From NCBI GenBank assembly GCA_025998755.1, contig AP024674.1:558001-622000 (forward strand): a stretch of DNA of 64,000 nt. Direction: 5' to 3'. The position numbers and the translations under genes were made by a program. Below, piece by piece: positions 1 through 64,000 of this stretch (positions are counted from its first letter, which is position 1; each line of letters begins with the position of its first letter). The DNA comes from Armatimonadota bacterium. GTDB lineage: Bacteria; Armatimonadota; UBA5829; DSUL01. The notes below the pieces were generated by a model. It saw only the letters and a list, made by a program, of their open reading frames with translations, ran no database searches and had not been told where the DNA came from.

Positions 1-3000
1 AAGCTGAACCGGAAGCTTGGGACCAGTATTCCCGAGAGCGTGACGCACGTCACGACTACCGACCTGCTGGAGATCCTGCGCTATATCATTCGCCTGAGCC
101 AAACTTCGGACGACTATCTGGCGTCCACGGACGATATCGACCACCTGGAGAATAAGCGCGTCCGGTCCATTGGCGAGCTGCTGCAGAGCCAGCTCCGCCT
201 GGGCTTCCTGAGGATGGAGAAGGTGGCCAAGGAGCGCATGACCAGCGCCGACCCGGGCAATATCATGCCCAACGTGGTGCTGTCGGTGAAGCCTATCTCG
301 GCCAGCATCAAAAGCTTCTTCGGTTCCAGCCAGCTCAGCCAGTTCATGGACCAGACCAATCCTCTCGCGGAGCTGGCTCACAAGCGCAGGCTGTCGGCTC
401 TGGGGCCGGGGGGACTCTCCCGTCAGAGCGCCAAGCTGGAAGTGCGCGATGTTCACCATTCGCACTTCGGGCGCATCTGCCCCATCGAGACGCCGGAAGG
501 CCCGAACATCGGGCTCATCGGCTCCATGGCCTGCCACGCGAAGATAGACGAATACGGCTTCCTGAGAACGCCTTATCGCGTGGTGAAGGACGGGGTGGCC
601 ACGAAGGAGCTGGTGTGGCTCTCGGCCGAGGAAGAGGAGCGCAGGCAGATCACGCACTTGAGCGACGAGCCGCATGTCCCGCGCATCCTGCCGGCAACTG
701 CCAAGACGGACGAGAACGGCAGGATTTTGGAGGAGAAGGTCATCGTTCGGGAGGGCAGTCAGTACCCCACGGTGGATCCGAAGACAGTGGACTATATGGA
801 AGTGTCCGCGGATCAGATGGTCTCCGTGGCGACGGCGCTCATTCCGTTCCTGGAGAACGACGACGCGAACCGCGCCCTGATGGGTTCCAACATGCAGCGT
901 CAGGCGGTGCCGCTGTTGCGCGCAGAGAGCCCACAGGTCAAGACCGGGCTGGAGGAGCGCGTGGCCCGGGATTCCGGGGCCATGGTGCTGGCGAAATCCA
1001 ACGGGGTTGTCAAGCGGGTTACGGCGGAGGAGATCGTCGTCGAGCGCGAAGACGGCACGGTGGACACCTATGCCCTGCTGAACCTGCTGCGCTCCAACCA
1101 GGGCACCTGCATCACGCAGAAGCCGGTGGTTCGTGCCGGTCAGCGTGTGCGCGCCGGAGACGTTCTTGCTGACGGCCCGTGCACAGACCATGGCGAGTTG
1201 GGGCTGGGCAAGAACGTGCTGGTCGCGTTCGTGCCCTGGCGTGGCTACAACTACGAGGATGCTATCCTGCTGTCCAGCCGGCTGGTCAAGGACGACGTCT
1301 ACACCTCCGTCCACATCGAGAAGTATGAGACGGAGGCAAGGGATACCAAACTGGGTCCCGAAGAGATCACTCGGGACATCCCCAATGTCGGTGAGGACCA
1401 GCTTAAGGATCTGGATGAGAACGGCATCATCCGCATCGGCGCGGAGGTGCAGGCCGAGGACATCATCGTTGGGAAGGTGGCTCCGAAGGGGCAGGGCGAG
1501 CTTTCTGCCGAGGAGCGCCTGATCATCGCCATCTTCGGGAAGAAAGCCGAGGAGACCCGTGACGTTTCGCTTCGCCTGCCGCACGGCGAGAAGGGTAAGG
1601 TGGTGGACGTCAAGGTGTTCTCGCGGTTCAAGTATCGCTGCGAGAGCTGCGGGGCGGTCTTCAACTTCTCCAAGAAGCCGGACCGCAACTCGTGCGAACG
1701 CTGCGAGGGCGATCTGACCAAGATGGCCCAGGGCGATGAGCTGAACCCCGGCGTGAACATGGTGGTCCGCGTGTATGTCGCCCAGAAGCGCAAGGTGATG
1801 GAGGGCGACAAGATGGCCGGCCGCCACGGGAACAAGGGAGTCATTTCCAAGATCCTGCCCGAGGAGGACATGCCGTTCCTGCCGGATGGGACGCCCGTGG
1901 ATATCGTCCTCAACCCCCTGGGGGTGCCAAGCCGCATGAACATCGGGCAGATTCTGGAGACTCATCTCGGCCTGGTGTCGCGGTATCTGGGTGTGAAGTT
2001 CGTGAACCCCATCTTCCAGGGCGCGACGGAAGCAGAGATTCTGGCCGACCTGGCCATCCTGGGCTGGCGCCTGCGGATCAACATCCTGCAAGATCTGCTG
2101 ACATCGGACCTCGGGCTGCCGGTGAAGCGGCTGCCGGAGCGGGATCTGAAAAAGCTGGTGGACCGCTGCCTGCTGGATCTTTCCCGCCGGGCGGAGCCGC
2201 CTTTCGAGGTGTCTGCGGAACCGCTCGCTGAGCGCTACCGGCAGATTTTGAAGGAGGCGCACAGCATACTGGAGCGGCTGGGGCCGCTACACCTGGAGGA
2301 GATCGCGCGGAAACTGGGGCTGCCGCCTGCCGTCCAAGAGCCAGAGAAGGCTTGGGAGTATCAGGCTTCCCTGATGGATGCCCGCCTGCGTGAGAGGCTT
2401 GAGCAGCAAGGGGTGGACATCCGCGAGGAGCTTGGCGAGGCGCGTGCCCGCGAGCTGGCGGCCGCTCCTCTGCCCGAGCCGAAGCTCACGCCGGCCGGGC
2501 TGGAAGTGGACCGCATCATCGAGGGGATCGAGCGGGTCGTCGAGAACCGCTGCGGGATTGACCCTCAGACGGGTAAGGCGCGTCTTCGAGACGGCATGAC
2601 CGGTGAGGAGTTCCTCAACCCGGTCACCGTGGGCCACATCTACATGATGAAGCTGGCCCACCTGGTGGACGACAAGATCCATGCCCGGTCCACGGGGCCT
2701 TACAGCCTGGTGACCCAGCAGCCGCTGGGCGGAAAGGCGCAGTTTGGCGGACAGCGCTTCGGAGAGATGGAAGTCTGGGCGCTGGAGGCCTACGGTGCGG
2801 CCTACACGCTGCAGGAGATCCTGACCATCAAGTCCGACGACGTGGTGGGACGCGTGAAGACCTACGAGGCCATCGTGAAGGGCGAGACCATTCAGGAGCC
2901 CGGGGTGCCGGAGTCGTTCAAGATCCTGGTCAACGAGCTCCAGAGCCTCTGCCTGAAGGTGTCGGTGGCCGACGACCACGACCGCGAGATTGACCTGCGC

Positions 3001-3102
3001 GACAGCGATGACGAATACCCGGACAGCGATGATCCGGTGAGAGCGGCGGCGCGCAGACGTTCGCAGATCATTCGGATGACGCCCGAGGAGACCAGACTAT
3101 GA
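1..3102 (+). CDS. rpoB: DNA-directed RNA polymerase subunit beta (5' end outside window)
   Basis: Catalytic beta subunit of RNA polymerase, N-terminal part cut off by the window edge. The reading frame is open from base 1, so the GTG at 40 is internal. Visible landmarks are the rifampicin region ([11 protein letters not shown], then [12 protein letters not shown]), [25 protein letters not shown] and the C-terminal [20 protein letters not shown] clamp segment. Two insertions stand out: a four-Cys zinc ribbon (Cys codons at 1639, 1648, 1693, 1702) at the position that holds the E. coli betai9/SI2 insert, and a helical Leu/Arg/Glu-rich insert at about 2041-2571 before the RDGMTGEEF motif. The acidic tail ends in an ATGA overlap with rpoC. 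Confidence 0.98.
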
Positions 3103-6100
3103 CGGACGCCAGGACATTCGACAAGATCCGAATCGGCATCGCCTCTCCGGACGAGATCCGCAGCTGGTCCTGCGGCGAGGTGAAAAAGCCGGAGACCATC
3201 AACTACCGCTCCTTCAAGCCGGAGCGCGACGGGCTGTTCTGCGAAAAGATCTTCGGGCCGGTCAAGGACTGGGAGTGCCATTGCGGACGCTATAAGAAGG
3301 TGAAGTTCAAGGGCATCGTCTGCGACCGCTGCGGCGTGGAGGTCACCCGCTCCAAGGTCCGGCGTGAGAGGATGGGCCACATCGAGCTGGCGACCCCCGT
3401 GTGCCACATATGGTACCTGAAGGGCGTCCCGAGCCCGCTCAGCCTCATTCTGGACATCCCTCCGCGCAACCTGGAGAAGGTTCTTTACTTCGCCTCCTAC
3501 ATCGTGACCAAGGCGGACCGCGAGCGGCTGAACGAGCTGATGGATGACATCCGGCGCGTGGCCGCCATGGAGATCGAGCATATCCAGGAGCAGCGCGACG
3601 AGAACATCGCCCGGATCCGCAAGGAGGGCGTCCGCCAGATCCGCGAAGGCGGGGAGGAGGGCGAGGCTCTCTCTGAAGAGGATGCCGAGGGTGTTCAGAG
3701 AGATGTCGAGTCGCGCATCCGGGAGGAAGAGGAAGACGCCGAGGAGCGAATCGAGGATATCAACGCGGCGCTCCGGCTCATTGAAAGCGTCCAGAAGTTC
3801 GAACTGATTACGGACGACCAGTACCGGCAGATCGAGCATCTGCTGGAGGTTGTGTCGGAACGGCTGGACCGCGATGTGACCGGCGTGTTCGAAGCCGGAA
3901 TGGGCGGCGCGGCCATCCGGCAGCTTCTGGCCGAGGTGGACCTGGAGGCTCTCCAGCGCCAGCTGCGCACCGAGATCGCCCAGACCCAGGGACCGAAGCG
4001 GGCGCGCGCCATCAAGCGGCTGGAGATCGTGGACGCCTTCATCGAGTCCCGCAGCCGCCCGGAATGGATGATCCTGGAGTGCATCCCGGTCATCTCTCCG
4101 GAGCTGCGCCCGATGGTTCAGCTGGACGGCGGACGGTTCGCCACCAGCGACCTGAACGACCTGTACCGCCGTATCATCAACCGGAACAACAGGCTGAAGA
4201 AGATTACGGAGATCCGCGCGCCGGAGTCCATCGTCAACCACGAGAAGCGCCTCCTTCAGGAGGCGGTGGACGCGCTCATCGACAACGGGCGGCGCGCCCG
4301 CCCCGTTGTGGGCTCCAACAACCGCCCGCTGAAGTCGCTCTCCGACATGCTGAAAGGCAAGGAGGGGCGCTTCCGGAAGAACCTCCTGGGCAAGCGCGTG
4401 GACTACTCCGGGCGCTCGGTCATCGTCGTGGGTCCGCACCTCAAGCTGCATCAGTGCGGGCTTCCCAAGGAGATGGCGCTGGAGCTGTTCAAGCCGTTCG
4501 TCATGAAGACCCTGGTGGAGCGGGGCTTCACGACGAACATCAAGACGGCCAAGCGCATGATAGACCGGATGAAGCCGGAGGTCTGGGATGCTCTGGAGGA
4601 GGTCATCCACGAGCATCCGGTTCTTCTGAACCGCGCCCCCACGCTGCACAGGTTGGGCATTCAGGCCTTCGAGCCGGTGCTGGTGGATGGAAAGGCCATT
4701 CAGATCCATCCGCTGGTGTGCCACGCCTACAACGCGGACTTCGACGGAGACCAGATGGCGGTGCATGTGCCGCTGTCCTGGACGGCGCAGGCCGAGGCGC
4801 GCGTGCTGATGCTTTCCACATCGAACCTGTTCAGCCCGGCGGATGGACGGCCCATCGTTGCGCCGGTGCAGGACATCGTGCTGGGCGCCTACTACCTGAC
4901 CCAGATGGCCCCGGGTGAGCCGGGCGAGTTCGTCTATTCCTCGCCGCAGGAGGCGTTGCTGGCTCACGACAACGGGGTGCTCAGGCTTCAGGAGCCGATC
5001 CGCGTGCGCATCGCGGATCCGGCTACAGGTGAGAAGCGCATCGAGGTCACGACCCCGGGGCGGCTGATCCTCAACGGTATCCTGCCGGAGAGCCTGCGAT
5101 GGGTCAACGACCTGCTGGACAAGAAGAAGCTGGCACAACTGGTCAACCGCTGCTATGAGGCGGAAGGCCGGATGCGGACCATCCAGCTGCTGGACGAACT
5201 GAAGAGCCTCGGGTTTCTGTACGCCACCAAGGGCGGGATCACTATCTCGATGACGGATATGGACATCCCCGCCAAGCGCGATGAGATCATCCGCCGGACG
5301 GAAGAGGCTGTCATCAAGCAGAATCGCTACTACGAGATGGGGCGCATCACCCAGAGCGAGCGGCGCAGCAACGTCCAGGAGCTTTGGATGAAGGCGGCCG
5401 ATGAGGTGGCGGACGCCATTCTGGAGCACATCTCTCACGACAACCCGATCCACATCATCACGGATTCGGGAGCGCGCGGCAGCACCAAACAGATCACGCA
5501 GCTCGCAGGAATGCGCGGTCTGATGAGCGACCCGTTCGGGAACCTCATCGAGGACCTGCCCATCAAGTCCAACTTCCACGAGGGACTCTCTGTGCTGGAG
5601 TACTTCATCTCCACGCACGGAGCGCGCAAGGGTCTGGCCGACACGGCCCTGCGGACCGCGGACGCCGGATACCTGACCCGGAGGCTGGTGGACGTCGCGC
5701 AGGACGTCATCATCCGCGGCCACGATTGCGGCACCACGCAGGGCGTCAAGGTGGCCGCCATCGAGGAGAGCGGCGAGGTCATCGAGACCCTGAAAGAGCG
5801 CATCCGTGGCCGGACGGCGCTGGAGGACATCCTGTTGCCGGGCGAAAGCGAGCCCGTCGTCCGCGCCGGCGAGATCATCACGAACGAGCAGGCGGCGCGC
5901 ATCGAGGAGTCGGGCATCACAGAGGTCTGGATCCGCAGCCCGCTGATGTGCGAGCAGAGGCAGGGAGTCTGCTCCCGCTGCTATGGTCTGGATCTGGCCA
6001 CCGGTACGGAGGTGGAGATCGGGACGGCGGTGGGCATCATCGCGGCGCAGTCCATCGGAGAGCCCGGCACGCAGCTCACCATGCGAACGTTCCACACCGG

Positions 6101-7412
6101 AGGCGTCGCGGGTAAGTATCTGACCGGCGTTGCCGAGGTCAAGAAGAAGAAACAGGAATCCCTGCGCGAGCTGCACGAGGACATGAGGCAGGGCATCATC
6201 TCCTTTGATGAAGGGGAGCATCACGCGGAGCGCGAGCGCACCCGGGCTATCCAGCAGGTTCTGAAGGTGCTGGAGGATCAGGTCCGGGGGCTGCTGCGGG
6301 TGGTGGAGCTCTTCGAGGCGCGCAAGCCCAAGGGGCAGGCCATCATCACTGAGGTCGGCGGCCGCGTGGCGGACATCGAGACTACGGGCCTCAAGAAAGT
6401 GGTCATCCACTCGCCGCATCCGGTTTCGGAACCGATCGGCTCCGGCGAGGTGTTGGCGGAGGATGTGGTGGACCCGGACACCGGCGAGGTGCTGGCCTCC
6501 AAGGGCAGCGAGGTCAACGAGAAGCTCCTGCGCAAGCTTCGGGAGACCTCCGTCAAGGAAGTGATGCTGCGCAAGACCCATCTGGTGCCTTACCGCGGCA
6601 ACCTGGAGGTGGAGATCGGCGACATCGTGCAGCCCGGCGACCGGCTTACGGAAGGTCCGCTCGATCCGCAGAAGGTTCTGCAGCTTCAGGGCGTGCGCGG
6701 TGTGATGGATTATCTGGTGCGGGAGATCCAGAGCGTCTACAAGTCCCAGGGCGTGGACATCAATGACAAGCACGTGGAGGTGATCGTCCGACAGATGCTG
6801 CGCAAGCGGAAGGTGGTGGAGCCGGGCGACACCACGTTCCTGCCGGGGCAGGTGGTGGACAAGTTCGTCTTCGAGGACGAGAATCGCCGCGTGCTGTCGC
6901 AGGATCCTCCGGGGACTCCGGCGACGGCGGAATGGGTGCTGCTGGGCATCACCGAGGCGTCGCTGGCGACCGAAAGCTTCCTGTCGGCGGCTTCCTTCCA
7001 GAAGACCACGCGGGTTCTGACCGATGCTGCGGTGCGCGGCAAGGTGGACAATCTGGTCGGGTTGAAGGAGAACGTCATCATCGGACGGCTTATCCCGGCC
7101 GGGACGGGTCTGCCGATGTATCGGGACCTGGTGGTCACGGACGGCAACGGCGTTCTGCTGGCACCCATTACCAGCCGGGCGCAGCAGGCGTCGCGCCAGC
7201 AGGAGGATTTTGCGGAAATTCTTCCTGTGGACCGGGCGCGGGACGTCCTGGCGGAGCCAGAGCCGGAACCCGAACCCGAGATGGAAGAGGACGTCGAGGA
7301 GGCGGTGGATCTTGCTCTGGAGTCCATAGATCTGGAGGATCTGGACGAGGAGGCCGTGGATGCGGAGATCGAGGCGGATTTCGACCCGACCTCCGAGGAG
7401 GCCGAGATATAA
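3099..7412 (+). CDS. rpoC: DNA-directed RNA polymerase subunit beta'
   Basis: Catalytic beta' subunit, 1437 aa. The N-terminal zinc site (CHCG, then CDRCG) is intact. NADFDGDQM near residue 550 carries the Mg2+ aspartates. The second zinc site uses CGTTQGV and [13 protein letters not shown]. The trigger-loop start ([14 protein letters not shown]) is followed by a charged, probably helical insert of about 59 residues (nt 6114-6290), where Bacillus and Thermus have about six. The N-terminal region also has a Glu/Arg-rich coiled-coil stretch (about residues 150-220). The C-terminus has a Pro-Glu repeat and an acidic tail. ATG overlaps the rpoB stop by 4 nt, so the two are translationally coupled. 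Confidence 0.98.
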
Positions 7413-7439
7413 GAGCGGCCATCGTCTGAGGCGTTAGCT

Positions 7440-7474
7440 CCGGGGAGACAGGGTGCAGGCCCTGCTCTCCCCGG
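7440..7474 (+). terminator. strong hairpin after rpoC
   Basis: Just after the rpoC stop, CCGGGGAGA pairs with TCTCCCCGG and the stem continues inwards as CAGGG with CCCTG, with a small bulge. The hairpin is very stable, but the bases that follow are not a T tract, so it may be a weak or factor-assisted terminator or an mRNA 3'-end stabiliser. Confidence 0.5.
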
Positions 7475-7545
7475 CCGATAATCTCTTTCCGGGCGCCGGC
7501 GCGCCTGAAAAACGTTGTTTTGTTGCCGGCGCGTTGCGGCGGATG

Positions 7546-7574
7546 TTGACAACGCCGCAGTGTTCCGGTATATT
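7546..7574 (+). promoter_or_regulatory. sigma-70 promoter of the str operon
   Basis: TTGACA at 7546-7551 and TATATT at 7569-7574 are separated by 17 bp, an almost perfect housekeeping promoter. Predicted transcription start is near 7581, giving a leader of about 266 nt before rpsL. It sits downstream of the hairpin that follows rpoC and is the best candidate for driving rpsL onwards. Confidence 0.8.
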
Positions 7575-7580
7575 GTCACG

Positions 7581-7846
7581 GTTCGACCATTCGGGGCTGC
7601 CCCGCATAACGTCTTCGAGGGGCGCTCCGGCTCACGAAGGGGGCGATAGGGCATCCAGCAGGCCAGTCGCAATTGACCGATTTTGACCTGGGTTCCCAGG
7701 CGTCTGTATGCCCCTCGTGTGTGTGTCGAGGGGTTTTTTGTTGCCGGGCCACGAAGCTGGATGTCGCCCGGGTGCCGTGAGGGGTTGTTCCCGCCCGGAG
7801 TCGGGCAGAGGGACACGTTTCTGAAGTGGAGTAGACCAGTCAGGTT
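7581..7846 (+). promoter_or_regulatory. structured rpsL leader, probable transcription attenuator
   Basis: Leader between the str promoter and rpsL. It contains a tight hairpin (CGGGG-CTG-CCCCG, about 7592-7604), the segment CGAGGGGC at 7616-7623, a palindrome CCTGGG-TT-CCCAGG at 7687-7700, and an intrinsic terminator at 7711-7739. CGAGGGGC is an exact 8-nt complement of 7710-7717, the 5' arm of the terminator, so it can act as an antiterminator. No second good promoter lies between the terminator and rpsL, so reading into the operon probably needs readthrough. A separate ~160-nt small RNA ending at the terminator is the alternative. Confidence 0.5.
7711..7739 (+). terminator. intrinsic terminator inside the rpsL leader
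   Basis: CCCCTCG (7711-7717) pairs with CGAGGGG (7727-7733) around a 9-nt TG-repeat loop and is followed directly by six T. It lies upstream of rpsL and downstream of the only strong promoter, which is the arrangement of an attenuator. Confidence 0.8.
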
Positions 7847-8218
7847 ATGCCAACGATCAGTCAACTGGTGCGCAAGGGGCGACAGAAGGTCCGCAAAAGG
7901 ACGGCTTCGCCTGCTCTGAAAAAGAACCCGCAGAAGCGCGGGGTGTGCCTGGTGGTGAGGACGGTTCCGCCGAAGAAGCCGAACTCTGCCCTCCGCAAGA
8001 TCGCCAGGGTTCGCCTGACCAACGGGATGGAGGTTACGGCATACATCCCGGGCATCGGGCACAACCTTCAGGAGCACTCCGTGGTGCTCATTCGGGGAGG
8101 CCGCGTGAAGGATCTGCCGGGTGTGCGCTATCACGTGGTGCGCGGCACGCTCGATACGGCCGGAACGCGCGACCGCAAGAGCAGCCGCTCGAAGTACGGG
8201 ACCAAGAAGCCCAAGTAA
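7847..8218 (+). CDS. rpsL: 30S ribosomal protein S12
   Basis: Decoding-centre protein S12, 123 aa, full length. The [11 protein letters not shown] loop with the streptomycin-related lysine, and the [11 protein letters not shown] loop with the aspartate that is methylthiolated in many bacteria, are both present. The C-terminus is basic ([14 protein letters not shown]). First gene of the str operon, behind a long structured leader. No strong Shine-Dalgarno is obvious close to the ATG. Confidence 0.98.
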
Positions 8219-8758
<540 letters not shown>

Positions 8759-8922
8759 CTCCGGTTCGAGTATCTCTTTTCGGGGGCGGGCTGACTGTGA
8801 AGGAATGTCCGCCCCTGAGTTTGCCGTCCGGCCCGGGGCCAGCTTGAGGCCGGCAAGAATGTGCCGCTATACGGCAACAACGTCTCTTTTCGGAAGTTGA
8901 CATAGCAGACACAGGGATCAGA
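8759..8922 (+). promoter_or_regulatory. rpsG-fusA intergenic region with hairpins and a possible promoter
   Basis: The 164-nt gap holds a GGGGCGG/CCGCCCC inverted repeat (about 8783-8815), a TGCCG-CTATA-CGGCA hairpin (8862-8876) and an 11-bp direct repeat TCTCTTTTCGG (8773-8783 and 8883-8893). A weak promoter-like pair, TTGAGG-18 bp-TATACG, overlaps the second hairpin. It may modulate fusA expression relative to rpsL-rpsG. TTGACA near 8897 is too close to the fusA start to be its -35. Confidence 0.3.
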
Positions 8923-11013
<2,091 letters not shown>

Positions 11014-11089
11014 GTCCGGGCCGGAGGAGCTGCGCGGGCCTGGAGCGGGTCCGCCTCCCGGCGGCGGTCTAGAAAGGATCGTAGAGGAG

Positions 11090-12292
<1,203 letters not shown>

Positions 12293-12335
12293 GCAGCCTG
12301 ATCCGGCGGGCGATGCAGAGGGACTGAAAGAAGCG

Positions 12336-12644
12336 ATGCGAAGGGACAAGGTCAGGATACGCTTGAAGGCGTTCGATCACAAAGTGCTCGACCAGTCCGC
12401 TGAGCGGATCGTCGAGACCGTGCGGCGGACGGGGGCCAAGATATCGGGCCCGGTGCTCCTTCCCACGAAGAAGGAGATCTTCTGCGTGAACCGGGGGCCC
12501 AACATTGACAAGGAGTCTATGGAGCACTTTCAGCTCTGCACGCACAAGCGGCTGATTGATATCCTGAATCCGGGCCCCAAGACGATTGACGCGCTCATGA
12601 GGCTGGACCTCCCGAGCGGTGTGAACATAGAGATCAAGTTGTAG
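12336..12644 (+). CDS. rpsJ: 30S ribosomal protein S10
   Basis: S10, 102 aa, a 30S head protein and NusE partner in antitermination. Start is the ATG followed by [15 protein letters not shown]; an upstream in-frame extension into tuf is not needed. The conserved THKRLIDI and [12 protein letters not shown] segments are present. First gene of the S10 operon, only 43 nt after tuf, with no clear promoter in between, so the str and S10 genes may be co-transcribed. Confidence 0.97.
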
Positions 12645-12646
12645 TC

Positions 12647-13330
12647 ATGGATGCCTGTATCCTGGGAACGAAGATCGGTATGACCAGCCTCTACGACGAG
12701 AACGGCACGCTGGTGCCCGTGACCGTCGTAAAGGCGGATCCGTGCGTGGTCGTGCAGCGCAAGACGGTGGAGCGCGACGGCTACAGCGCGGTGCAGGTGG
12801 GCGGAGTGGCTGCCAGGCTGCGAAAGCCGCTGGCCGGCAAGAAGCCGAAGCAGCCGCTCAAGCGCCACGGGCTCAACAAGCCGCAGGCGGGGCACCTGGC
12901 GAAGGCTGGTGTGGAGCCTGTCAAGTATCTCCGCGAGTTCCGCGTCCCGGCGGATGAGGAGATCCCCGTGGGGCATCAGCTCACTGTGGAGCAGTTCTCC
13001 GAAGGCGATGTCCTCGCCGTGACGGGCACCAGCAAGGGCAAGGGCTTTGCGGGAGCCGTGAAGCGGTGGCACTTCCACGGGGCGGATATGACCCACGGTT
13101 CAATGATCCACCGCAAGCCGCAGTCCGGCGGCGCAACGGACCCGGCGCGCACGTTCAAAGGCGTCAAGCGGCCCGGACGGATGGGCGGCGAGCGGGTCAC
13201 CGTGCGAAGCGTCAAGGTGTTCGGCGTGGATCCGGAACGGTCCCTGCTGCTGTTGAAGGGCCCGGTGCCGGGAGCTAACGGCGGCCTGCTCACCATCAAA
13301 CGGCTGAAGGCCGGGAAGGGAGCCGGATAA
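12647..13330 (+). CDS. rplC: 50S ribosomal protein L3
   Basis: L3 starts 50S assembly and its long loop reaches the peptidyl-transferase centre. 227 aa, slightly longer than the usual ~210. It begins with LGTKIGMTSLYDENG and contains the KGKGFAGAVKRWHF loop and the GSMIHRKPQSGGATDPARTF region. It starts 2 nt after rpsJ and its stop abuts rplD. Confidence 0.98.
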   Translation: MDACILGTKIGMTSLYDENGTLVPVTVVKADPCVVVQRKTVERDGYSAVQVGGVAARLRKPLAGKKPKQPLKRHGLNKPQAGHLAKAGVEPVKYLREFRVPADEEIPVGHQLTVEQFSEGDVLAVTGTSKGKGFAGAVKRWHFHGADMTHGSMIHRKPQSGGATDPARTFKGVKRPGRMGGERVTVRSVKVFGVDPERSLLLLKGPVPGANGGLLTIKRLKAGKGAG

Positions 13331-13957
13331 ATGGCATCTGCGCCTCTCTTTGATGCCCAGGGACGCCAGGCGGGGACGGTGGATCTGTCCGACGGTCTTT
13401 TCGGCGTCGAGGGGAAGATCAGTCTTGTCCATCAGAAGCTGGTAGCGGAGCGCAACGCGCAGCGCCAGGGCACTTCCGATACCCGGACACGCGGTGAGGT
13501 CTCGGGTGGCGGGCGTAAGCCCTACCGTCAGAAGGGGACCGGCCGCGCACGTCAGGGCAGCATCCGGGCTCCGCACTATGCCAAGGGTGGCACGGTGTTT
13601 GGCCCGCATCCGCGGGACTATACCCAGAAGATGCCCCGGCGGATGCGCCTGGGAGCGCTCCGGTCTGCATTGTCGCTGAAGGCCCAGGCAGGCGAAGTGC
13701 TGGTGATCGAGGAGTTCCATCTTCCTGAGATCTCCACGCGGACGGCGGCTCTGTTGCTGGACGCGATGGGCGTGGACGGGAAGGCCACCGTGGTGCTGCC
13801 GGAGCGCGATGAGGTGGTGCTGAAGTCGGTGCGCAACATCCCCGGTGTTCAGGCCAGACGTGCGCTCGATCTGTCTGTCGAGGATGTGGTCGGCGGAGGG
13901 CGTCTGGTGATCACCCGCGCGGCGCTGGAGAAGATGCAGGAGGTCTGGGCGGGATGA
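13331..13957 (+). CDS. rplD: 50S ribosomal protein L4
   Basis: L4 lines the exit tunnel through its extended loop; 208 aa. The loop is visible as [19 protein letters not shown] followed by [12 protein letters not shown]. The C-terminal domain ends with the segment in which L4 [11 protein letters not shown]-type residues occur. ATG directly follows the rplC stop and the 3' end overlaps rplW by 4 nt. L4 autoregulates the S10 operon in E. coli; no equivalent leader structure was identified here. Confidence 0.97.
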
Positions 13958-14241
13958 GAGATCCTTACACCATCATCAGGAATCCGCACGTCACGGAGAA
14001 GAGCATAGACGGCACGGCGCAGGGAAAATACACCTTCGTCGTTGCTCCGGATGCCAACAAGATCGAGATCCGTCAGGCTATCGAAGCCATCTTCAACGTC
14101 AAGGTGGAGAAGGTCAACACCGTGAATGTGCGGGGCAAAATGCGCCGCCGAGGCCGGACTCAGGGGAAGACCGCGGACTGGAAAAAGGCCATCGTCACCC
14201 TGGCACCGGGCAGCAAGATTGATCTGTTTGAAAGGGCGTAA
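13954..14241 (+). CDS. rplW: 50S ribosomal protein L23
   Basis: L23 sits at the tunnel exit and is the docking site for trigger factor and SRP; 95 aa, normal length. The start [15 protein letters not shown] and the [18 protein letters not shown] loop are typical. Overlaps rplD by 4 nt (ATGA). Confidence 0.97.
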
Positions 14242-14247
14242 CATTAG

Positions 14248-15078
<831 letters not shown>

Positions 15079-15109
15079 TCGGGCATACGAGAGGCTGAAG
15101 TAGCGTTCC

Positions 15110-15394
15110 ATGTCACGTTCTCTGAAGAAAGGTCCCTACGCGGACCCCAAGCTGCTGAAGAAGATCGACGAGATGAATGCTCGCCGGGAGAAGAAGATCA
15201 TCAAGACCTGGTCCCGGCGCTCGACCATCTTCCCGAGCATGATCGGGCATACGCTCGCCGTGCACGACGGACGCAAGCACGTGCCCGTGTTCATCACGGA
15301 GAACATGGTGGGGCACAAGCTTGGGGAGTTCGTGCTGACCCGGACCTTCCGGGGGCATGCGGGCAAGTCGGAGCGCTCGACACGCGTCAAGTAG
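15110..15394 (+). CDS. rpsS: 30S ribosomal protein S19
   Basis: S19 of the 30S head, 94 aa. The signature runs from [10 protein letters not shown] through [20 protein letters not shown] to the [13 protein letters not shown] region. It sits 31 nt after rplB, in the usual order. Confidence 0.98.
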
Positions 15395-15476
15395 TGTTAC
15401 AGGAGTGGGGCACGCGGCCTTTAGCCGTCCGAGGCGGGGCAGCGTGCGCGCAGAAAGGCGATCTGAAGACAGCGTT

Positions 15477-16148
15477 ATGGCAAGGCTGACACGCGCAAGA
15501 GCATCCTACGTGCTGATGTCGCCACGCAAGGCCAGGCTGGTGCTGGACCTGGTGCGGGGACGGTACGTTGACGATGCGGTGGCTATCCTGAAGGCGGTCC
15601 CGAACCGGGCGGCCCGGGTGGTGGAGAAGCTGGTGAACTCCGCCGCCGCGAACGCGGAGGCGAACCTGCACATCAGCCGGGATTCACTGAAGGTGAAGGG
15701 AGCCTTCGCCGACCAGGGACCGTCGCTGAAGCGCTTCCAGCCGCGCGCCATGGGGCGGGCGTACCGCATTCTGAAGCGGACCAGCCACATCACGGTGATC
15801 GTGGAGGAGGCGGAGCCCAGACCGTCCGTCAAGCGCCTGGCGCATACGGTGACGAAGGCGGAAGCCAGAGGGCGGCGTAAGCGCGGCGAGGAGGAGGCTC
15901 AGTCCGGGCAGAAGCGCGGGCGGGCCCGGAAGCAGGTTCAGCAAGCCGCGCCGCAGGTGGAAGAACCGACCGCTCCGGCCGAGGAGCAGCCTGTGGCCGA
16001 AGCTCCGGCTGTGGAGACGCCCCAGGCGGAGAGTTCTACCCCGGCCGAATCCGCTCAGGCTGATGTCGAGGCGCAGGATGCCGGCGCTACCGGGGAAGAG
16101 CCCGCGGGCGAGGGCGAGCCGAAGTCCGAGGATAAGGGAGACAGCTAG
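15477..16148 (+). CDS. rplV: 50S ribosomal protein L22 with long C-terminal tail
   Basis: L22 lines the exit tunnel. The start is the ATG giving MARLTRARASYVLMSPRKAR; an in-frame start 120 nt upstream would only add read-through of the rpsS end. Residues 1 to about 112 are the normal L22 fold, ending RTSHITVIVEE. A further ~110 residues follow: first basic (GRRKRGEE, KRGRARKQ), then a Pro/Ala/Glu repeat-like acidic region with no recognisable domain. The total of 223 aa is about twice the family norm. The stop abuts the TTG of rpsC. Confidence 0.96.
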   Translation: MARLTRARASYVLMSPRKARLVLDLVRGRYVDDAVAILKAVPNRAARVVEKLVNSAAANAEANLHISRDSLKVKGAFADQGPSLKRFQPRAMGRAYRILKRTSHITVIVEEAEPRPSVKRLAHTVTKAEARGRRKRGEEEAQSGQKRGRARKQVQQAAPQVEEPTAPAEEQPVAEAPAVETPQAESSTPAESAQADVEAQDAGATGEEPAGEGEPKSEDKGDS

Positions 16149-16883
16149 TTGGGTCAGAAGATACATCCAATCGGGCTGCGGATCGGCATTATCCGTGACT
16201 GGGACAGCAAGTGGTATGCCGACCGGGAGTTCCCGGAATATCTGAAGGAAGACGCCGAGATCCGGCGCTTCATCAAGCGGCGCTTGGGGCAGGCGGGTAT
16301 CTCGCGGGTGGAGATCGAGCGGGCCGCGAACCGCGTGAAGGTCACCCTCCACACCGGCAAGCCCGGCATCATCATCGGGCGCGGCGGCAAGGGGATTGAC
16401 GAGCTTCAGGCGCGGTTGCAGGTTCTGACGAAGCGCCCTGTCCACGTGTCTGTGTCCGAGGTGCGGGTGCCCGACCTGGATGCCCAGCTCGTGGCGGAGA
16501 ACATCGCCGGTCAGATCGAGCGGCGTGTAGCTTACAAGCGTGCCATGCGTCAGGCCGTGTTGCGCGCGATGCGTCTGGGCGCCAAGGGCATCAAGATCCG
16601 GGTCGCCGGACGGCTGGGTGGCGCCGAAATGGCTCGTGTGGAGAACGACAAGCAGGGGAAGATTCCGCTGCATACGCTCCGTGCGGACATAGATTACGGC
16701 TTCGCCGAGGCGCGCACCACGTACGGTCATATCGGCGTGAAGGTGTGGATCTACCGGGGCGACATCCTGAAGGATGGCGTGCGGCCGGAGCCGGAGTGGC
16801 ACGGCGGACAGCGTGAGGGTGAGCGCCGGGCTGAGGATGGGCGTCGCTCGCGCGGCCGGGCAGGCCGGGATGGAGGAGTCTGA
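16149..16883 (+). CDS. rpsC: 30S ribosomal protein S3
   Basis: S3 forms part of the mRNA entry tunnel; 244 aa. Start [20 protein letters not shown] from a TTG that directly follows the rplV stop. The KH domain GRGGKGID motif and the C-terminal [10 protein letters not shown] are present, with a basic/acidic tail of about 35 residues. Confidence 0.98.
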
Positions 16884-16886
16884 GCC

Positions 16887-17330
16887 ATGTTGATGCCCAA
16901 GAAGGTGAAGCATCGCAAGCACCAGCGGGGCTCGATGGCCCATAAGAGCAACGCCGGTACCGAGATCAACTTCGGGGAGTATGCTCTTCAGGCGCTGGAA
17001 CCCTGCTGGATGACGAACAACCAGATCGAGGCGGCCCGCGTGGCTATGACACGCCACGTCAAGAGAGGCGGCCAGGTGTGGATCCGGATCTTCCCGGACA
17101 AGCCGGTGACCAAGAAGCCGGCCGAGACCCGTATGGGTAGCGGCAAGGGGGCTCCAGAGTCCTGGGTGGCGGTGGTGAAGCCGGGCAGGATTCTCTTCGA
17201 GATGAGCGGCGTTGCCGAGCCGATGGCGCGCGAGGCCATGCGGCTGGCGGCGCACAAGCTGCCCATCAAGACAAGGTTTATCAAGAAACAGGAGCTGGGA
17301 GAGATCCTTGAAGAAGGCGGAGTTGCGTAA
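16887..17330 (+). CDS. rplP: 50S ribosomal protein L16
   Basis: L16 organises the A-site tRNA region of the 50S; 147 aa. Start [15 protein letters not shown], with the conserved [23 protein letters not shown] region and GSGKGAPE loop. Its last 23 nt overlap rpmC. Confidence 0.98.
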
Positions 17331-17523
17331 GACCGTCCGGGAAGCCTCGGACGCCGAGCTGGACAAGCAGTTGGAGGATGCTCGCAAGGAGCTGTTCCAC
17401 CTGCGGTATCAGCGCGCCACGAAGCAGCTGGAGAAGCCGCATCGCATCCGCGAGGCGCGCAAGCAGATCGCCCGGCTGCTGCAGGAGCGCACCGAGCGCC
17501 GGAAGGCGCGGGAGGCGAGTTGA
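17308..17523 (+). CDS. rpmC: 50S ribosomal protein L29
   Basis: L29, about 71 aa, a two-helix protein at the tunnel exit. [20 protein letters not shown] is the family signature. The start is taken as TTG at 17308 ([14 protein letters not shown]), inside the end of rplP; TTG at 17323 is a shorter alternative. Overlapping reading frames suggest translational coupling to rplP. Confidence 0.93.
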
Positions 17524-17525
17524 GG

Positions 17526-17795
17526 ATGGCAGAGTCCACACAGACGCGCGGGCGCAGAAAAGTCCGCCAGGGCGTGGTAGTCAGTGACAAGATGGACAAG
17601 ACCATCGTGGTCGAGGTCCAGCAGCTTGTCCGCCACCCCCTGTACGGGAAGATCATGCGCCGCAATGCGCGGTTCAAGGCGCACGACGAGAACAACGAGT
17701 GCGGCATCGGCGACACCGTGGAGATTATGGAGTGCCGCCCTCTGTCGCGCGAGAAGCGCTGGCGGCTGGTGCGGATCGTCGAGAAGGCCAAGTAG
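17526..17795 (+). CDS. rpsQ: 30S ribosomal protein S17
   Basis: S17, 89 aa, an early-assembly OB-fold protein. Typical motifs are [26 protein letters not shown] and [16 protein letters not shown] at 17526 is preferred over TTG at 17520 because GGAGG (17511-17515) lies 10 nt from the ATG but only 4 nt from the TTG. Confidence 0.96.
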
Positions 17796-17816
17796 CGGAC
17801 GGGGGACTGACGGGAG

Positions 17817-18185
17817 ATGATCCAGCAGTATACCAGACTTAAGGCGGCGGACAACTCGGGAGCTCGCGAGATTATGTGCATCCGCGTGCTGAAGGGAAGC
17901 GCCGGCAAGTACGCGCAGGTGGGGGATACCATCGTTTGCGCGGTCAAGCAGGCGGCACCCGGCGCGGCGGTCAAGAAGGGTGACGTGGTGAAGGCCGTGG
18001 TGGTGCGGACGCATCATCCAATCCGCCGGCCGGACGGTTCCACCCTGAAGTTCGATGACAACGCGGCGGTGCTGATCAACAACGCGGGTGAGCCGCGCGG
18101 AACGCGCATCTTCGGGCCGGTGGCCCGCGAACTGCGCGAGAAGAATTACATGCGCATCATTTCGCTGGCGCCCGAGGTCCTGTGA
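17817..18185 (+). CDS. rplN: 50S ribosomal protein L14
   Basis: L14, 122 aa, part of intersubunit bridges. [20 protein letters not shown] start, [14 protein letters not shown] middle and [20 protein letters not shown] end are textbook. First gene of the spc segment, 21 nt after rpsQ, with no sign of a separate promoter. Confidence 0.98.
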
Positions 18186-18216
18186 GACCGGGGGAACCCT
18201 TAAAGAGACTACGACC

Positions 18217-18582
18217 ATGCGTAAGAAGCAGGAGAAGTTCACGGGAAAGCTGCGGCTGAAGAAGGGTGACGAGGTCGTCGTCCTGGCCGGCAAAGACCGG
18301 GGTAAGCGCGGCAAGATCGTGGACGTGGATCCCGAGAAGGGCTACGTCTACGTGGATGGCGTCAACATCCAGGTGCGCCATCAGCGGCCGCGCAAGCCGA
18401 CCAGGGCCATGCCGCAGACTCAGACCGGGCGCATCGAGCGGCCGGGGCCGCTCCACCGCAGCAAGGTGATGCTGATAGACCCGCACTCCGGCAAGCCGAC
18501 CCGGATTGCGATGGGGCTGACCTCTGATGGGCGCCGGGTGCGGGTGAGCAAGAAGTCCGGAGAGTTCATAGACGATGTCTAA
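18217..18582 (+). CDS. rplX: 50S ribosomal protein L24
   Basis: L24, 121 aa, an assembly initiator with a KOW motif ([20 protein letters not shown]). Start is the ATG giving [18 protein letters not shown]; in-frame codons upstream lie in the rplN 3' end and are not needed. The last 8 nt overlap rplE. Confidence 0.96.
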
Positions 18583-19246
18583 GGGCAAGCAGAGCACAAA
18601 GCAGCCGGCGCCCCAGGCGGCGGGCAAGGCCAAGGGCAAGGGCGAGGCCGAGGCGGGGCCGAAGGCTCCGGCCGGAGTCGCCAAGCAGGCTCCCCGCGCC
18701 GAGCCGCCAAGGCTCAAGGTGCGCTATCGCGAGGAGATCGCTCCCCGCCTGATGGAGCAGTTCGGATACAAGAACCCGAACTGCGTGCCCCGCCTGGTCA
18801 AGGTGGTGGTGAACATGGGCGTGGGGCAGGCCATTCAGGATCCCAAGATCCTAGACGGCGCGGTAGCGGATATGACGGTCATCACGGGGCAGAAGCCCGT
18901 GGTGACGGTGGCGCGCAAGTCCATCTCCAACTTCAAAGTGCGCGCCGGGATGCGCGTGGGCTGCCGGGTCACGCTGCGCGGCGATCGGATGTACGACTTC
19001 CTCGACAAGCTGTTCCACGTGGCGCTGCCCAGAGTCCGCGACTTCGGGGGAGTGCCGCCGGATTCGTTCGACGGCCGCGGCAACTTCGCGATGGGACTGC
19101 GGGAGCAGCTGGTGTTCCCGGAGATTGACTACGACAAGATAGATCGGATCCGGGGGCTCAACGTTGCGGTGGTGACGACCGCTAAAACGGATGAAGAGGG
19201 CCGGGCGCTGCTGAAGGCCCTGGGGTGTCCGTTCCGGGAGGTTTAG
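18575..19246 (+). CDS. rplE: 50S ribosomal protein L5 with N-terminal extension
   Basis: L5 binds 5S rRNA and contacts P-site tRNA. The conserved part begins at about residue 47 ([15 protein letters not shown]) and contains [30 protein letters not shown] and [15 protein letters not shown]. The first ~46 residues are a Lys/Ala/Pro/Gly-rich extension not found in ordinary L5 (about 180 aa, against 223 aa here). The start is fixed by overlap with rplX; no later Met lies before the conserved core. Confidence 0.96.
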
Positions 19247-19256
19247 CGAGTAGAGG

Positions 19257-21335
19257 ATGGCCAAACACACTGCCGAAACAATCCGCAATATCGCCCTGAT
19301 GGGCCAGAGGGGGGCCGGCAAGACGTCGCTGGCTGAGCTCCTGCTGTTCAAGGCAGGGGCAATAGACCGGCTCGGAAAGGTGGACGACGGGACGGCCACC
19401 TGCGACTACGACCCGGACGAGGTTCAGCGCAAGATGTCCGTGTCCACCGCCATTGCTCCGCTGGAGTGGGGCAAGGTCAAGGTGAACCTGGTGGACACTC
19501 CGGGCTATCTGGACTTCGTTGGCGACGTTGCCGGGGCGGCGGCGGTGTGCGAGGCGGCCCTTATTCTGGTGGATGCTGTCGGCGGTGTGGAAGTCGGCAC
19601 GGAGATGGGCTGGGACTTCGCGGAGGCCTGTCAGGCTCGCGCGTTCCTGGTCAACAAGATGGACCGCGAGAACGCGGACTTTCACGCCGTGCTGAACGCG
19701 CTGCGGGAGAAGTTCGGGAACCGGGTGGTGGCGCTGCAGCTGCCGATCGGACGCGAGGATTCCTTCCAGGGGCTGGTGGACATCGTCCATATGAAAGCCT
19801 ACACCTGGAAGGACGGCAAAATGACCGAGGGCGAGATCCCGGCGGACCTGCAGAGCGAGGCGGCATCCCTGCGCGAGGCGCTGGTGGAGGCCGCGGCAGA
19901 AGGCAGCGATGAGCTGATCGAGAAGTATTTCCTGGAAGAGACCCTGACCGACGAAGAGATCGTCGAAGGGACACACGCCGGGATCAAGGCGGGGAAGCTG
20001 GTTCCGGTGTTCGTGGCATCGGCGACCAAAGGGATCGGCGCCGAGCCGCTGCTGGACCTGATCGCCGCGGAGTTCCCGTCTCCGGCCGAGGCTCCGCCGC
20101 GCGAGGGGCGCCAGCTGGGTGGCGATGCGCGCATAAAGCGCTCGGCCGCGGACCCACAGTTCTCCGCGCTGGTGTTCAAGAGCACGGCCGACCCTTACGT
20201 GGGCAAGCTGACGTACTTCCGGGTGGTCAGCGGTTCCGTCTCTTCGGACTCGCACGTCTGGAATGCCACGCGCGACCACGACGAGCGCATCGGGCAGCTC
20301 TATTTCCTGAAGGGCAAGCAGCAGATCGCTACGAGTGAGATCGGTGCCGGTGACATCGGCGCGGTGGCCAAGCTGCAGGATACGGTGACCGGAGACACAC
20401 TGTGCGACAAGGCGGCCGGGATCATTTTCGACCCCATCGCCTTCCCGGAGCCGGTGTTCTCCCTGGCCATCTCGGCAAAGAGCAAGGCGGACGAGGATAA
20501 GCTGGGTCCGGCGCTGGCGAAGCTGGCGGAGGAGGATCCCACCTTCAAGTATCACCGGGACCCGGAGACGGGGCAGACGCTCATCAGTGGGCTAGGCGAG
20601 ACCCACGTGGAGATCGTCATAGACCGGCTGAAGCGCAAGTTCGGGGTGGAGGTGGAGTCGTCCACGCCGCGCATCCCGTACAAGGAGACCATCCGGGCCT
20701 CGGCCAAGGTGCAGGGCCGTCACAAGAAACAGACCGGCGGCCGCGGGCAGTTCGGCGACTGCTGGGTGGAGTTCCAGCCGCTGGAGCGTGGCGGCGGGTT
20801 CGAGTTTGTGGATAACATCGTGGGCGGCGCGATCCCGCGCCAGTACATCCCCGCGGTGGAGAAGGGGATCCGCGAGGCCATGGAGCGCGGCCTGGTGGCA
20901 GGGTATCCGGTGGTGGATGTCCGGGCCATCGTGTATGACGGCTCGTTCCATCCTGTGGACTCCTCGGAAATGGCGTTCAAGCAGGCGGGTATCAACGCCC
21001 TGCACGCCGCCGCGGACAAGGTGGACCCCGTTATCCTGGAGCCCATTCTGAACGTCGAGATCAACGTTCCCGAGGAGTTCATGGGAGACGTCATCGGCGA
21101 CCTGAACGGCAAGCGAGGGCGCATCCAGGGAATGGAGCCGATCGGAAACGGGCGGCAGCTCGTGCGCGCGCAGGTGCCTCTGGCGGAGATGCAGCGATAC
21201 GCCATAGACCTGAAGTCCATCGCGCGCGGGCGGGGCTCGTTCAAGACGGAGTTCAGCCACTACGAGGAGGTGCCGCCGCATCTTCAGCAGCAGATCATCG
21301 AAGAGGCGAAGAAGCGGGCGAGCGCCGAGGAGTAG
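19257..21335 (+). CDS. elongation factor G-like GTPase (EF-G2 type) inside the spc operon
   Basis: A 692-aa protein with all five EF-G domains but divergent GTPase motifs. The P-loop is GQRGAGKTS, switch I RKMSVSTA replaces RGITIT, and G3 is DTPGYLDF, so tyrosine replaces the catalytic-type histidine of DTPGH; G4 NKMD is kept. Domain IV has GGRGQFGDCW, and the C-terminus ends FSHYEEVPPH. This fits the EF-G-like/EF-G2 family, whose mycobacterial member is reported to lack normal translocase activity; its role is unknown. It begins 10 nt after rplE and precedes rpsN, so it is co-expressed with ribosomal proteins. Confidence 0.9.
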   Translation: MAKHTAETIRNIALMGQRGAGKTSLAELLLFKAGAIDRLGKVDDGTATCDYDPDEVQRKMSVSTAIAPLEWGKVKVNLVDTPGYLDFVGDVAGAAAVCEAALILVDAVGGVEVGTEMGWDFAEACQARAFLVNKMDRENADFHAVLNALREKFGNRVVALQLPIGREDSFQGLVDIVHMKAYTWKDGKMTEGEIPADLQSEAASLREALVEAAAEGSDELIEKYFLEETLTDEEIVEGTHAGIKAGKLVPVFVASATKGIGAEPLLDLIAAEFPSPAEAPPREGRQLGGDARIKRSAADPQFSALVFKSTADPYVGKLTYFRVVSGSVSSDSHVWNATRDHDERIGQLYFLKGKQQIATSEIGAGDIGAVAKLQDTVTGDTLCDKAAGIIFDPIAFPEPVFSLAISAKSKADEDKLGPALAKLAEEDPTFKYHRDPETGQTLISGLGETHVEIVIDRLKRKFGVEVESSTPRIPYKETIRASAKVQGRHKKQTGGRGQFGDCWVEFQPLERGGGFEFVDNIVGGAIPRQYIPAVEKGIREAMERGLVAGYPVVDVRAIVYDGSFHPVDSSEMAFKQAGINALHAAADKVDPVILEPILNVEINVPEEFMGDVIGDLNGKRGRIQGMEPIGNGRQLVRAQVPLAEMQRYAIDLKSIARGRGSFKTEFSHYEEVPPHLQQQIIEEAKKRASAEE

Positions 21336-21423
21336 TTCTGGTCTCCCGGGCGGCGGGCAAGAGCTGGCCAGGGCCGCCTGAGGGGAGGGTCTCGGAAGAG
21401 GACGATTACAGGAGCGAGAGCTT

Positions 21424-21609
21424 TTGGCGAAGCAGTGTCTGATTGAAAAGGCGAAAAGAACGCCCAAGTTCAAAGTGCGGGGCTACAACCGCTGCAGCAT
21501 GTGCGGACGTCCGCGCGGCTACATCCGCCGCTTCGGATTGTGCAGGATCTGCTTCCGCGAGATGGCGCACCGGGGACTGATCCCGGGCGTACGCAAGGCG
21601 AGCTGGTAG
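21424..21609 (+). CDS. rpsN: 30S ribosomal protein S14, zinc-binding type Z
   Basis: S14 of 61 aa, the short type. The zinc ribbon [10 protein letters not shown] followed by CRICFRE gives four cysteine ligands. The start is TTG at 21424 ([16 protein letters not shown]). It follows the EF-G-like gene after 88 nt; in most genomes it follows rplE directly. Confidence 0.96.
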
Positions 21610-21621
21610 GGAGCGCGAAAG

Positions 21622-22023
21622 ATGCCTGTCACTGATCCTGTTGCCGATGTCCTGACGCGGATCCGCAATGCGAACCAGGCGCTCCACGAGGAGACCCAGG
21701 TTCCGTCGTCGCGGTTCTGCGACGAGATCCTTCGTATTCTGAAGGAGCAGGGTTTCATCCGCGGATACGAGCGCATCCCGGATAGCTGGCCTCCAATGAC
21801 GCGGGTGCATCTGAAGTATATCGGGCCACGCCGTCAGAGGGTGATCACGGGTCTGAAGCGCGTTTCCAAGCCCGGTCTGAGGGTGTATAAGCCCGCCAAA
21901 GAGCTTCCGCGTGTGCTGAAGGGGCTGGGGATCGCCATCGTGTCCACATCTCAGGGCGTGATGACGGACGCCGCCGCGCGCGAAAAGGGCATCGGCGGCG
22001 AGGTTATCTGCCAGGTCTGGTAA
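21622..22023 (+). CDS. rpsH: 30S ribosomal protein S8
   Basis: S8, 133 aa, binds the central domain of 16S r[19 protein letters not shown] at the N-terminus and the C-terminal [20 protein letters not shown] motif are diagnostic. It starts 12 nt after rpsN. S8 is the spc-operon translational repressor in E. coli. Confidence 0.98.
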
Positions 22024-22064
22024 AGCCGCGGGGTGCCCGAGGTTTCGAGGAGAGTCATTCAGAG

Positions 22065-22631
22065 ATGTCACGGATAGGACTGAAGCCGATACCGAAGCCG
22101 GCCGGGGTGAAGGTGAGCGTGCAGGAGGGGAACGAGGTCCTGGTCGAGGGACCGAAGGGCAAGCTCAGCCGGAAGCTGTGGCCGCATCTCAAGATTGATG
22201 TCGGCGACAGTGAGATCACGGTGTCGCGGTCGTCCGACGAGCGCGAGCACCGCTCCATGCACGGCCTTACCCGCACTCTGCTGGCCAATATGGTCGAAGG
22301 GGTCAGCAAGGGTTATGAGAAGGCCCTGGTCATCGGTGGTGTGGGCTACCGCGCCCAGCTGGACGGGAAGAAGCTGGTCGTGCAGGTGGGGTACTCCCAT
22401 CCGGTGGTTGTGGAGCCGAAGCCCGGCATCGAGTTCGAAGTGGGCCAGGAGCACGGGACCCGCGAGCCGGTGATCATCGTGCGCGGTATTGACAAGGAGA
22501 CTGTCGGGCAGCAAGCGGCGGAGATCCGCAAGATCCGGCCTCCTGAGCCTTACAAGGGCAAGGGGATCCGCTACCGGGGCGAGTATATCCGCCGGAAGGC
22601 CGGGAAAGCCGGGAAGGCTGCCGGCAAGTAG
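22065..22631 (+). CDS. rplF: 50S ribosomal protein L6
   Basis: L6, 188 aa, near the factor-binding site. [17 protein letters not shown] start, [31 protein letters not shown] and the C-terminal [13 protein letters not shown] are typical. The end has a short Lys/Ala/Gly-rich tail. Confidence 0.98.
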
Positions 22632-22698
22632 GTTCTGAGCGGCTAAAGCTGCGCGGCGCCGCAGGGTGCCGCGGGACGGCGCAAGATAGAGGTTGTTG

Positions 22699-23055
22699 AT
22701 GGACGATAAGGTTGTCAAGAGGCTGCGAAGGCACAAAAGGGTACGCAAGAAGGTGTTCGGGGATCCCGAGCGGCCGCGGCTGAACGTGTACCGCAGTCTG
22801 AACCACATCTACGCTCAGATAATTGATGACACCAGCCATCGCACGCTGGTGAGCGCATCGAGCCTCGAAAAGGATCTGCGCGGACAGATCAAGGGGGGCA
22901 ATATCGAGGGCGCAAAAGTCGTTGGACGGCTGATCGCGGAGCGGGCCAGAAGCGCCGGTATCGAGGCGGTGCGGTTCGACCGCGGCGGCTACAAGTATCA
23001 CGGCAGGGTCAAGAGTCTTGCCGATGCCGCCCGTGAGGCGGGACTGAAGTTTTAG
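22699..23055 (+). CDS. rplR: 50S ribosomal protein L18
   Basis: L18, 118 aa, binds 5S rRNA with L5. [20 protein letters not shown] and the C-terminal [24 protein letters not shown] are diagnostic. ATG 22699 is chosen because GAGG lies 6 nt upstream; TTG codons at 22693 and 22696 would be too close to it. Confidence 0.97.
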
Positions 23056-23069
23056 GAGTTGCAGGCCTT

Positions 23070-23678
23070 ATGCCCAAGATCAACCCGGATACCCTGAACC
23101 TGGAAGAGCAGGTCATCCGTACGAACAAGGTGCAGAAGACCCACAAAGGGGGACGCACGCTCAGCTGGAACGCGCTGGTCGCGGTGGGAGACTACAACGG
23201 CCACGTGGGAGTGGGGCTGGGCAAGGCGCGCGCCATCCCGGATGCCATCCGTAAAGGGGTGGAGGCGGCCAAGAAGAACATCATGCAGGTGCCGCTGGTC
23301 GGCAGCACCATCCCCCATGAGGCGCTGGCCCACTGGGGCTCCAGCCAGGTGCTTCTGAAGCCTGCCTCGCCGGGAACGGGCGTGGTCGCGGGAGGAGCGG
23401 TCCGGCCCATCCTGGAGCTTGCCGGAGTGAAGGACGTGCTGGCCAAGTCTCTGGGGTCGCGCAATCCCATCAATACGGCCTGGGCCACGCTGGAGTGCCT
23501 GAAGCAGTTCAAGCGGGCCGAGCAGGTGAGCGAGGCCCGGGGTGTGCCGGTGGAAGAGATGGTCCCCTGGCTGGTGCGGGAGATGGCCGCTCAGGAAGCC
23601 GCAGGGATCGCTGCGGGAGAGCCTGTGGCTGTTGAAGAGGAGGTCTCTGGAGACGGCGATGCTGCGGATCAGGCTTAA
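23070..23678 (+). CDS. rpsE: 30S ribosomal protein S5
   Basis: S5, 202 aa, involved in decoding fidelity and mRNA entry. [27 protein letters not shown] and [21 protein letters not shown]-type regions are clear. The C-terminus continues about 30 residues past the usual end as an Ala/Glu/Asp-rich tail. The last 20 nt overlap rpmD. Confidence 0.97.
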
Positions 23679-23853
23679 GAAGAGTCCCATCGGATACGCC
23701 AAGGACCAGGGCCGCACGGTGCGCGCGCTGGGGCTGACGAAGTTGAACGCGGAAGTGGTGCAGGCCGATACTCCCGTCATCCGGGGGATGTTGCGTAAGG
23801 TCGGGCACCTGGTGGAAGTGGAAGAGCTGGCGGACGCCAAGGAGTCGTCGTAA
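23659..23853 (+). CDS. rpmD: 50S ribosomal protein L30
   Basis: L30, 64 aa. [20 protein letters not shown] and the [15 protein letters not shown] end match the family. The start is ATG at 23659, 20 nt inside rpsE in another frame; longer in-frame starts would only read antisense-like rpsE codons. Its stop abuts the GTG of rplO. Confidence 0.95.
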
Positions 23854-24435
23854 GTGGATATTCATGACCTGTCTCCTGCGCCGGGTTCGCGGCGCAGGCG
23901 CAAGCGAGTGGGACGCGGCATCTCCGCCGGGCAGGGAAAGACCTGCGGGCGGGGGACCAAGGGCGATAAGGCCCGCGGCCAGACCCGGCCGGGGTTCGAG
24001 GGCGGTCAGACGCCGCTGCACCGCAGGCTGCCGCGTCTGCGCGGGTTCAACAACATCTTCCGGCGGGATCTGAACGAAGTCAACGTGGGGCGCCTGGAGG
24101 TCTTCGAGGCGGGCGCTGAGATCACGCCCGATGTGCTTCTGGAGAAGCGCATCATCCGCAAGTTGAGGGACGGCGTGAAGATCCTGGGAAAGGGTGAACT
24201 CAGCAAGAAGCTGACCGTGAAGGCTACCGCCTTTTCCAAGAGCGCCGTGCAGAAGATCGAAGCCGCCGGCGGAACCGCCGTCGTGATCGGCTCCGACGGT
24301 CAGGAGCGGCCTGCGGCGGCGGAGCAGGCTTCCGCAGCCGCAGAGCCCGCCGCGGCGGAGCCGGCCGTCGCTGAGGAGGCGTCGGAGTCTGCGCAGAGCC
24401 CTGCTGAGGCTTCGGACGAGAGCGGAGACGAGTAA
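23854..24435 (+). CDS. rplO: 50S ribosomal protein L15 with C-terminal extension
   Basis: L15, late-assembling 50S protein. The GTG start gives [38 protein letters not shown] and [18 protein letters not shown] are signatures. The normal fold ends near residue 146 ([10 protein letters not shown]). Some 47 Ala/Glu/Ser-rich residues follow, giving 193 aa in place of about 148. It abuts secY. Confidence 0.96.
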
Positions 24436-25710
24436 ATGCTGTCCAAGATCGCCGCTGCTGCGAAGATCTCCGACCTCAAGAACCGCATCCTTTTCATGTT
24501 CGGGATGTTCGCGGTCTACGTGGTGGGACTACACATTCCCATCCCGGGCATTGACCACGACAAGATGGAGCAGCTGTTCGCGACAGGCGGCGCGTTCGGG
24601 CTGCTGGATGCGTTCTCCGGCGGAGCGTTCCGCAAGTTCACCATCTTCGCGATGGGAATCATGCCCTACATCAACGCCAGCATCATCATGTCGCTCCTGG
24701 TGATGGCGGTGCCCCAGCTGGAGCAGCTCCAGAAGGAGGGCGAGAGCGGGCGCAAGCAGATCGCGCAGTATACGCGCTATCTCACGGCTGTTCTGGCTGT
24801 GGTGCAGGCGGCGGGCGTGAACACTCTGCTGCGGTCTTCCGGTATCCTGACAGCGAACTGGTTCCAGATGATCCAGATCATCATCGTCCTGGTGGCGGGC
24901 ACGGCGTTCCTGATGTGGCTGGGCGAGATGATCACGGACAAGGGTCTGGGCAACGGCGTTTCGCTCATCATCTTCCTGGGCATCGTGGCGAGCCTGCCGA
25001 TGCAGGTTAGCTCCACGGTGAAGCTGTACCGGGCGGGCTCCATCGGGTTGGATAATATCGTGCTGCTTCTGGTTGTGCTGGTGGCGACCGTCGCCGCGAT
25101 CGTGGCCGTGCAGATGGCGCAGCGGCGCATCCCCATTCAACACGTGAAGCGCGTCATCGGGAACCGGATCAGCGGAGGCACCAGCAGCTATCTTCCGCTG
25201 CGAGTCAACTCCGCGGGTGTGATCCCGATCATTTTCGCCATCTCCATCCAGCTGTTCCCGCAGACGATAGCCCAGTTCGGGGGCGACAGCTGGTTCGGGC
25301 AGGGAGCGCGGCGTGTGGCGGAGTTCATCGAGCCCGGGCGGGTGCTCGGGGGGATCCTTTACTTCGGGTTGGTGGTGCTGTTCACCTACTTCTACACTGC
25401 GGTGACGTTCAACGTTCAGGACGTTTCGGACAACCTTAAGAAGTGGGGCAGCTATATCCCGGGCATCCGTCCCGGCAAGCCCACCACGGAGTATCTGGAC
25501 CGGGTGATGACGAGGATCACTCTGGCGGGGGCGGTGTTCCTCGGATTGATCGCGCTGTTGCCTTATTGGACGCCGGTCATCACGGGGGTGACCACCTTCG
25601 GACTGGTGGGTGGCACATCGCTGTTGATCCTGGTGGGTGTGGCGCTCGAGACGATGCAGGCCATCGAGGCCCAGCTGGTGATGCGCCACTACGAAGGTTT
25701 CATCAAGTAG
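24436..25710 (+). CDS. secY: preprotein translocase subunit SecY
   Basis: Channel subunit of the Sec translocon, 424 aa, about ten membrane helices. The IPIPGID motif after TM1, the plug-region GGAFRKFTIFAMGIMPYINAS, GNGVSLIIF, the cytosolic loop YLPLRVNSAGVIPIIFA and the C-terminal loop with FIPGIRPG-like IPGIRPGKPT are present. ATG follows the rplO stop directly. Confidence 0.98.
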   Translation: MLSKIAAAAKISDLKNRILFMFGMFAVYVVGLHIPIPGIDHDKMEQLFATGGAFGLLDAFSGGAFRKFTIFAMGIMPYINASIIMSLLVMAVPQLEQLQKEGESGRKQIAQYTRYLTAVLAVVQAAGVNTLLRSSGILTANWFQMIQIIIVLVAGTAFLMWLGEMITDKGLGNGVSLIIFLGIVASLPMQVSSTVKLYRAGSIGLDNIVLLLVVLVATVAAIVAVQMAQRRIPIQHVKRVIGNRISGGTSSYLPLRVNSAGVIPIIFAISIQLFPQTIAQFGGDSWFGQGARRVAEFIEPGRVLGGILYFGLVVLFTYFYTAVTFNVQDVSDNLKKWGSYIPGIRPGKPTTEYLDRVMTRITLAGAVFLGLIALLPYWTPVITGVTTFGLVGGTSLLILVGVALETMQAIEAQLVMRHYEGFIK

Positions 25711-25744
25711 CGGAAAACGCGGAGAGGACCGGTCGGTCGGCTTT

Positions 25745-26422
25745 ATGCAGGTGATATTACTGGGACCTCCCGGAGTGGGCAAGGGAACGCAGGCGGAACG
25801 CATCGCGTCGGAGTTTGGAATTGCTCATATCTCCACGGGAGATATGTTCCGGGAGGCTGTAGCGGCGGGCACGGAGCTAGGGAAGACCGCCCGCGAGTAT
25901 ATGGCGGCAGGCGCTCTGGTGCCGGATGAGATCGTCATTGGAATGGTGGAGGAGCGCCTCGGACGTGACGATACGCGCAAGGGGTTCCTGTTGGACGGAT
26001 TTCCGCGCACCATTGCACAGGCCGAAGCGCTGGAGCGGTTGCTGGGGCATCTGGGCCGCCCGGTGACGGCGGTGGTGGATCTCCGGGCGGATGAGGAGCT
26101 CCTGATAGCGCGGCTTTCCGGTCGGAGGGTGTGTGCCTCGTGCGGGGCCACATACCACGTGCAGAATAAGCCTCCGAAGCAGGAGGGTGTCTGCGATGTA
26201 TGCGGTGGCGAGGTGCGTCAGCGCGAAGACGACCGTCCCGAGTCCATCCGCGAGCGTCTGCGCGAGTACGCGGCCAAAACCGCGGCCCTAACCGAGCATT
26301 ACAGGCGGATGGGGCTGCTGGAGAGTATTGAGGCGTCGGGGACTCCTGAGGAGGTGTTCGGTCTGGTCAGCGAAGCGCTCATCAGGCGCGCAGGCATTGG
26401 TACGCATCAAGTCGCCGGATGA
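25745..26422 (+). CDS. adk: adenylate kinase (zinc-lid type)
   Basis: Interconverts ATP+AMP and 2 ADP; 225 aa. P-loop [10 protein letters not shown] near the N-terminus, [12 protein letters not shown]-binding segment, LLDGFPRT, and a long lid with CASCG and CDVCG, the four-Cys zinc-binding form seen in Gram-positives and many thermophiles. Sits between secY and map as in many spc operons. Confidence 0.98.
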
Positions 26423-27146
26423 GATAGAGAAGATGCGGCGCGCCGGGCGGGTGGTGGCCCGCACGCTGCAGGAGCTGGCGCAGGCGATCCGTCCGGGTAA
26501 GACCACGGGCGAAGAGTTGGACCAGCTGGCCGAGAGGTTGGTGCGCGAGGCAGGTGGCACGCCGTCCTTCAAGGGATACCGGGGGTATCCCAATTCCATC
26601 TGCCTGTCCATCAACGACCAGGTGGTGCACGGGATTCCGGATGGCCGCGTGCTCGAGGAAGGAGACGTGGCCAGCATAGATCTGGGCGTGAAGCTGGACG
26701 GCTTTCATGGAGACGCGGCGATCACGGTGCCGGTGGGCAAGATCTCCGCGCAGGCGGACCGGCTGCTGAGGGTGACACGGGACGCCCTGATGCTGGGCAT
26801 CGAGATGGCGCGCCCTGGCGGACACCTGAACGATATCGGAGGCGCGGTGCAGGCGTATGTGGAGCGGCACGGCTACTCCGTCGTGCGCGAGTTGGTGGGG
26901 CACGGCATCGGCCGTGAGCTTCACGAGGATCCGCAGGTCCCGAACTTCGGTAGGCCCGGGACGGGTCTGCGGCTGACCAGCGGGATGACCCTGGCCATAG
27001 AGCCGATGGTCAACGAGGGGACGCACCGCGTCACCTCCCTGCCGGACAGGTGGACGGTGGTGACAGCGGATGGCAAACTGTCCGCGCATTTCGAGCACAC
27101 AGTGGCCATCTGCGAGGATGGGCCGAAGGTTCTGACGGAGCCCTGA
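26397..27146 (+). CDS. map: methionine aminopeptidase, type I
   Basis: Removes the initiator methionine from nascent proteins; 249 aa. Metal ligands are visible as D in SIDLG, D in FHGDAA, H in [11 protein letters not shown] in IEPM and E in HFEHT. The start is taken as TTG at 26397 ([17 protein letters not shown]), overlapping adk by 26 nt; further upstream in-frame starts would only add adk-antiparallel sequence. No N-terminal SH3-like extension, so type Ia. Confidence 0.95.
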
Positions 27147-27175
27147 AGGGGCGCCAAGGAGGCAGGCTGGACAGG

Positions 27176-27394
27176 ATGGCGAAAGAGCAGTCCATCCAGG
27201 TGGAAGGCAAGGTCGTGGAGACTCTGCCCAATGCGATGTTCCGGGTGGAGATACCAAACGGGCATACGGTCCTGGCGCACGTGTCGGGGAAGATCCGGAT
27301 GAGCTTCATCAAGATCCTGCCCGGGGACCGGGTGCTGGTGGAGCTGTCGCCTTACGACCTGACCCGGGGCCGCATCATCTGGCGCTACAAATAG
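27176..27394 (+). CDS. infA: translation initiation factor IF-1
   Basis: IF-1, 72 aa, an OB-fold A-site factor. Start [41 protein letters not shown] and [15 protein letters not shown] are textbook. AAGGAGG lies 13 nt upstream of the ATG. Confidence 0.98.
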
Positions 27395-27469
27395 GGTGGC
27401 TGCGCCGCAGCGTCGGGCACGGGGCGCTACCGGTTGGTCTGCCAGAGTGCGGCCGCCCGGCAATCGGGG

Positions 27470-27475
27470 TATAAT
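27470..27475 (+). promoter_or_regulatory. possible -10 element before rpmJ
   Basis: TATAAT, a perfect -10 hexamer, lies in the infA-rpmJ gap 42 nt before the rpmJ ATG. No credible -35 is found at 15-19 bp spacing and there is no TG extension, so it could be an accessory start for rpmJ and the alpha genes or chance. Confidence 0.35.
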
Positions 27476-27516
27476 GGGCAGGTTGTTCGAATATAGCGGA
27501 GTTTGGACGGATACAG

Positions 27517-27630
27517 ATGAAAGTCCGGGCATCGGTTAAAAAGATTTGCGAAAAGTGCAAAGTCATTCGCCGCGAGGGCGTGGTGAGGGTTATCTGCAAG
27601 AACCCGAAGCATAAGCAGCGGCAGGGCTAG
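27517..27630 (+). CDS. rpmJ: 50S ribosomal protein L36
   Basis: L36, 37 aa, too short for most ORF calls. It reads [20 protein letters not shown], and the zinc ligands are C11, C14, C27 and H32 (C+ form). It sits between infA and rpsM in the usual order. Confidence 0.96.
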
Positions 27631-27660
27631 GCCGCAGGTTTCCACTGGAGGAGAAGGTCT

Positions 27661-28035
27661 TTGGCACGTATTGCAGGCGTAGATCTCCCGCGGGATAAGA
27701 GGGTTGAATACGCCCTCACGTACATTTACGGGGTGGGGCTGACCACCAGCCGCAAGGTCTTGGCCGCCGCCGGCGTCTCGCCCGAAACGCGGGTTAAGGA
27801 CCTGACGGAGGGCGAGATCAGCAAGCTCCGCGAGGTTCTGGAGCGGGAGTATCGCGTGGAAGGCGACCTGCGCCGCCAGGTCGCGATGGACATCCGCCGG
27901 CTGAGCGAGATCGGCGCGTATCGCGGCATTCGCCACCGGCGCGGGCTCCCGGTTCGCGGACAGCGCACCAAGACCAATGCGCGAATGCGCAAGGGTCCGC
28001 GCCGCACGGTGGGTGCGAAGAGGAAGAAGCGGTAG
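27661..28035 (+). CDS. rpsM: 30S ribosomal protein S13
   Basis: S13, 124 aa, contacts P-site tRNA and the central intersubunit bridge. The TTG start gives [40 protein letters not shown] and the KKR tail are diagnostic. A GGAGGAGAAGG stretch precedes the start. Confidence 0.98.
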
Positions 28036-28120
28036 AACTTGCAGCCAGTCCCCGGCAACGTTGGCCGGAGGCTGAGCTGACGCAGGGACGCTAGGCAGTC
28101 CAGGAGCGATATCGGCAAGT

Positions 28121-28519
28121 ATGGCGAGAAAACCGACATCTACCGGGCGAGGCAAGCCCCGGGAGAAGAAGAACATAGCGCAGGGCGTAGCTCACATTAA
28201 GAGCACGTTCAACAACACCATCGTGACCATCACAGATACCCAGGGGAACACCATCTCCTGGGCGAGCGCCGGCACGGTGGGGTTCAAGGGCACCAAGAAG
28301 GGCACGCCGTTCGCAGCGCAGATGGCTTCGGAGATCGCGGCCCGCCGGGCGATGGAACACGGGATGAGGAAGGTGGACGTGTACGTGCGCGGCCCGGGAT
28401 CGGGTCGTGAGACCGCCATCCGCAGCCTTCAGGCCACAGGTCTGGAGGTAAGCCTCATCAAGGATGTCACGCCCGTGCCGCACAACGGGTGCAGACCGCC
28501 CAAGCGCAGGAGAGTATAA
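28121..28519 (+). CDS. rpsK: 30S ribosomal protein S11
   Basis: S11, 132 aa, platform protein. [36 protein letters not shown] and the C-terminal [13 protein letters not shown] are conserved signatures. Lies 85 nt after rpsM. Confidence 0.98.
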
Positions 28520-28530
28520 AGGATCAGTTT

Positions 28531-29166
28531 ATGGCGTCAACCGGCGTACCAGTTTGCAGACAGTGTCGTCGTGAGGGCACGAAGCTTTACCTGAAGGGCT
28601 ATCGCTGCTACGGCAAGAAGTGTCCGTTCTCCCGGCCGGAAGCACCGTTCCCCCCGGGCCAGCATGGCCGGGGCCGGCCTTCCAAGCTGTCGGACTACGG
28701 ACAGCAGCTTCGCGAGAAGCAGAAGCTGCGCAGGATCTACGGGCTGCGGGAAAAGCAGTTCCGCCTGTACGTGCGCGAGGCGGAGCGGCGCAGGGGAGTC
28801 ACCGGCGAGAACCTGCTGCAGCTTCTTGAGATGAGGCTGGACAACGTGGTGTTCCGGTTGGGATTTGCGGCGTCCCGTTTGCAGGCCAGGCAGTTCGTGA
28901 GCCACGGTCACATCCGGGTGAATGGCCGGAAGGTACACATTCCCTCCTACCAGCTCCGTCCCGGCGACCGGGTGGACGTTGTTGAGGAGAGCCGGAAGAT
29001 GCAGCCGCTGCAGGATGCCATGAAGGCGGCAGGTACGGGAACTGTGCCGCCGTGGCTGAAGCTGGATGCGGCGGCTTACGCCGGCGAGGTCCTGAGCGCG
29101 CCTCAGCGCGACGAGATCAACACGGACGTTCAGGAGGCGCTGATCGTCGAGTTCTACTCCCGCTAA
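28531..29166 (+). CDS. rpsD: 30S ribosomal protein S4, zinc-binding form
   Basis: S4, 211 aa, nucleates 16S folding. The N-terminus has CRQC followed by CYGKKC, the C+ zinc-binding form. [20 protein letters not shown] and [13 protein letters not shown] give the S4 RNA-binding domain. ATG 28531 is preferred; an in-frame start 42 nt upstream would run through the end of rpsK. Confidence 0.97.
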
Positions 29167-29307
29167 GCGCGGCCGGGGATGGATATGCGCCCCGCTGTCC
29201 CGCAGTGGTCTGATGAGGGAGCGCTTCAGAAGGCCGGGGCAGAAGGGGCGATCATCTTGTGTGGGGCGGCGCTGGTTGCAGGCCGGTCCGGGAGAGTCTG
29301 AGGCAGG

Positions 29308-30390
29308 TTGAGCGAATCTATGGACACTGTGACACCGAAAATTCAGATCGTCGAGGAGACGGACACGTACGGGAAGTTCGTGGTGGAGCCGCAGGAGCGC
29401 GGATTCGGGACGACCATTGGCAACGCGCTCCGGCGGGTGCTTCTGTCCAGCATTCCCGGGGCGGCCATCACGTCCATCAAGATTGACGGAGTGCTGCACG
29501 AGTTCTCGACGATCCCTGGGGTGCGCGAGGACACCACCGAGCTCATCCTGAATCTGCGAGAGGTCTTCGTGAAGATGGCTCCGCCGTCCAACGGCTCCGA
29601 AGAGCCTTCGGGGCCACTGGTGATGCGGATCGAGAAGAAGGGGCCGGGCACCGTCACGGCGGCCGATATTCAGACGCCGCCGGAGATCACGGTGGTCAAC
29701 CCGGAGGCCTATATTTGCGAACTGGCGGATGCGACCACGTCATTGTCCATGGAGATGACCGTGGAGCGCGGCAAGGGCTTTGTGCTGCCGGAGAAGCACG
29801 AGCACCTCAAGTCCACCATCGGGGTCATTCCGGTGGGCAGCGTGTTCTCGCCTGTGCGTCACGTGAACTATATCGTGGAGGCCACGCGCGTCGGACATCA
29901 GACGGATTATGAGCGCCTGACTCTGGAGGTGACCACGAACGGGACAGTCTCGCCGAGCGAGGCGGTAAGCATGGCGGCCGCCATTCTGGACCGGCAGATC
30001 CGACTTTTCTTCGACTTCAACCGCCGGGCGCGGGCGGATATCGGGTTTGGTGGCGAGACCGAAGGGCTGAGGCTTGGCCCGCCGGACGCGCGGATCGAGG
30101 AGTTGGACTTCTCGGTGCGCACCTATAACTGCCTGAAGAAGGCCAACATCATGACCATCGGGGAGCTGGTGCAGAAGACGGAAGGCGACCTGATGCAGAT
30201 CCGCAACTTCGGCAAGAAGTCCCTGAACGAGGTGAAGGAGAAGCTTGCTGGCTTCGGTCTGAGCCTCAAGAAGGGGCCGGCAGGCGAGGTTGTGGAATAC
30301 CCGGACGATGATGAGGAGCCGGATATCGAAGATCTGATGGGCGCCAAGGAAGCGTCCGGTGATGGGGACGAAACGGAGGACAACGAATGA
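29308..30390 (+). CDS. rpoA: DNA-directed RNA polymerase subunit alpha
   Basis: Alpha subunit, 360 aa from TTG at 29308 (356 aa from the ATG at 29320). The N-terminal assembly domain has GFGTTIGNALRRVLLSSIPGAA, and the C-terminal domain has LKKANIMTIGELVQKTEGDL and NFGKKSLNEVKEKL, the part that contacts UP elements and activators. The end is an acidic tail of about 30 residues. The 141-nt gap upstream holds no clear promoter. Overlaps rplQ by 4 nt. Confidence 0.98.
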   Translation: MSESMDTVTPKIQIVEETDTYGKFVVEPQERGFGTTIGNALRRVLLSSIPGAAITSIKIDGVLHEFSTIPGVREDTTELILNLREVFVKMAPPSNGSEEPSGPLVMRIEKKGPGTVTAADIQTPPEITVVNPEAYICELADATTSLSMEMTVERGKGFVLPEKHEHLKSTIGVIPVGSVFSPVRHVNYIVEATRVGHQTDYERLTLEVTTNGTVSPSEAVSMAAAILDRQIRLFFDFNRRARADIGFGGETEGLRLGPPDARIEELDFSVRTYNCLKKANIMTIGELVQKTEGDLMQIRNFGKKSLNEVKEKLAGFGLSLKKGPAGEVVEYPDDDEEPDIEDLMGAKEASGDGDETEDNE

Positions 30391-30743
30391 GGCACAGGGT
30401 GGCGGGAAGAAAGTTCGGGCTCCCCGGCGACCAGCGGAAGGCTCTGCTGCGGGCCCTGATGCGCGCGGTGTTCTCTCACGATGCCATCGAGACGACTGAG
30501 GCGCGCGCCAAGGATGTGCGGCCACTGGTGGAAAAGTGCATCACCACGGCCAAGAAGGGCGACCTGCACGCCAGGCGCCAGGTGCGCCGGGTGCTGCCGG
30601 ACGAGACGCTGGTGAAGCGTGTTGTGGACGAGGTTGCACCGCGCTACCGGGATCGCAATGGCGGATATACTCGCATCACCAAGCTGGGGCCGCGGCGCGG
30701 CGACTGTGCGATGATGGTCCGCCTGGAGCTAATCAAGGACTGA
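30387..30743 (+). CDS. rplQ: 50S ribosomal protein L17
   Basis: L17, 118 aa. MRHRVAGRKFGLPGDQRKALLR start and the GGYTRITKLGPRRGDCAMM end are conserved. ATGA overlap with rpoA, last gene of the alpha operon. Confidence 0.98.
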   Translation: MRHRVAGRKFGLPGDQRKALLRALMRAVFSHDAIETTEARAKDVRPLVEKCITTAKKGDLHARRQVRRVLPDETLVKRVVDEVAPRYRDRNGGYTRITKLGPRRGDCAMMVRLELIKD

Positions 30744-30771
30744 GGGGCTCCGCTGAGGGGCGCTTGCTCCG

Positions 30772-31530
30772 ATGAGCGGAGACGCCAGCCGGTCATCCGA
30801 CCCGAACGTCAGAGCGCTCATCGAGTACGACGGCTCAGGTTTTCTGGGGTTCCAGAAACAGCCCTCAGGCCGCACAGTCCAGGGAGAGTTTGAGAAAGCG
30901 CTCGGGCGGCTGACAGGTCGCCCCGTTCGGGTCATCGGAGCGGGGAGGACCGACGCCGGAGTGCACGCCACTGGCCAGGTGATCAACTTCCGGCCAGGGC
31001 CGGGGATTCCCGTGGACCGGCTACGTGAGGCTCTGGACCGGGCTTTGCCGCCTGATATCGCCGTGCGGAGCGTGGAGCCTGTGGAAGCCGGCTTCCACGC
31101 CCGATACGACGCGAAGTGGCGTACTTACGAATACAGAATACGCAACACGCCCGAGCGGCGCGCGCTGGAGTGGCGTTTTGTGTGGTATGTGGCCCGCCCG
31201 CTGGATATTTGCGGGATGAGCCGGGCGGCCGGGACGTTGATTGGAACGCACCATTTCGGAGCGTTTGGGACACCAGAACGGGGTCGCTCTGCCGTCCGGG
31301 AGATGGCCTGGGCGGAGGTGGTTGCAGACTCGGAGACGGTGTTGATCCGGCTGAAGGCCAACGCCTTCCTGAGGCATATGGCGCGGGGCATCGTGGGGGC
31401 CCTGGTGGAAGTGGGGCTCGGAAGAGCCCGCCCTGCGGACGTTGCCCGGGCCCTGCGAGCGGGGGCGGATCATCCGCTGTTCCCGATGGCCCCTCCTCAG
31501 GGGTTATGTCTGGTGGAGGTTGAATACTGA
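30772..31530 (+). CDS. truA: tRNA pseudouridine(38-40) synthase
   Basis: Makes pseudouridine at positions 38-40 of the tRNA anticodon stem-loop; 252 aa. [19 protein letters not shown] and the catalytic-aspartate motif [15 protein letters not shown] are clear, as are [14 protein letters not shown] and [17 protein letters not shown]. The location between rplQ and rplM is common across bacteria. Confidence 0.97.
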
Positions 31531-31576
31531 GGGCGGAGCCGCGAAGGCTGCCCGCGCGAGACGGACGGACAGGATT

Positions 31577-32005
31577 ATGATAACGAAGAGCGCAAAACCC
31601 GCTGAAGTGGTTCGACGGTGGATCTGGATTGACGCCGCCGGGGTGCCTGCCGGGCGCCTGGCGGCTGAGGCTGCCAAGTACCTGCGCGGGAAGTACAAGG
31701 TGGACTTCTCTCCGCATGTGGATTGCGGAGATTTTGTCATCATCACCAACGCTGCCAAAGTGGCTCTTACGGGACGCAAGGGCGCGGAGCGTGTCTACAG
31801 GCACTCGCAGTACCCCGGCGGTCTGAAGAGCCGCACCCGCGCTGAATTCCTGGAGAAACAGCCGGAGAAGTATGTCGAGCGCGTCGTGAAGGGCATGTTG
31901 CCGCACAATAAACTGGGAGCGGCTATGTTCCGGAAGCTGAAGGTTTATGCCGGACCTGAGCACCCGCACGAGGCTCAGCAGCCGGTGAAGGTGGAGATCG
32001 TTTAG
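31577..32005 (+). CDS. rplM: 50S ribosomal protein L13
   Basis: L13, 142 aa, an early 50S assembly protein. [38 protein letters not shown] and [21 protein letters not shown] are signatures. Start ATG at 31577 ([15 protein letters not shown]); in-frame codons upstream overlap truA and are not conserved. Confidence 0.97.
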
Positions 32006-32016
32006 GAGGTTTCCGG

Positions 32017-32409
32017 TTGGAGGAACTCAGATATTACGCCACAGGCCGCCGGAAGAACGCCACGGCGAAGGTGTGGCTGACGCCGGGTGATGGAACCATC
32101 ACGGTGAACGGCAGGGATCTCTCCGAGTATGTCGGGCGCCGTGCGCTGGAGATTCTCGTCCGTCAGCCCTTCGATGTCACCAACACACAGGGGCAGTTCA
32201 ACGTGACGGCCCGGTGCCTGGGCGGCGGCATCGCCGGTCAGGCCGGGGCCCTGCGCCACGGCATCGCGCGAGCTCTGCTGGAGGTCAGCGCGGAGTACCG
32301 GCCCGTTCTGCGCAAGCTGGGGTTCCTAACCCGAGACCCGCGTGTCAAAGAGCGCAAGAAGTACGGTCTCAAGCGCGCACGGCGGGCGTTCCAGTTCTCC
32401 AAGCGCTGA
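32017..32409 (+). CDS. rpsI: 30S ribosomal protein S9
   Basis: S9, 130 aa, whose C-terminal tail reaches P-site tRNA (here ending in FQFSKR). [34 protein letters not shown] and the [13 protein letters not shown] stretch are diagnostic. A TTG start with AGGAGGT 6 nt upstream. Pairs with rplM as usual. Confidence 0.98.
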
Positions 32410-32458
32410 GGACGCGGCGGGTGGCGAAAGTTGGCTGCCCGTTCTGCCGATAATGATG

Positions 32459-32488
32459 TTGCGGGGAGGTTCGTTTGCCTCCCCGCAA
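32459..32488 (+). terminator. hairpin closing the ribosomal super-cluster
   Basis: TTGCGGGGAGG (32459-32469) and CCTCCCCGCAA (32478-32488) form a perfect 11-bp stem with an 8-nt loop, 50 nt after rpsI. The following bases (TACTTCAT) are only moderately T-rich, so termination may be partial. Confidence 0.6.
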
Positions 32489-32513
32489 TACTTCATAGCA
32501 GCCTTTGTGAGTG

Positions 32514-33347
32514 ATGACTGATTCCGCGACAGCCAGGACTCTTTGCCGTCTCTGCCTGCCTGCGGCGGCCGCAATAGCGCTCCTGTTGATGGCAGGTGGC
32601 GCTGCTTTCTCCGACCAGCTATTGGAGCTTCAACTCCGTCCCCCCGGCAGCGGTGAGACCGGGTCCACTGCTGTTAAGGCTCCTTCTTCAGACCGTTCTA
32701 CCGCCAGGCTTCCCTACCGTGGTGTCAGCTCCCGCGGCGGCCGGGTTGGCGCCGCCATCGGGAAGGTCGGTTTCGTGGAGGCCGATACGGCGCATATCCG
32801 GAGATCCCGCTCGCCGCAGGGGCCGCTGCTCTTCAGTGTGTCCAAAGGCACTCCGCTGGCTGTGGTCAATACCAGGGGCAACTGGTACGGAGTTCTTATG
32901 TCGGACGGGAGCACGGGCTGGGTGCCCGCTTCCGACCTGCGCATCAGCGACCTGAAGGTGATATCGGATGTTCCGGCGGACCCCTCCGGAGTTGAAGCGG
33001 TCCGGCTGGCCTACACCTTCAGTGGAGTGCCCTATGTGTGGGGTGGAGCCTCACGGGCCGGAATGGACTGCTCCGGCTTTGTCAAAACTGTGTGGGAGAT
33101 GATGGGGCGCAAACTGCCTCGTACCGCCCGGGAGCAGGCTCTGGTCGGCGAGTGGGTTGACATCCGGGATATACAGCCCGGCGATCGGCTTTACTTCAAC
33201 TGCAAGGGTGGTCCGGTGGATCACACCGGCATCTATGTCGGCAATGGCATGTTCATTCACGCAAGCTCCTCGCGGGGAGGAGTGGGGCTGGACCCGCTGA
33301 ACTCGCCGAAGTACCGGTCTTCCCTGGTGTGCATCCGGCGGGGCTAA
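32514..33347 (+). CDS. secreted SH3-NlpC/P60 peptidoglycan endopeptidase
   Basis: 277 aa. A signal peptide or membrane anchor (hydrophobic about residues 12-32) precedes a disordered Ser/Pro linker, a bacterial SH3-like domain (about residues 85-145, with GNWYGVLMSDGSTGWVPASDL) and an NlpC/P60 domain. The catalytic cysteine is in MDCSGF, the histidine in DHTGIYV, and a third polar residue in FIHASS. The YkfC-like layout suggests cleavage of murein peptides, often at the D-Glu-diaminopimelate bond. GTG at 32511 is an alternative start. The next gene is a DUF1611 protein. Confidence 0.88.
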   Translation: MTDSATARTLCRLCLPAAAAIALLLMAGGAAFSDQLLELQLRPPGSGETGSTAVKAPSSDRSTARLPYRGVSSRGGRVGAAIGKVGFVEADTAHIRRSRSPQGPLLFSVSKGTPLAVVNTRGNWYGVLMSDGSTGWVPASDLRISDLKVISDVPADPSGVEAVRLAYTFSGVPYVWGGASRAGMDCSGFVKTVWEMMGRKLPRTAREQALVGEWVDIRDIQPGDRLYFNCKGGPVDHTGIYVGNGMFIHASSSRGGVGLDPLNSPKYRSSLVCIRRG

Positions 33348-33377
33348 AGGAAGAAGAGTGAGATGCTTTCCCCGAAG

Positions 33378-33407
33378 GGCTCCGGCATCCGCAGGGTGAC
33401 CGGAGCC
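33378..33407 (+). other. hairpin between the NlpC/P60 and DUF1611 genes
   Basis: GGCTCCGG and CCGGAGCC form an 8-bp inverted repeat with a 14-nt loop in the 83-nt gap. No T tract follows, so it is more likely an mRNA processing or stability element than a terminator. Confidence 0.35.
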
Positions 33408-33430
33408 TGCGCGCTCAGAAAGGGAATCAG

Positions 33431-34510
33431 TTGACCGACAAGAACCGCTTGCCCGGGTCATCGGGACGCGATGTGCGCTTCGAGAGGGTGGTCATTCTTG
33501 CGGAGGGCTCCTTCGACATCGAGGGTGCCAAGACCGCCGTCGGAATCATTCGCTACGGCCGCTGCCGTACCGTGGCCGTCATAGATAGCCACCACGCCGG
33601 AGAGACGGCGAAGGATGTCATCGGGGTGGGGGAAGGCATCCCCGTCGTTGCCTCTCTGCAAGAGGCGCTCCTTTATGAACCCCAGACGCTAGCAATAGGA
33701 ATCGCGCCGCGGGGCGGTCTTTTGCCTGCGGAGTGGCGGCAGGTCATCGTCAATGCGCTGGAGTGCGGTCTGGACGTCATCTCGGGACTCCACGCGTTCC
33801 TTCAGGACGATCCGGAGATCGCCTTCGTGGCGGAGCGTCACGGCTGCGTCATTGCCGATGTGCGCCGGCCGCCGGAGGGTCTGCCTGTCGCAGAGGGTCT
33901 TTGCCGCTCAGTTCCTGAACAGACAGTTCTGACCGTGGGGACCGACTGCTGTGTCGGGAAGATGTCCGTCTCGCTGGAGTTGACGCTGGGAGCGAAACGG
34001 CGGGGACTGGCGGCGGATTTCGTGGCCACTGGCCAGACCGGCATCATGATCTGGGGCCGGGGCATTTCTGTGGATGCCTGTGTGGCGGACTTTATTGCCG
34101 GCGCCGCGGAGCGCATTGTTCTCGAGGCCTGCCGCGATGCGGACTGGGTGTTTGTCGAGGGTCAGGGGTCCCTGTATCATCCAGGTTATTCCGGGGTGAC
34201 GATGGGACTCATCCACGGCACATCCCCCAAACAGATGGTTCTCTGTCACCAGGTGTCTCGCCCGGAGATCCGAGGATATGGGATTGCCATCCCTCCTTTG
34301 AGCGAGGTGGTCGCCTATCACGAGGCGGTTTGCGCGCCTCTGTTTCCCACCAAGGTGTCGGCGATTGCGCTGAATACGTATGACTTGACGGCCGCGGAAG
34401 CAGACAGGGCCATCCGAGAGGCTGAAGAGCTTACGGGGCTGCCCGCGGACGACTGCGTGCGCAATGGTCCAGATAAATTGCTGGACGCGGTCATTGCGGC
34501 GGCGGGCTGA
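33431..34510 (+). CDS. DUF1611 family protein (DgcN-like, possible D-glutamate N-acetyltransferase)
   Basis: 359 aa, soluble. The N-terminal Rossmann-like domain (VVILAEGSFDIEGAKTAVGI) is followed by a P-loop-type segment GTDCCVGKMSVSLEL near residue 172 and a WVFVEGQGSLYHPGYSGVTM motif, matching DUF1611. Characterised relatives (DgcN) N-acetylate D-glutamate in a D-Glu degradation route; assignment here is by family only. The neighbouring NlpC/P60 peptidase could supply D-Glu-containing murein peptides. A TTG start is used; the alternative is GTG about 45 nt downstream. Confidence 0.8.
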   Translation: MTDKNRLPGSSGRDVRFERVVILAEGSFDIEGAKTAVGIIRYGRCRTVAVIDSHHAGETAKDVIGVGEGIPVVASLQEALLYEPQTLAIGIAPRGGLLPAEWRQVIVNALECGLDVISGLHAFLQDDPEIAFVAERHGCVIADVRRPPEGLPVAEGLCRSVPEQTVLTVGTDCCVGKMSVSLELTLGAKRRGLAADFVATGQTGIMIWGRGISVDACVADFIAGAAERIVLEACRDADWVFVEGQGSLYHPGYSGVTMGLIHGTSPKQMVLCHQVSRPEIRGYGIAIPPLSEVVAYHEAVCAPLFPTKVSAIALNTYDLTAAEADRAIREAEELTGLPADDCVRNGPDKLLDAVIAAAG

Positions 34511-34552
34511 AACGTTCTGGCAAAACTCCTGCGCGAGCCCTGTTAGAAATAC

Positions 34553-34581
34553 TTGAATTCTCTCAGCCGGAGAGTTATATT
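34553..34581 (+). promoter_or_regulatory. sigma-70 promoter before the GAF-phosphatase gene
   Basis: TTGAAT (34553-34558), 17 bp, TATATT (34576-34581). Predicted start near 34588, giving a leader of about 80 nt. It lies in the 160-nt gap after the DUF1611 gene. Confidence 0.65.
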
Positions 34582-34670
34582 AAAGACCTGCAAGCTGCGG
34601 GCCGGATTACAGAAAACGGCACGAGGCGCGGTGGCGATGCGGTCCTTCTCATAGACCGGAGGACTCAGCT

Positions 34671-36953
34671 TTGGACAATGATATCCTCATTCCCGACGAC
34701 GCATCCGGCGGACAGGAGCCGCGGCGCCTGATCCTGGAAACCTCCAGCCTCGCGCGGGCGCTCGCCGCAGAAGATCCTGAAGAGGGATTCCGGGCGGCTC
34801 TGGATTTTGTTGAGACCCTGCTCCACGTGGACGCGGCGGAGATCGTCCTGCGCGAGCTCAACGGACAGAAACTGGCCACCGTCGCTGCCAGCCATACTCC
34901 TCCCGATCCTCCTGTTTCCGGGTTGTGCCTGGGCGAGGGGCTCGCTCGCGCGGCGATGGAGTCCAGCGAGCTTCTGTGCGTGCCGGATCTCGCAACGGAT
35001 GCCAGGGACGCTTTGGGTTCCCTCTGCAGCGCTGGGTTCAGGTCCTCGCTATGCGCTCCCATCCTCATTGGCGACAATCCCGCAGGCGCTCTCCTGGCTC
35101 TCACCGTGCAGCCCCGGACGTTCACCATCGGGGATATGGAGCTGCTCTGGGAGATCGCGAAAGCTGTGGCGGAAGGACTGATGGCTCGCGGGCCGGGCTG
35201 GGTCATCGTGCCGCGGGAGCCACGGGACGGCGAGGCGGAGGCGGCAGAGCAGAGGCTGGGGGATCTCCGGTTCTTCAACGAGCTGAGTGATGCCATTATC
35301 AGCTCCACGACTCTGACCGAGCTGGCGGAGTCCGCCCTGCGCATCAGTATGCGAGGAGTCGAGGCCGGCATCGGGTCGTTGATGCTCTTTGATCCCCGGA
35401 CGCGGCGGCTTACCATCGCGGCGGCGCGTGGGCTGCCGCAGAATCTGGTGAAGACCATGAGTCAGGCGATCGGGGAGGGGATCGCCGGGTGGGTAGCCCA
35501 GCATCAGAAGCCCCTCCTGCTCCACAGCGTGGAGGATGACATGCGCTTCCAGGCGCTGCATCCCCGGCGTGAGATCTCCTCCGCCCTCAGCATTCCGCTG
35601 CGCACGCGGGATCGGCTGATCGGGGTGCTGAACCTTGCGCGCATCGTCGGGCAGCCGCACTTCACGGAGCGCCAGTCTCAGCTTCTGGAGACCGTGGCCA
35701 ATCAGCTGGCCATCGCCATTGAGCGGATGCGTCTGCATCAGGAGATGAAGCGCCGCTCGCTGCAGCTTTCCACGCTGATCGAGGTCGGTAAGACGGTCAC
35801 GTCCATGCTGGATCTGGGTGTGGTGTCGGAGCAGATCGCCGTGCAGGCCCGGAATCTGGTGCGGGCGGCCTCCGCGTGGCTGTTCTACTATGACCCCATC
35901 AATGACCGTGTGCGCTTCGCCGCCCGCAGCGGCGGGGATCCGGCGGCCTCCGAGGCCCGCCGCCAGCTAGCCGGAGAGCTGGCGCTTGCCGGGGCCAGAC
36001 TGAACCGGCTGGTCCGGGGACGGGAGCTCCGTCAGGACCCCGGCCGCACACTGGTGGAGAGCCTGGAGGCCGGCGAGTGGTACGCGGTGCCCTTCCGCCA
36101 CCGGGGACACAGAGTGGCGGTGGCCGTTATCGAGCCGCGTCCCGATCAGCCGCCCGACCCCGATTCGGACGAGCTGCTGGAGCAGTTCGGAAGCCTGGCC
36201 GGGGTGGCCATCCAGAACGCACGTACGTACAACCGCCAGCGGGCCATTGCGTCCGTGATGCAGGAGTCCATGCTGAGCACCGGCCCCGTCCGGTTCGAGG
36301 GACTAGAGATCGCCCACCGGCTGATCCCGGAGCACGAAGTCGGAGGCGACTACTACGACTTCATTCCCCTGGACCGTGACCGGCTTGGCGTGGTGATGGC
36401 GGATGTTTCCGGATCCAGTGTCCGGGCGGCCGCCTACACCGTGGTGGGCAAGCACGCCCTGCGGGCTTATGCCAGGGAGTCCCTCTGTCCGGCCGAGGTG
36501 CTTCATCGCCTCAATCAGATGTTGTGCGCAGAGGCCGACGCGGAGATGTTCATCAGCGTCTTTTACGGGGTGTTCGATGTGTCACGGGGCGTGTTGTCGT
36601 ATGCGCTGGCGGGTCACGAGCCTCCCGTGCTGCTGCGCGGCGAGACCGGACGGACCGAACTCCTCCGGGCGAATGGCCTTTTGCTCGGTGTTCAGGAGAA
36701 CGCGCAGTTCGAGCTCAAAGAGCGGCGCTTCGTGCCGGGTGACACGCTGGTGTTATATACGGACGGCCTCACGGAGGGCCGCTACCGGCGGAAGCCATTC
36801 GGGATCGAGCGCGTCCGGGAGTTCCTGAGAAACAACCGCGACCGCACGGCGCAAGAACTGCTGGACGGAATCGTCACAGCGAGGATGCGCTACACCGAAA
36901 ACCGGATGACGGACGACACCTCTATCGTCATCATCCGGGCACGGCCGCGCTAG
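34671..36953 (+). CDS. triple-GAF SpoIIE-type PP2C phosphatase
   Basis: 760 aa, cytosolic. Three GAF-like domains at about residues 25-170, 195-355 and 370-525 are followed by a SpoIIE/RsbU-type PP2C domain (540-760). The phosphatase metal motifs are visible: EVGGDYYDF, MADVSGSS, YALAGHEPP, LYTDGLTEG and MTDDTSIVII. Such proteins dephosphorylate anti-anti-sigma factors in partner-switching stress or development pathways; no partner gene is in the window. GGAGG is 8 nt before the TTG start. The 3' end is convergent with argH and the two stops share a CTAG palindrome. Confidence 0.9.
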   Translation: MDNDILIPDDASGGQEPRRLILETSSLARALAAEDPEEGFRAALDFVETLLHVDAAEIVLRELNGQKLATVAASHTPPDPPVSGLCLGEGLARAAMESSELLCVPDLATDARDALGSLCSAGFRSSLCAPILIGDNPAGALLALTVQPRTFTIGDMELLWEIAKAVAEGLMARGPGWVIVPREPRDGEAEAAEQRLGDLRFFNELSDAIISSTTLTELAESALRISMRGVEAGIGSLMLFDPRTRRLTIAAARGLPQNLVKTMSQAIGEGIAGWVAQHQKPLLLHSVEDDMRFQALHPRREISSALSIPLRTRDRLIGVLNLARIVGQPHFTERQSQLLETVANQLAIAIERMRLHQEMKRRSLQLSTLIEVGKTVTSMLDLGVVSEQIAVQARNLVRAASAWLFYYDPINDRVRFAARSGGDPAASEARRQLAGELALAGARLNRLVRGRELRQDPGRTLVESLEAGEWYAVPFRHRGHRVAVAVIEPRPDQPPDPDSDELLEQFGSLAGVAIQNARTYNRQRAIASVMQESMLSTGPVRFEGLEIAHRLIPEHEVGGDYYDFIPLDRDRLGVVMADVSGSSVRAAAYTVVGKHALRAYARESLCPAEVLHRLNQMLCAEADAEMFISVFYGVFDVSRGVLSYALAGHEPPVLLRGETGRTELLRANGLLLGVQENAQFELKERRFVPGDTLVLYTDGLTEGRYRRKPFGIERVREFLRNNRDRTAQELLDGIVTARMRYTENRMTDDTSIVIIRARPR

Positions 36954-38350
36954 TCCGCCTGAGAATCCTGGCGCTTCTGGAACGCCTCGCGCGCCTGCTC
37001 CAGTTGCCGGCGCACGGCAGCGGGTGCGCATCCCCCTGTGTGGTTTCTGGAATGCAGGCTGACGGTGGTTTTCAGCGCCTCCGTGGCGTCTGCTCCCAGC
37101 GCGGGATGAGCCTGCGCAAGCTCTTCCGGGGAAAGCGAATCCAGCCGCCGCCCCTGGTCCAGGCAGCTGCGCACCAGATTCCCCACCACCTCGTGCGCTT
37201 CCCGGAAAGGCACCCCCCTGCGGACCAGGTATTCGGCCAGATCCGTGGCGGTGGCGAAGCCGTCGTCGGCCGCCTCGGCCATCCGGTCTGTGCTAAACTC
37301 GCTTGCCGCCAGCAACCTTTCCATCGCCTTCAGGCAGGCGAGCGTGTTGTCCACGGCATCGAAGAGCGGCGGCTTATCCTCCTGCAGGTCCCGCATATAG
37401 GTCAGCGGCAACCCCTTCAGGATTGTCAACAGGGCAACCAGCGCTCCGTGGACCCGGCCGGTCTTGGCGCGCGTCAGCTCCGCCACATCCGGGTTCTTTT
37501 TCTGCGGCATGATTGACGATCCGGTAGCCACGGAGTCGTCCAGCTCCAGGAAGCCGAACTCGGCGCTGGACCATATGACCGCCTCCTCGGCCAGCCGCGA
37601 GAGGTGGGTCATCACCATGGAGCAGATGAACGCCAGTTCCAGCGCGAAGTCGCGGTCGCTGACCGCGTCCATGGAGTTGGGGATGGGAGCTTCGAACCCG
37701 AGCTCCCGGGCGGTCATCTCACGGTCCACCGGCAGGGAGGTCCCGGCCATGGCCGCTGCGCCCAGAGGGCAGAAATTGCTCCGGCTGCGCCAGTCCTGCA
37801 GGCGGCTGCGGTCGCGTTCCAGCATCCAGAAGTACGCCAGGAGGTGATGTCCCAGCGTCACTGGCTGAGCGCGCTGCAGATGGGTATATCCGGGCAGAAG
37901 GGTCTCGACGTGCTCCTCGGCAAGGGTTAGCAGCGTGGCCTGGAGCCCGGCGATGGACTCATCCAGCCGCCGGGCAGCGTCGCGGCACCAGAGCCGGAGG
38001 TCCAGTGCCACCTGATCATTGCGGCTGCGGGCCGTATGCAGCCTGCCGGCGGCCGGGCCGATGCGCTCATACAGCCGCCGCTCCACCAGCATGTGGATGT
38101 CCTCGCAGGCCGGATCCAGTTCCACCTTTCCGGCGCGGAAATCCGCCGCAAGCTCCTCAAGCCCTTTGATGATAGTCCGCGCATCCTCTTCCGGGATGAT
38201 TCCGCAGGCGGCCAGCATCCGGGCGTGAGCGATGCTGCCCCGGATGTCCGCATCCGCCAGCCGGCTGTCGACGTGAATGGAGGCGGTGAACTCTTCAACC
38301 ACCGGATCCGTCTGCTTCTGAAACCGGCCGGCCCAGGCCTTCTTCGCCAC
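36950..38350 (-). CDS. argH: argininosuccinate lyase
   Basis: Last step of arginine synthesis, splitting argininosuccinate into arginine and fumarate; 466 aa. The signature GSSIMPQKKNPDVAEL is intact, along with TGRSRNDQVA-like TARSRNDQVALDLR and the GYTHLQRAQPVTLGHH segment holding the catalytic histidine. The start codon is GTG. It is the last gene of the arg cluster, 16 nt after argG. Confidence 0.97.
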   Translation of the reverse strand: MAKKAWAGRFQKQTDPVVEEFTASIHVDSRLADADIRGSIAHARMLAACGIIPEEDARTIIKGLEELAADFRAGKVELDPACEDIHMLVERRLYERIGPAAGRLHTARSRNDQVALDLRLWCRDAARRLDESIAGLQATLLTLAEEHVETLLPGYTHLQRAQPVTLGHHLLAYFWMLERDRSRLQDWRSRSNFCPLGAAAMAGTSLPVDREMTARELGFEAPIPNSMDAVSDRDFALELAFICSMVMTHLSRLAEEAVIWSSAEFGFLELDDSVATGSSIMPQKKNPDVAELTRAKTGRVHGALVALLTILKGLPLTYMRDLQEDKPPLFDAVDNTLACLKAMERLLAASEFSTDRMAEAADDGFATATDLAEYLVRRGVPFREAHEVVGNLVRSCLDQGRRLDSLSPEELAQAHPALGADATEALKTTVSLHSRNHTGGCAPAAVRRQLEQAREAFQKRQDSQAD

Positions 38351-38366
38351 GTCCGAGTCTCTCCCG

Positions 38367-39569
38367 TCAGGCTCCCTGATTGTTGGTACGGCGCACCAGA
38401 TGATACATCCGCGCCTGGAGGCCGTGGACCTTTACCATCCCCTCCATCTCCCTCTGATCGAAGGTCTTGGAGTCGAAGGAGGCAAGATCCTCGGAATACA
38501 GAGCAAACGGGCTGCGGCGGCCGGTCGCGGTGCAGCTTCCCCGGTAAAGGCGGACCATCACCTCACCGGTCACGCGGGCGTTCACGCGCTCGATAAACGC
38601 TTCCAGATCCTCCTTCAGAGGATCGTACCAGAGGCCTTCATAGGCCAGGTCCGCCCACGTCCGGTCCACGGATTGCTTGAAGGCCAGCTCTCGGCGGGTG
38701 GCCACCAGCGCCTCCAGCGCCCGATGCGCCGTGACCAGCACCACCGCCGCCGGACACTCATAGTTCTCGCGAACCTTCAGTCCCAGCATCCGGTCTTCCA
38801 TGATGTCTATGCGGCCCACGCCGTTCTCGCCGGCCAGCTTGTGCACGGTCCGGATCAGCTCCAGCGGACCCATCCGGTCCCCGTCCAGAGATACGGGCAC
38901 GCCATTCTCGAAGCCGATGACGATATCCGTCGGCTCATCGGGGGCGTCCTGCGGGTTGACCGTCCACTGGAAGATCTCTTCGGGAGGCGGGAAGTCCGGC
39001 TCCTCCAGCCGCCCGCCCTCGATGGAGCGGCCCCAGAGATTCTCGTCAATGCTCCAGATCTTCTCGACGGACTGCGAGATGGGGACGCCTTTCTGTCGGG
39101 CGTATTCGATCTCCTCGCTGCGGGTGAGATTTTTCTCCCGCATGGGAGCGATGATATCCATCTCCGGCGCAAGGGTGCGCATGACGAACTCGATGCGGAA
39201 CTGGTCGTTCCCTTTCCCGGTGCATCCGTGGCAGAATGCCTGCGCGGATATCTTCTTTGCCACCTCCACCGCCTTCTCGGCGATGAGCGGCCGGGCGATG
39301 GCCGTGCTGAGGGGGTAGCCTTCATAGTCGCCGTTGGCCTTCACGGCGCGGAAGCAGTAGTCGCGTGCGAACTCCTCCTTGGCGTCCACCGTGTAGTGCT
39401 CGGTGCCCAGCGCGCGTGCCTTCTCCTCCGCCGTGCGGATGTCCTCCGCCGGCTGACCGACGTCCACGGTCACCGTGACGACGCGATCGAACCCGTAGTT
39501 CTCCCGCATCATCGGAATGCACACGGAGGTGTCCAGACCTCCCGAATAAACCAGAACGACTGTCTTCAA
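38367..39569 (-). CDS. argG: argininosuccinate synthase
   Basis: Joins citrulline and aspartate using ATP; 400 aa. The N-type ATP pyrophosphatase loop YSGGLDTS is near the N-terminus, and HGCTGKGNDQFRIE and the DRMLGLKVRE-like region fit the family. Start is a TTG at the expected place, immediately before KTVVLVYSGG. Confidence 0.97.
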   Translation of the reverse strand: MKTVVLVYSGGLDTSVCIPMMRENYGFDRVVTVTVDVGQPAEDIRTAEEKARALGTEHYTVDAKEEFARDYCFRAVKANGDYEGYPLSTAIARPLIAEKAVEVAKKISAQAFCHGCTGKGNDQFRIEFVMRTLAPEMDIIAPMREKNLTRSEEIEYARQKGVPISQSVEKIWSIDENLWGRSIEGGRLEEPDFPPPEEIFQWTVNPQDAPDEPTDIVIGFENGVPVSLDGDRMGPLELIRTVHKLAGENGVGRIDIMEDRMLGLKVRENYECPAAVVLVTAHRALEALVATRRELAFKQSVDRTWADLAYEGLWYDPLKEDLEAFIERVNARVTGEVMVRLYRGSCTATGRRSPFALYSEDLASFDSKTFDQREMEGMVKVHGLQARMYHLVRRTNNQGA

Positions 39570-39616
39570 CGCTGTCTCCTGAATTGCTCGTTTCTCGATT
39601 TCCTGCCGTTTGCGGG

Positions 39617-40594
39617 CTACAGAAGGAACGAAAGAAGCCCCATCTGCGCGTGGAGGCGGTTCTCCGCCTGGTCGAAGACCACGGATTGCGGCCCGTCAAT
39701 GACCTCCGCGGCAATCTCTTCTCCCCGGTGGGCCGGCAGACAGTGCATGACGATGGCGTCCGGCTTTGCGAGCTTCATCAGTTCCGCCGTCACGCACCAG
39801 CCGCGGAAAGCCTGAAGGCGCGCCTCGCGCTCCTCCTCCTGGCCCATGCTGGTCCACACGTCCGTATATACGACATCCGCGTCCCGGACCGCCTCCTGCG
39901 GGTCGTTTGTCACCTGGATTCTTGCGCGGGTTTTCGCTGCGATCGAAAGCGCTTCCTGCAGAACTCCTTCATCCGGGCCATATCCATCAGGCCGGGCAAG
40001 GGTCATGCTCATCCCCACGCTTGCGCTGATCACCAGCAGACTGTTCGCCACGTTGTTACCGTCGCCGACGAAGGCCAGTTTGATGCCGGAGAAGTCCGGT
40101 TCCTCGGTTGTTCCGCAGCGGTGCTCGGCGATGGTCAGCAGATCGGCCAGCGCCTGGCACGGATGCTCCAGGTCGGAAAGGGCGTTCACCACGGGGATAC
40201 TGCCGCTCTCCGCCAGCCTGACTACGGTCTCGTGTGCAAACGTGCGGGCCGCAATGCCGTCCACCCATCGGGATAGGCTGCGCGAGACATCCTCAACCGA
40301 TTCCCGCTTTCCCAGCTGAATATCCGCCGGGGCAAGGTAGATGCTGCGTCCGCCCAGACGCGTCATGGCAACCTCGAAGGTGACCCGGGTGCGCAGGCTA
40401 GGCTTCTCGAAAATGAGCGCCAGGGTCTTTCCTTCCAGTATGGGCGTCAGGCGGCCTTCTGCGGAAGCCCGCTTAAGTCTGCCGCCCTGAAGCAGGACGG
40501 TGCGGATCTCGCTCTCGGACAGGTCCGATATCTTCAGCAGACTGCGCCCTTTCAAAAGAGACTGGGCGCTCTGTATGGCATCTGATGTATGCAA
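39617..40594 (-). CDS. argF: ornithine carbamoyltransferase
   Basis: Makes citrulline from ornithine and carbamoyl phosphate; 325 aa. The carbamoyl-phosphate site is KPSLRTRVTFE (SLRTR for the common STRTR), with HPCQALADLLTI and the ornithine-site HCLPAHRGEEI. The TTG start lies 5 nt after the argD stop. An internal ATG-less N-terminus makes the exact start slightly uncertain. Confidence 0.96.
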   Translation of the reverse strand: MHTSDAIQSAQSLLKGRSLLKISDLSESEIRTVLLQGGRLKRASAEGRLTPILEGKTLALIFEKPSLRTRVTFEVAMTRLGGRSIYLAPADIQLGKRESVEDVSRSLSRWVDGIAARTFAHETVVRLAESGSIPVVNALSDLEHPCQALADLLTIAEHRCGTTEEPDFSGIKLAFVGDGNNVANSLLVISASVGMSMTLARPDGYGPDEGVLQEALSIAAKTRARIQVTNDPQEAVRDADVVYTDVWTSMGQEEEREARLQAFRGWCVTAELMKLAKPDAIVMHCLPAHRGEEIAAEVIDGPQSVVFDQAENRLHAQMGLLSFLL

Positions 40595-40598
40595 CAGG

Positions 40599-41816
40599 CT
40601 ATGCTCCGATCCTCGCGAATGCCTTCTTCAGCAGCTCCAGGCATTCGCTGATATGGTCTTCGCCGATGATGAGCGGCGGCAGGAATCTCAAAACGTCTGT
40701 GCCGATGGCGTTGATCAGCAACCCTTCTTCGAAGGCGGCGTTCAGAACGTCGCGAGCGACGGGTTGCTCCAGGACCATGGCCAGCATCAGGCCTTTGCCG
40801 CGCACCTCACGGACTCCGCAAGGCGGATTGAGGCTGCGCAGTCCCTCTTCCAGCAGCCTTCCCATCTTCCGGGCATTGTCCGCCAGGCCTTCCTGCTCGA
40901 TCACCTCCAGCGCTGCGAGGGCCGCCGCGCACGCAAGCGGTCCGCCGCCATATGTCGTGCCGTGGTCGCCTGGCTGAAAGACCTCCGCAGCGCGCCCGCG
41001 GGCCAGACAGCCTCCAATGGGGAAGCCTCCGCCCATCGCTTTGGCCACAGTCAGGATGTCCGGCGTCACGCCGTAACCCTGGAATGCGAAAAAGGTGCCC
41101 GTGCGGCCGCATCCGGTCTGGACCTCGTCGAAGATCAGCAAAGCGTCATACCGATCGGCCAGGTCGCGGGCGGCCTGCAGATACTCCGGGTCCGCGGGGC
41201 GCACGCCGCCTTCACCCTGAACGGGCTCCAGCACAATGGCGCAGGTGCGGTCGCTTACGGCGGCCTCGAGCGCGCCGATGTTGTTCCACGGCACAATGGA
41301 GCAGTTCGGCACCAGCGGTTCGTAAGGCTTCTGGTACTTCTCCTGACCCGTCAGAGACAGTGCTCCAAGGGTCCTGCCGTGGAAGGAACCTTCCGCTCCC
41401 ACCAGCGCGGTCTTGTCATCTCGGATGGATCGCCCGAACTTCCGCGCGATCTTGATGGCCGCCTCATTTGCTTCCGCGCCGCTGTTGGCGAAAAACGCCT
41501 TCTCCATGCCCGACAGACGGCACAGAGTCTGCGCGAGCTCGGCCTGCTGGCTGATAAGATACAGGTTGCTTACGTGAATGAGGCGGGCGGCCTGATGCTG
41601 AATGGCCTCCACCACCCGTGGGTGGCAGTGCCCCACTGCATTCACCGCAATGCCCGCCAGGAAGTCCAGATACCGCCTACCGTCAGTGCTCCACAGATAT
41701 GGTCCCTCGCCACGCTCGAACACCACCGGGAAGCGGGCGTAGGTGGCCATAATGTGCTTCTGGTACGCCTCCTGCGTCTCTTCAAGATTGCCCCGTGTCA
41801 GCGTCGTTTCCTGCAT
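40599..41816 (-). CDS. argD: acetylornithine aminotransferase
   Basis: PLP enzyme converting N-acetylglutamate semialdehyde to N-acetylornithine; 405 aa. FFANSGAEANEAAIKIARK, FDEVQTGCGRTG and the Schiff-base lysine in TVAKAMGGGFPIGG are clear. In many bacteria the same enzyme also serves lysine synthesis as a DapC. Sits 15 nt after argB. Confidence 0.96.
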   Translation of the reverse strand: MQETTLTRGNLEETQEAYQKHIMATYARFPVVFERGEGPYLWSTDGRRYLDFLAGIAVNAVGHCHPRVVEAIQHQAARLIHVSNLYLISQQAELAQTLCRLSGMEKAFFANSGAEANEAAIKIARKFGRSIRDDKTALVGAEGSFHGRTLGALSLTGQEKYQKPYEPLVPNCSIVPWNNIGALEAAVSDRTCAIVLEPVQGEGGVRPADPEYLQAARDLADRYDALLIFDEVQTGCGRTGTFFAFQGYGVTPDILTVAKAMGGGFPIGGCLARGRAAEVFQPGDHGTTYGGGPLACAAALAALEVIEQEGLADNARKMGRLLEEGLRSLNPPCGVREVRGKGLMLAMVLEQPVARDVLNAAFEEGLLINAIGTDVLRFLPPLIIGEDHISECLELLKKAFARIGA

Positions 41817-41831
41817 CTGCTGCCTCCCGCG

Positions 41832-42695
41832 CTAAGCCGTGATCATCGTGCCGATGCCCGTATCCGTGAAGATCTCCATCAGAAGCGCCCGCGGTCGCCG
41901 CCCATCGATGATGTGCGCCCGCTCCACTCCTCCGCGCACCGCCGCCACGCAGGCCTCGATCTTGGGGATCATCCCCCGCGACGCCCTCCCGGATCGCACC
42001 ATCTCCATCGCCTCGTCGGCGCTCATGGCAGAGATGAGGCTATCGGGGTCCTGCACATCCTGCAGAATGCCGGGCACGTCAGTCATCAGGATGAGTTTCT
42101 CCGCCTTTAAGCGGGCCGCCATCTCGCCTGCCACACTGTCCGCGTTCACGTTGTATGATTCGCCGTCTGGCCCGCACGCCACCGTCGAGATGACAGGGAT
42201 ATACCCCCCGGCGGCCAGAGTCTCCAGGATACCCGGATTCACCTGCCGGACTCGTCCGACAAATCCCAGGTCCACCTCCGCTTCCGCCTTGTAGGCGACG
42301 ATCAGATCCGCGTCCCGTCCGGAGAGCCCCACGGCCTGGCCTCCCTGGCGGTTGATGGCGCCCACGATGCTCTTGTTGGTCTTGCCGGCCAGCACCATCT
42401 CTACGATCTCCATCGTCTCGGCATCCGTTACGCGCAGGCCGTTCACGAAGGACGGTTCCTTGCCCAGGCGGCGCATTACCTCGCTGACCTCAGGTCCTCC
42501 CCCGTGGACTAGAACGGGGCGCATCCCCACGTAGTGCATGAGCACCACATCCTGGCAGACGCCCTCCTTCAGCCGGTCGTCCACCATGGCGGCTCCGCCA
42601 TACTTGATGACGATGGTCTTGCCGTAATAGCGCCGTATGTAGGGAAGCGCCTCGACAAGGATGCTCGCCTGCTCCTCGGTATACTGCAACGACAT
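41832..42695 (-). CDS. argB: acetylglutamate kinase
   Basis: Phosphorylates N-acetyl-L-glutamate; 287 aa. KYGGAAM glycine loop, HGGGPEV, GKTNKSIVG and NVNADSVAGEMAARLKAEKL are diagnostic. The start is ATG at 42695 (MSLQYTEEQASILVEALPYI); an upstream in-frame ATG at 42743 would overlap argJ and add non-conserved residues. Probably the feedback-regulated step. Confidence 0.96.
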   Translation of the reverse strand: MSLQYTEEQASILVEALPYIRRYYGKTIVIKYGGAAMVDDRLKEGVCQDVVLMHYVGMRPVLVHGGGPEVSEVMRRLGKEPSFVNGLRVTDAETMEIVEMVLAGKTNKSIVGAINRQGGQAVGLSGRDADLIVAYKAEAEVDLGFVGRVRQVNPGILETLAAGGYIPVISTVACGPDGESYNVNADSVAGEMAARLKAEKLILMTDVPGILQDVQDPDSLISAMSADEAMEMVRSGRASRGMIPKIEACVAAVRGGVERAHIIDGRRPRALLMEIFTDTGIGTMITA

Positions 42696-42711
42696 CCGTC
42701 TTCCGCCCCGC

Positions 42712-43941
42712 TCAGGTATGATACTCCGCGTTGATGCGGACATAGTCGTAGGAAAGATCGCACGTCCAGAAGCGGGCTTGCCCGCTTCCCAGTCCCAGAT
42801 CCAGCTCGATGTCCGCCCTGGCAGGTTCCAGCAGGCTCTGGCGCTCCTCCCCGGAAAGGATCTGCGGCTCGCCGCTGCGGACGATCTGCCGCCCGTTGAT
42901 GCTCAGCGACATTTTCTCCTGTTCCACCGCCGCTCCGGAGCGGCCGGCGGCGGCCAGGATGCGCCCCCAGTTGGGATCCCGGCCAAACAGAGCGGTTTTT
43001 ACCAGAGGGGAGTTGGCGATCGTGCGAGCGGCCAGCTTGGCGTCGCTGTCTGTCCGGGCTCCCGTCACGCGGATCTCCACCAGCTTTGTCGCGCCTTCGC
43101 CGTCCGCCGCAATCGCCATCGCCATCTGACGGCACATCCAGAAAAAGGTTTCACGGAGCGCTGGCCAGTCCTCAGCAGAGGGAGCTATACCGCTCGCACC
43201 GTTCGCGAACAAGAGCACCATGTCGTTGGTGCTGGAGTCTCCATCCACAGTCACGCAGTTGAAGGACTGTTCCACCCCCTCGCGCAGAAGCTCCCGCAGT
43301 TGCCCCGCCGGGATGACCGCGTCCGTTGTGGCGAAGCAGAACATGGTTGCCAGGTCCGGCTGAATCATGCCGCTGCCTTTCGCGGCCATGCCCATGCGAA
43401 CCGTTCCTCCGGAGAGATCCACCTCGCAGGCGATCTCCTTGGGCACGGTGTCGGTGGTCATGATGGCGCGTGCGAAATCCGGGCCGGCTGCTTCCGAGAG
43501 CCGCCTGGCCGCCTCGGGAATGCCGGTGCGTAGCAGGTCCATCGGCAATCTCTGGCCGATGACTCCGGTGGATGCGCCGCATACCAGTTCTTCGGGTAGC
43601 TTCAGCTCCCTGGCGGCGATAGCGCAGATCTCCAGCGCATCCCGCCACCCCTGATCGCCCGTGTAGCAGTTGGCGTTGCCGCTGTTGCACACCAGCGCCT
43701 GACAGACGCCGCCCGAGAGCCGTTCTCGCGTAATGTCCACACAGGCGGCCCGCACTTTGTTGGAGGTGAAGACGCCCGCCGCCGAACAAGGCCGCTCGCT
43801 GACCAGAAGCGCAAGATCTTCCCGCCCGCTGGGCTTGATGCCGCAGCGCCACGTTCCTGCCGAAAATCCCCGCGGAGCAGTGACCGATCCGGCTATCAGC
43901 CGCGCCCGTTCGAAAGGCTCGATGGAGAAGGGGACCGGCAT
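42712..43941 (-). CDS. argJ: bifunctional glutamate N-acetyltransferase / ornithine acetyltransferase
   Basis: Transfers the acetyl group from N-acetylornithine to glutamate, closing the acetyl cycle; 409 aa. The autocleavage site is in GSGMIQPDLATMFCF, where the Thr of ATM becomes the nucleophile. NCVTVDGDSSTNDM and the GRDPNWGRILAAAGRSGA region fit. No argA is present in the window. The start is ATG at 43941, 2 nt after the argC stop; longer in-frame extensions overlap argC and look non-coding. Confidence 0.96.
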   Translation of the reverse strand: MPVPFSIEPFERARLIAGSVTAPRGFSAGTWRCGIKPSGREDLALLVSERPCSAAGVFTSNKVRAACVDITRERLSGGVCQALVCNSGNANCYTGDQGWRDALEICAIAARELKLPEELVCGASTGVIGQRLPMDLLRTGIPEAARRLSEAAGPDFARAIMTTDTVPKEIACEVDLSGGTVRMGMAAKGSGMIQPDLATMFCFATTDAVIPAGQLRELLREGVEQSFNCVTVDGDSSTNDMVLLFANGASGIAPSAEDWPALRETFFWMCRQMAMAIAADGEGATKLVEIRVTGARTDSDAKLAARTIANSPLVKTALFGRDPNWGRILAAAGRSGAAVEQEKMSLSINGRQIVRSGEPQILSGEERQSLLEPARADIELDLGLGSGQARFWTCDLSYDYVRINAEYHT

Positions 43942-43943
43942 TG

Positions 43944-44990
43944 TCAGGGGTACAGAGCCGGGGCGCGCAGTCCCGTCGTCTGGTCCAGGCCGAACATCAG
44001 GTTCATGTTCTGGATGGCCTGCCCGGCTGCTCCTTTCACCAAATTGTCTATCACGGAGGTCACCACCAGCTTCCCTGTGCGGTGGAGGACCGTCACTGCG
44101 ATTCGGCAAAGGTTGGAGCCGGTCACCTGTTTGGTGGCCGGCAGCTCACCTTCGCTGCAGACGTGCACGAAGGGGGCATCCTGGTAGAAGTCCTGATAAG
44201 CCTGCAGGATAGCATCCCCGTCCGGAATGTCCGCTAGCTCTGCATAGGCTGTCGTATGAATGCCGCGGACCATCGGCGCAAGATGGGGGGTGAACGTCAC
44301 CTTCACGGGCTGCCCCGCCAGTCGCGTGAGCTCCTGTTCCATCTCCGGAGTGTGCCGGTGTTTGGCAACGTTGTAAGCCCGGTAGTTGCCCTCCATCTCC
44401 GAGAAGAGATACGGCGTATCGTTGCGGGACCGGCCAGCTCCAGAGACTCCGGAGGCGCTGGAGACCAACACGTCCGAAGGGTCCACCCACTGACCCGCCA
44501 CGGCTGGGGCCAGCGCAAGGATCGCCGACGTGGGGTAGCATCCGGGATTGGCTACCAGCCGGGCTCGCCGGATGGCCTCCGCGTGAAGCTCGGGAAGCCC
44601 GTAGACCGCTTCCTGGAGCAGGTCCGGCGCGGTATGCTCTACGCCGTAGTACTCCTTCCAGATAGCGGGGTCGGACAGCCGGAAATCCGCCGCGATGTCA
44701 ATGATGCGGCAACCCTTTTCCAGGAGTTCCCTTGCGTGCTCCATGGCCCAGCCGTTGCCCCTTGCCAGAAACACCACGTCGCATTCGGAGGAGGCCCGGG
44801 CTGCATCGAAAGGCTGCAGTTCGATGTCGGCTGCGCCTCTCAGGCCGGGATAAATGGAGGAGAGCAACGCTCCATCGCTGGACTCGCTGCTCAGGAGGGT
44901 GATCCGGGCGCTGGGATGGGTGGCCAGCAGACGCACCAGCTCGGCGCCAGCGTATCCGGTTGCGCCTGCGATGCCGATGCGTATCTCCAT
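43944..44990 (-). CDS. argC: N-acetyl-gamma-glutamyl-phosphate reductase
   Basis: NADPH-dependent reductase, 348 aa. The N-terminal GIAGATGYAGAELVRLL nucleotide loop, the active-site cysteine in NPGCYPTSAILAL and HRHTPEMEQEL are clear. First gene of the arg cluster, with its own promoter 49 nt upstream. Confidence 0.97.
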   Translation of the reverse strand: MEIRIGIAGATGYAGAELVRLLATHPSARITLLSSESSDGALLSSIYPGLRGAADIELQPFDAARASSECDVVFLARGNGWAMEHARELLEKGCRIIDIAADFRLSDPAIWKEYYGVEHTAPDLLQEAVYGLPELHAEAIRRARLVANPGCYPTSAILALAPAVAGQWVDPSDVLVSSASGVSGAGRSRNDTPYLFSEMEGNYRAYNVAKHRHTPEMEQELTRLAGQPVKVTFTPHLAPMVRGIHTTAYAELADIPDGDAILQAYQDFYQDAPFVHVCSEGELPATKQVTGSNLCRIAVTVLHRTGKLVVTSVIDNLVKGAAGQAIQNMNLMFGLDQTTGLRAPALYP

Positions 44991-45038
44991 TGTCCCCGAA
45001 CTTCTCCTGCCGTCGAACTTTGTGCCTGCAAAAATGGC

Positions 45039-45067
45039 ATTATACCCGCAGCTCCCGGCTCAGGCAA
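45039..45067 (-). promoter_or_regulatory. promoter of the arg operon
   Basis: Read on the minus strand: TTGCCT (45067-45062), 17 bp, TATAAT (45044-45039), with transcription starting near 45032 and a ~40-nt leader before argC. The leader carries a direct repeat AAGTTCG (complements of 45014-45020 and 44997-45003). No recognisable ArgR box was found. Confidence 0.7.
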
Positions 45068-45139
45068 CGCGGGGCGAGGACGACGGATCACACACGCGGG
45101 ATGGCAAGAGGGGGAGGGACGGGACGGGCGGCGGGGTGA

Positions 45140-45463
45140 TCAGGACTTCTCTTCCAGCATCTTACGCAGGCGCTGGATCTCGGCCTCAAACTCCGATTTC
45201 ATGCGCTCCATCTTCTCCAACAGGTCCAGAATGACTTCCACCCCGGCCAGGTTCACGCCCAGATCCTGGGTCAGGCGGTGGATCTGCTGGAGACGGGCCA
45301 GGTCGTTCTCGGAATACAGTCTGTTGCGCCCGTTGCGGCGGGCAGGGCGCACAAGGCCCAGCCGCTCATACATCCTCAGGGTCTGAGGATGCATCTTGCA
45401 CAGTCTTGCAGCGATTCCGATCATGAAGACCGGTTCGTCCTTCTGTCTTTCGGGCTGCCTCAT
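45140..45463 (-). CDS. hspR: HspR, MerR-type heat-shock repressor
   Basis: 107 aa, MerR-family winged helix at about residues 14-80 (FMIGIAARLCKMHPQTLRMYERLGLV, then RRNGRNRLYSENDLARL), with a C-terminal Glu/Lys/Arg coiled coil. HspR represses dnaK operons through HAIR operators with DnaK as co-repressor. Start: the very strong AAAGGAGGTG abuts the ATG at 45472, so the ATG at 45463 (about 11 nt from GGAGG) is preferred; the longer form adds three residues. Last gene of the dnaK operon, next to a HAIR-like operator upstream of dnaK. Confidence 0.93.
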   Translation of the reverse strand: MRQPERQKDEPVFMIGIAARLCKMHPQTLRMYERLGLVRPARRNGRNRLYSENDLARLQQIHRLTQDLGVNLAGVEVILDLLEKMERMKSEFEAEIQRLRKMLEEKS

Positions 45464-45519
45464 CGTCTGCATCACCTCCTTTGCACGCCGACAGGAGTCT
45501 TTCTGCGCCGTCCCGTCCG

Positions 45520-46437
45520 TCAGCGCTTCTCGGCTGCTATCTGCATCAGCAGCTCGCGCTCCTTGGGGGTCAGTTGCTTGGGCACGGTGATCACCACCCG
45601 GGCCAGAAGGTCTCCGTGGCCGTCGCCTTTCAGCTTCGGCATCCCCTTGCCGGCCAGCCTGAGTGACTGTCCCGCCTGGACTCCCGCCGGCACCTTCATC
45701 TTCACTCGCCCCGTCAGAGTGGGAACATACACGTCCCCCCCCAGGGCCGCGATGTAATATGGCACCTGCACGTCCACCAGCAGATTGTCTCCCTGGCGCT
45801 TGAAGACCGGATGCGGACGCACCGTGATGTTCAGATACACGTCCTGCGTCCGGCCGTCGGCTCCCTTCGCCCCTCCGGGGAGGCGTACCCGCGAACCTGT
45901 GTCCACGCCTTTCGGGATGTTCACTGTCAACGGGCGTCCTCCCACGCGGATCTGGCGCTGCGTGCCGGAGTAGGCCTCCTCCAGCGAGATCTCTACATCC
46001 GCTTCCAGCCCTCGCGGTGGAGCGGTGGTGGTGAATCCTCCCAGATCCACCCTCCCCGTGCGAACATCGAAGCCGGCTCCGCGGCCAAAGATCGTCTCGA
46101 ATATGCTCCCGAAGTCGGAGCCGAAGTCCGACGCGCCTCCTCCGAAGTCGAAATGAAACTCGCTCGGGTCGAAATCGGCCGTCGTGGCGTGTCCGCGCTG
46201 CTGCGCATGCTGCCACTGCTGCCAGTTGGCGCCGAACCTGTCGTAGGCCGCCCGCTTCTCCGGGTCCTTCAGAACTTCGTACGCTTCGCTGATCTGCTTG
46301 AAGCGCTCCTCGGCTTGCTTGTTGCCCGGATTCACGTCCGGATGGAGCTTGCGGGCCAGCTTGCGGTAGGCGGCCTTGATCTCTTTCTCCGTCGCGTTGC
46401 GCGGAACGCCCAGAACCTCATAGTAATCAACCGCCAT
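45520..46437 (-). CDS. dnaJ: DnaJ-type co-chaperone, CbpA-like (no zinc finger)
   Basis: 305 aa. J-domain at residues 1-70 with the HPD motif (KLHPDVNPG), a Gly/Phe-rich linker ([12 protein letters not shown]), then two beta-barrel substrate-binding domains with [17 protein letters not shown]. It lacks the CxxCxGxG zinc repeats of type A DnaJ, so it is a type B (CbpA/DnaJ2) co-chaperone. It stimulates DnaK ATPase and delivers clients. The 57-nt gap to hspR fits one operon. Confidence 0.93.
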
Positions 46438-46539
46438 TTTTGCCCGTCTGCTCCAACTCCATAATCTCGATTACCGGAGTTGCCGGGGATGCGGAACGTT
46501 GCCGGGTGGCCGGCCGTCCGCTCCCCGGCCGCCGGTCTC

Positions 46540-46989
46540 TCAACCGGCCTGCACGTCTATCTTCTTGGGCTTCACCGTCTCGGACTTCGGAAGCGTGACC
46601 GTCAGCACCCCGTCCTTGTAGGTGGCCTTTACGTCCTGCACCTGCACCGGCACACTGATGGAGAACGACCGCGAGAACTTGCCGTATGGCCGCTCCACCC
46701 GCAGCCACTCTCTGTTTTCGCCGGCCTCCCAGGGCCGCTCACCGTGGACGGTCAGGGCATCCGCCGTGACCTCCAGGTTGATGTCTTCCATCTTGATGCC
46801 GGGCAGCTCCATCATCACGACGATCTGGCTGTCGTCCTCGTAGACATCGCAGGGAGGCGTCCAGCTCGCCGCGACAGGCTGCTCCCTGCCGCCGAACCTC
46901 TTGCGCAGGGCGTCGAACATCTGATCCATCCCTTCCTGCAGTTCGGTCAGATCCCGGAAGGGGTCCCATCTCCTGATGTCCATTCTCAT
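46540..46989 (-). CDS. small heat shock protein (Hsp20/alpha-crystallin)
   Basis: 149 aa ATP-independent holdase. The alpha-crystallin domain spans about residues 45-140: DVYEDDSQIVVMMELPGIK, the RPYGKFSRSFSI strand and the YKDGVLTVTLPKSE motif with the conserved G-V-L. The N-terminus starts DIRRWDPFRDL, as in many Hsp20s. ATG at 46983 is an alternative start. It sits between dnaK and dnaJ, where grpE is usual in HspR operons. Confidence 0.94.
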   Translation of the reverse strand: MRMDIRRWDPFRDLTELQEGMDQMFDALRKRFGGREQPVAASWTPPCDVYEDDSQIVVMMELPGIKMEDINLEVTADALTVHGERPWEAGENREWLRVERPYGKFSRSFSISVPVQVQDVKATYKDGVLTVTLPKSETVKPKKIDVQAG

Positions 46990-47058
46990 CCTCCGTTCAC
47001 CTCCTCAGAGCCGGTCCCCGGAAGGGTGGATCCCCGGACCCGGGGACCGGAGCAAAGC

Positions 47059-48888
47059 TCAGTTTTCCTCTTTGTATTCGGCGTCAATGACCTCCTCACC
47101 GCCTGTTCCGCTCTCGGTGGCGGTCGCCGCCCCGGCCTCGGAGCCGCCAGAGGAGGCCGCCTGCTTGTAGAGCAGCTCGCTCAGCTTGTAGGAAGCATCC
47201 CGCAGTTCGTCCGCAGCCCGGCGGATCTGCTCGATGTCGCTGCCCTTCAGTGCCTCACGCAGCCGGTCTATGGCCGCTTGGGCCGCCTCGCGCTCTGCCG
47301 GAGGGGCGTTGTCGCCCAGGTCCTTGAGCGTCTTTTCCGCGGAATAGGCCAACTGTTCGGCTTTGTTGCGCTCCTCGGCTTCCTCGCGGGCCCTCCGATC
47401 CTGCTCCGCATACTGCTCCGCCTCGCGGACCATCCGTTCGATGTCTTCCTTGCTCAGGTTGCTGGAGCCTGTAATGGTGATGCTCTGCTCCCGGCCTGAA
47501 GCCCGGTCCTTGGCGCTGGCATGCAGGATGCCGTTCGCATCCAGATCGAAAGTCACCTCGATCTGCGGGACCCCTCGCGGCGCGGGCGGGATCCCGGTCA
47601 GATGGAACATCCCCAGGCTCTTGTTGTCCCGGGCCATTTCGCGCTCGCCCTGCAGGACGTGTACGGTCACCTCAGTCTGACCATCCGCCGCTGTGGTGAA
47701 GATCTCGGACTTGCGCGTCGGGATGGTGGTGTTCCTCGGGATCAGCTTCGTGAACACGCCGCCCAGGGTCTCGATGCCCAGGGACAGCGGTGTCACGTCC
47801 AGCAGCACCACATCCTTGACCTCTCCGGCCAGCACGCCGGCCTGGATGGCGGCGCCCACGGCCACCACCTCGTCCGGGTTCACTCCACGGTGCGGTTCCT
47901 TGCCGGAAAGCTTCTTCACCAGCTCCTGCACCATCGGCATCCGGGTGCTTCCGCCCACCAGGATGACCTCATCAATATCGCCTTCCTTCAGGCCCGCGTC
48001 GGCGATGGCCTGCTTGTAGGGTTCGATGCAGCGCTCCAGCAGGTCGCGCGTCAGCTCCTCGAACTTGGCGCGCGTAAGCGTGATATCCAGGTGCTTGGGA
48101 CCGTTGGCGTCCGCAGTGATGAAGGGCAGGTTGATGTTCGTCTGCACCACATTGGAGAGCTCGATCTTGGCCTTCTCCGCAGCCTCGCGCAGACGCTGCA
48201 GGGCCTGCCGGTCCTGCTTCAGGTCTATGCCGTGCTCCTTCTTGAACTCCGCGGCCACATAGTCCACGATGCGCTCGTCCCAGTCGTCACCACCCAGGTG
48301 GGTGTCGCCGTGGGTGCTCTTGACCTCGAACACCCCGTCACCCACCTCAAGGATGGAGACGTCGAACGTCCCGCCGCCCAGATCCCACACCAGGATGGTC
48401 TCGTTGGACTTCTTGTCCAGTCCGTACGCCAGCGCCGCCGCCGTGGGCTCATTGATGATGCGCAGGACCTTCAGCCCGGCGATCTCGCCCGCGTTCTTTG
48501 TGGCGGTGCGCTGCGCGTCGTTGAAATAGGCCGGCACCGTAATGACGGCGCTGTCCACCGTGTCGCCCAGATATGCCTCCGCATCCCTCTTCAGCTTCTG
48601 GAGGATCATGCTGGAGATCTCCTCCGGGCTGTACTGGCGGCCATCAATGGTGATACGCTCGTTGGTCCCCATCTTTCTCTTGATGGAGATGATGGTGCGC
48701 TCCGGATTCACGATGGCCTGCCGCTTGGCCTGCGTTCCCACAAGCCGCTCACCGGTCTTCGTGAAGCCCACCACGCTGGGTGTCAGGCGGGATCCTTCGG
48801 CGTTGGGGATGACCGTCGGCTCTCCGCCTTCCATCACCGCCACCACCGAGTTGGTGGTCCCCAGATCGATTCCTACTGTCCTAGCCAA
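47059..48888 (-). CDS. dnaK: chaperone DnaK (Hsp70)
   Basis: 609 aa. ATPase domain with [36 protein letters not shown] and [19 protein letters not shown]; substrate-binding domain with [21 protein letters not shown]; helical lid ending in an acidic tail ([12 protein letters not shown]). The start is TTG with GGAGGTGA just upstream. First gene of the heat-shock operon, with a leader of about 180 nt. Confidence 0.98.
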
Positions 48889-49030
48889 TGTTCGTCACCT
48901 CCGCCCGGCCATCTCCTGCCATAGCGCCGCTTGCTCGCGGCCGGGAATCCTTGTCGGACCGGGCTGTAAAATGTCTTGATGCGTCTTGCGTTTGGATTCA
49001 GGTCACCCGCAGCTGCCGGCCGGTGCGAGT

Positions 49031-49047
49031 CAGGTCTTTAGGACCTG
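49031..49047 (-). repeat. small inverted repeat in the dnaK leader
   Basis: CAGGTC-TTTAG-GACCTG forms a perfect 6-bp hairpin about 30 nt into the predicted dnaK leader. Role unknown; the leader also has GC-rich inverted segments that could fold. Confidence 0.3.
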
Positions 49048-49076
49048 GATGTCCCGGCCGATTTCAGCCTGTGCGT

Positions 49077-49106
49077 ATTATGACATTTGAGTCCACCATT
49101 GTCAAT
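49077..49106 (-). promoter_or_regulatory. dnaK promoter with overlapping HAIR-like HspR operator
   Basis: On the minus strand TTGACA (49105-49100), 17 bp, CATAAT (49082-49077) is a near-consensus promoter. Across its -35 and spacer lies ATTGACA-N7-ACTCAAA (49106-49086), which resembles the HspR operator CTTGAGT-N7-ACTCAAG: one half-site matches 6 of 7, the other 4 of 7, with the exact N7 gap. HspR bound here would block the promoter. Apart from this promoter and the leader hairpin, I see nothing else in the 48889-49257 gap. Confidence 0.65.
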
Positions 49107-49257
49107 GCATTTCGCATGCGTATTGTTCCCTCATTCCTCGCTTTTTATGCTCCGCTCAGGTGTTTTTTGCTTGGCAGGATTCCGGGGTGAGGCGATGGAA
49201 GGTTCGTACCTGACGGAATGTTGATCGGGCCGAATCGTGTATGCTTCAAGGAGGGAT

Positions 49258-50760
49258 ATGCCGATGTTATTCGGGTCTGACCGCTTGCGGCTGCTGGCCG
49301 TTCTGTCCGTTGCGGCAGCCCTGCTGAGCGCTTCCTGCGCCTTCTGCGCGGAGGAGCCGCCCGGCGGCGTCCAGCTGACCATATACAATCAAGACTTCGG
49401 GCTGGTGAAACACCTGCGTGCTGTTCCGTTGTCCGCCGGCCGGAACACGGTGGTCATTGACGACGTGGCGGCGCTCATCCAGCCGGAGACGGTGCACTTC
49501 GTCAGCCTGACAGCTCCGGATGCCGTGCGCATTCTGGAGCAGAACTATCAGTACGACCTGCTGGATCCCGTCGCGGTTCTGAATAAAAGTGTTGGAAAGA
49601 GGGTGGTCGTCCGGCATCCGGAGTCCGGCGAGGTGGTGGAGGGAACGCTGCTCAACCCCGTCACCTGGGATCCATCCGGTCCGGCCGGACAGGCTGGCGG
49701 CGCTTCGCGGGCGGCCTCCCCGGCATCGCTTGTCATTCAGACACCTAAGGGCCCGGTGCTGAACACGGCGGGGCAGATCGAACTGGCGGAGCTCCCTGAA
49801 GGACTCATCTCGAAGCCGCGCCTGCTCTGGCTATTGGAATCCGGCCGCGCGGGAACGCACCAGATGGAGATCTCTTATCTGACTCGCGGGCTCAACTGGT
49901 CGGCCGACTATGTTGCCGCGGTGTCGGCGGATGACAGCTCCCTGGATCTCCAGGGATGGGTGACGCTGACCAACAACTCGGGAGCCTCTTACCGCAACGC
50001 CACCTTGCAACTGGTGGCCGGCGACGTCAGACGGGTGGCCGCGGAGAAGGGCAGGGGCATCCCGGAAGCGATGGACATGGTGCGGATGGCGGGAGCTGCC
50101 CCTCAGTTCCAGGAGGAGCAGTTCTTCGACTACCATCTGTACACCCTGCAGCGTCCCACCGACGTGCTGGACCGGGAGACCAAACAGGTCTCGCTGCTTG
50201 AGACCGCGGGCGTGAAGGTGGCCAAGAAGTATTACTACGATGGAGCCCGCAATCAGTGGTGGTGGCGCTCGCCCGGCTGGCGGCCCGGAGAGCAGTACGA
50301 CACCAGCGATTACCGCAAGGTGAACGTGACGATCGAGATCAAGAACTCGAAGGAGGCCGGGCTTGGTCTGCCGTTGCCGAAGGGAGTCGTGCGGGTCTAC
50401 AAGAAAGACAGCCGCGGGAATCAACAGTTCGTCGGAGAGGATTCCATAGATCATACGCCTGTAGACGAGACCATCCGTCTCTATGTCGGTGACGCGTTCG
50501 ATATCGTGGGCGAGCGCAAGCGGGTGAAGTTCTCGCGCATCTCGGACCGGGTGGTGGAGGAGACGTTCGAGGTCTCCCTGCGCAATCATCAGGAGAAGGC
50601 GGTTCAGGTGACCGTAGTCGAGCACGTGTCCGGCGACTGGGAGGTGCTGGAGAGCTCGCACAAATGGACCAATCCTGATGCCCGCACCCTGAACATCGTG
50701 GTGGATGTGCCGGCGAAAGGGGAGACGAAGGTCACGTATCGCGTCCGAACGCGCTGGTAG
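49258..50760 (+). CDS. secreted DUF4139-domain protein of unknown function
   Basis: 500 aa. An N-terminal signal peptide (hydrophobic LLAVLSVAAALLSASCAFCA) suggests export; it lacks a proper lipobox. A DUF4139-type region is recognisable by ISYLTRGLNWSADYVAAV and GWVTLTNNSGASYRNATLQLVAGDV, with a beta-rich C-terminal half ending in VTYRVRTRW. Proteins of this family have no established function. AAGGAGGG (49248-49255) precedes two close ATGs (49258 and 49264); either could start the protein. It is followed by a strong terminator, so it is a single-gene unit. Confidence 0.82.
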   Translation: MPMLFGSDRLRLLAVLSVAAALLSASCAFCAEEPPGGVQLTIYNQDFGLVKHLRAVPLSAGRNTVVIDDVAALIQPETVHFVSLTAPDAVRILEQNYQYDLLDPVAVLNKSVGKRVVVRHPESGEVVEGTLLNPVTWDPSGPAGQAGGASRAASPASLVIQTPKGPVLNTAGQIELAELPEGLISKPRLLWLLESGRAGTHQMEISYLTRGLNWSADYVAAVSADDSSLDLQGWVTLTNNSGASYRNATLQLVAGDVRRVAAEKGRGIPEAMDMVRMAGAAPQFQEEQFFDYHLYTLQRPTDVLDRETKQVSLLETAGVKVAKKYYYDGARNQWWWRSPGWRPGEQYDTSDYRKVNVTIEIKNSKEAGLGLPLPKGVVRVYKKDSRGNQQFVGEDSIDHTPVDETIRLYVGDAFDIVGERKRVKFSRISDRVVEETFEVSLRNHQEKAVQVTVVEHVSGDWEVLESSHKWTNPDARTLNIVVDVPAKGETKVTYRVRTRW

Positions 50761-50793
50761 AGCCGTCTCCCGCAGAGTCCCTTGAAAGATGGA

Positions 50794-50824
50794 GGGCCTT
50801 CCCGGCGAAAGGGAAGGCCCTTTT
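50794..50824 (+). terminator. rho-independent terminator after the DUF4139 gene
   Basis: GGGCCTTCCC (50794-50803), loop GGCGAAA, GGGAAGGCCC (50811-50820), then TTTT. A perfect 10-bp stem. Confidence 0.88.
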
Positions 50825-50844
50825 CGATAGGCGGGGCGCGACGC

Positions 50845-50874
50845 TTGCGGCTCTGAAGATTTTTGCCCTAATAT
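50845..50874 (+). promoter_or_regulatory. putative promoter before the hydroxyacid dehydrogenase
   Basis: TTGCGG (50845-50850), 18 bp, TAATAT (50869-50874), 19 nt before the ATG at 50893. Moderate match; the location between a terminator and the next gene supports it. Confidence 0.45.
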
Positions 50875-50892
50875 GAGGAAAGGTAGCATGAT

Positions 50893-51798
50893 ATGACCAT
50901 TGCCGTCATCGGACTGGGAACGATGGGAACGCCGATCGCGCGGCGGCTCCGGGAGTGCGGGTTCAACGTGGTTGTCTGGAATCGCTCTCCCCAGAAGGCG
51001 GAGCCGTTCCGGGCAGAGGGTATTCCGGTCGCGGAGAGCCCAGCTGCGGCTGCAGCCGGGGCGGACACAGTGATCTCCAGCGTTCTGGACGATGCCGCCC
51101 TGCGGGAAGTCAGCCTTGGTCCGGGGGGCATCCTGGAAGGGTTGGGGGACACTGCGGTTCACTGCGACACCAGCACCATCTCTCCGAAGTGCGCCCGCGA
51201 GACCCGTGCGGCTTACGGAGATGCCGGAAAGCGCTTCATGCACGCTCCGGTCCTTGGGAGCAAGAAACAGGTGGCCGCTGGTGAGCTGCTGATTTTTGCG
51301 GAAGGACCGATAGCTGCAGTGGAAGCGGCCCGGCCGGCGCTTGAGGCGCTCGGAAAACGGATCTGGGAGCTGCGGGAGCCGGGATGCGCTGCGGCGCTCA
51401 AGCTGGCGTGCAACATGATGATCGCCGGAATGATCACCACGCTCAGCCAGTCCCTGGTGTTCGCCTGCAAGCACGGGCTGGATCCGCGGGTGTTCCTGGA
51501 TGTCATTCAGAGCTCCGCGCTGGCGGCTCCGATGTACGCCAGCAAGTCCCGTCAGATCCTGGAGCGGGACTGGAGCGCGAACTTCTTTGTGGACAACCTG
51601 ATCAAGGACATCGCGCTGGCCCGCCAGGCGGCCGCAGAGGCTGGAATAGATGTCCCTCTGCTGGCGCTGCAGGGTCAGTTGTTCGAGGCGGCAAGCGCCG
51701 CGGGCTACGGCCGGGACGACTATTCTGCGGTCTACCGGGTGTTCGAGGAGATGGCCGGTCTTGAGGATGAGGAGCGGCCCGGCGGGGAGGCGGAGTAA
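50893..51798 (+). CDS. NAD(P)-dependent beta-hydroxyacid dehydrogenase (HIBADH/GLYR1 family)
   Basis: 301 aa. N-terminal Rossmann motif GLGTMGTPIARRL, the substrate-proximal HAPVLGSKKQVAAGEL loop (family motif FxxxPVxGxxxxA) and the catalytic lysine in ALKLACNMM at about residue 173. GLYR1-type members reduce glyoxylate or succinic semialdehyde, and others act on 3-hydroxyisobutyrate; the substrate here cannot be fixed. The next gene follows after 23 nt. Confidence 0.88.
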   Translation: MTIAVIGLGTMGTPIARRLRECGFNVVVWNRSPQKAEPFRAEGIPVAESPAAAAAGADTVISSVLDDAALREVSLGPGGILEGLGDTAVHCDTSTISPKCARETRAAYGDAGKRFMHAPVLGSKKQVAAGELLIFAEGPIAAVEAARPALEALGKRIWELREPGCAAALKLACNMMIAGMITTLSQSLVFACKHGLDPRVFLDVIQSSALAAPMYASKSRQILERDWSANFFVDNLIKDIALARQAAAEAGIDVPLLALQGQLFEAASAAGYGRDDYSAVYRVFEEMAGLEDEERPGGEAE

Positions 51799-51821
51799 GG
51801 AAGAGGGGAGAAAACACTGTC

Positions 51822-52196
51822 TTGGAACTCTGGCAGAGCCTGGTTTTGTATGCGATCGTCGGACTTGCGGCCGGCGTGCTTTCCGGGTTCTTCGGGATCG
51901 GAGGGGGAGTCATTATCGTGCCCGCGCTCGTTTTCATCTTTGGCCTGAGTCAGCATCAGGCGCAGGGCACCTCCCTGGCCGTCTTCGCTCTGCCGGTGGG
52001 ACTGATCGGGGCTTATACCTACTGGAAAGAGGGTAGCGTCGTTGTCCCGGGTGCCCTGGTGCTGGCGGCGGGTATCTTTATCGGAAGTTATTTTGGCGCC
52101 AGCAGGGCCGTGGTCTTGCCTGAAGACGCGCTTCGCAGGGCATTTGCGATTGTCCTCATTATCGTGGCGCTGAGGATGTTTTTCACCCGCGGTTGA
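51822..52196 (+). CDS. half-size TauE/SafE (DUF81) membrane protein
   Basis: 124 aa with four predicted membrane helices. The GLAAGVLSGFFGIGGGVIIVP motif is the signature of one TauE/SafE repeat, a family of sulfite, sulfoacetate or other organic anion exporters that normally has two such halves (about 250 aa). Here only one half exists, and 47 nt later another gene begins, so it is probably a native half-size protein that works as a dimer. The TTG start follows GGGGAG. Probably in one operon with the genes on each side. Confidence 0.82.
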   Translation: MELWQSLVLYAIVGLAAGVLSGFFGIGGGVIIVPALVFIFGLSQHQAQGTSLAVFALPVGLIGAYTYWKEGSVVVPGALVLAAGIFIGSYFGASRAVVLPEDALRRAFAIVLIIVALRMFFTRG

Positions 52197-52243
52197 GCCT
52201 CCGGCAACGGGTCCGACCGCGGCCGGCAGGGAGTTACTGAAGT

Positions 52244-54658
52244 ATGGCTCTCGATCCTGTCTGCGGTATGGAGGTGGACCCGGAATCGGCGGCAGCCTCT
52301 TCATGGGTAGGCGCTCAGGTCTTCTATTTCTGCTCGGATTCGTGCAAGCGGCGGTTCGATGCGTCGCAGTCCCGGTCTGGCCTTTCCAACTCGCCCGCTA
52401 ACACCCGGCCGCTGGACTTGCTGGAAATGGCTCCGTCCTCCCGGCGTCAGCCGCCGGAGCCTCCGCATGCCGCCGGGACGGCCACTGCCACCCTGAACAT
52501 CGGCGGGATGCATTGCGCTTCCTGCGTAGGACGGGTGGAGAAGGCGCTCTCCGGCGTGCCGGGAGTCGTTCGAGCAGCCGTTGATCTGACAACACGCTCA
52601 GCGTCCGTCACTTACGATCCCTCCGCAGCCTCCCCGGAAGACCTGGCCGCTGCTGTCCGCAATGCGGGCTATGAGGCATCGCCCGCCACTGCTGACAGCT
52701 CTCTGGAGCGGGACGATTCCGCAGACGCCGCCTTCTGGTTCCGGCTGATAGCTGCCATTCTCCTGACCCTTCCTGTGTTCGTCCTGGAGATGTTTTTCAT
52801 GGGCTGGGCTCCGGGGCGGTGGTTGTCTCTGGGGTTCAGCGCTCCTGTCGTGTTCTGGGCCGGATGGGAGTTCCACCGGGGCGCCATAGCGTCGGTTCGC
52901 AGACGAAGCGCCGACATGAATACGCTCATCTCGGTGGGCACGCTGACAGCCTTTCTCTACAGCTTCGGCGTGCTTCTGCTTTCGCCTGCCGGGCACGCTG
53001 TCCACACGTACTTCGAGACCGCCGCTGTCATCACTACTGTGATCCTGCTGGGGCGGGCGCTGGAGGCACGGGCGCGGGGAAGAGCCTCCCAGGCCGTGCG
53101 GGCCCTGATGGACCTTCAGCCTCAGACGGCTTGCCTCATCCGGGATGGCGGAGAAGTCCGCATCCCTGTGGAACGTGTGTTCCCCGGCGATATTCTGCTG
53201 GTCCGTCCGGGGGAGCGCATTCCCGTGGACGGTGTCATTGTCTCGGGATCATCCGCAATAGATGAGTCGCTCCTGACGGGCGAGGCGATCCCTGTGGAGA
53301 GAGGAGAAGGCGACACAGTCCTCGGCGGCACCGTGAACTGCCAGGGAGCGTTTACCATGCGCGCCACCCGGGTGGGGAGCGAGACCGCCCTGCAGCAGAT
53401 CGTGCGGCTGGTGCGGGAGGCTCAGGCCGGTAAGGCGCCCGTCCAGCGCCTGGCCGATCGCGTGAGCGCGGTCTTCGTGCCGGCGGTCATCGGGGTGGCC
53501 ATCCTCTCGGCGCTGGTGTGGTACGTGTTCGGCCCGGCCGGGTCCCGCGACGTCATGGCGCTGACGTCCTTCGTCTCTGTGCTGATCATCGCCTGCCCCT
53601 GTGCGCTCGGACTCGCGACGCCTGCCGCGATCATTGTGGGGGTGGGAAGGGGCGCAGAGCGCGGCGTCCTGATCAAAGGCGGTGAAGTCCTGGAGCGCTG
53701 CGGCCGCATCACCACAGTGGTTCTCGACAAGACCGGCACGCTGACCACCGGCAAACCTCAGGTGGCGGAGATCCATCCTGTCGCCGGTGGGCGCGACCAC
53801 CTGCTGCGCCTGGCGGCGGCGGCGGAGAAGCGATCCGAACATCCACTCGCAGTGGCCATCGTGGAGACGGCCGCTTCAGAAGGTCTATCTATTCCCGACC
53901 CGGAGGAGTTCCGCAGCGTCGCGGGAAGCGGCGTGCTTGCCCGGGTGGAAGAGCGGGAAGTCCTGGTTGGCAGCCCGGCGTTCATCGCTGCGAGCGGCAT
54001 CGCCGTGCAGGACGTCCGCAACCGCGTGGATGCCGTCGCCGCCGGTGGCCGGACTCCCATTCTTGCTGCCATTGACGGCAGGGTGGCCGGTGTGTTCGGC
54101 CTGTCCGATTCACTGAGGCCGGAGGCTCCTGCGGCCGTGCGCAGCCTGAAGGCGATGGGCTTCCGGGTACTGTTGGCCACGGGTGACAACCGGCTGGCGG
54201 CGGAGAGCATTGCAGCTGAAGCGGGGATCAAGGGCGTTTTTGCGGAAGCGTCGCCTGCGGGAAAGGCAGAGTGGATCCGCGACCTTCAGGGGCGCGGAGA
54301 GGTGGTGGCTATGGCGGGAGACGGCGTAAATGACGCCCCCGCGCTGGCGCAGGCGGATGTTGGCATAGCCATCGGAGCCGGGGCGGACGTGGCCAAGGAA
54401 GCGTCGGACATTACGCTGGTCGGCGCCAGCCTGGACGGCCTGGTCTATGCCCTGCGCCTCGCCCGCGCCACGCTCCGCGTCATCAAGCAGAATCTGTTTT
54501 TCGCCTTCATCTACAACACCGCGGCCATCCCGCTGGCGGCCGGTGTGTTCTATCCGTTCACCGGATGGAAGCTGGATCCGATGGTTGCCGCGCTGGCGAT
54601 GGCCGCGAGCTCCGTGTCCGTGGTCACGAACAGCCTCCGGCTCCGCCGTTTTCGTTGA
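52244..54658 (+). CDS. copA: copper-translocating P1B-type ATPase with YHS and HMA domains
   Basis: 804 aa exporter. Order: YHS-like domain at residues 1-45 (DPVCGMEVD, then [13 protein letters not shown]); HMA domain at about 85-150 with the copper-binding GMHCASC; eight membrane helices with the CPC metal motif ([14 protein letters not shown]); actuator TGEAIP; phosphorylation site [17 protein letters not shown]; and hinge [19 protein letters not shown] plus HMA indicates Cu+ (or Ag+). The YHS domain at the extreme N-terminus is an extra metal-handling module. No CopY/CueR-type regulator adjoins it. Confidence 0.94.
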
Positions 54659-54674
54659 TTGTTGACAGGCTGCT

Positions 54675-55019
54675 TTAGACTTTGGGGGTCTCGTGGAGCA
54701 TGAACGGGTTCCCCTCAGAGTCCACGAACCCGGCCATCCGGCAGACGGGAGTCTCTTCCTCCCACGTCGGCTCCAGCCCTCTGGACTGCAGCTCCGCCAC
54801 CGCATCGGCGATCCGCGGAACATTGAATGCGATGGTGCCGGATGGCTGGCGCTCCTCGCCACGGTACAGACCGAACGCCGTGCCTCCCACGTCGAACTCG
54901 GCGTACACGCCTTCCACCCGGAACGGCTCCGGTAGCCCCAGATTCTCGCGGTAGAAACGGATGGCGTGCTCCAGATCCTCCACGCTGTATGCGACGAAAT
55001 CAACGCCTCGAATCTCCAC
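54675..55019 (-). CDS. VOC (glyoxalase/bleomycin-resistance fold) family protein
   Basis: 114 aa small cytosolic protein with one VOC module: FVAYSVEDLEHAIRFYRENLG at the N-terminus and MAGFVDSEGNPFMLHET at the C-terminus, the latter with the metal-ligand Glu position. The substrate is unknown; most such proteins are enzymes or binding proteins acting as dimers. The GTG start at 55019 is chosen because AAGGAGG lies about 6 nt upstream; a longer in-frame form would add 18 non-conserved residues. Convergent with the copper ATPase gene, 16 nt apart. Confidence 0.85.
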   Translation of the reverse strand: MEIRGVDFVAYSVEDLEHAIRFYRENLGLPEPFRVEGVYAEFDVGGTAFGLYRGEERQPSGTIAFNVPRIADAVAELQSRGLEPTWEEETPVCRMAGFVDSEGNPFMLHETPKV

Positions 55020-55085
55020 TGTCGTCCTCCTTCCGCCCGCAGGGGTAGTGCCGTTGTACCCCCCGGGCGACACAGTTTACCCGGA

Positions 55086-55113
55086 TTGAGGAATGGGGCG
55101 CGACGGGTAAGAT
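55086..55113 (+). promoter_or_regulatory. weak promoter candidate for an unassigned transcript
   Basis: TTGAGG (55086-55091), 16 bp, TAAGAT (55108-55113). Each hexamer matches the consensus at 4 of 6 positions. On its own this is weak; it is listed because a good terminator lies downstream on the same strand with no gene between. Confidence 0.25.
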
Positions 55114-55119
55114 TTGCAT

Positions 55120-55362
55120 CCTGGCGATATGGTCGGCGTCCGTTCAGGCTCCCGCCGCGATGCGGTTTTCCGGGAACGTGTTTCTGTATTCTCTCCTACG
55201 CTGGTTCAGCCGTGCGGCGCATCCGAGATGAGTCGATCCCGCATCCTGCAATGCACGGTCTCGATACGTGCATCTGAGGCCGCGATACTCGACCAGCGCA
55301 AAGTAGCGTAGAGATGGAGTAGGGCCGACGATTGGCGCGCGGCCCGGGGCCAATCGGTTTTT
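55120..55362 (+). ncRNA. candidate small RNA locus (unidentified)
   Basis: The 397-nt gap between the VOC and MogA-like genes (both minus strand) holds plus-strand structure: a hairpin ATGCACG-N9-CGTGCAT (55251-55273) and a terminator (55329-55362), with a weak promoter candidate at 55086-55113. No gene ends here on the plus strand. The sequence does not look like tRNA, tmRNA, SRP or 6S RNA to me. In-frame translation gives only a 65-residue unrecognised peptide. Presence of a transcript is inference. Confidence 0.3.
55329..55362 (+). terminator. orphan rho-independent terminator
   Basis: CGATTGGC (55329-55336) pairs with GCCAATCG (55349-55356) around a GC-rich loop and is followed by GTTTTT. 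The T tract exists only on the plus strand, where no upstream gene needs it. Confidence 0.65.
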
Positions 55363-55416
55363 GTTGGGCACCCAGCGAGCTGTGTGCTGGCCGGTTCCTG
55401 GCTGCAGACGAGCCCC

Positions 55417-55896
55417 TCAGGCGGCGTCAGCGTTGATTGTCGCCACCGCGTGTTTCAGTGCGGGCAGAATGACCTGCATCGCCTGCCTGGCAAAGTCCGG
55501 GTTTCCTTGCACGCTGACCACCAGAGTCTTGTTCCGGATGCCTGCAACCCCGCGGCTCAGCATCGCGCGCGGGCTCTTCTGCGTGCCTGCCTGGCGGATC
55601 GCCTCAGGGATGCCGGGAATCATAATCTGCAGGATGCCCGCCAGCGCATCCGGCGTCACATCCGTGCTCGCGATGCCCGTCCCGCCTGTCGTGATGACCA
55701 ATTGAATGTCGGACTCCGGTTTGCACCACTTCTCCACCACAGCCGAAATCAGCCCCTTGTCCTCTGGCACCACCTGGTGCTGCTTCACGGAGAAGGTCTC
55801 GGGAGGCAAACAGTCGCGAATGGCAGGCCCGCTGGTGTCGAAAGCGAGCCCCTCTGCGGCAGCGCCGTTCACGGTCAGGATGGCGACGTTGATCAT
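55417..55896 (-). CDS. MogA/MoaB-like molybdopterin-binding protein
   Basis: 159 aa. The fold signature is VITTGGTGIASTDVTPDAL, the substrate-binding loop of MogA/MoaB enzymes that adenylylate molybdopterin before molybdenum insertion; NKTLVVSVQGNP near the C-terminus also fits (compare the GSP/GNP loop). MogA and MoaB cannot be separated with certainty. No other molybdenum cofactor gene lies in the window. Confidence 0.85.
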   Translation of the reverse strand: MINVAILTVNGAAAEGLAFDTSGPAIRDCLPPETFSVKQHQVVPEDKGLISAVVEKWCKPESDIQLVITTGGTGIASTDVTPDALAGILQIMIPGIPEAIRQAGTQKSPRAMLSRGVAGIRNKTLVVSVQGNPDFARQAMQVILPALKHAVATINADAA

Positions 55897-55986
55897 GGTG
55901 TGGCCACACCTCCGTCTTGCGAGTTGCGCGGTCGGCCTCCGTGCCTCCGCGTTGACGTTGTTCCATACAGCAGCCCCGTTTCAACA

Positions 55987-56020
55987 GAAAGGGGACTCAC
56001 CCAGACGGATGAGTCCCCGT
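55987..56020 (-). terminator. rho-independent terminator after hppA
   Basis: On the minus strand GGGGACTCA (56020-56012) pairs with TGAGTCCCC (56001-55993), 10-nt loop, followed by TTTCTGTT. It lies 46 nt after the hppA stop. Confidence 0.75.
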
Positions 56021-56065
56021 GCATCGCTTATCGCCGGCTTTCCTGTGAGAAGCCGGAAACACTCC

Positions 56066-58429
56066 TCAGGCAGCTTCGTCGACGCCGCCTCGCTTGCTCC
56101 AGAGCGTTGCACCTGCCAGCGCGATGACCGCGACGATGGCTACCACGGCGCGCGCGCCATTGGTCATATCGTCCAGAGCGATCGGGGCGATCAGGAGGGC
56201 CACCAGATTCATCACCTTGATGAGCGGGTTCAGAGCGGGACCGGCCGTGTCCTTAAACGGATCTCCGACAGTGTCGCCGACCACGGTCGCCTTATGCTCG
56301 TCCGTGCCCTTGCCGCCGAACATCCCGTCTTCGACCTTCTTCTTGGCGTTGTCCCACAGGCCGCCCGCATTGGACAGCAGCACGGCCAGGAGCTGCCCGG
56401 AGAGGATGGCTCCCGCCAGGAATCCGCCCAGAGCCTCGAACCCTAGCGCGAACGCCACCATCACCGGCGCAAACACGGCCAGAACGGCGGGGCTCAAAAG
56501 CTCCTTCTGAGCGGCGGCGGTGCAGATGGACACGCACCGCTGATAGTCGGGCTTGCCTTCCTCGGAACCGCTGCGCGGGTCATACTCCATGATCCCCTTG
56601 ATCTCGCGGAACTGGCGCCGAACCTCTTCCACAAGCTGGAACGCCGCGCGGCTGACCGCGTTGATGGCGAACGAGCTGAACAGGAAAGGCACGGCACCTC
56701 CGATCAGCAGCCCGACGAACACCTTGGTCAGGTTCACCCGGATGGCGTCCAGTCCCGTGTCCGCCATATAGCTTCCGTAGAGTGCGGTGGCCGCAAGAAC
56801 GGCGGTGGCAATCGCAAGCCCCTTGGTCAGAGCCTTGGTGGTGTTGCCCACCGCATCCAGCTTGGCGACGATCTTGTGAGCATTGCTGTCCGCACCCACG
56901 TCCTTAAGCGCGCCGGACATCTCGAAGATGCCGTTCGCGTTGTCGGAGATTGGGCCGTAGGTGTCCATCGCCAGCATAAAGCCGGTGGTGGAAAGTAGAC
57001 CCAGTCCGGCCAGCGCCACGCCGTAGGCGGCCATCTCAGGGATGCCTGCGAACAGCAGGGACGAACAGATCATGCTGACCGCGATGGCCGTAATGGCCCA
57101 CACGGACGACTCCAGTCCGGAGGCGAAGCCGCTCAAAATGACGGTCGCCGGGCCGGTGCGCGCCTGCTTGGCGGCCTCTGTGACCGGCTTGCGGTGCGTG
57201 GAGGTGAAATACTCCGTCAGCCTCTCGATGACCAGCGCCAGCACCACACCCACCAGGTTCGCCAGCGCGAACCTCCACCACTCCAGATGAACGCCGTCCA
57301 CCGTGGTGATCGGCTGGATGTGGAACACGTACCAGGACACTCCGAAGAAGCCCAGAATGGCCAGAATGGCGGCCACCCAGAACCCGAAGCTGATGGGGCG
57401 CATCGGATCCATCGAGAGATCGTCGGAACCGCGCACGCTGTAGATCCCGATGATGCTGGCCACTACGCCCACCGCGCGGATGAGCAGCGGGTAGACCACC
57501 AGCGCCAGAACGGAAGGCCCTCCGCCCACTACGTGCATCGCCGCGGCGCCCAGGATGATGGCCGCGACCAGCGTAACCTCGTAGCTCTCGAAGACGTCGG
57601 CCGCCATACCGGCGCAGTCGCCGACGTTGTCTCCCACGTTGTCGGCGATGGTCGCAGCGTTGCGGGGATCGTCCTCCGGGATATTCTTCTCCACCTTGCC
57701 CACCAGGTCGGCGCCCACGTCAGCGGCCTTGGTGTAGATGCCACCACCGATCCTCATGAACAGGGCCGCCAGACATCCGCCGAACCCGAAGCCCACCAGC
57801 ACCTTCATGGACTGGTTGCCGAAGATGAAGAAGATGATACAGGCTCCCAGCAGGCCGAGTCCCACGGTGGCCATACCGGAGACGGATCCGGAGCGGAACG
57901 CCACATACAGCGCGTGGCGGAAGCTGCTCAGCGCCGCGTGCGCGACCCGGCAGTTGGCCTTCACCGCCATCATCATCCCCACCAGACCGGCGGTGTAGGA
58001 GGCGGCGACGCCCAGCACGAACGCGATTGCCACCCCGATATACAGCGGAATCGCCACTCCCTCCACGTTGTAGAGCGGGTTGTCCTTGTAAAGGATGATC
58101 AGGGCGATGAAGATGATGATCACGAACCAGATCATCGTGGCCATCTGCTTCTTCAGATAGGCCCACGCCCCTTCCTGGACCGCTCGCGATACCTGCACCA
58201 TGCCGGTGCTGCCCGGGTCTTCCTTGGAGATAGAGAAATACCACCAGAGACCAAACAGCAGCCCGATGATGGCGGTGATGAACACCAGCACCACCACCGG
58301 CATCACGATGCTCAGTTCGCTGAAGGGGGGCAGCTCGATGGCCTCTGCAGCCAGGGCCGGGGTGGCTGTCAACGCTGCCAGGAGCCCCAGCGCAAAGACC
58401 GAGCCAAGAGTTCTGCAGAGTCTAAGCAA
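56066..58429 (-). CDS. hppA: membrane-bound H+-translocating pyrophosphatase, K+-independent type
   Basis: 787 aa, about 16 membrane helices. Hydrolyses pyrophosphate to pump protons. DVGADLVGKVEKNIPEDDPRN and DNVGDNVGDCAGMAADVFE are the substrate-site motifs, and a third acidic cluster is near the C-terminus (GDTVGDPFKDTAGPALNPLIK). The VGNTTKA segment has lysine where K+-dependent enzymes have alanine, so K+ independence and H+ rather than Na+ transport are expected. TTG at 58429 is preferred (GGAGAGG about 9 nt upstream; the protein then starts with a signal-like helix); a GTG at 58483 adds 18 residues. Confidence 0.96.
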   Translation of the reverse strand: MLRLCRTLGSVFALGLLAALTATPALAAEAIELPPFSELSIVMPVVVLVFITAIIGLLFGLWWYFSISKEDPGSTGMVQVSRAVQEGAWAYLKKQMATMIWFVIIIFIALIILYKDNPLYNVEGVAIPLYIGVAIAFVLGVAASYTAGLVGMMMAVKANCRVAHAALSSFRHALYVAFRSGSVSGMATVGLGLLGACIIFFIFGNQSMKVLVGFGFGGCLAALFMRIGGGIYTKAADVGADLVGKVEKNIPEDDPRNAATIADNVGDNVGDCAGMAADVFESYEVTLVAAIILGAAAMHVVGGGPSVLALVVYPLLIRAVGVVASIIGIYSVRGSDDLSMDPMRPISFGFWVAAILAILGFFGVSWYVFHIQPITTVDGVHLEWWRFALANLVGVVLALVIERLTEYFTSTHRKPVTEAAKQARTGPATVILSGFASGLESSVWAITAIAVSMICSSLLFAGIPEMAAYGVALAGLGLLSTTGFMLAMDTYGPISDNANGIFEMSGALKDVGADSNAHKIVAKLDAVGNTTKALTKGLAIATAVLAATALYGSYMADTGLDAIRVNLTKVFVGLLIGGAVPFLFSSFAINAVSRAAFQLVEEVRRQFREIKGIMEYDPRSGSEEGKPDYQRCVSICTAAAQKELLSPAVLAVFAPVMVAFALGFEALGGFLAGAILSGQLLAVLLSNAGGLWDNAKKKVEDGMFGGKGTDEHKATVVGDTVGDPFKDTAGPALNPLIKVMNLVALLIAPIALDDMTNGARAVVAIVAVIALAGATLWSKRGGVDEAA

Positions 58430-58602
58430 TGATTCAGTCCTCTCCTTCCTGGTCCCCGCAGCGTTCTGCGCGCCTTCAGGCACGCGTGGCGACGCCGCAG
58501 GGATGGAAATGAATCGAAACAGGGTCTTGCCGCGGCGGGGGATGCAGCCGTCCGGCAGTGGGGACCGTCCGGCGCCCGCAAGCCCGGCAGGAAGCCGCGG
58601 GG

Positions 58603-58631
58603 ATTATGTTGTCTTTCACATCTGCTGTCAA
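58603..58631 (-). promoter_or_regulatory. hppA promoter
   Basis: Minus strand: TTGACA (58631-58626), 17 bp, CATAAT (58608-58603). Same hexamers as the dnaK promoter. Leader of about 170 nt to the TTG start. Confidence 0.75.
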
Positions 58632-58667
58632 CTGCGCGGGGTGTCCCTGGCGGTGCCTGCTTTGAAC

Positions 58668-58696
58668 TTGCGCGGCAGGGGTGGTGGTGGCAAAAT
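58668..58696 (+). promoter_or_regulatory. putative trxB promoter
   Basis: TTGCGC (58668-58673), 17 bp, CAAAAT (58691-58696), about 60 nt before the trxB ATG and back-to-back with the hppA promoter. Moderate match. The 58430-58755 gap holds these two promoters and their leaders; nothing else is evident. Confidence 0.45.
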
Positions 58697-58755
58697 GCGG
58701 CGGGCGGTTTCGGCTGCTCATTCTGTGGAAGTCTTTCGACGGGGAAGGAGATACC

Positions 58756-59694
58756 ATGCAGGACAGCGTTCGCAAGGTCACCATACTGGGCACGGGCCCG
58801 GCCGGTCTTACGGCCGCCATCTATACCGCACGCGCAAACCTCCAGCCGCTGGTCGTCGCGGGCAACACGCCCGGAGGCCAGCTGACCATTACCACAGAGG
58901 TGGAGAACTATCCCGGTTTCGAACACGGCATCACCGGGCCCGAACTCATGGACGTCATGCGCCGTCAGGCGGAGCGATTCGGGGCGGAAATTGTTACGGG
59001 GGATGCTGTCTCGGCTGATCTGCAGGCCCGGCCGTTCCGCATCGCGCTGGAGGACGGCACAAACATCCAGACTCATTCCCTCATCATCGCGACCGGCGCT
59101 TCGGCGCGCTGGCTGGGCCTGGAATCCGAATCCCGTCTGATGGGCCGCGGCGTCTCGGCGTGCGCCACCTGCGACGGCTTCTTCTTCCGCGATCAGGACG
59201 TGGTGGTCGTCGGGGGCGGGGACACGGCCATGGAAGAGGCACTGTTCCTGACGAAGTTCGCCAGTAAGGTCACCGTGGTGCACCGGCGGGATCAGCTCCG
59301 CGCCTCTCGCATTATGCAGCAGCGGGCTTTCGACAACCCGAAGATCGAGTTCGTCTGGGATTCCGTTGTGGACGAGATCCACGATGTGGATGCCGGACGG
59401 GTTACCGGCGTGACGCTCCGCAATGTGAAGACCGGCGAGAAGAGCCTGCTGGAATGCGGAGGGGTGTTCATCGCCATCGGACACACACCGAATACCTCGC
59501 TTTTTGCGGGGCAGCTAGAGACCGACGAAGCGGGCTATCTCAAGGTGGACGGAGTCCGCACCGCCATCGAGGGGGTCTACGCTGCCGGAGACGTGGCGGA
59601 TCACGTTTACCGGCAGGCGGTGACCGCTGCGGGCACAGGGTGTCAGGCAGCGATTGAAGCCGAGCGCTGGCTGGCGGCGCAGGGGATCGAATAG
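58756..59694 (+). CDS. trxB: thioredoxin reductase
   Basis: Flavoprotein reducing thioredoxin with NADPH; 312 aa. FAD motif [16 protein letters not shown], redox pair CATC in [10 protein letters not shown]-type context ([10 protein letters not shown] reads as CATC), NADPH motif [13 protein letters not shown] and the C-terminal FAD-binding [15 protein letters not shown]. The start is ATG at 58756 with AAGGAG 5 nt upstream; in-frame codons further upstream cover the promoter. Confidence 0.96.
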
Positions 59695-59721
59695 AACATC
59701 TTGTGCGGCGGAAACGCGACC

Positions 59722-60774
59722 ATGTCCAATCTGGCCGAAAAGCACCGTAGCGCCGGGGCCATCATGGGCGAAGCCGGAGGCAAGGAGTTCCCTAGGGTCT
59801 ACGGGGAGCCTGTCGCGGAGTTCCGCGCGGCGGGTGAAGGCGCGGCGCTCTTCGATCTTTCGCTGCGCGGCAAAGTGGAAGTGACGGGGCCGGATGCCGT
59901 GCCGTTCTTGAACGGCATTGTCTCGGCGGATGTCGCCGGACTGGAAGCCGGCCGTTGGTGTTTCGCGGCGATTCTGGACACCCGCGGGCGCTACCGGGCC
60001 GACCTCCGCATCTTCCGCCTGAAGGACAGAATCCTGCTGGACACTCCTCCGTTTGCCCAGCAGGATGTCCTCCAGATGCTGCTGGAGATGCGCCTTCGCT
60101 CGCGCGCCCAGATCCGGGATCTGACCGATGACCTTGCGCTCCTCAGCCTCCAAGGGCCCCGCGCAAGAGTTGTCTGGCGCAATGCGGGGCTGGGAGACGC
60201 GCCCGGGGAGGGGGCCGTTCTGGAGTTGCCGGATCCTCCTGTGGCCGTCGCCGGATACAGCGAGACGCCAGCCGGTGGCCTTTGGGTGCATCTTCCTGCC
60301 ACCCGTGCCGTTGCTTTATGGGACGCCCTCCTCGCGGCGGGGGCGGCGCCGTGTGGTCTGGAGACGCTTCGGGTGCTGCGGATCGAAGCGGGTCTCCCGG
60401 CGTGGGGGGTGGATATAGACACGGCGGTCATCCCTATCGAGGCCGGGCAGAAGAGAGCGCTTTGCTTCAGCAAGTGCTATCCCGGACAGGAGGTGGTCTC
60501 GCGCATCCATTTCCGGGGACACGTGAACCGCTATCTGCAGATCCTGCGTGTCCCCTCGGGAGAGATACCGCCGCCCGGCGCGCGGATCCTTTCCGGAGGC
60601 CGGGATGTGGGCGCTGTCACATCAAGCGGGAGGAATGCCTGGACGGGAGAGGTGTTCGCTCTGGGATACGTCCGCCGGCAGACGCTTTTGCAGAAGGATC
60701 CTCTGGAGGTGGTCTGGGAAGGTAGGGCAACCACGGTCAATGCGGAGCCTCTCCCGTATAGCCCGGTGGAGTAG
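59722..60774 (+). CDS. ygfZ: YgfZ/GcvT-like folate-binding protein
   Basis: 350 aa, aminomethyltransferase fold. The YgfZ hallmark K-C-x-x-G-Q-E is present as SKCYPGQEVV near residue 255, after RIEAGLPAWGVDID. YgfZ-type proteins use folate to help iron-sulfur cluster enzyme maturation; GcvT proper would be expected with gcvH/gcvP, which are absent here. ATG 59722 is chosen over TTG 59701; neither has a strong Shine-Dalgarno. Lies 27 nt after trxB, perhaps a shared redox-maintenance operon. Confidence 0.87.
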   Translation: MSNLAEKHRSAGAIMGEAGGKEFPRVYGEPVAEFRAAGEGAALFDLSLRGKVEVTGPDAVPFLNGIVSADVAGLEAGRWCFAAILDTRGRYRADLRIFRLKDRILLDTPPFAQQDVLQMLLEMRLRSRAQIRDLTDDLALLSLQGPRARVVWRNAGLGDAPGEGAVLELPDPPVAVAGYSETPAGGLWVHLPATRAVALWDALLAAGAAPCGLETLRVLRIEAGLPAWGVDIDTAVIPIEAGQKRALCFSKCYPGQEVVSRIHFRGHVNRYLQILRVPSGEIPPPGARILSGGRDVGAVTSSGRNAWTGEVFALGYVRRQTLLQKDPLEVVWEGRATTVNAEPLPYSPVE

Positions 60775-60888
60775 ATTTCTGCCGCCGTCCCCGGCTGTGC
60801 CCTTGGCGAAGACGCCGAATTCGGTCAACATAGCCCGGGGAAGCTCTTCCGCAAGCCGCCATTCCGCGGGAGACCATTGCGCCAAACA

Positions 60889-61722
60889 ATGCCAGATAGA
60901 GTCATCACCATCGCCCACAGTCCGGATTCTGACGACGCCTTCATGTTCTGGGCGCTGACGCACGGAAAGATCCCGACGCCCGGCTTCGACCTGCGTTTCG
61001 TTCTCGCGGATATCGAGACCCTTAACCGGAGGGCGGAGGAGGGAACCTACGAGGTTACAGCCTTCTCCATCCATGCCTATGCCTATCTGGCGGACCGTTA
61101 CGCCCTGATGTCCTGCGGAGCCAGTATGGGCGACGGTTACGGCCCCACGCTGGTGGCGCCGCCGGAGAAGGCGGATCTGCCCCTGGAGGAGATGACCATT
61201 GCCGTTCCGGGCGAACGGACCACGGCGTTCCTGGCGCTGAAACTCTTCCATCCCGAGTTCCGTCACGTTGTGTGTCCCTTTGACGAGATCATTGATCGCG
61301 TCAAAGCCGGTGAAGCCGATGCAGGGCTGATCATTCACGAGGGACAGCTAACGTATGAGGATGAGGGCCTCGTCAAGATCGTGGATCTGGGCGAGGAGTG
61401 GCTGGAGGAGACAGGACTGCCGCTTCCTCTAGGGGGCAACGGTGTGCGGAGGGATATCCCACCGGACGAGCAGCGGCGGCTGACCGAGCTTCTGCGACAG
61501 TCCATCCAGTATGCGCTGACCCATCGCGAAGTGGCGATGCGCTATGCCGAGCAGTTCGGCAGGGGGATGGGCATGGAGCGGGCAGACCGGTTTGTCGGCA
61601 TGTATGTCAACGAATTGACCCTGGACTACGGTGAGCGAGGCAGGAAGGCGGTGGTCGAGCTTTTGACCCGCGCTGCCGCGAAAGGGCTCATTCCGGCAGT
61701 GCCGGATATCTCTTTTGTGTGA
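60889..61722 (+). CDS. mqnD: 1,4-dihydroxy-6-naphthoate synthase (futalosine menaquinone pathway)
   Basis: 277 aa, periplasmic-binding-protein-like fold but an enzyme. AHSPDSDDAFMFWAL, DIETLNRRAEEG and the catalytic histidine in GLIIHEGQLTYEDEGL match MqnD. It indicates menaquinone synthesis through futalosine rather than the classical men route; the other mqn genes are not here. ATG 60889 is preferred; TTG at 60877 is closer to GGGAG and remains possible. Confidence 0.9.
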   Translation: MPDRVITIAHSPDSDDAFMFWALTHGKIPTPGFDLRFVLADIETLNRRAEEGTYEVTAFSIHAYAYLADRYALMSCGASMGDGYGPTLVAPPEKADLPLEEMTIAVPGERTTAFLALKLFHPEFRHVVCPFDEIIDRVKAGEADAGLIIHEGQLTYEDEGLVKIVDLGEEWLEETGLPLPLGGNGVRRDIPPDEQRRLTELLRQSIQYALTHREVAMRYAEQFGRGMGMERADRFVGMYVNELTLDYGERGRKAVVELLTRAAAKGLIPAVPDISFV

Positions 61723-61763
61723 GGGAGCCTTCCGGCTTCTTTACAGTGTGTTCCTTGAAGGCT

Positions 61764-61797
61764 GCGGCCCGAACCTCCAGCAGGTCCGGGCCGCTTT
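61764..61797 (+). terminator. terminator after mqnD
   Basis: GCGGCCCG (61764-61771) pairs with CGGGCCGC (61787-61794), the stem extending inwards through ACCT/AGGT, followed by TTT. Placed 42 nt after mqnD and before the convergent PEP-CTERM gene. Confidence 0.6.
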
Positions 61798-61825
61798 GCT
61801 CATCGTTCTCCTTTTCGGAAGCGTG

Positions 61826-62470
61826 TCAGGCCTTGCGCCGGAGCGCGGCGATCGCCGCAAGCCCCAGCCCCGCCATCGTCATTGAGAGTGGTTCCGGGAT
61901 GGGCGCCGGAACGTGCGCCGTGGCCACTCCGCCGTCAATAATCTGCATGGACACCCGAGCCGCAGGCGGCCACGTGGAGACCACCCACAGATAGGATGTC
62001 TCGCCGGCGAACAGGCCGTCGCCGTTCGGTGTGGCGTCCCAGCTGATCTTGAGCGGGGTGACCCCCTGAGCCACCAGGCTCAGAGGCCCGACGCCGTTGT
62101 TCTCATACTGCCCGAACTGCAGCACCGGTCCTACCGTCTTGATGAGCGCAGTGTTCAGGTTGACGGTGATCCTCCCGATGCTGTCCGCGGGGAGCACAAA
62201 GTTCTTGGCGTTGACCCGGTACCAGTAGAAGTAGTCGCCCGGGGCTCCGGCCGCCGTTGCGACGGCGTAGCTGACACCGGCCGTGAAGATGGTGTTGTTG
62301 AAGTTGTCCAGTCCCAGCACCACCTGCTCCGGACTGAACATCAGAGCGGCGAAGTCCGCCGCCGTGAACCCGGCCGGAAGTGAGTTGGTCGTCACCTGAC
62401 CGGTTGCGGACACGGCCAAAAGCACCGCGGCCACCGCCGACAGCGCAGCGATTCTGAACCCGGTCTTCAT
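61826..62470 (-). CDS. PEP-CTERM surface protein, paralogue 1
   Basis: 214 aa exported protein. N-terminal signal peptide (IAALSAVAAVLLAVSATGQ), a beta-rich body, and a C-terminal sorting signal: PIPEPLSM, a hydrophobic segment MAGLGLAAIAAL, then basic RRKA. This is the PEP-CTERM signal handled by exosortase, which is not in the window. Closely similar along its length to the next gene; both share VGPVLQFGQYEN and SWDATPNGDGLFAGET. ATG 62470 is chosen because GGAGGGA lies about 8 nt upstream; an ATG 15 nt earlier is possible. Confidence 0.9.
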   Translation of the reverse strand: MKTGFRIAALSAVAAVLLAVSATGQVTTNSLPAGFTAADFAALMFSPEQVVLGLDNFNNTIFTAGVSYAVATAAGAPGDYFYWYRVNAKNFVLPADSIGRITVNLNTALIKTVGPVLQFGQYENNGVGPLSLVAQGVTPLKISWDATPNGDGLFAGETSYLWVVSTWPPAARVSMQIIDGGVATAHVPAPIPEPLSMTMAGLGLAAIAALRRKA

Positions 62471-62659
62471 AAGCGTTCCCTCCATCCCTTACAGATCTTC
62501 AACCGGCGCATCGTTGCCGCCCGGAGCGGAAACACCGCCGGAGGGATCAGTCGCACAGGATCCGTCACGCTTGCAGGATATCCTCTCTACAGAGGCTTTC
62601 CCACGTACGCCGACTGTATCTCTTCAGACCACGAATTTCAAGGGGGTGGGGCAATAATC

Positions 62660-62675
62660 AGGTATAAATACCTGC
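62660..62675 (-). promoter_or_regulatory. palindromic element upstream of PEP-CTERM gene 1
   Basis: CAGGTAT-AA-ATACCTG is a perfect 7-bp inverted repeat 190 nt before the gene. The minus-strand sequence GGTATTTATACCTGATT recurs with three changes upstream of the paralogue (63693-63709). It is a probable operator and may overlap a -10. The rest of the 62471-62774 gap is leader without an evident known riboswitch, plus the terminator of gene 2. Confidence 0.45.
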
Positions 62676-62689
62676 GTTTGTGCAGGGCA

Positions 62690-62719
62690 AAAAGCCTCCG
62701 GCCTTCAGGCCGGAGGCTC
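62690..62719 (-). terminator. rho-independent terminator after PEP-CTERM gene 2
   Basis: Perfect 11-bp stem AGCCTCCGGCC/GGCCGGAGGCT with a 4-nt loop (62694-62719); on the minus strand it is followed by TTTT. It separates the two PEP-CTERM transcription units. Confidence 0.88.
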
Positions 62720-62774
62720 TGGATTCTCAAGGCAGGCTGCCTGCAAGAGGAGGCAGACTGCACTGGATCAGGAG

Positions 62775-63419
62775 TTACGCCCTGCGGCGCAAACCTGCGA
62801 TCGCGGTCAGTCCCAGACCGGCGAGAACCATCGAGACGGGCTCGGGGGCGGGAGCTACCACGCGAGCGGTACCAACGCCACCGTCAATCAGCTGCATCGA
62901 GACAGGAACACCGCCCGGATATGTGCTGACCAGCCACAGGTAAGTGGTCTCTCCGGCGAACAGGCCGTCGCCGTTCGGGGTTGCGTCCCACGACAGCTTC
63001 ACCGGGGTGATGGGGCCGGCCACCAGACTGTTGGGGCCTACTCCACCGTTCTCATACTGCCCGAACTGCAGCACGGGTCCCACCGTCTTGACCAGCGACG
63101 TGTCAAAGTTCACCGTCACCCGGCCGATGCTGTCGCCGGGCAGCGCGAACGACAGAGCCTGCACTTTATAGAAGTAGGCATAGTCGCCCGGACTTGCGGC
63201 GATCGAACCGATTGCATAGCTCACGCTGGCGGTGAACTTGGTGTTGTTGAAGTTGTCCAGACCCAGAACCGTCTGGCTTGGACTCCAGACCAACCCTGCA
63301 AACTCCGCCGGGGTCATCCCGGAGGGCAGAGAGTTGGTCAGGATCTGCGCTCCTGCCGGAACGGCCATCACGACCGCCGCCAGGAGGGCCAGAACCTTTC
63401 CTGCTGCTCGTACTCTCAT
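62775..63419 (-). CDS. PEP-CTERM surface protein, paralogue 2
   Basis: 214 aa. Signal peptide (VLALLAAVVMAVPAGAQ), beta-rich body with VLGLDNFNNTKF and SIGRVTVNF, and C-terminal PAPEPVSM, hydrophobic VLAGLGLTAIAGL, then RRRA. A tandem duplicate of gene 1 with the same length. Function of the body is unknown. The start is ATG at 63419, with AAGGAGAGG about 9 nt upstream. Confidence 0.9.
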   Translation of the reverse strand: MRVRAAGKVLALLAAVVMAVPAGAQILTNSLPSGMTPAEFAGLVWSPSQTVLGLDNFNNTKFTASVSYAIGSIAASPGDYAYFYKVQALSFALPGDSIGRVTVNFDTSLVKTVGPVLQFGQYENGGVGPNSLVAGPITPVKLSWDATPNGDGLFAGETTYLWLVSTYPGGVPVSMQLIDGGVGTARVVAPAPEPVSMVLAGLGLTAIAGLRRRA

Positions 63420-63692
63420 GCGGATACCTCTCCTTAGCCTATCAGTCCGTCGTCAGCTATCGCACCGCGAGCGCGCTCTGCTCCTTAGTCTGCTCCTTAG
63501 GTGGAGTGCTGCGCGCCCGTCAGTCTCGTGAAGGGAACCTTTGACCGGAGGTGCCCCCTCCGGCGCCCCTCTGCGCCGGACAGCTGGCCTTGGGAGGCCG
63601 AAAGCGCTCCCCACTCTTCCATTCACAGGTCACAGGCTACCCGAATCTTAGTCTACCAGTGGCGAGGTCTTTTTGCAACTCATTTTCGAGAA

Positions 63693-63729
63693 ATCAGGTA
63701 TTATTACCGTGCCCGGTCACACAAGCCAA
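63693..63729 (-). promoter_or_regulatory. promoter with palindromic element upstream of PEP-CTERM gene 2
   Basis: On the minus strand TTGGCT (63729-63724), 17 bp, TAATAA (63706-63701); the -10 lies inside GGTAATAATACCTGATT, the element shared with paralogue 1 (GGTA-N4-TACC core). The leader to gene 2 is long (about 275 nt) and GC-rich, with CGGCGC/GCGCCG and CCTCCGG repeats that can fold. I do not recognise it as a known riboswitch. Confidence 0.45.
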
Positions 63730-63753
63730 GTACCCCCGGCGGGAAATAACCTG

Positions 63754-64000
63754 TCAATCGTATTTCTCGACGTGAATCCTCTCCGCCGGCGCCCCGATCT
63801 CTTTCAGATACGCCACGGTCGTATCCACCATCTGTGGAGGACCGCACACGTAATAGAGTGCATCCGCCACCGCCTCGGTGGGGATGCACTCTTGCAGCAT
63901 CTGCTTGCTGATGCGGCCCCGGAAGCCATGCCACTCATGACCGTTCACCCGCGTGAGCGTGTGCATCACCCGCAGAGTCTTCAGCTCCTCGTGCAATCCT
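63754..64000 (-). CDS. FAD/NAD(P)-binding oxidoreductase, C-terminal end only
   Basis: Only the last ~82 residues are visible; the gene continues beyond the window. DALYYVCGPPQMVDTTVAYL and the ending APAERIHVEKYD are typical of the ferredoxin-NADP reductase / flavodoxin-reductase-like family (CGPPxM motif that binds the NAD(P) side, then the C-terminal ExF/Y). The reading frame is open to base 64000, so the TTG at 63996 is internal. The electron partner cannot be named from this fragment. Confidence 0.8.
   Translation of the reverse strand, partial: GLHEELKTLRVMHTLTRVNGHEWHGFRGRISKQMLQECIPTEAVADALYYVCGPPQMVDTTVAYLKEIGAPAERIHVEKYD

Follow-up and report, generated by a model that had tools for sequence, protein, structure and literature searches.

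A predicted transcription attenuator with a conserved antiterminator precedes the str operon of an Armatimonadota bacterium

The leader of the str operon in the window, the whole stretch of 64,000 nucleotides analyzed, is probably a transcription attenuator, in which a predicted duplex termed P1 would serve as the antiterminator. This reading is based on the promoter, the terminator, P1, the conservation of the leader and the specificity of its cognate strands, all of which are demonstrated computationally. The conserved switch formed by the promoter, terminator and antiterminator is very probably a real attenuator. As a class-wide rpsL leader, it is best read as an element that would be antiterminated by default and would stop transcription if some factor kept the antiterminator from forming. 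The leader elements (Table 1) sit between the end of rpoC (7412) and the start of rpsL. The S10, spc and alpha genes come after tuf, and the cluster from rpsL to rplQ (7847-30743) lies on one strand throughout. Because the leader fronts this cluster, it may govern the output of many ribosomal proteins, and it is a candidate dimmer for ribosome production in a little-studied phylum.

Table 1. Positions in the window of the leader elements and of the genes of the str operon.
Feature	Position	Strand	Remarks
Promoter TTGACA-17-TATATT	7546-7574	+	-35 TTGACA 7546-7551, -10 TATATT 7569-7574
Predicted leader RNA	7580-7739	+	~160 nt if terminated; start inferred
5' hairpin P0	7591-7630	+	7591-7597 x 7624-7630; 7599-7603 x 7619-7623
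Putative antiterminator P1, 5' strand	7633-7648	+	CACGA-A-GGGGGC-GATA: AGGRGGC motif plus extensions
P1-enclosed domain	7649-7705	+	candidate sensor; 56/57 identical in congener
Putative antiterminator P1, 3' strand	7706-7719	+	terminator 5' arm and loop; overlaps terminator 7711-7733
Intrinsic terminator	7711-7739	+	7-bp stem, loop UGUGUGUGU (class-wide GUGUG), U6
Spacer, terminator to rpsL	7740-7846	+	no promoter-like site; largely unconserved (64% vs congener over 7740-7830)
rpsL (S12)	7847-8218	+	first gene under putative leader control
rpsG	8288-8758	+	remainder of str operon
fusA	8923-11013	+	remainder of str operon
tuf	11090-12292	+	remainder of str operon

An earlier note on this DNA described a near-consensus promoter, a complete intrinsic terminator and the lack of a strong promoter downstream of it, and all three are borne out. 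The promoter is the single occurrence of TTGACA-N16-18-TATANT in the 64-kb window, where 0.01 is expected, and the top-scoring sigma-70-like site within positions 1-20000. Its TTGACA is unchanged in all 20 class leaders examined, and the stretch from the promoter to the start is identical to that of the congener (34/34). Transcription is inferred to start near 7580, from the position of the -10 element and from the GGTTCG/AGTTCG found class-wide; the predicted leader RNA begins with (A)GGTTCG, as do most class leaders. The terminator is exact in the sequence, CCCCTCG-TGTGTGTGT-CGAGGGG-T6 as DNA and CCCCUCG-UGUGUGUGU-CGAGGGG-U6 as RNA. A generic terminator scan missed it, because the loop limit of the scan is 8 nt, and only three terminators of exactly this form are present in the 3.29-Mb genome. 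No promoter-like site is found in the spacer between the terminator and rpsL, where the best score is 5 of 12. Just 3' of rpoC, a strong hairpin without a U-tract is observed at 7436-7473 (CCGGGGAG...CTCCCCGG), as is a similar one in the related locus L004; it is possibly a processing site or a weak rpoBC terminator.

Folding of the leader, calculated at equilibrium and not co-transcriptionally, gives energies of -60.4, -58.4 and -55.3 kcal/mol for the P1 state, the terminator state and the state in which CGAGGGGC pairs with the terminator, respectively. The P1 state is thus favored over the terminator state by 2.0 kcal/mol. P1 consists of the pairs 7633-7637 x 7715-7719 (CACGA with UCGUG, P ~0.93, last pair 0.51) and 7640-7644 x 7710-7714 (the core, GGGGC with GCCCC, P ~0.6), and is extended by 7706-7709. 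The earlier note had assigned the role of the antiterminator to the pairing of CGAGGGGC at 7616-7623 with 7710-7717. CGAGGGGC is present at this position and its 8-bp complementarity is exact, but the pairing has a P of ~0.00 in the complete leader and of <=0.02 at any nascent length tested, and its state is worse than the P1 state by ~5 kcal/mol. CGAGGGGC lies within the 3' arm and loop of P0. It is found only in one congener, in which the leader is identical there, and the family's two other genera lack it; the octamer is not unusual either, with four occurrences in the window versus 7.3 expected. It is very unlikely that CGAGGGGC acts as the antiterminator. The attenuator proposed in the earlier note is supported as to the class-conserved promoter, terminator and antiterminator, but not as to the partner that it gave to the terminator. 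Class leaders are likewise predicted to have a 5' hairpin, with differing sequences.

The whole leader shows no extra folding stability over shuffled sequences (z ~0), and its best duplexes exceed those of shuffles only modestly (mean z -0.64, 14% in the top 5%). Because this duplex search gave a weak signal, a swap test was used in its place, with 60 leaders that were selected for GGRGG and come from 17 families. Relative to the expectation from the row and column means, the pairing of cognate strands is stronger by 2.9 kcal/mol, a value reached by 0/5000 permutations and with 13/17 families in agreement; the members of a family are related and not independent, and family-level tests repair this relatedness only in part. 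Covariation across related leaders, a check proposed in the earlier note, is found between the 5' extension of P1 and the terminator loop (z -6.8; family level 12/5000) and between the 3' extension and the pre-arm bases (z -6.4; family level 29/5000), and is not found in two crossed controls with mismatched regions. The P1 core, which is nearly invariant, shows little covariation. Pairing with the CACA-like 5' extension would explain why the GUGUG loop is conserved. The covariation of P1 and its overlap with the terminator are those of an antiterminator that would be mutually exclusive with the terminator. The signal lies in conservation and specific pairing, not in overall fold stability.

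When the upstream sequence is dinucleotide-shuffled, the predicted probability of the terminator rises from 0.39 to 0.75 (p 8e-7), and from 0.19 to 0.75 in the class subset. This result suggests that natural leaders are built to undo the terminator. The predicted fold favors the terminator in three class leaders (L009, L024 and L113). The unremarkable fold energies agree with a constitutive partial terminator, which together with the promoter would give a fixed ratio without a trigger, as does the fact that no trigger is known. This explanation is nevertheless improbable, because neither the matched, covarying antiterminator nor the near-invariance of the enclosed domain would be required for a fixed terminator.

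The region from the promoter to the U-tract (7546-7739) is identical to that of the congener at 193/194 positions. In comparison, the identity is 64% in the 92 columns after the U-tract and 88% at the third codon positions of rpsL. This result indicates that selection acts from the promoter through the U-tract, including the domain between the AGGRGGC motif and the terminator. Pre-rpsL regions were collected for 127 genomes within the phylum of the host, of which 25 make the class nearly complete. Nearly all class leaders contain, in this order, a TTGACA promoter, an (A)GGUUCG start, a 5' hairpin, AGGRGGCRAU, an internal domain and a terminator, GCCCYUC-(GUGUG)-GARGGGC-U, followed by rpsL; the terminator is strong in 19/25 of them. 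A covariance model built from families f3-f5 only was run over 28 whole genomes. It matches the window genome (3.29 Mb) at a single site, window 7625-7740 (E 0.046), which is its one leader copy, and gives pre-rpsL matches in 4/8 other genomes of families f1 and f2 (G001, G002, G006 and G008). Within the class, the leader is single-copy and lies ahead of ribosomal protein genes, with two further weak matches in G016 and G007. Three f3 relatives (L013, L017 and L112) keep the promoter and terminator and lack AGGRGG; L013 and L017 have a common, different leader (GGTCAGTGTCTGGCTGT...), and the question arises whether the antiterminator has been replaced.

Outside the class, the model detects almost nothing (two weak matches), and the internal domain differs from family to family, so that common descent rests on architecture. 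Phylum-wide descent of the leader is likely, and is a weaker claim than class-wide homology. AGGAGG is the top enriched hexamer before the rpsL terminators of the phylum (37/81 leaders versus 3.6 in shuffles), followed by AGGGGG (18 versus about 4), and AGGTGG is not enriched. AGGRGG is located mostly 51-95 nt upstream of the terminator and is missing from certain large groups, among them parts of family f16. With terminators called by our own rule, a strong terminator is present in 74 of the 126 leaders inside the phylum, and in 57 it is accompanied by GGRGG in place; for 67 loci from other phyla, these numbers are 13 and 3, respectively. Two loci, L051 and L057 (Roseiflexus and a Chloroflexota MAG), have in common a promoter-proximal GC-rich hairpin followed by ATTTTATT (CTGTGCGGAAAACGCACAGG), which differ from the host leader. 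This arrangement is a possible further form of rpsL leader. A tree of S12 and S7 likewise does not place the host with the one named Chloroflexota entry, and this position and the size of the host phylum (about 245 species) speak against Chloroflexota as its label.

According to the proposed mechanism, RNA polymerase would start near 7580 and make P0, the AGGRGGC strand and then the enclosed domain. The emerging 5' arm and loop of the terminator would pair with the AGGRGGC strand to form P1, which should form first, because both of its strands precede the 3' arm of the terminator in the transcript. Once formed, P1 would preclude the terminator and the operon would be transcribed by default; when P1 is blocked, transcription would terminate at 7739. 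If read-through is the default, control must come from an agent that blocks P1. This blocker would exert negative feedback; the likeliest candidate is S7 or S12, which in excess would bind to P0, the AGGRGGC strand or the enclosed region. By analogy with ribosomal protein leaders, the trigger may well be a protein encoded in the operon, with S7 and S12 as the most likely candidates, and the near-invariant enclosed domain together with P0 could be its binding site. Within this domain, CGCAATTGACC at 7668-7678 resembles, as judged by eye, an RRACAAYURAA element found class-wide, and is a candidate recognition element. The idea of a helix 18 mimic recognized by S12 (AGGGGGCGA is also present in helix 18 of the host's own 16S rRNA) was rejected, because the leader sequence does not track 16S changes in other families.

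The enclosed domain may alternatively be a small-molecule aptamer that stabilizes or destabilizes P1. P1 closes a domain as in many riboswitches, and the CAAUU-like element is conserved in the class. This is unlikely, however, because the domain varies between families, unlike riboswitch aptamers, and the leader has no match in Rfam.

AGGRGG also invites readings that involve the ribosome, because AGGAGG is a perfect Shine-Dalgarno core and the host's own 16S rRNA ends in CACCTCCTTTCT. If AGGRGG were the ribosome binding site of a leader peptide, translation would decide between P1 and the terminator. A start codon (ATG, GTG or TTG) is, however, present at the usual spacing in only 6/60 leaders, and none conserved in the class was seen when looked for. 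Such translational coupling is highly improbable, and the leader peptide was rejected as a candidate, with no conserved ORF found behind the motif. AGGRGG may instead be a Shine-Dalgarno sequence without a start; occupied by free 30S subunits or by the 3' ends of 16S rRNA, it could not form P1, and the str operon would be switched off. If true, the operon would respond directly to the pool of free small subunits. The rarity of start codons is counted as a hint for this reading, as are the enrichment of AGGAGG, the fourth position of the AGGRGG motif, which is mostly A or G, both of which pair with the U of the anti-Shine-Dalgarno sequence, and the 16S 3' ends, in which CACCTCCT is kept in 14/14 of those readable across the phylum. 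The reading is doubtful; the motif could be explained by pairing with GCCCCU alone. No 16S mimicry is found in the leaders, whose mean local score is 10.3 versus 9.9 in shuffles, a result that would still allow a protein encoded in the operon to bind.

Attenuators before rpsL are already known, with predictions in several phyla, and are multiform. Naville & Gautheret 2010 (PMC2965389) described rpsL-leaders in Listeria, Xanthomonas, Pseudomonas and Rickettsia without any globally conserved sequence or structure, and cited earlier predictions by Merino and Yanofsky. As described in that paper, which names no member of the host group, these leaders resemble the present one in the operon, the terminator before rpsL and the possible alternative antiterminator. 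The present putative attenuator likewise lies directly upstream of rpsL. It differs in that one layout, promoter, AGGRGGC and GCCCYU terminator, is found in many families of one phylum and covaries. It represents one conserved form with a defined antiterminator, where earlier rpsL attenuators had no common feature. The rpsL motif of Candidatus Pelagibacter ubique (Meyer 2009, PMC2704228), known only from SAR11-like marine sequences, is also a structured RNA between rpoC and rpsL and a presumed ribosomal protein leader, but it has a bulged P1 and a three-stem junction and does not qualify as a terminator. In E. coli, S7 is the known autoregulator of the str operon (Saito and Nomura, reviewed in PMC10931766). 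The feedback proposed here would act on the same genes, but by termination ahead of rpsL, whereas S7 represses translation at the rpsL-rpsG gap. Eckert & Weinberg 2020 (PMC7247131) described 20 r-leaders, which are likewise covarying, cis-acting RNAs before ribosomal protein genes, but none is upstream of rpsL or the str operon (Table 1 of that paper). Rfam gives no match at the gathering score in the window or in 16 related loci, and only chance matches when relaxed to E up to 10. The present form is new to Rfam and to the papers searched, which exclude subscription papers and preprints.

A second EF-G of 692 aa with all EF-G domains is encoded at 19257-21335 (+) of the window, within the spc section of the ribosomal cluster. 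It directly follows rplE (18575-19246) and precedes rplF (22065-22631), an unusual location for an EF-G paralogue.
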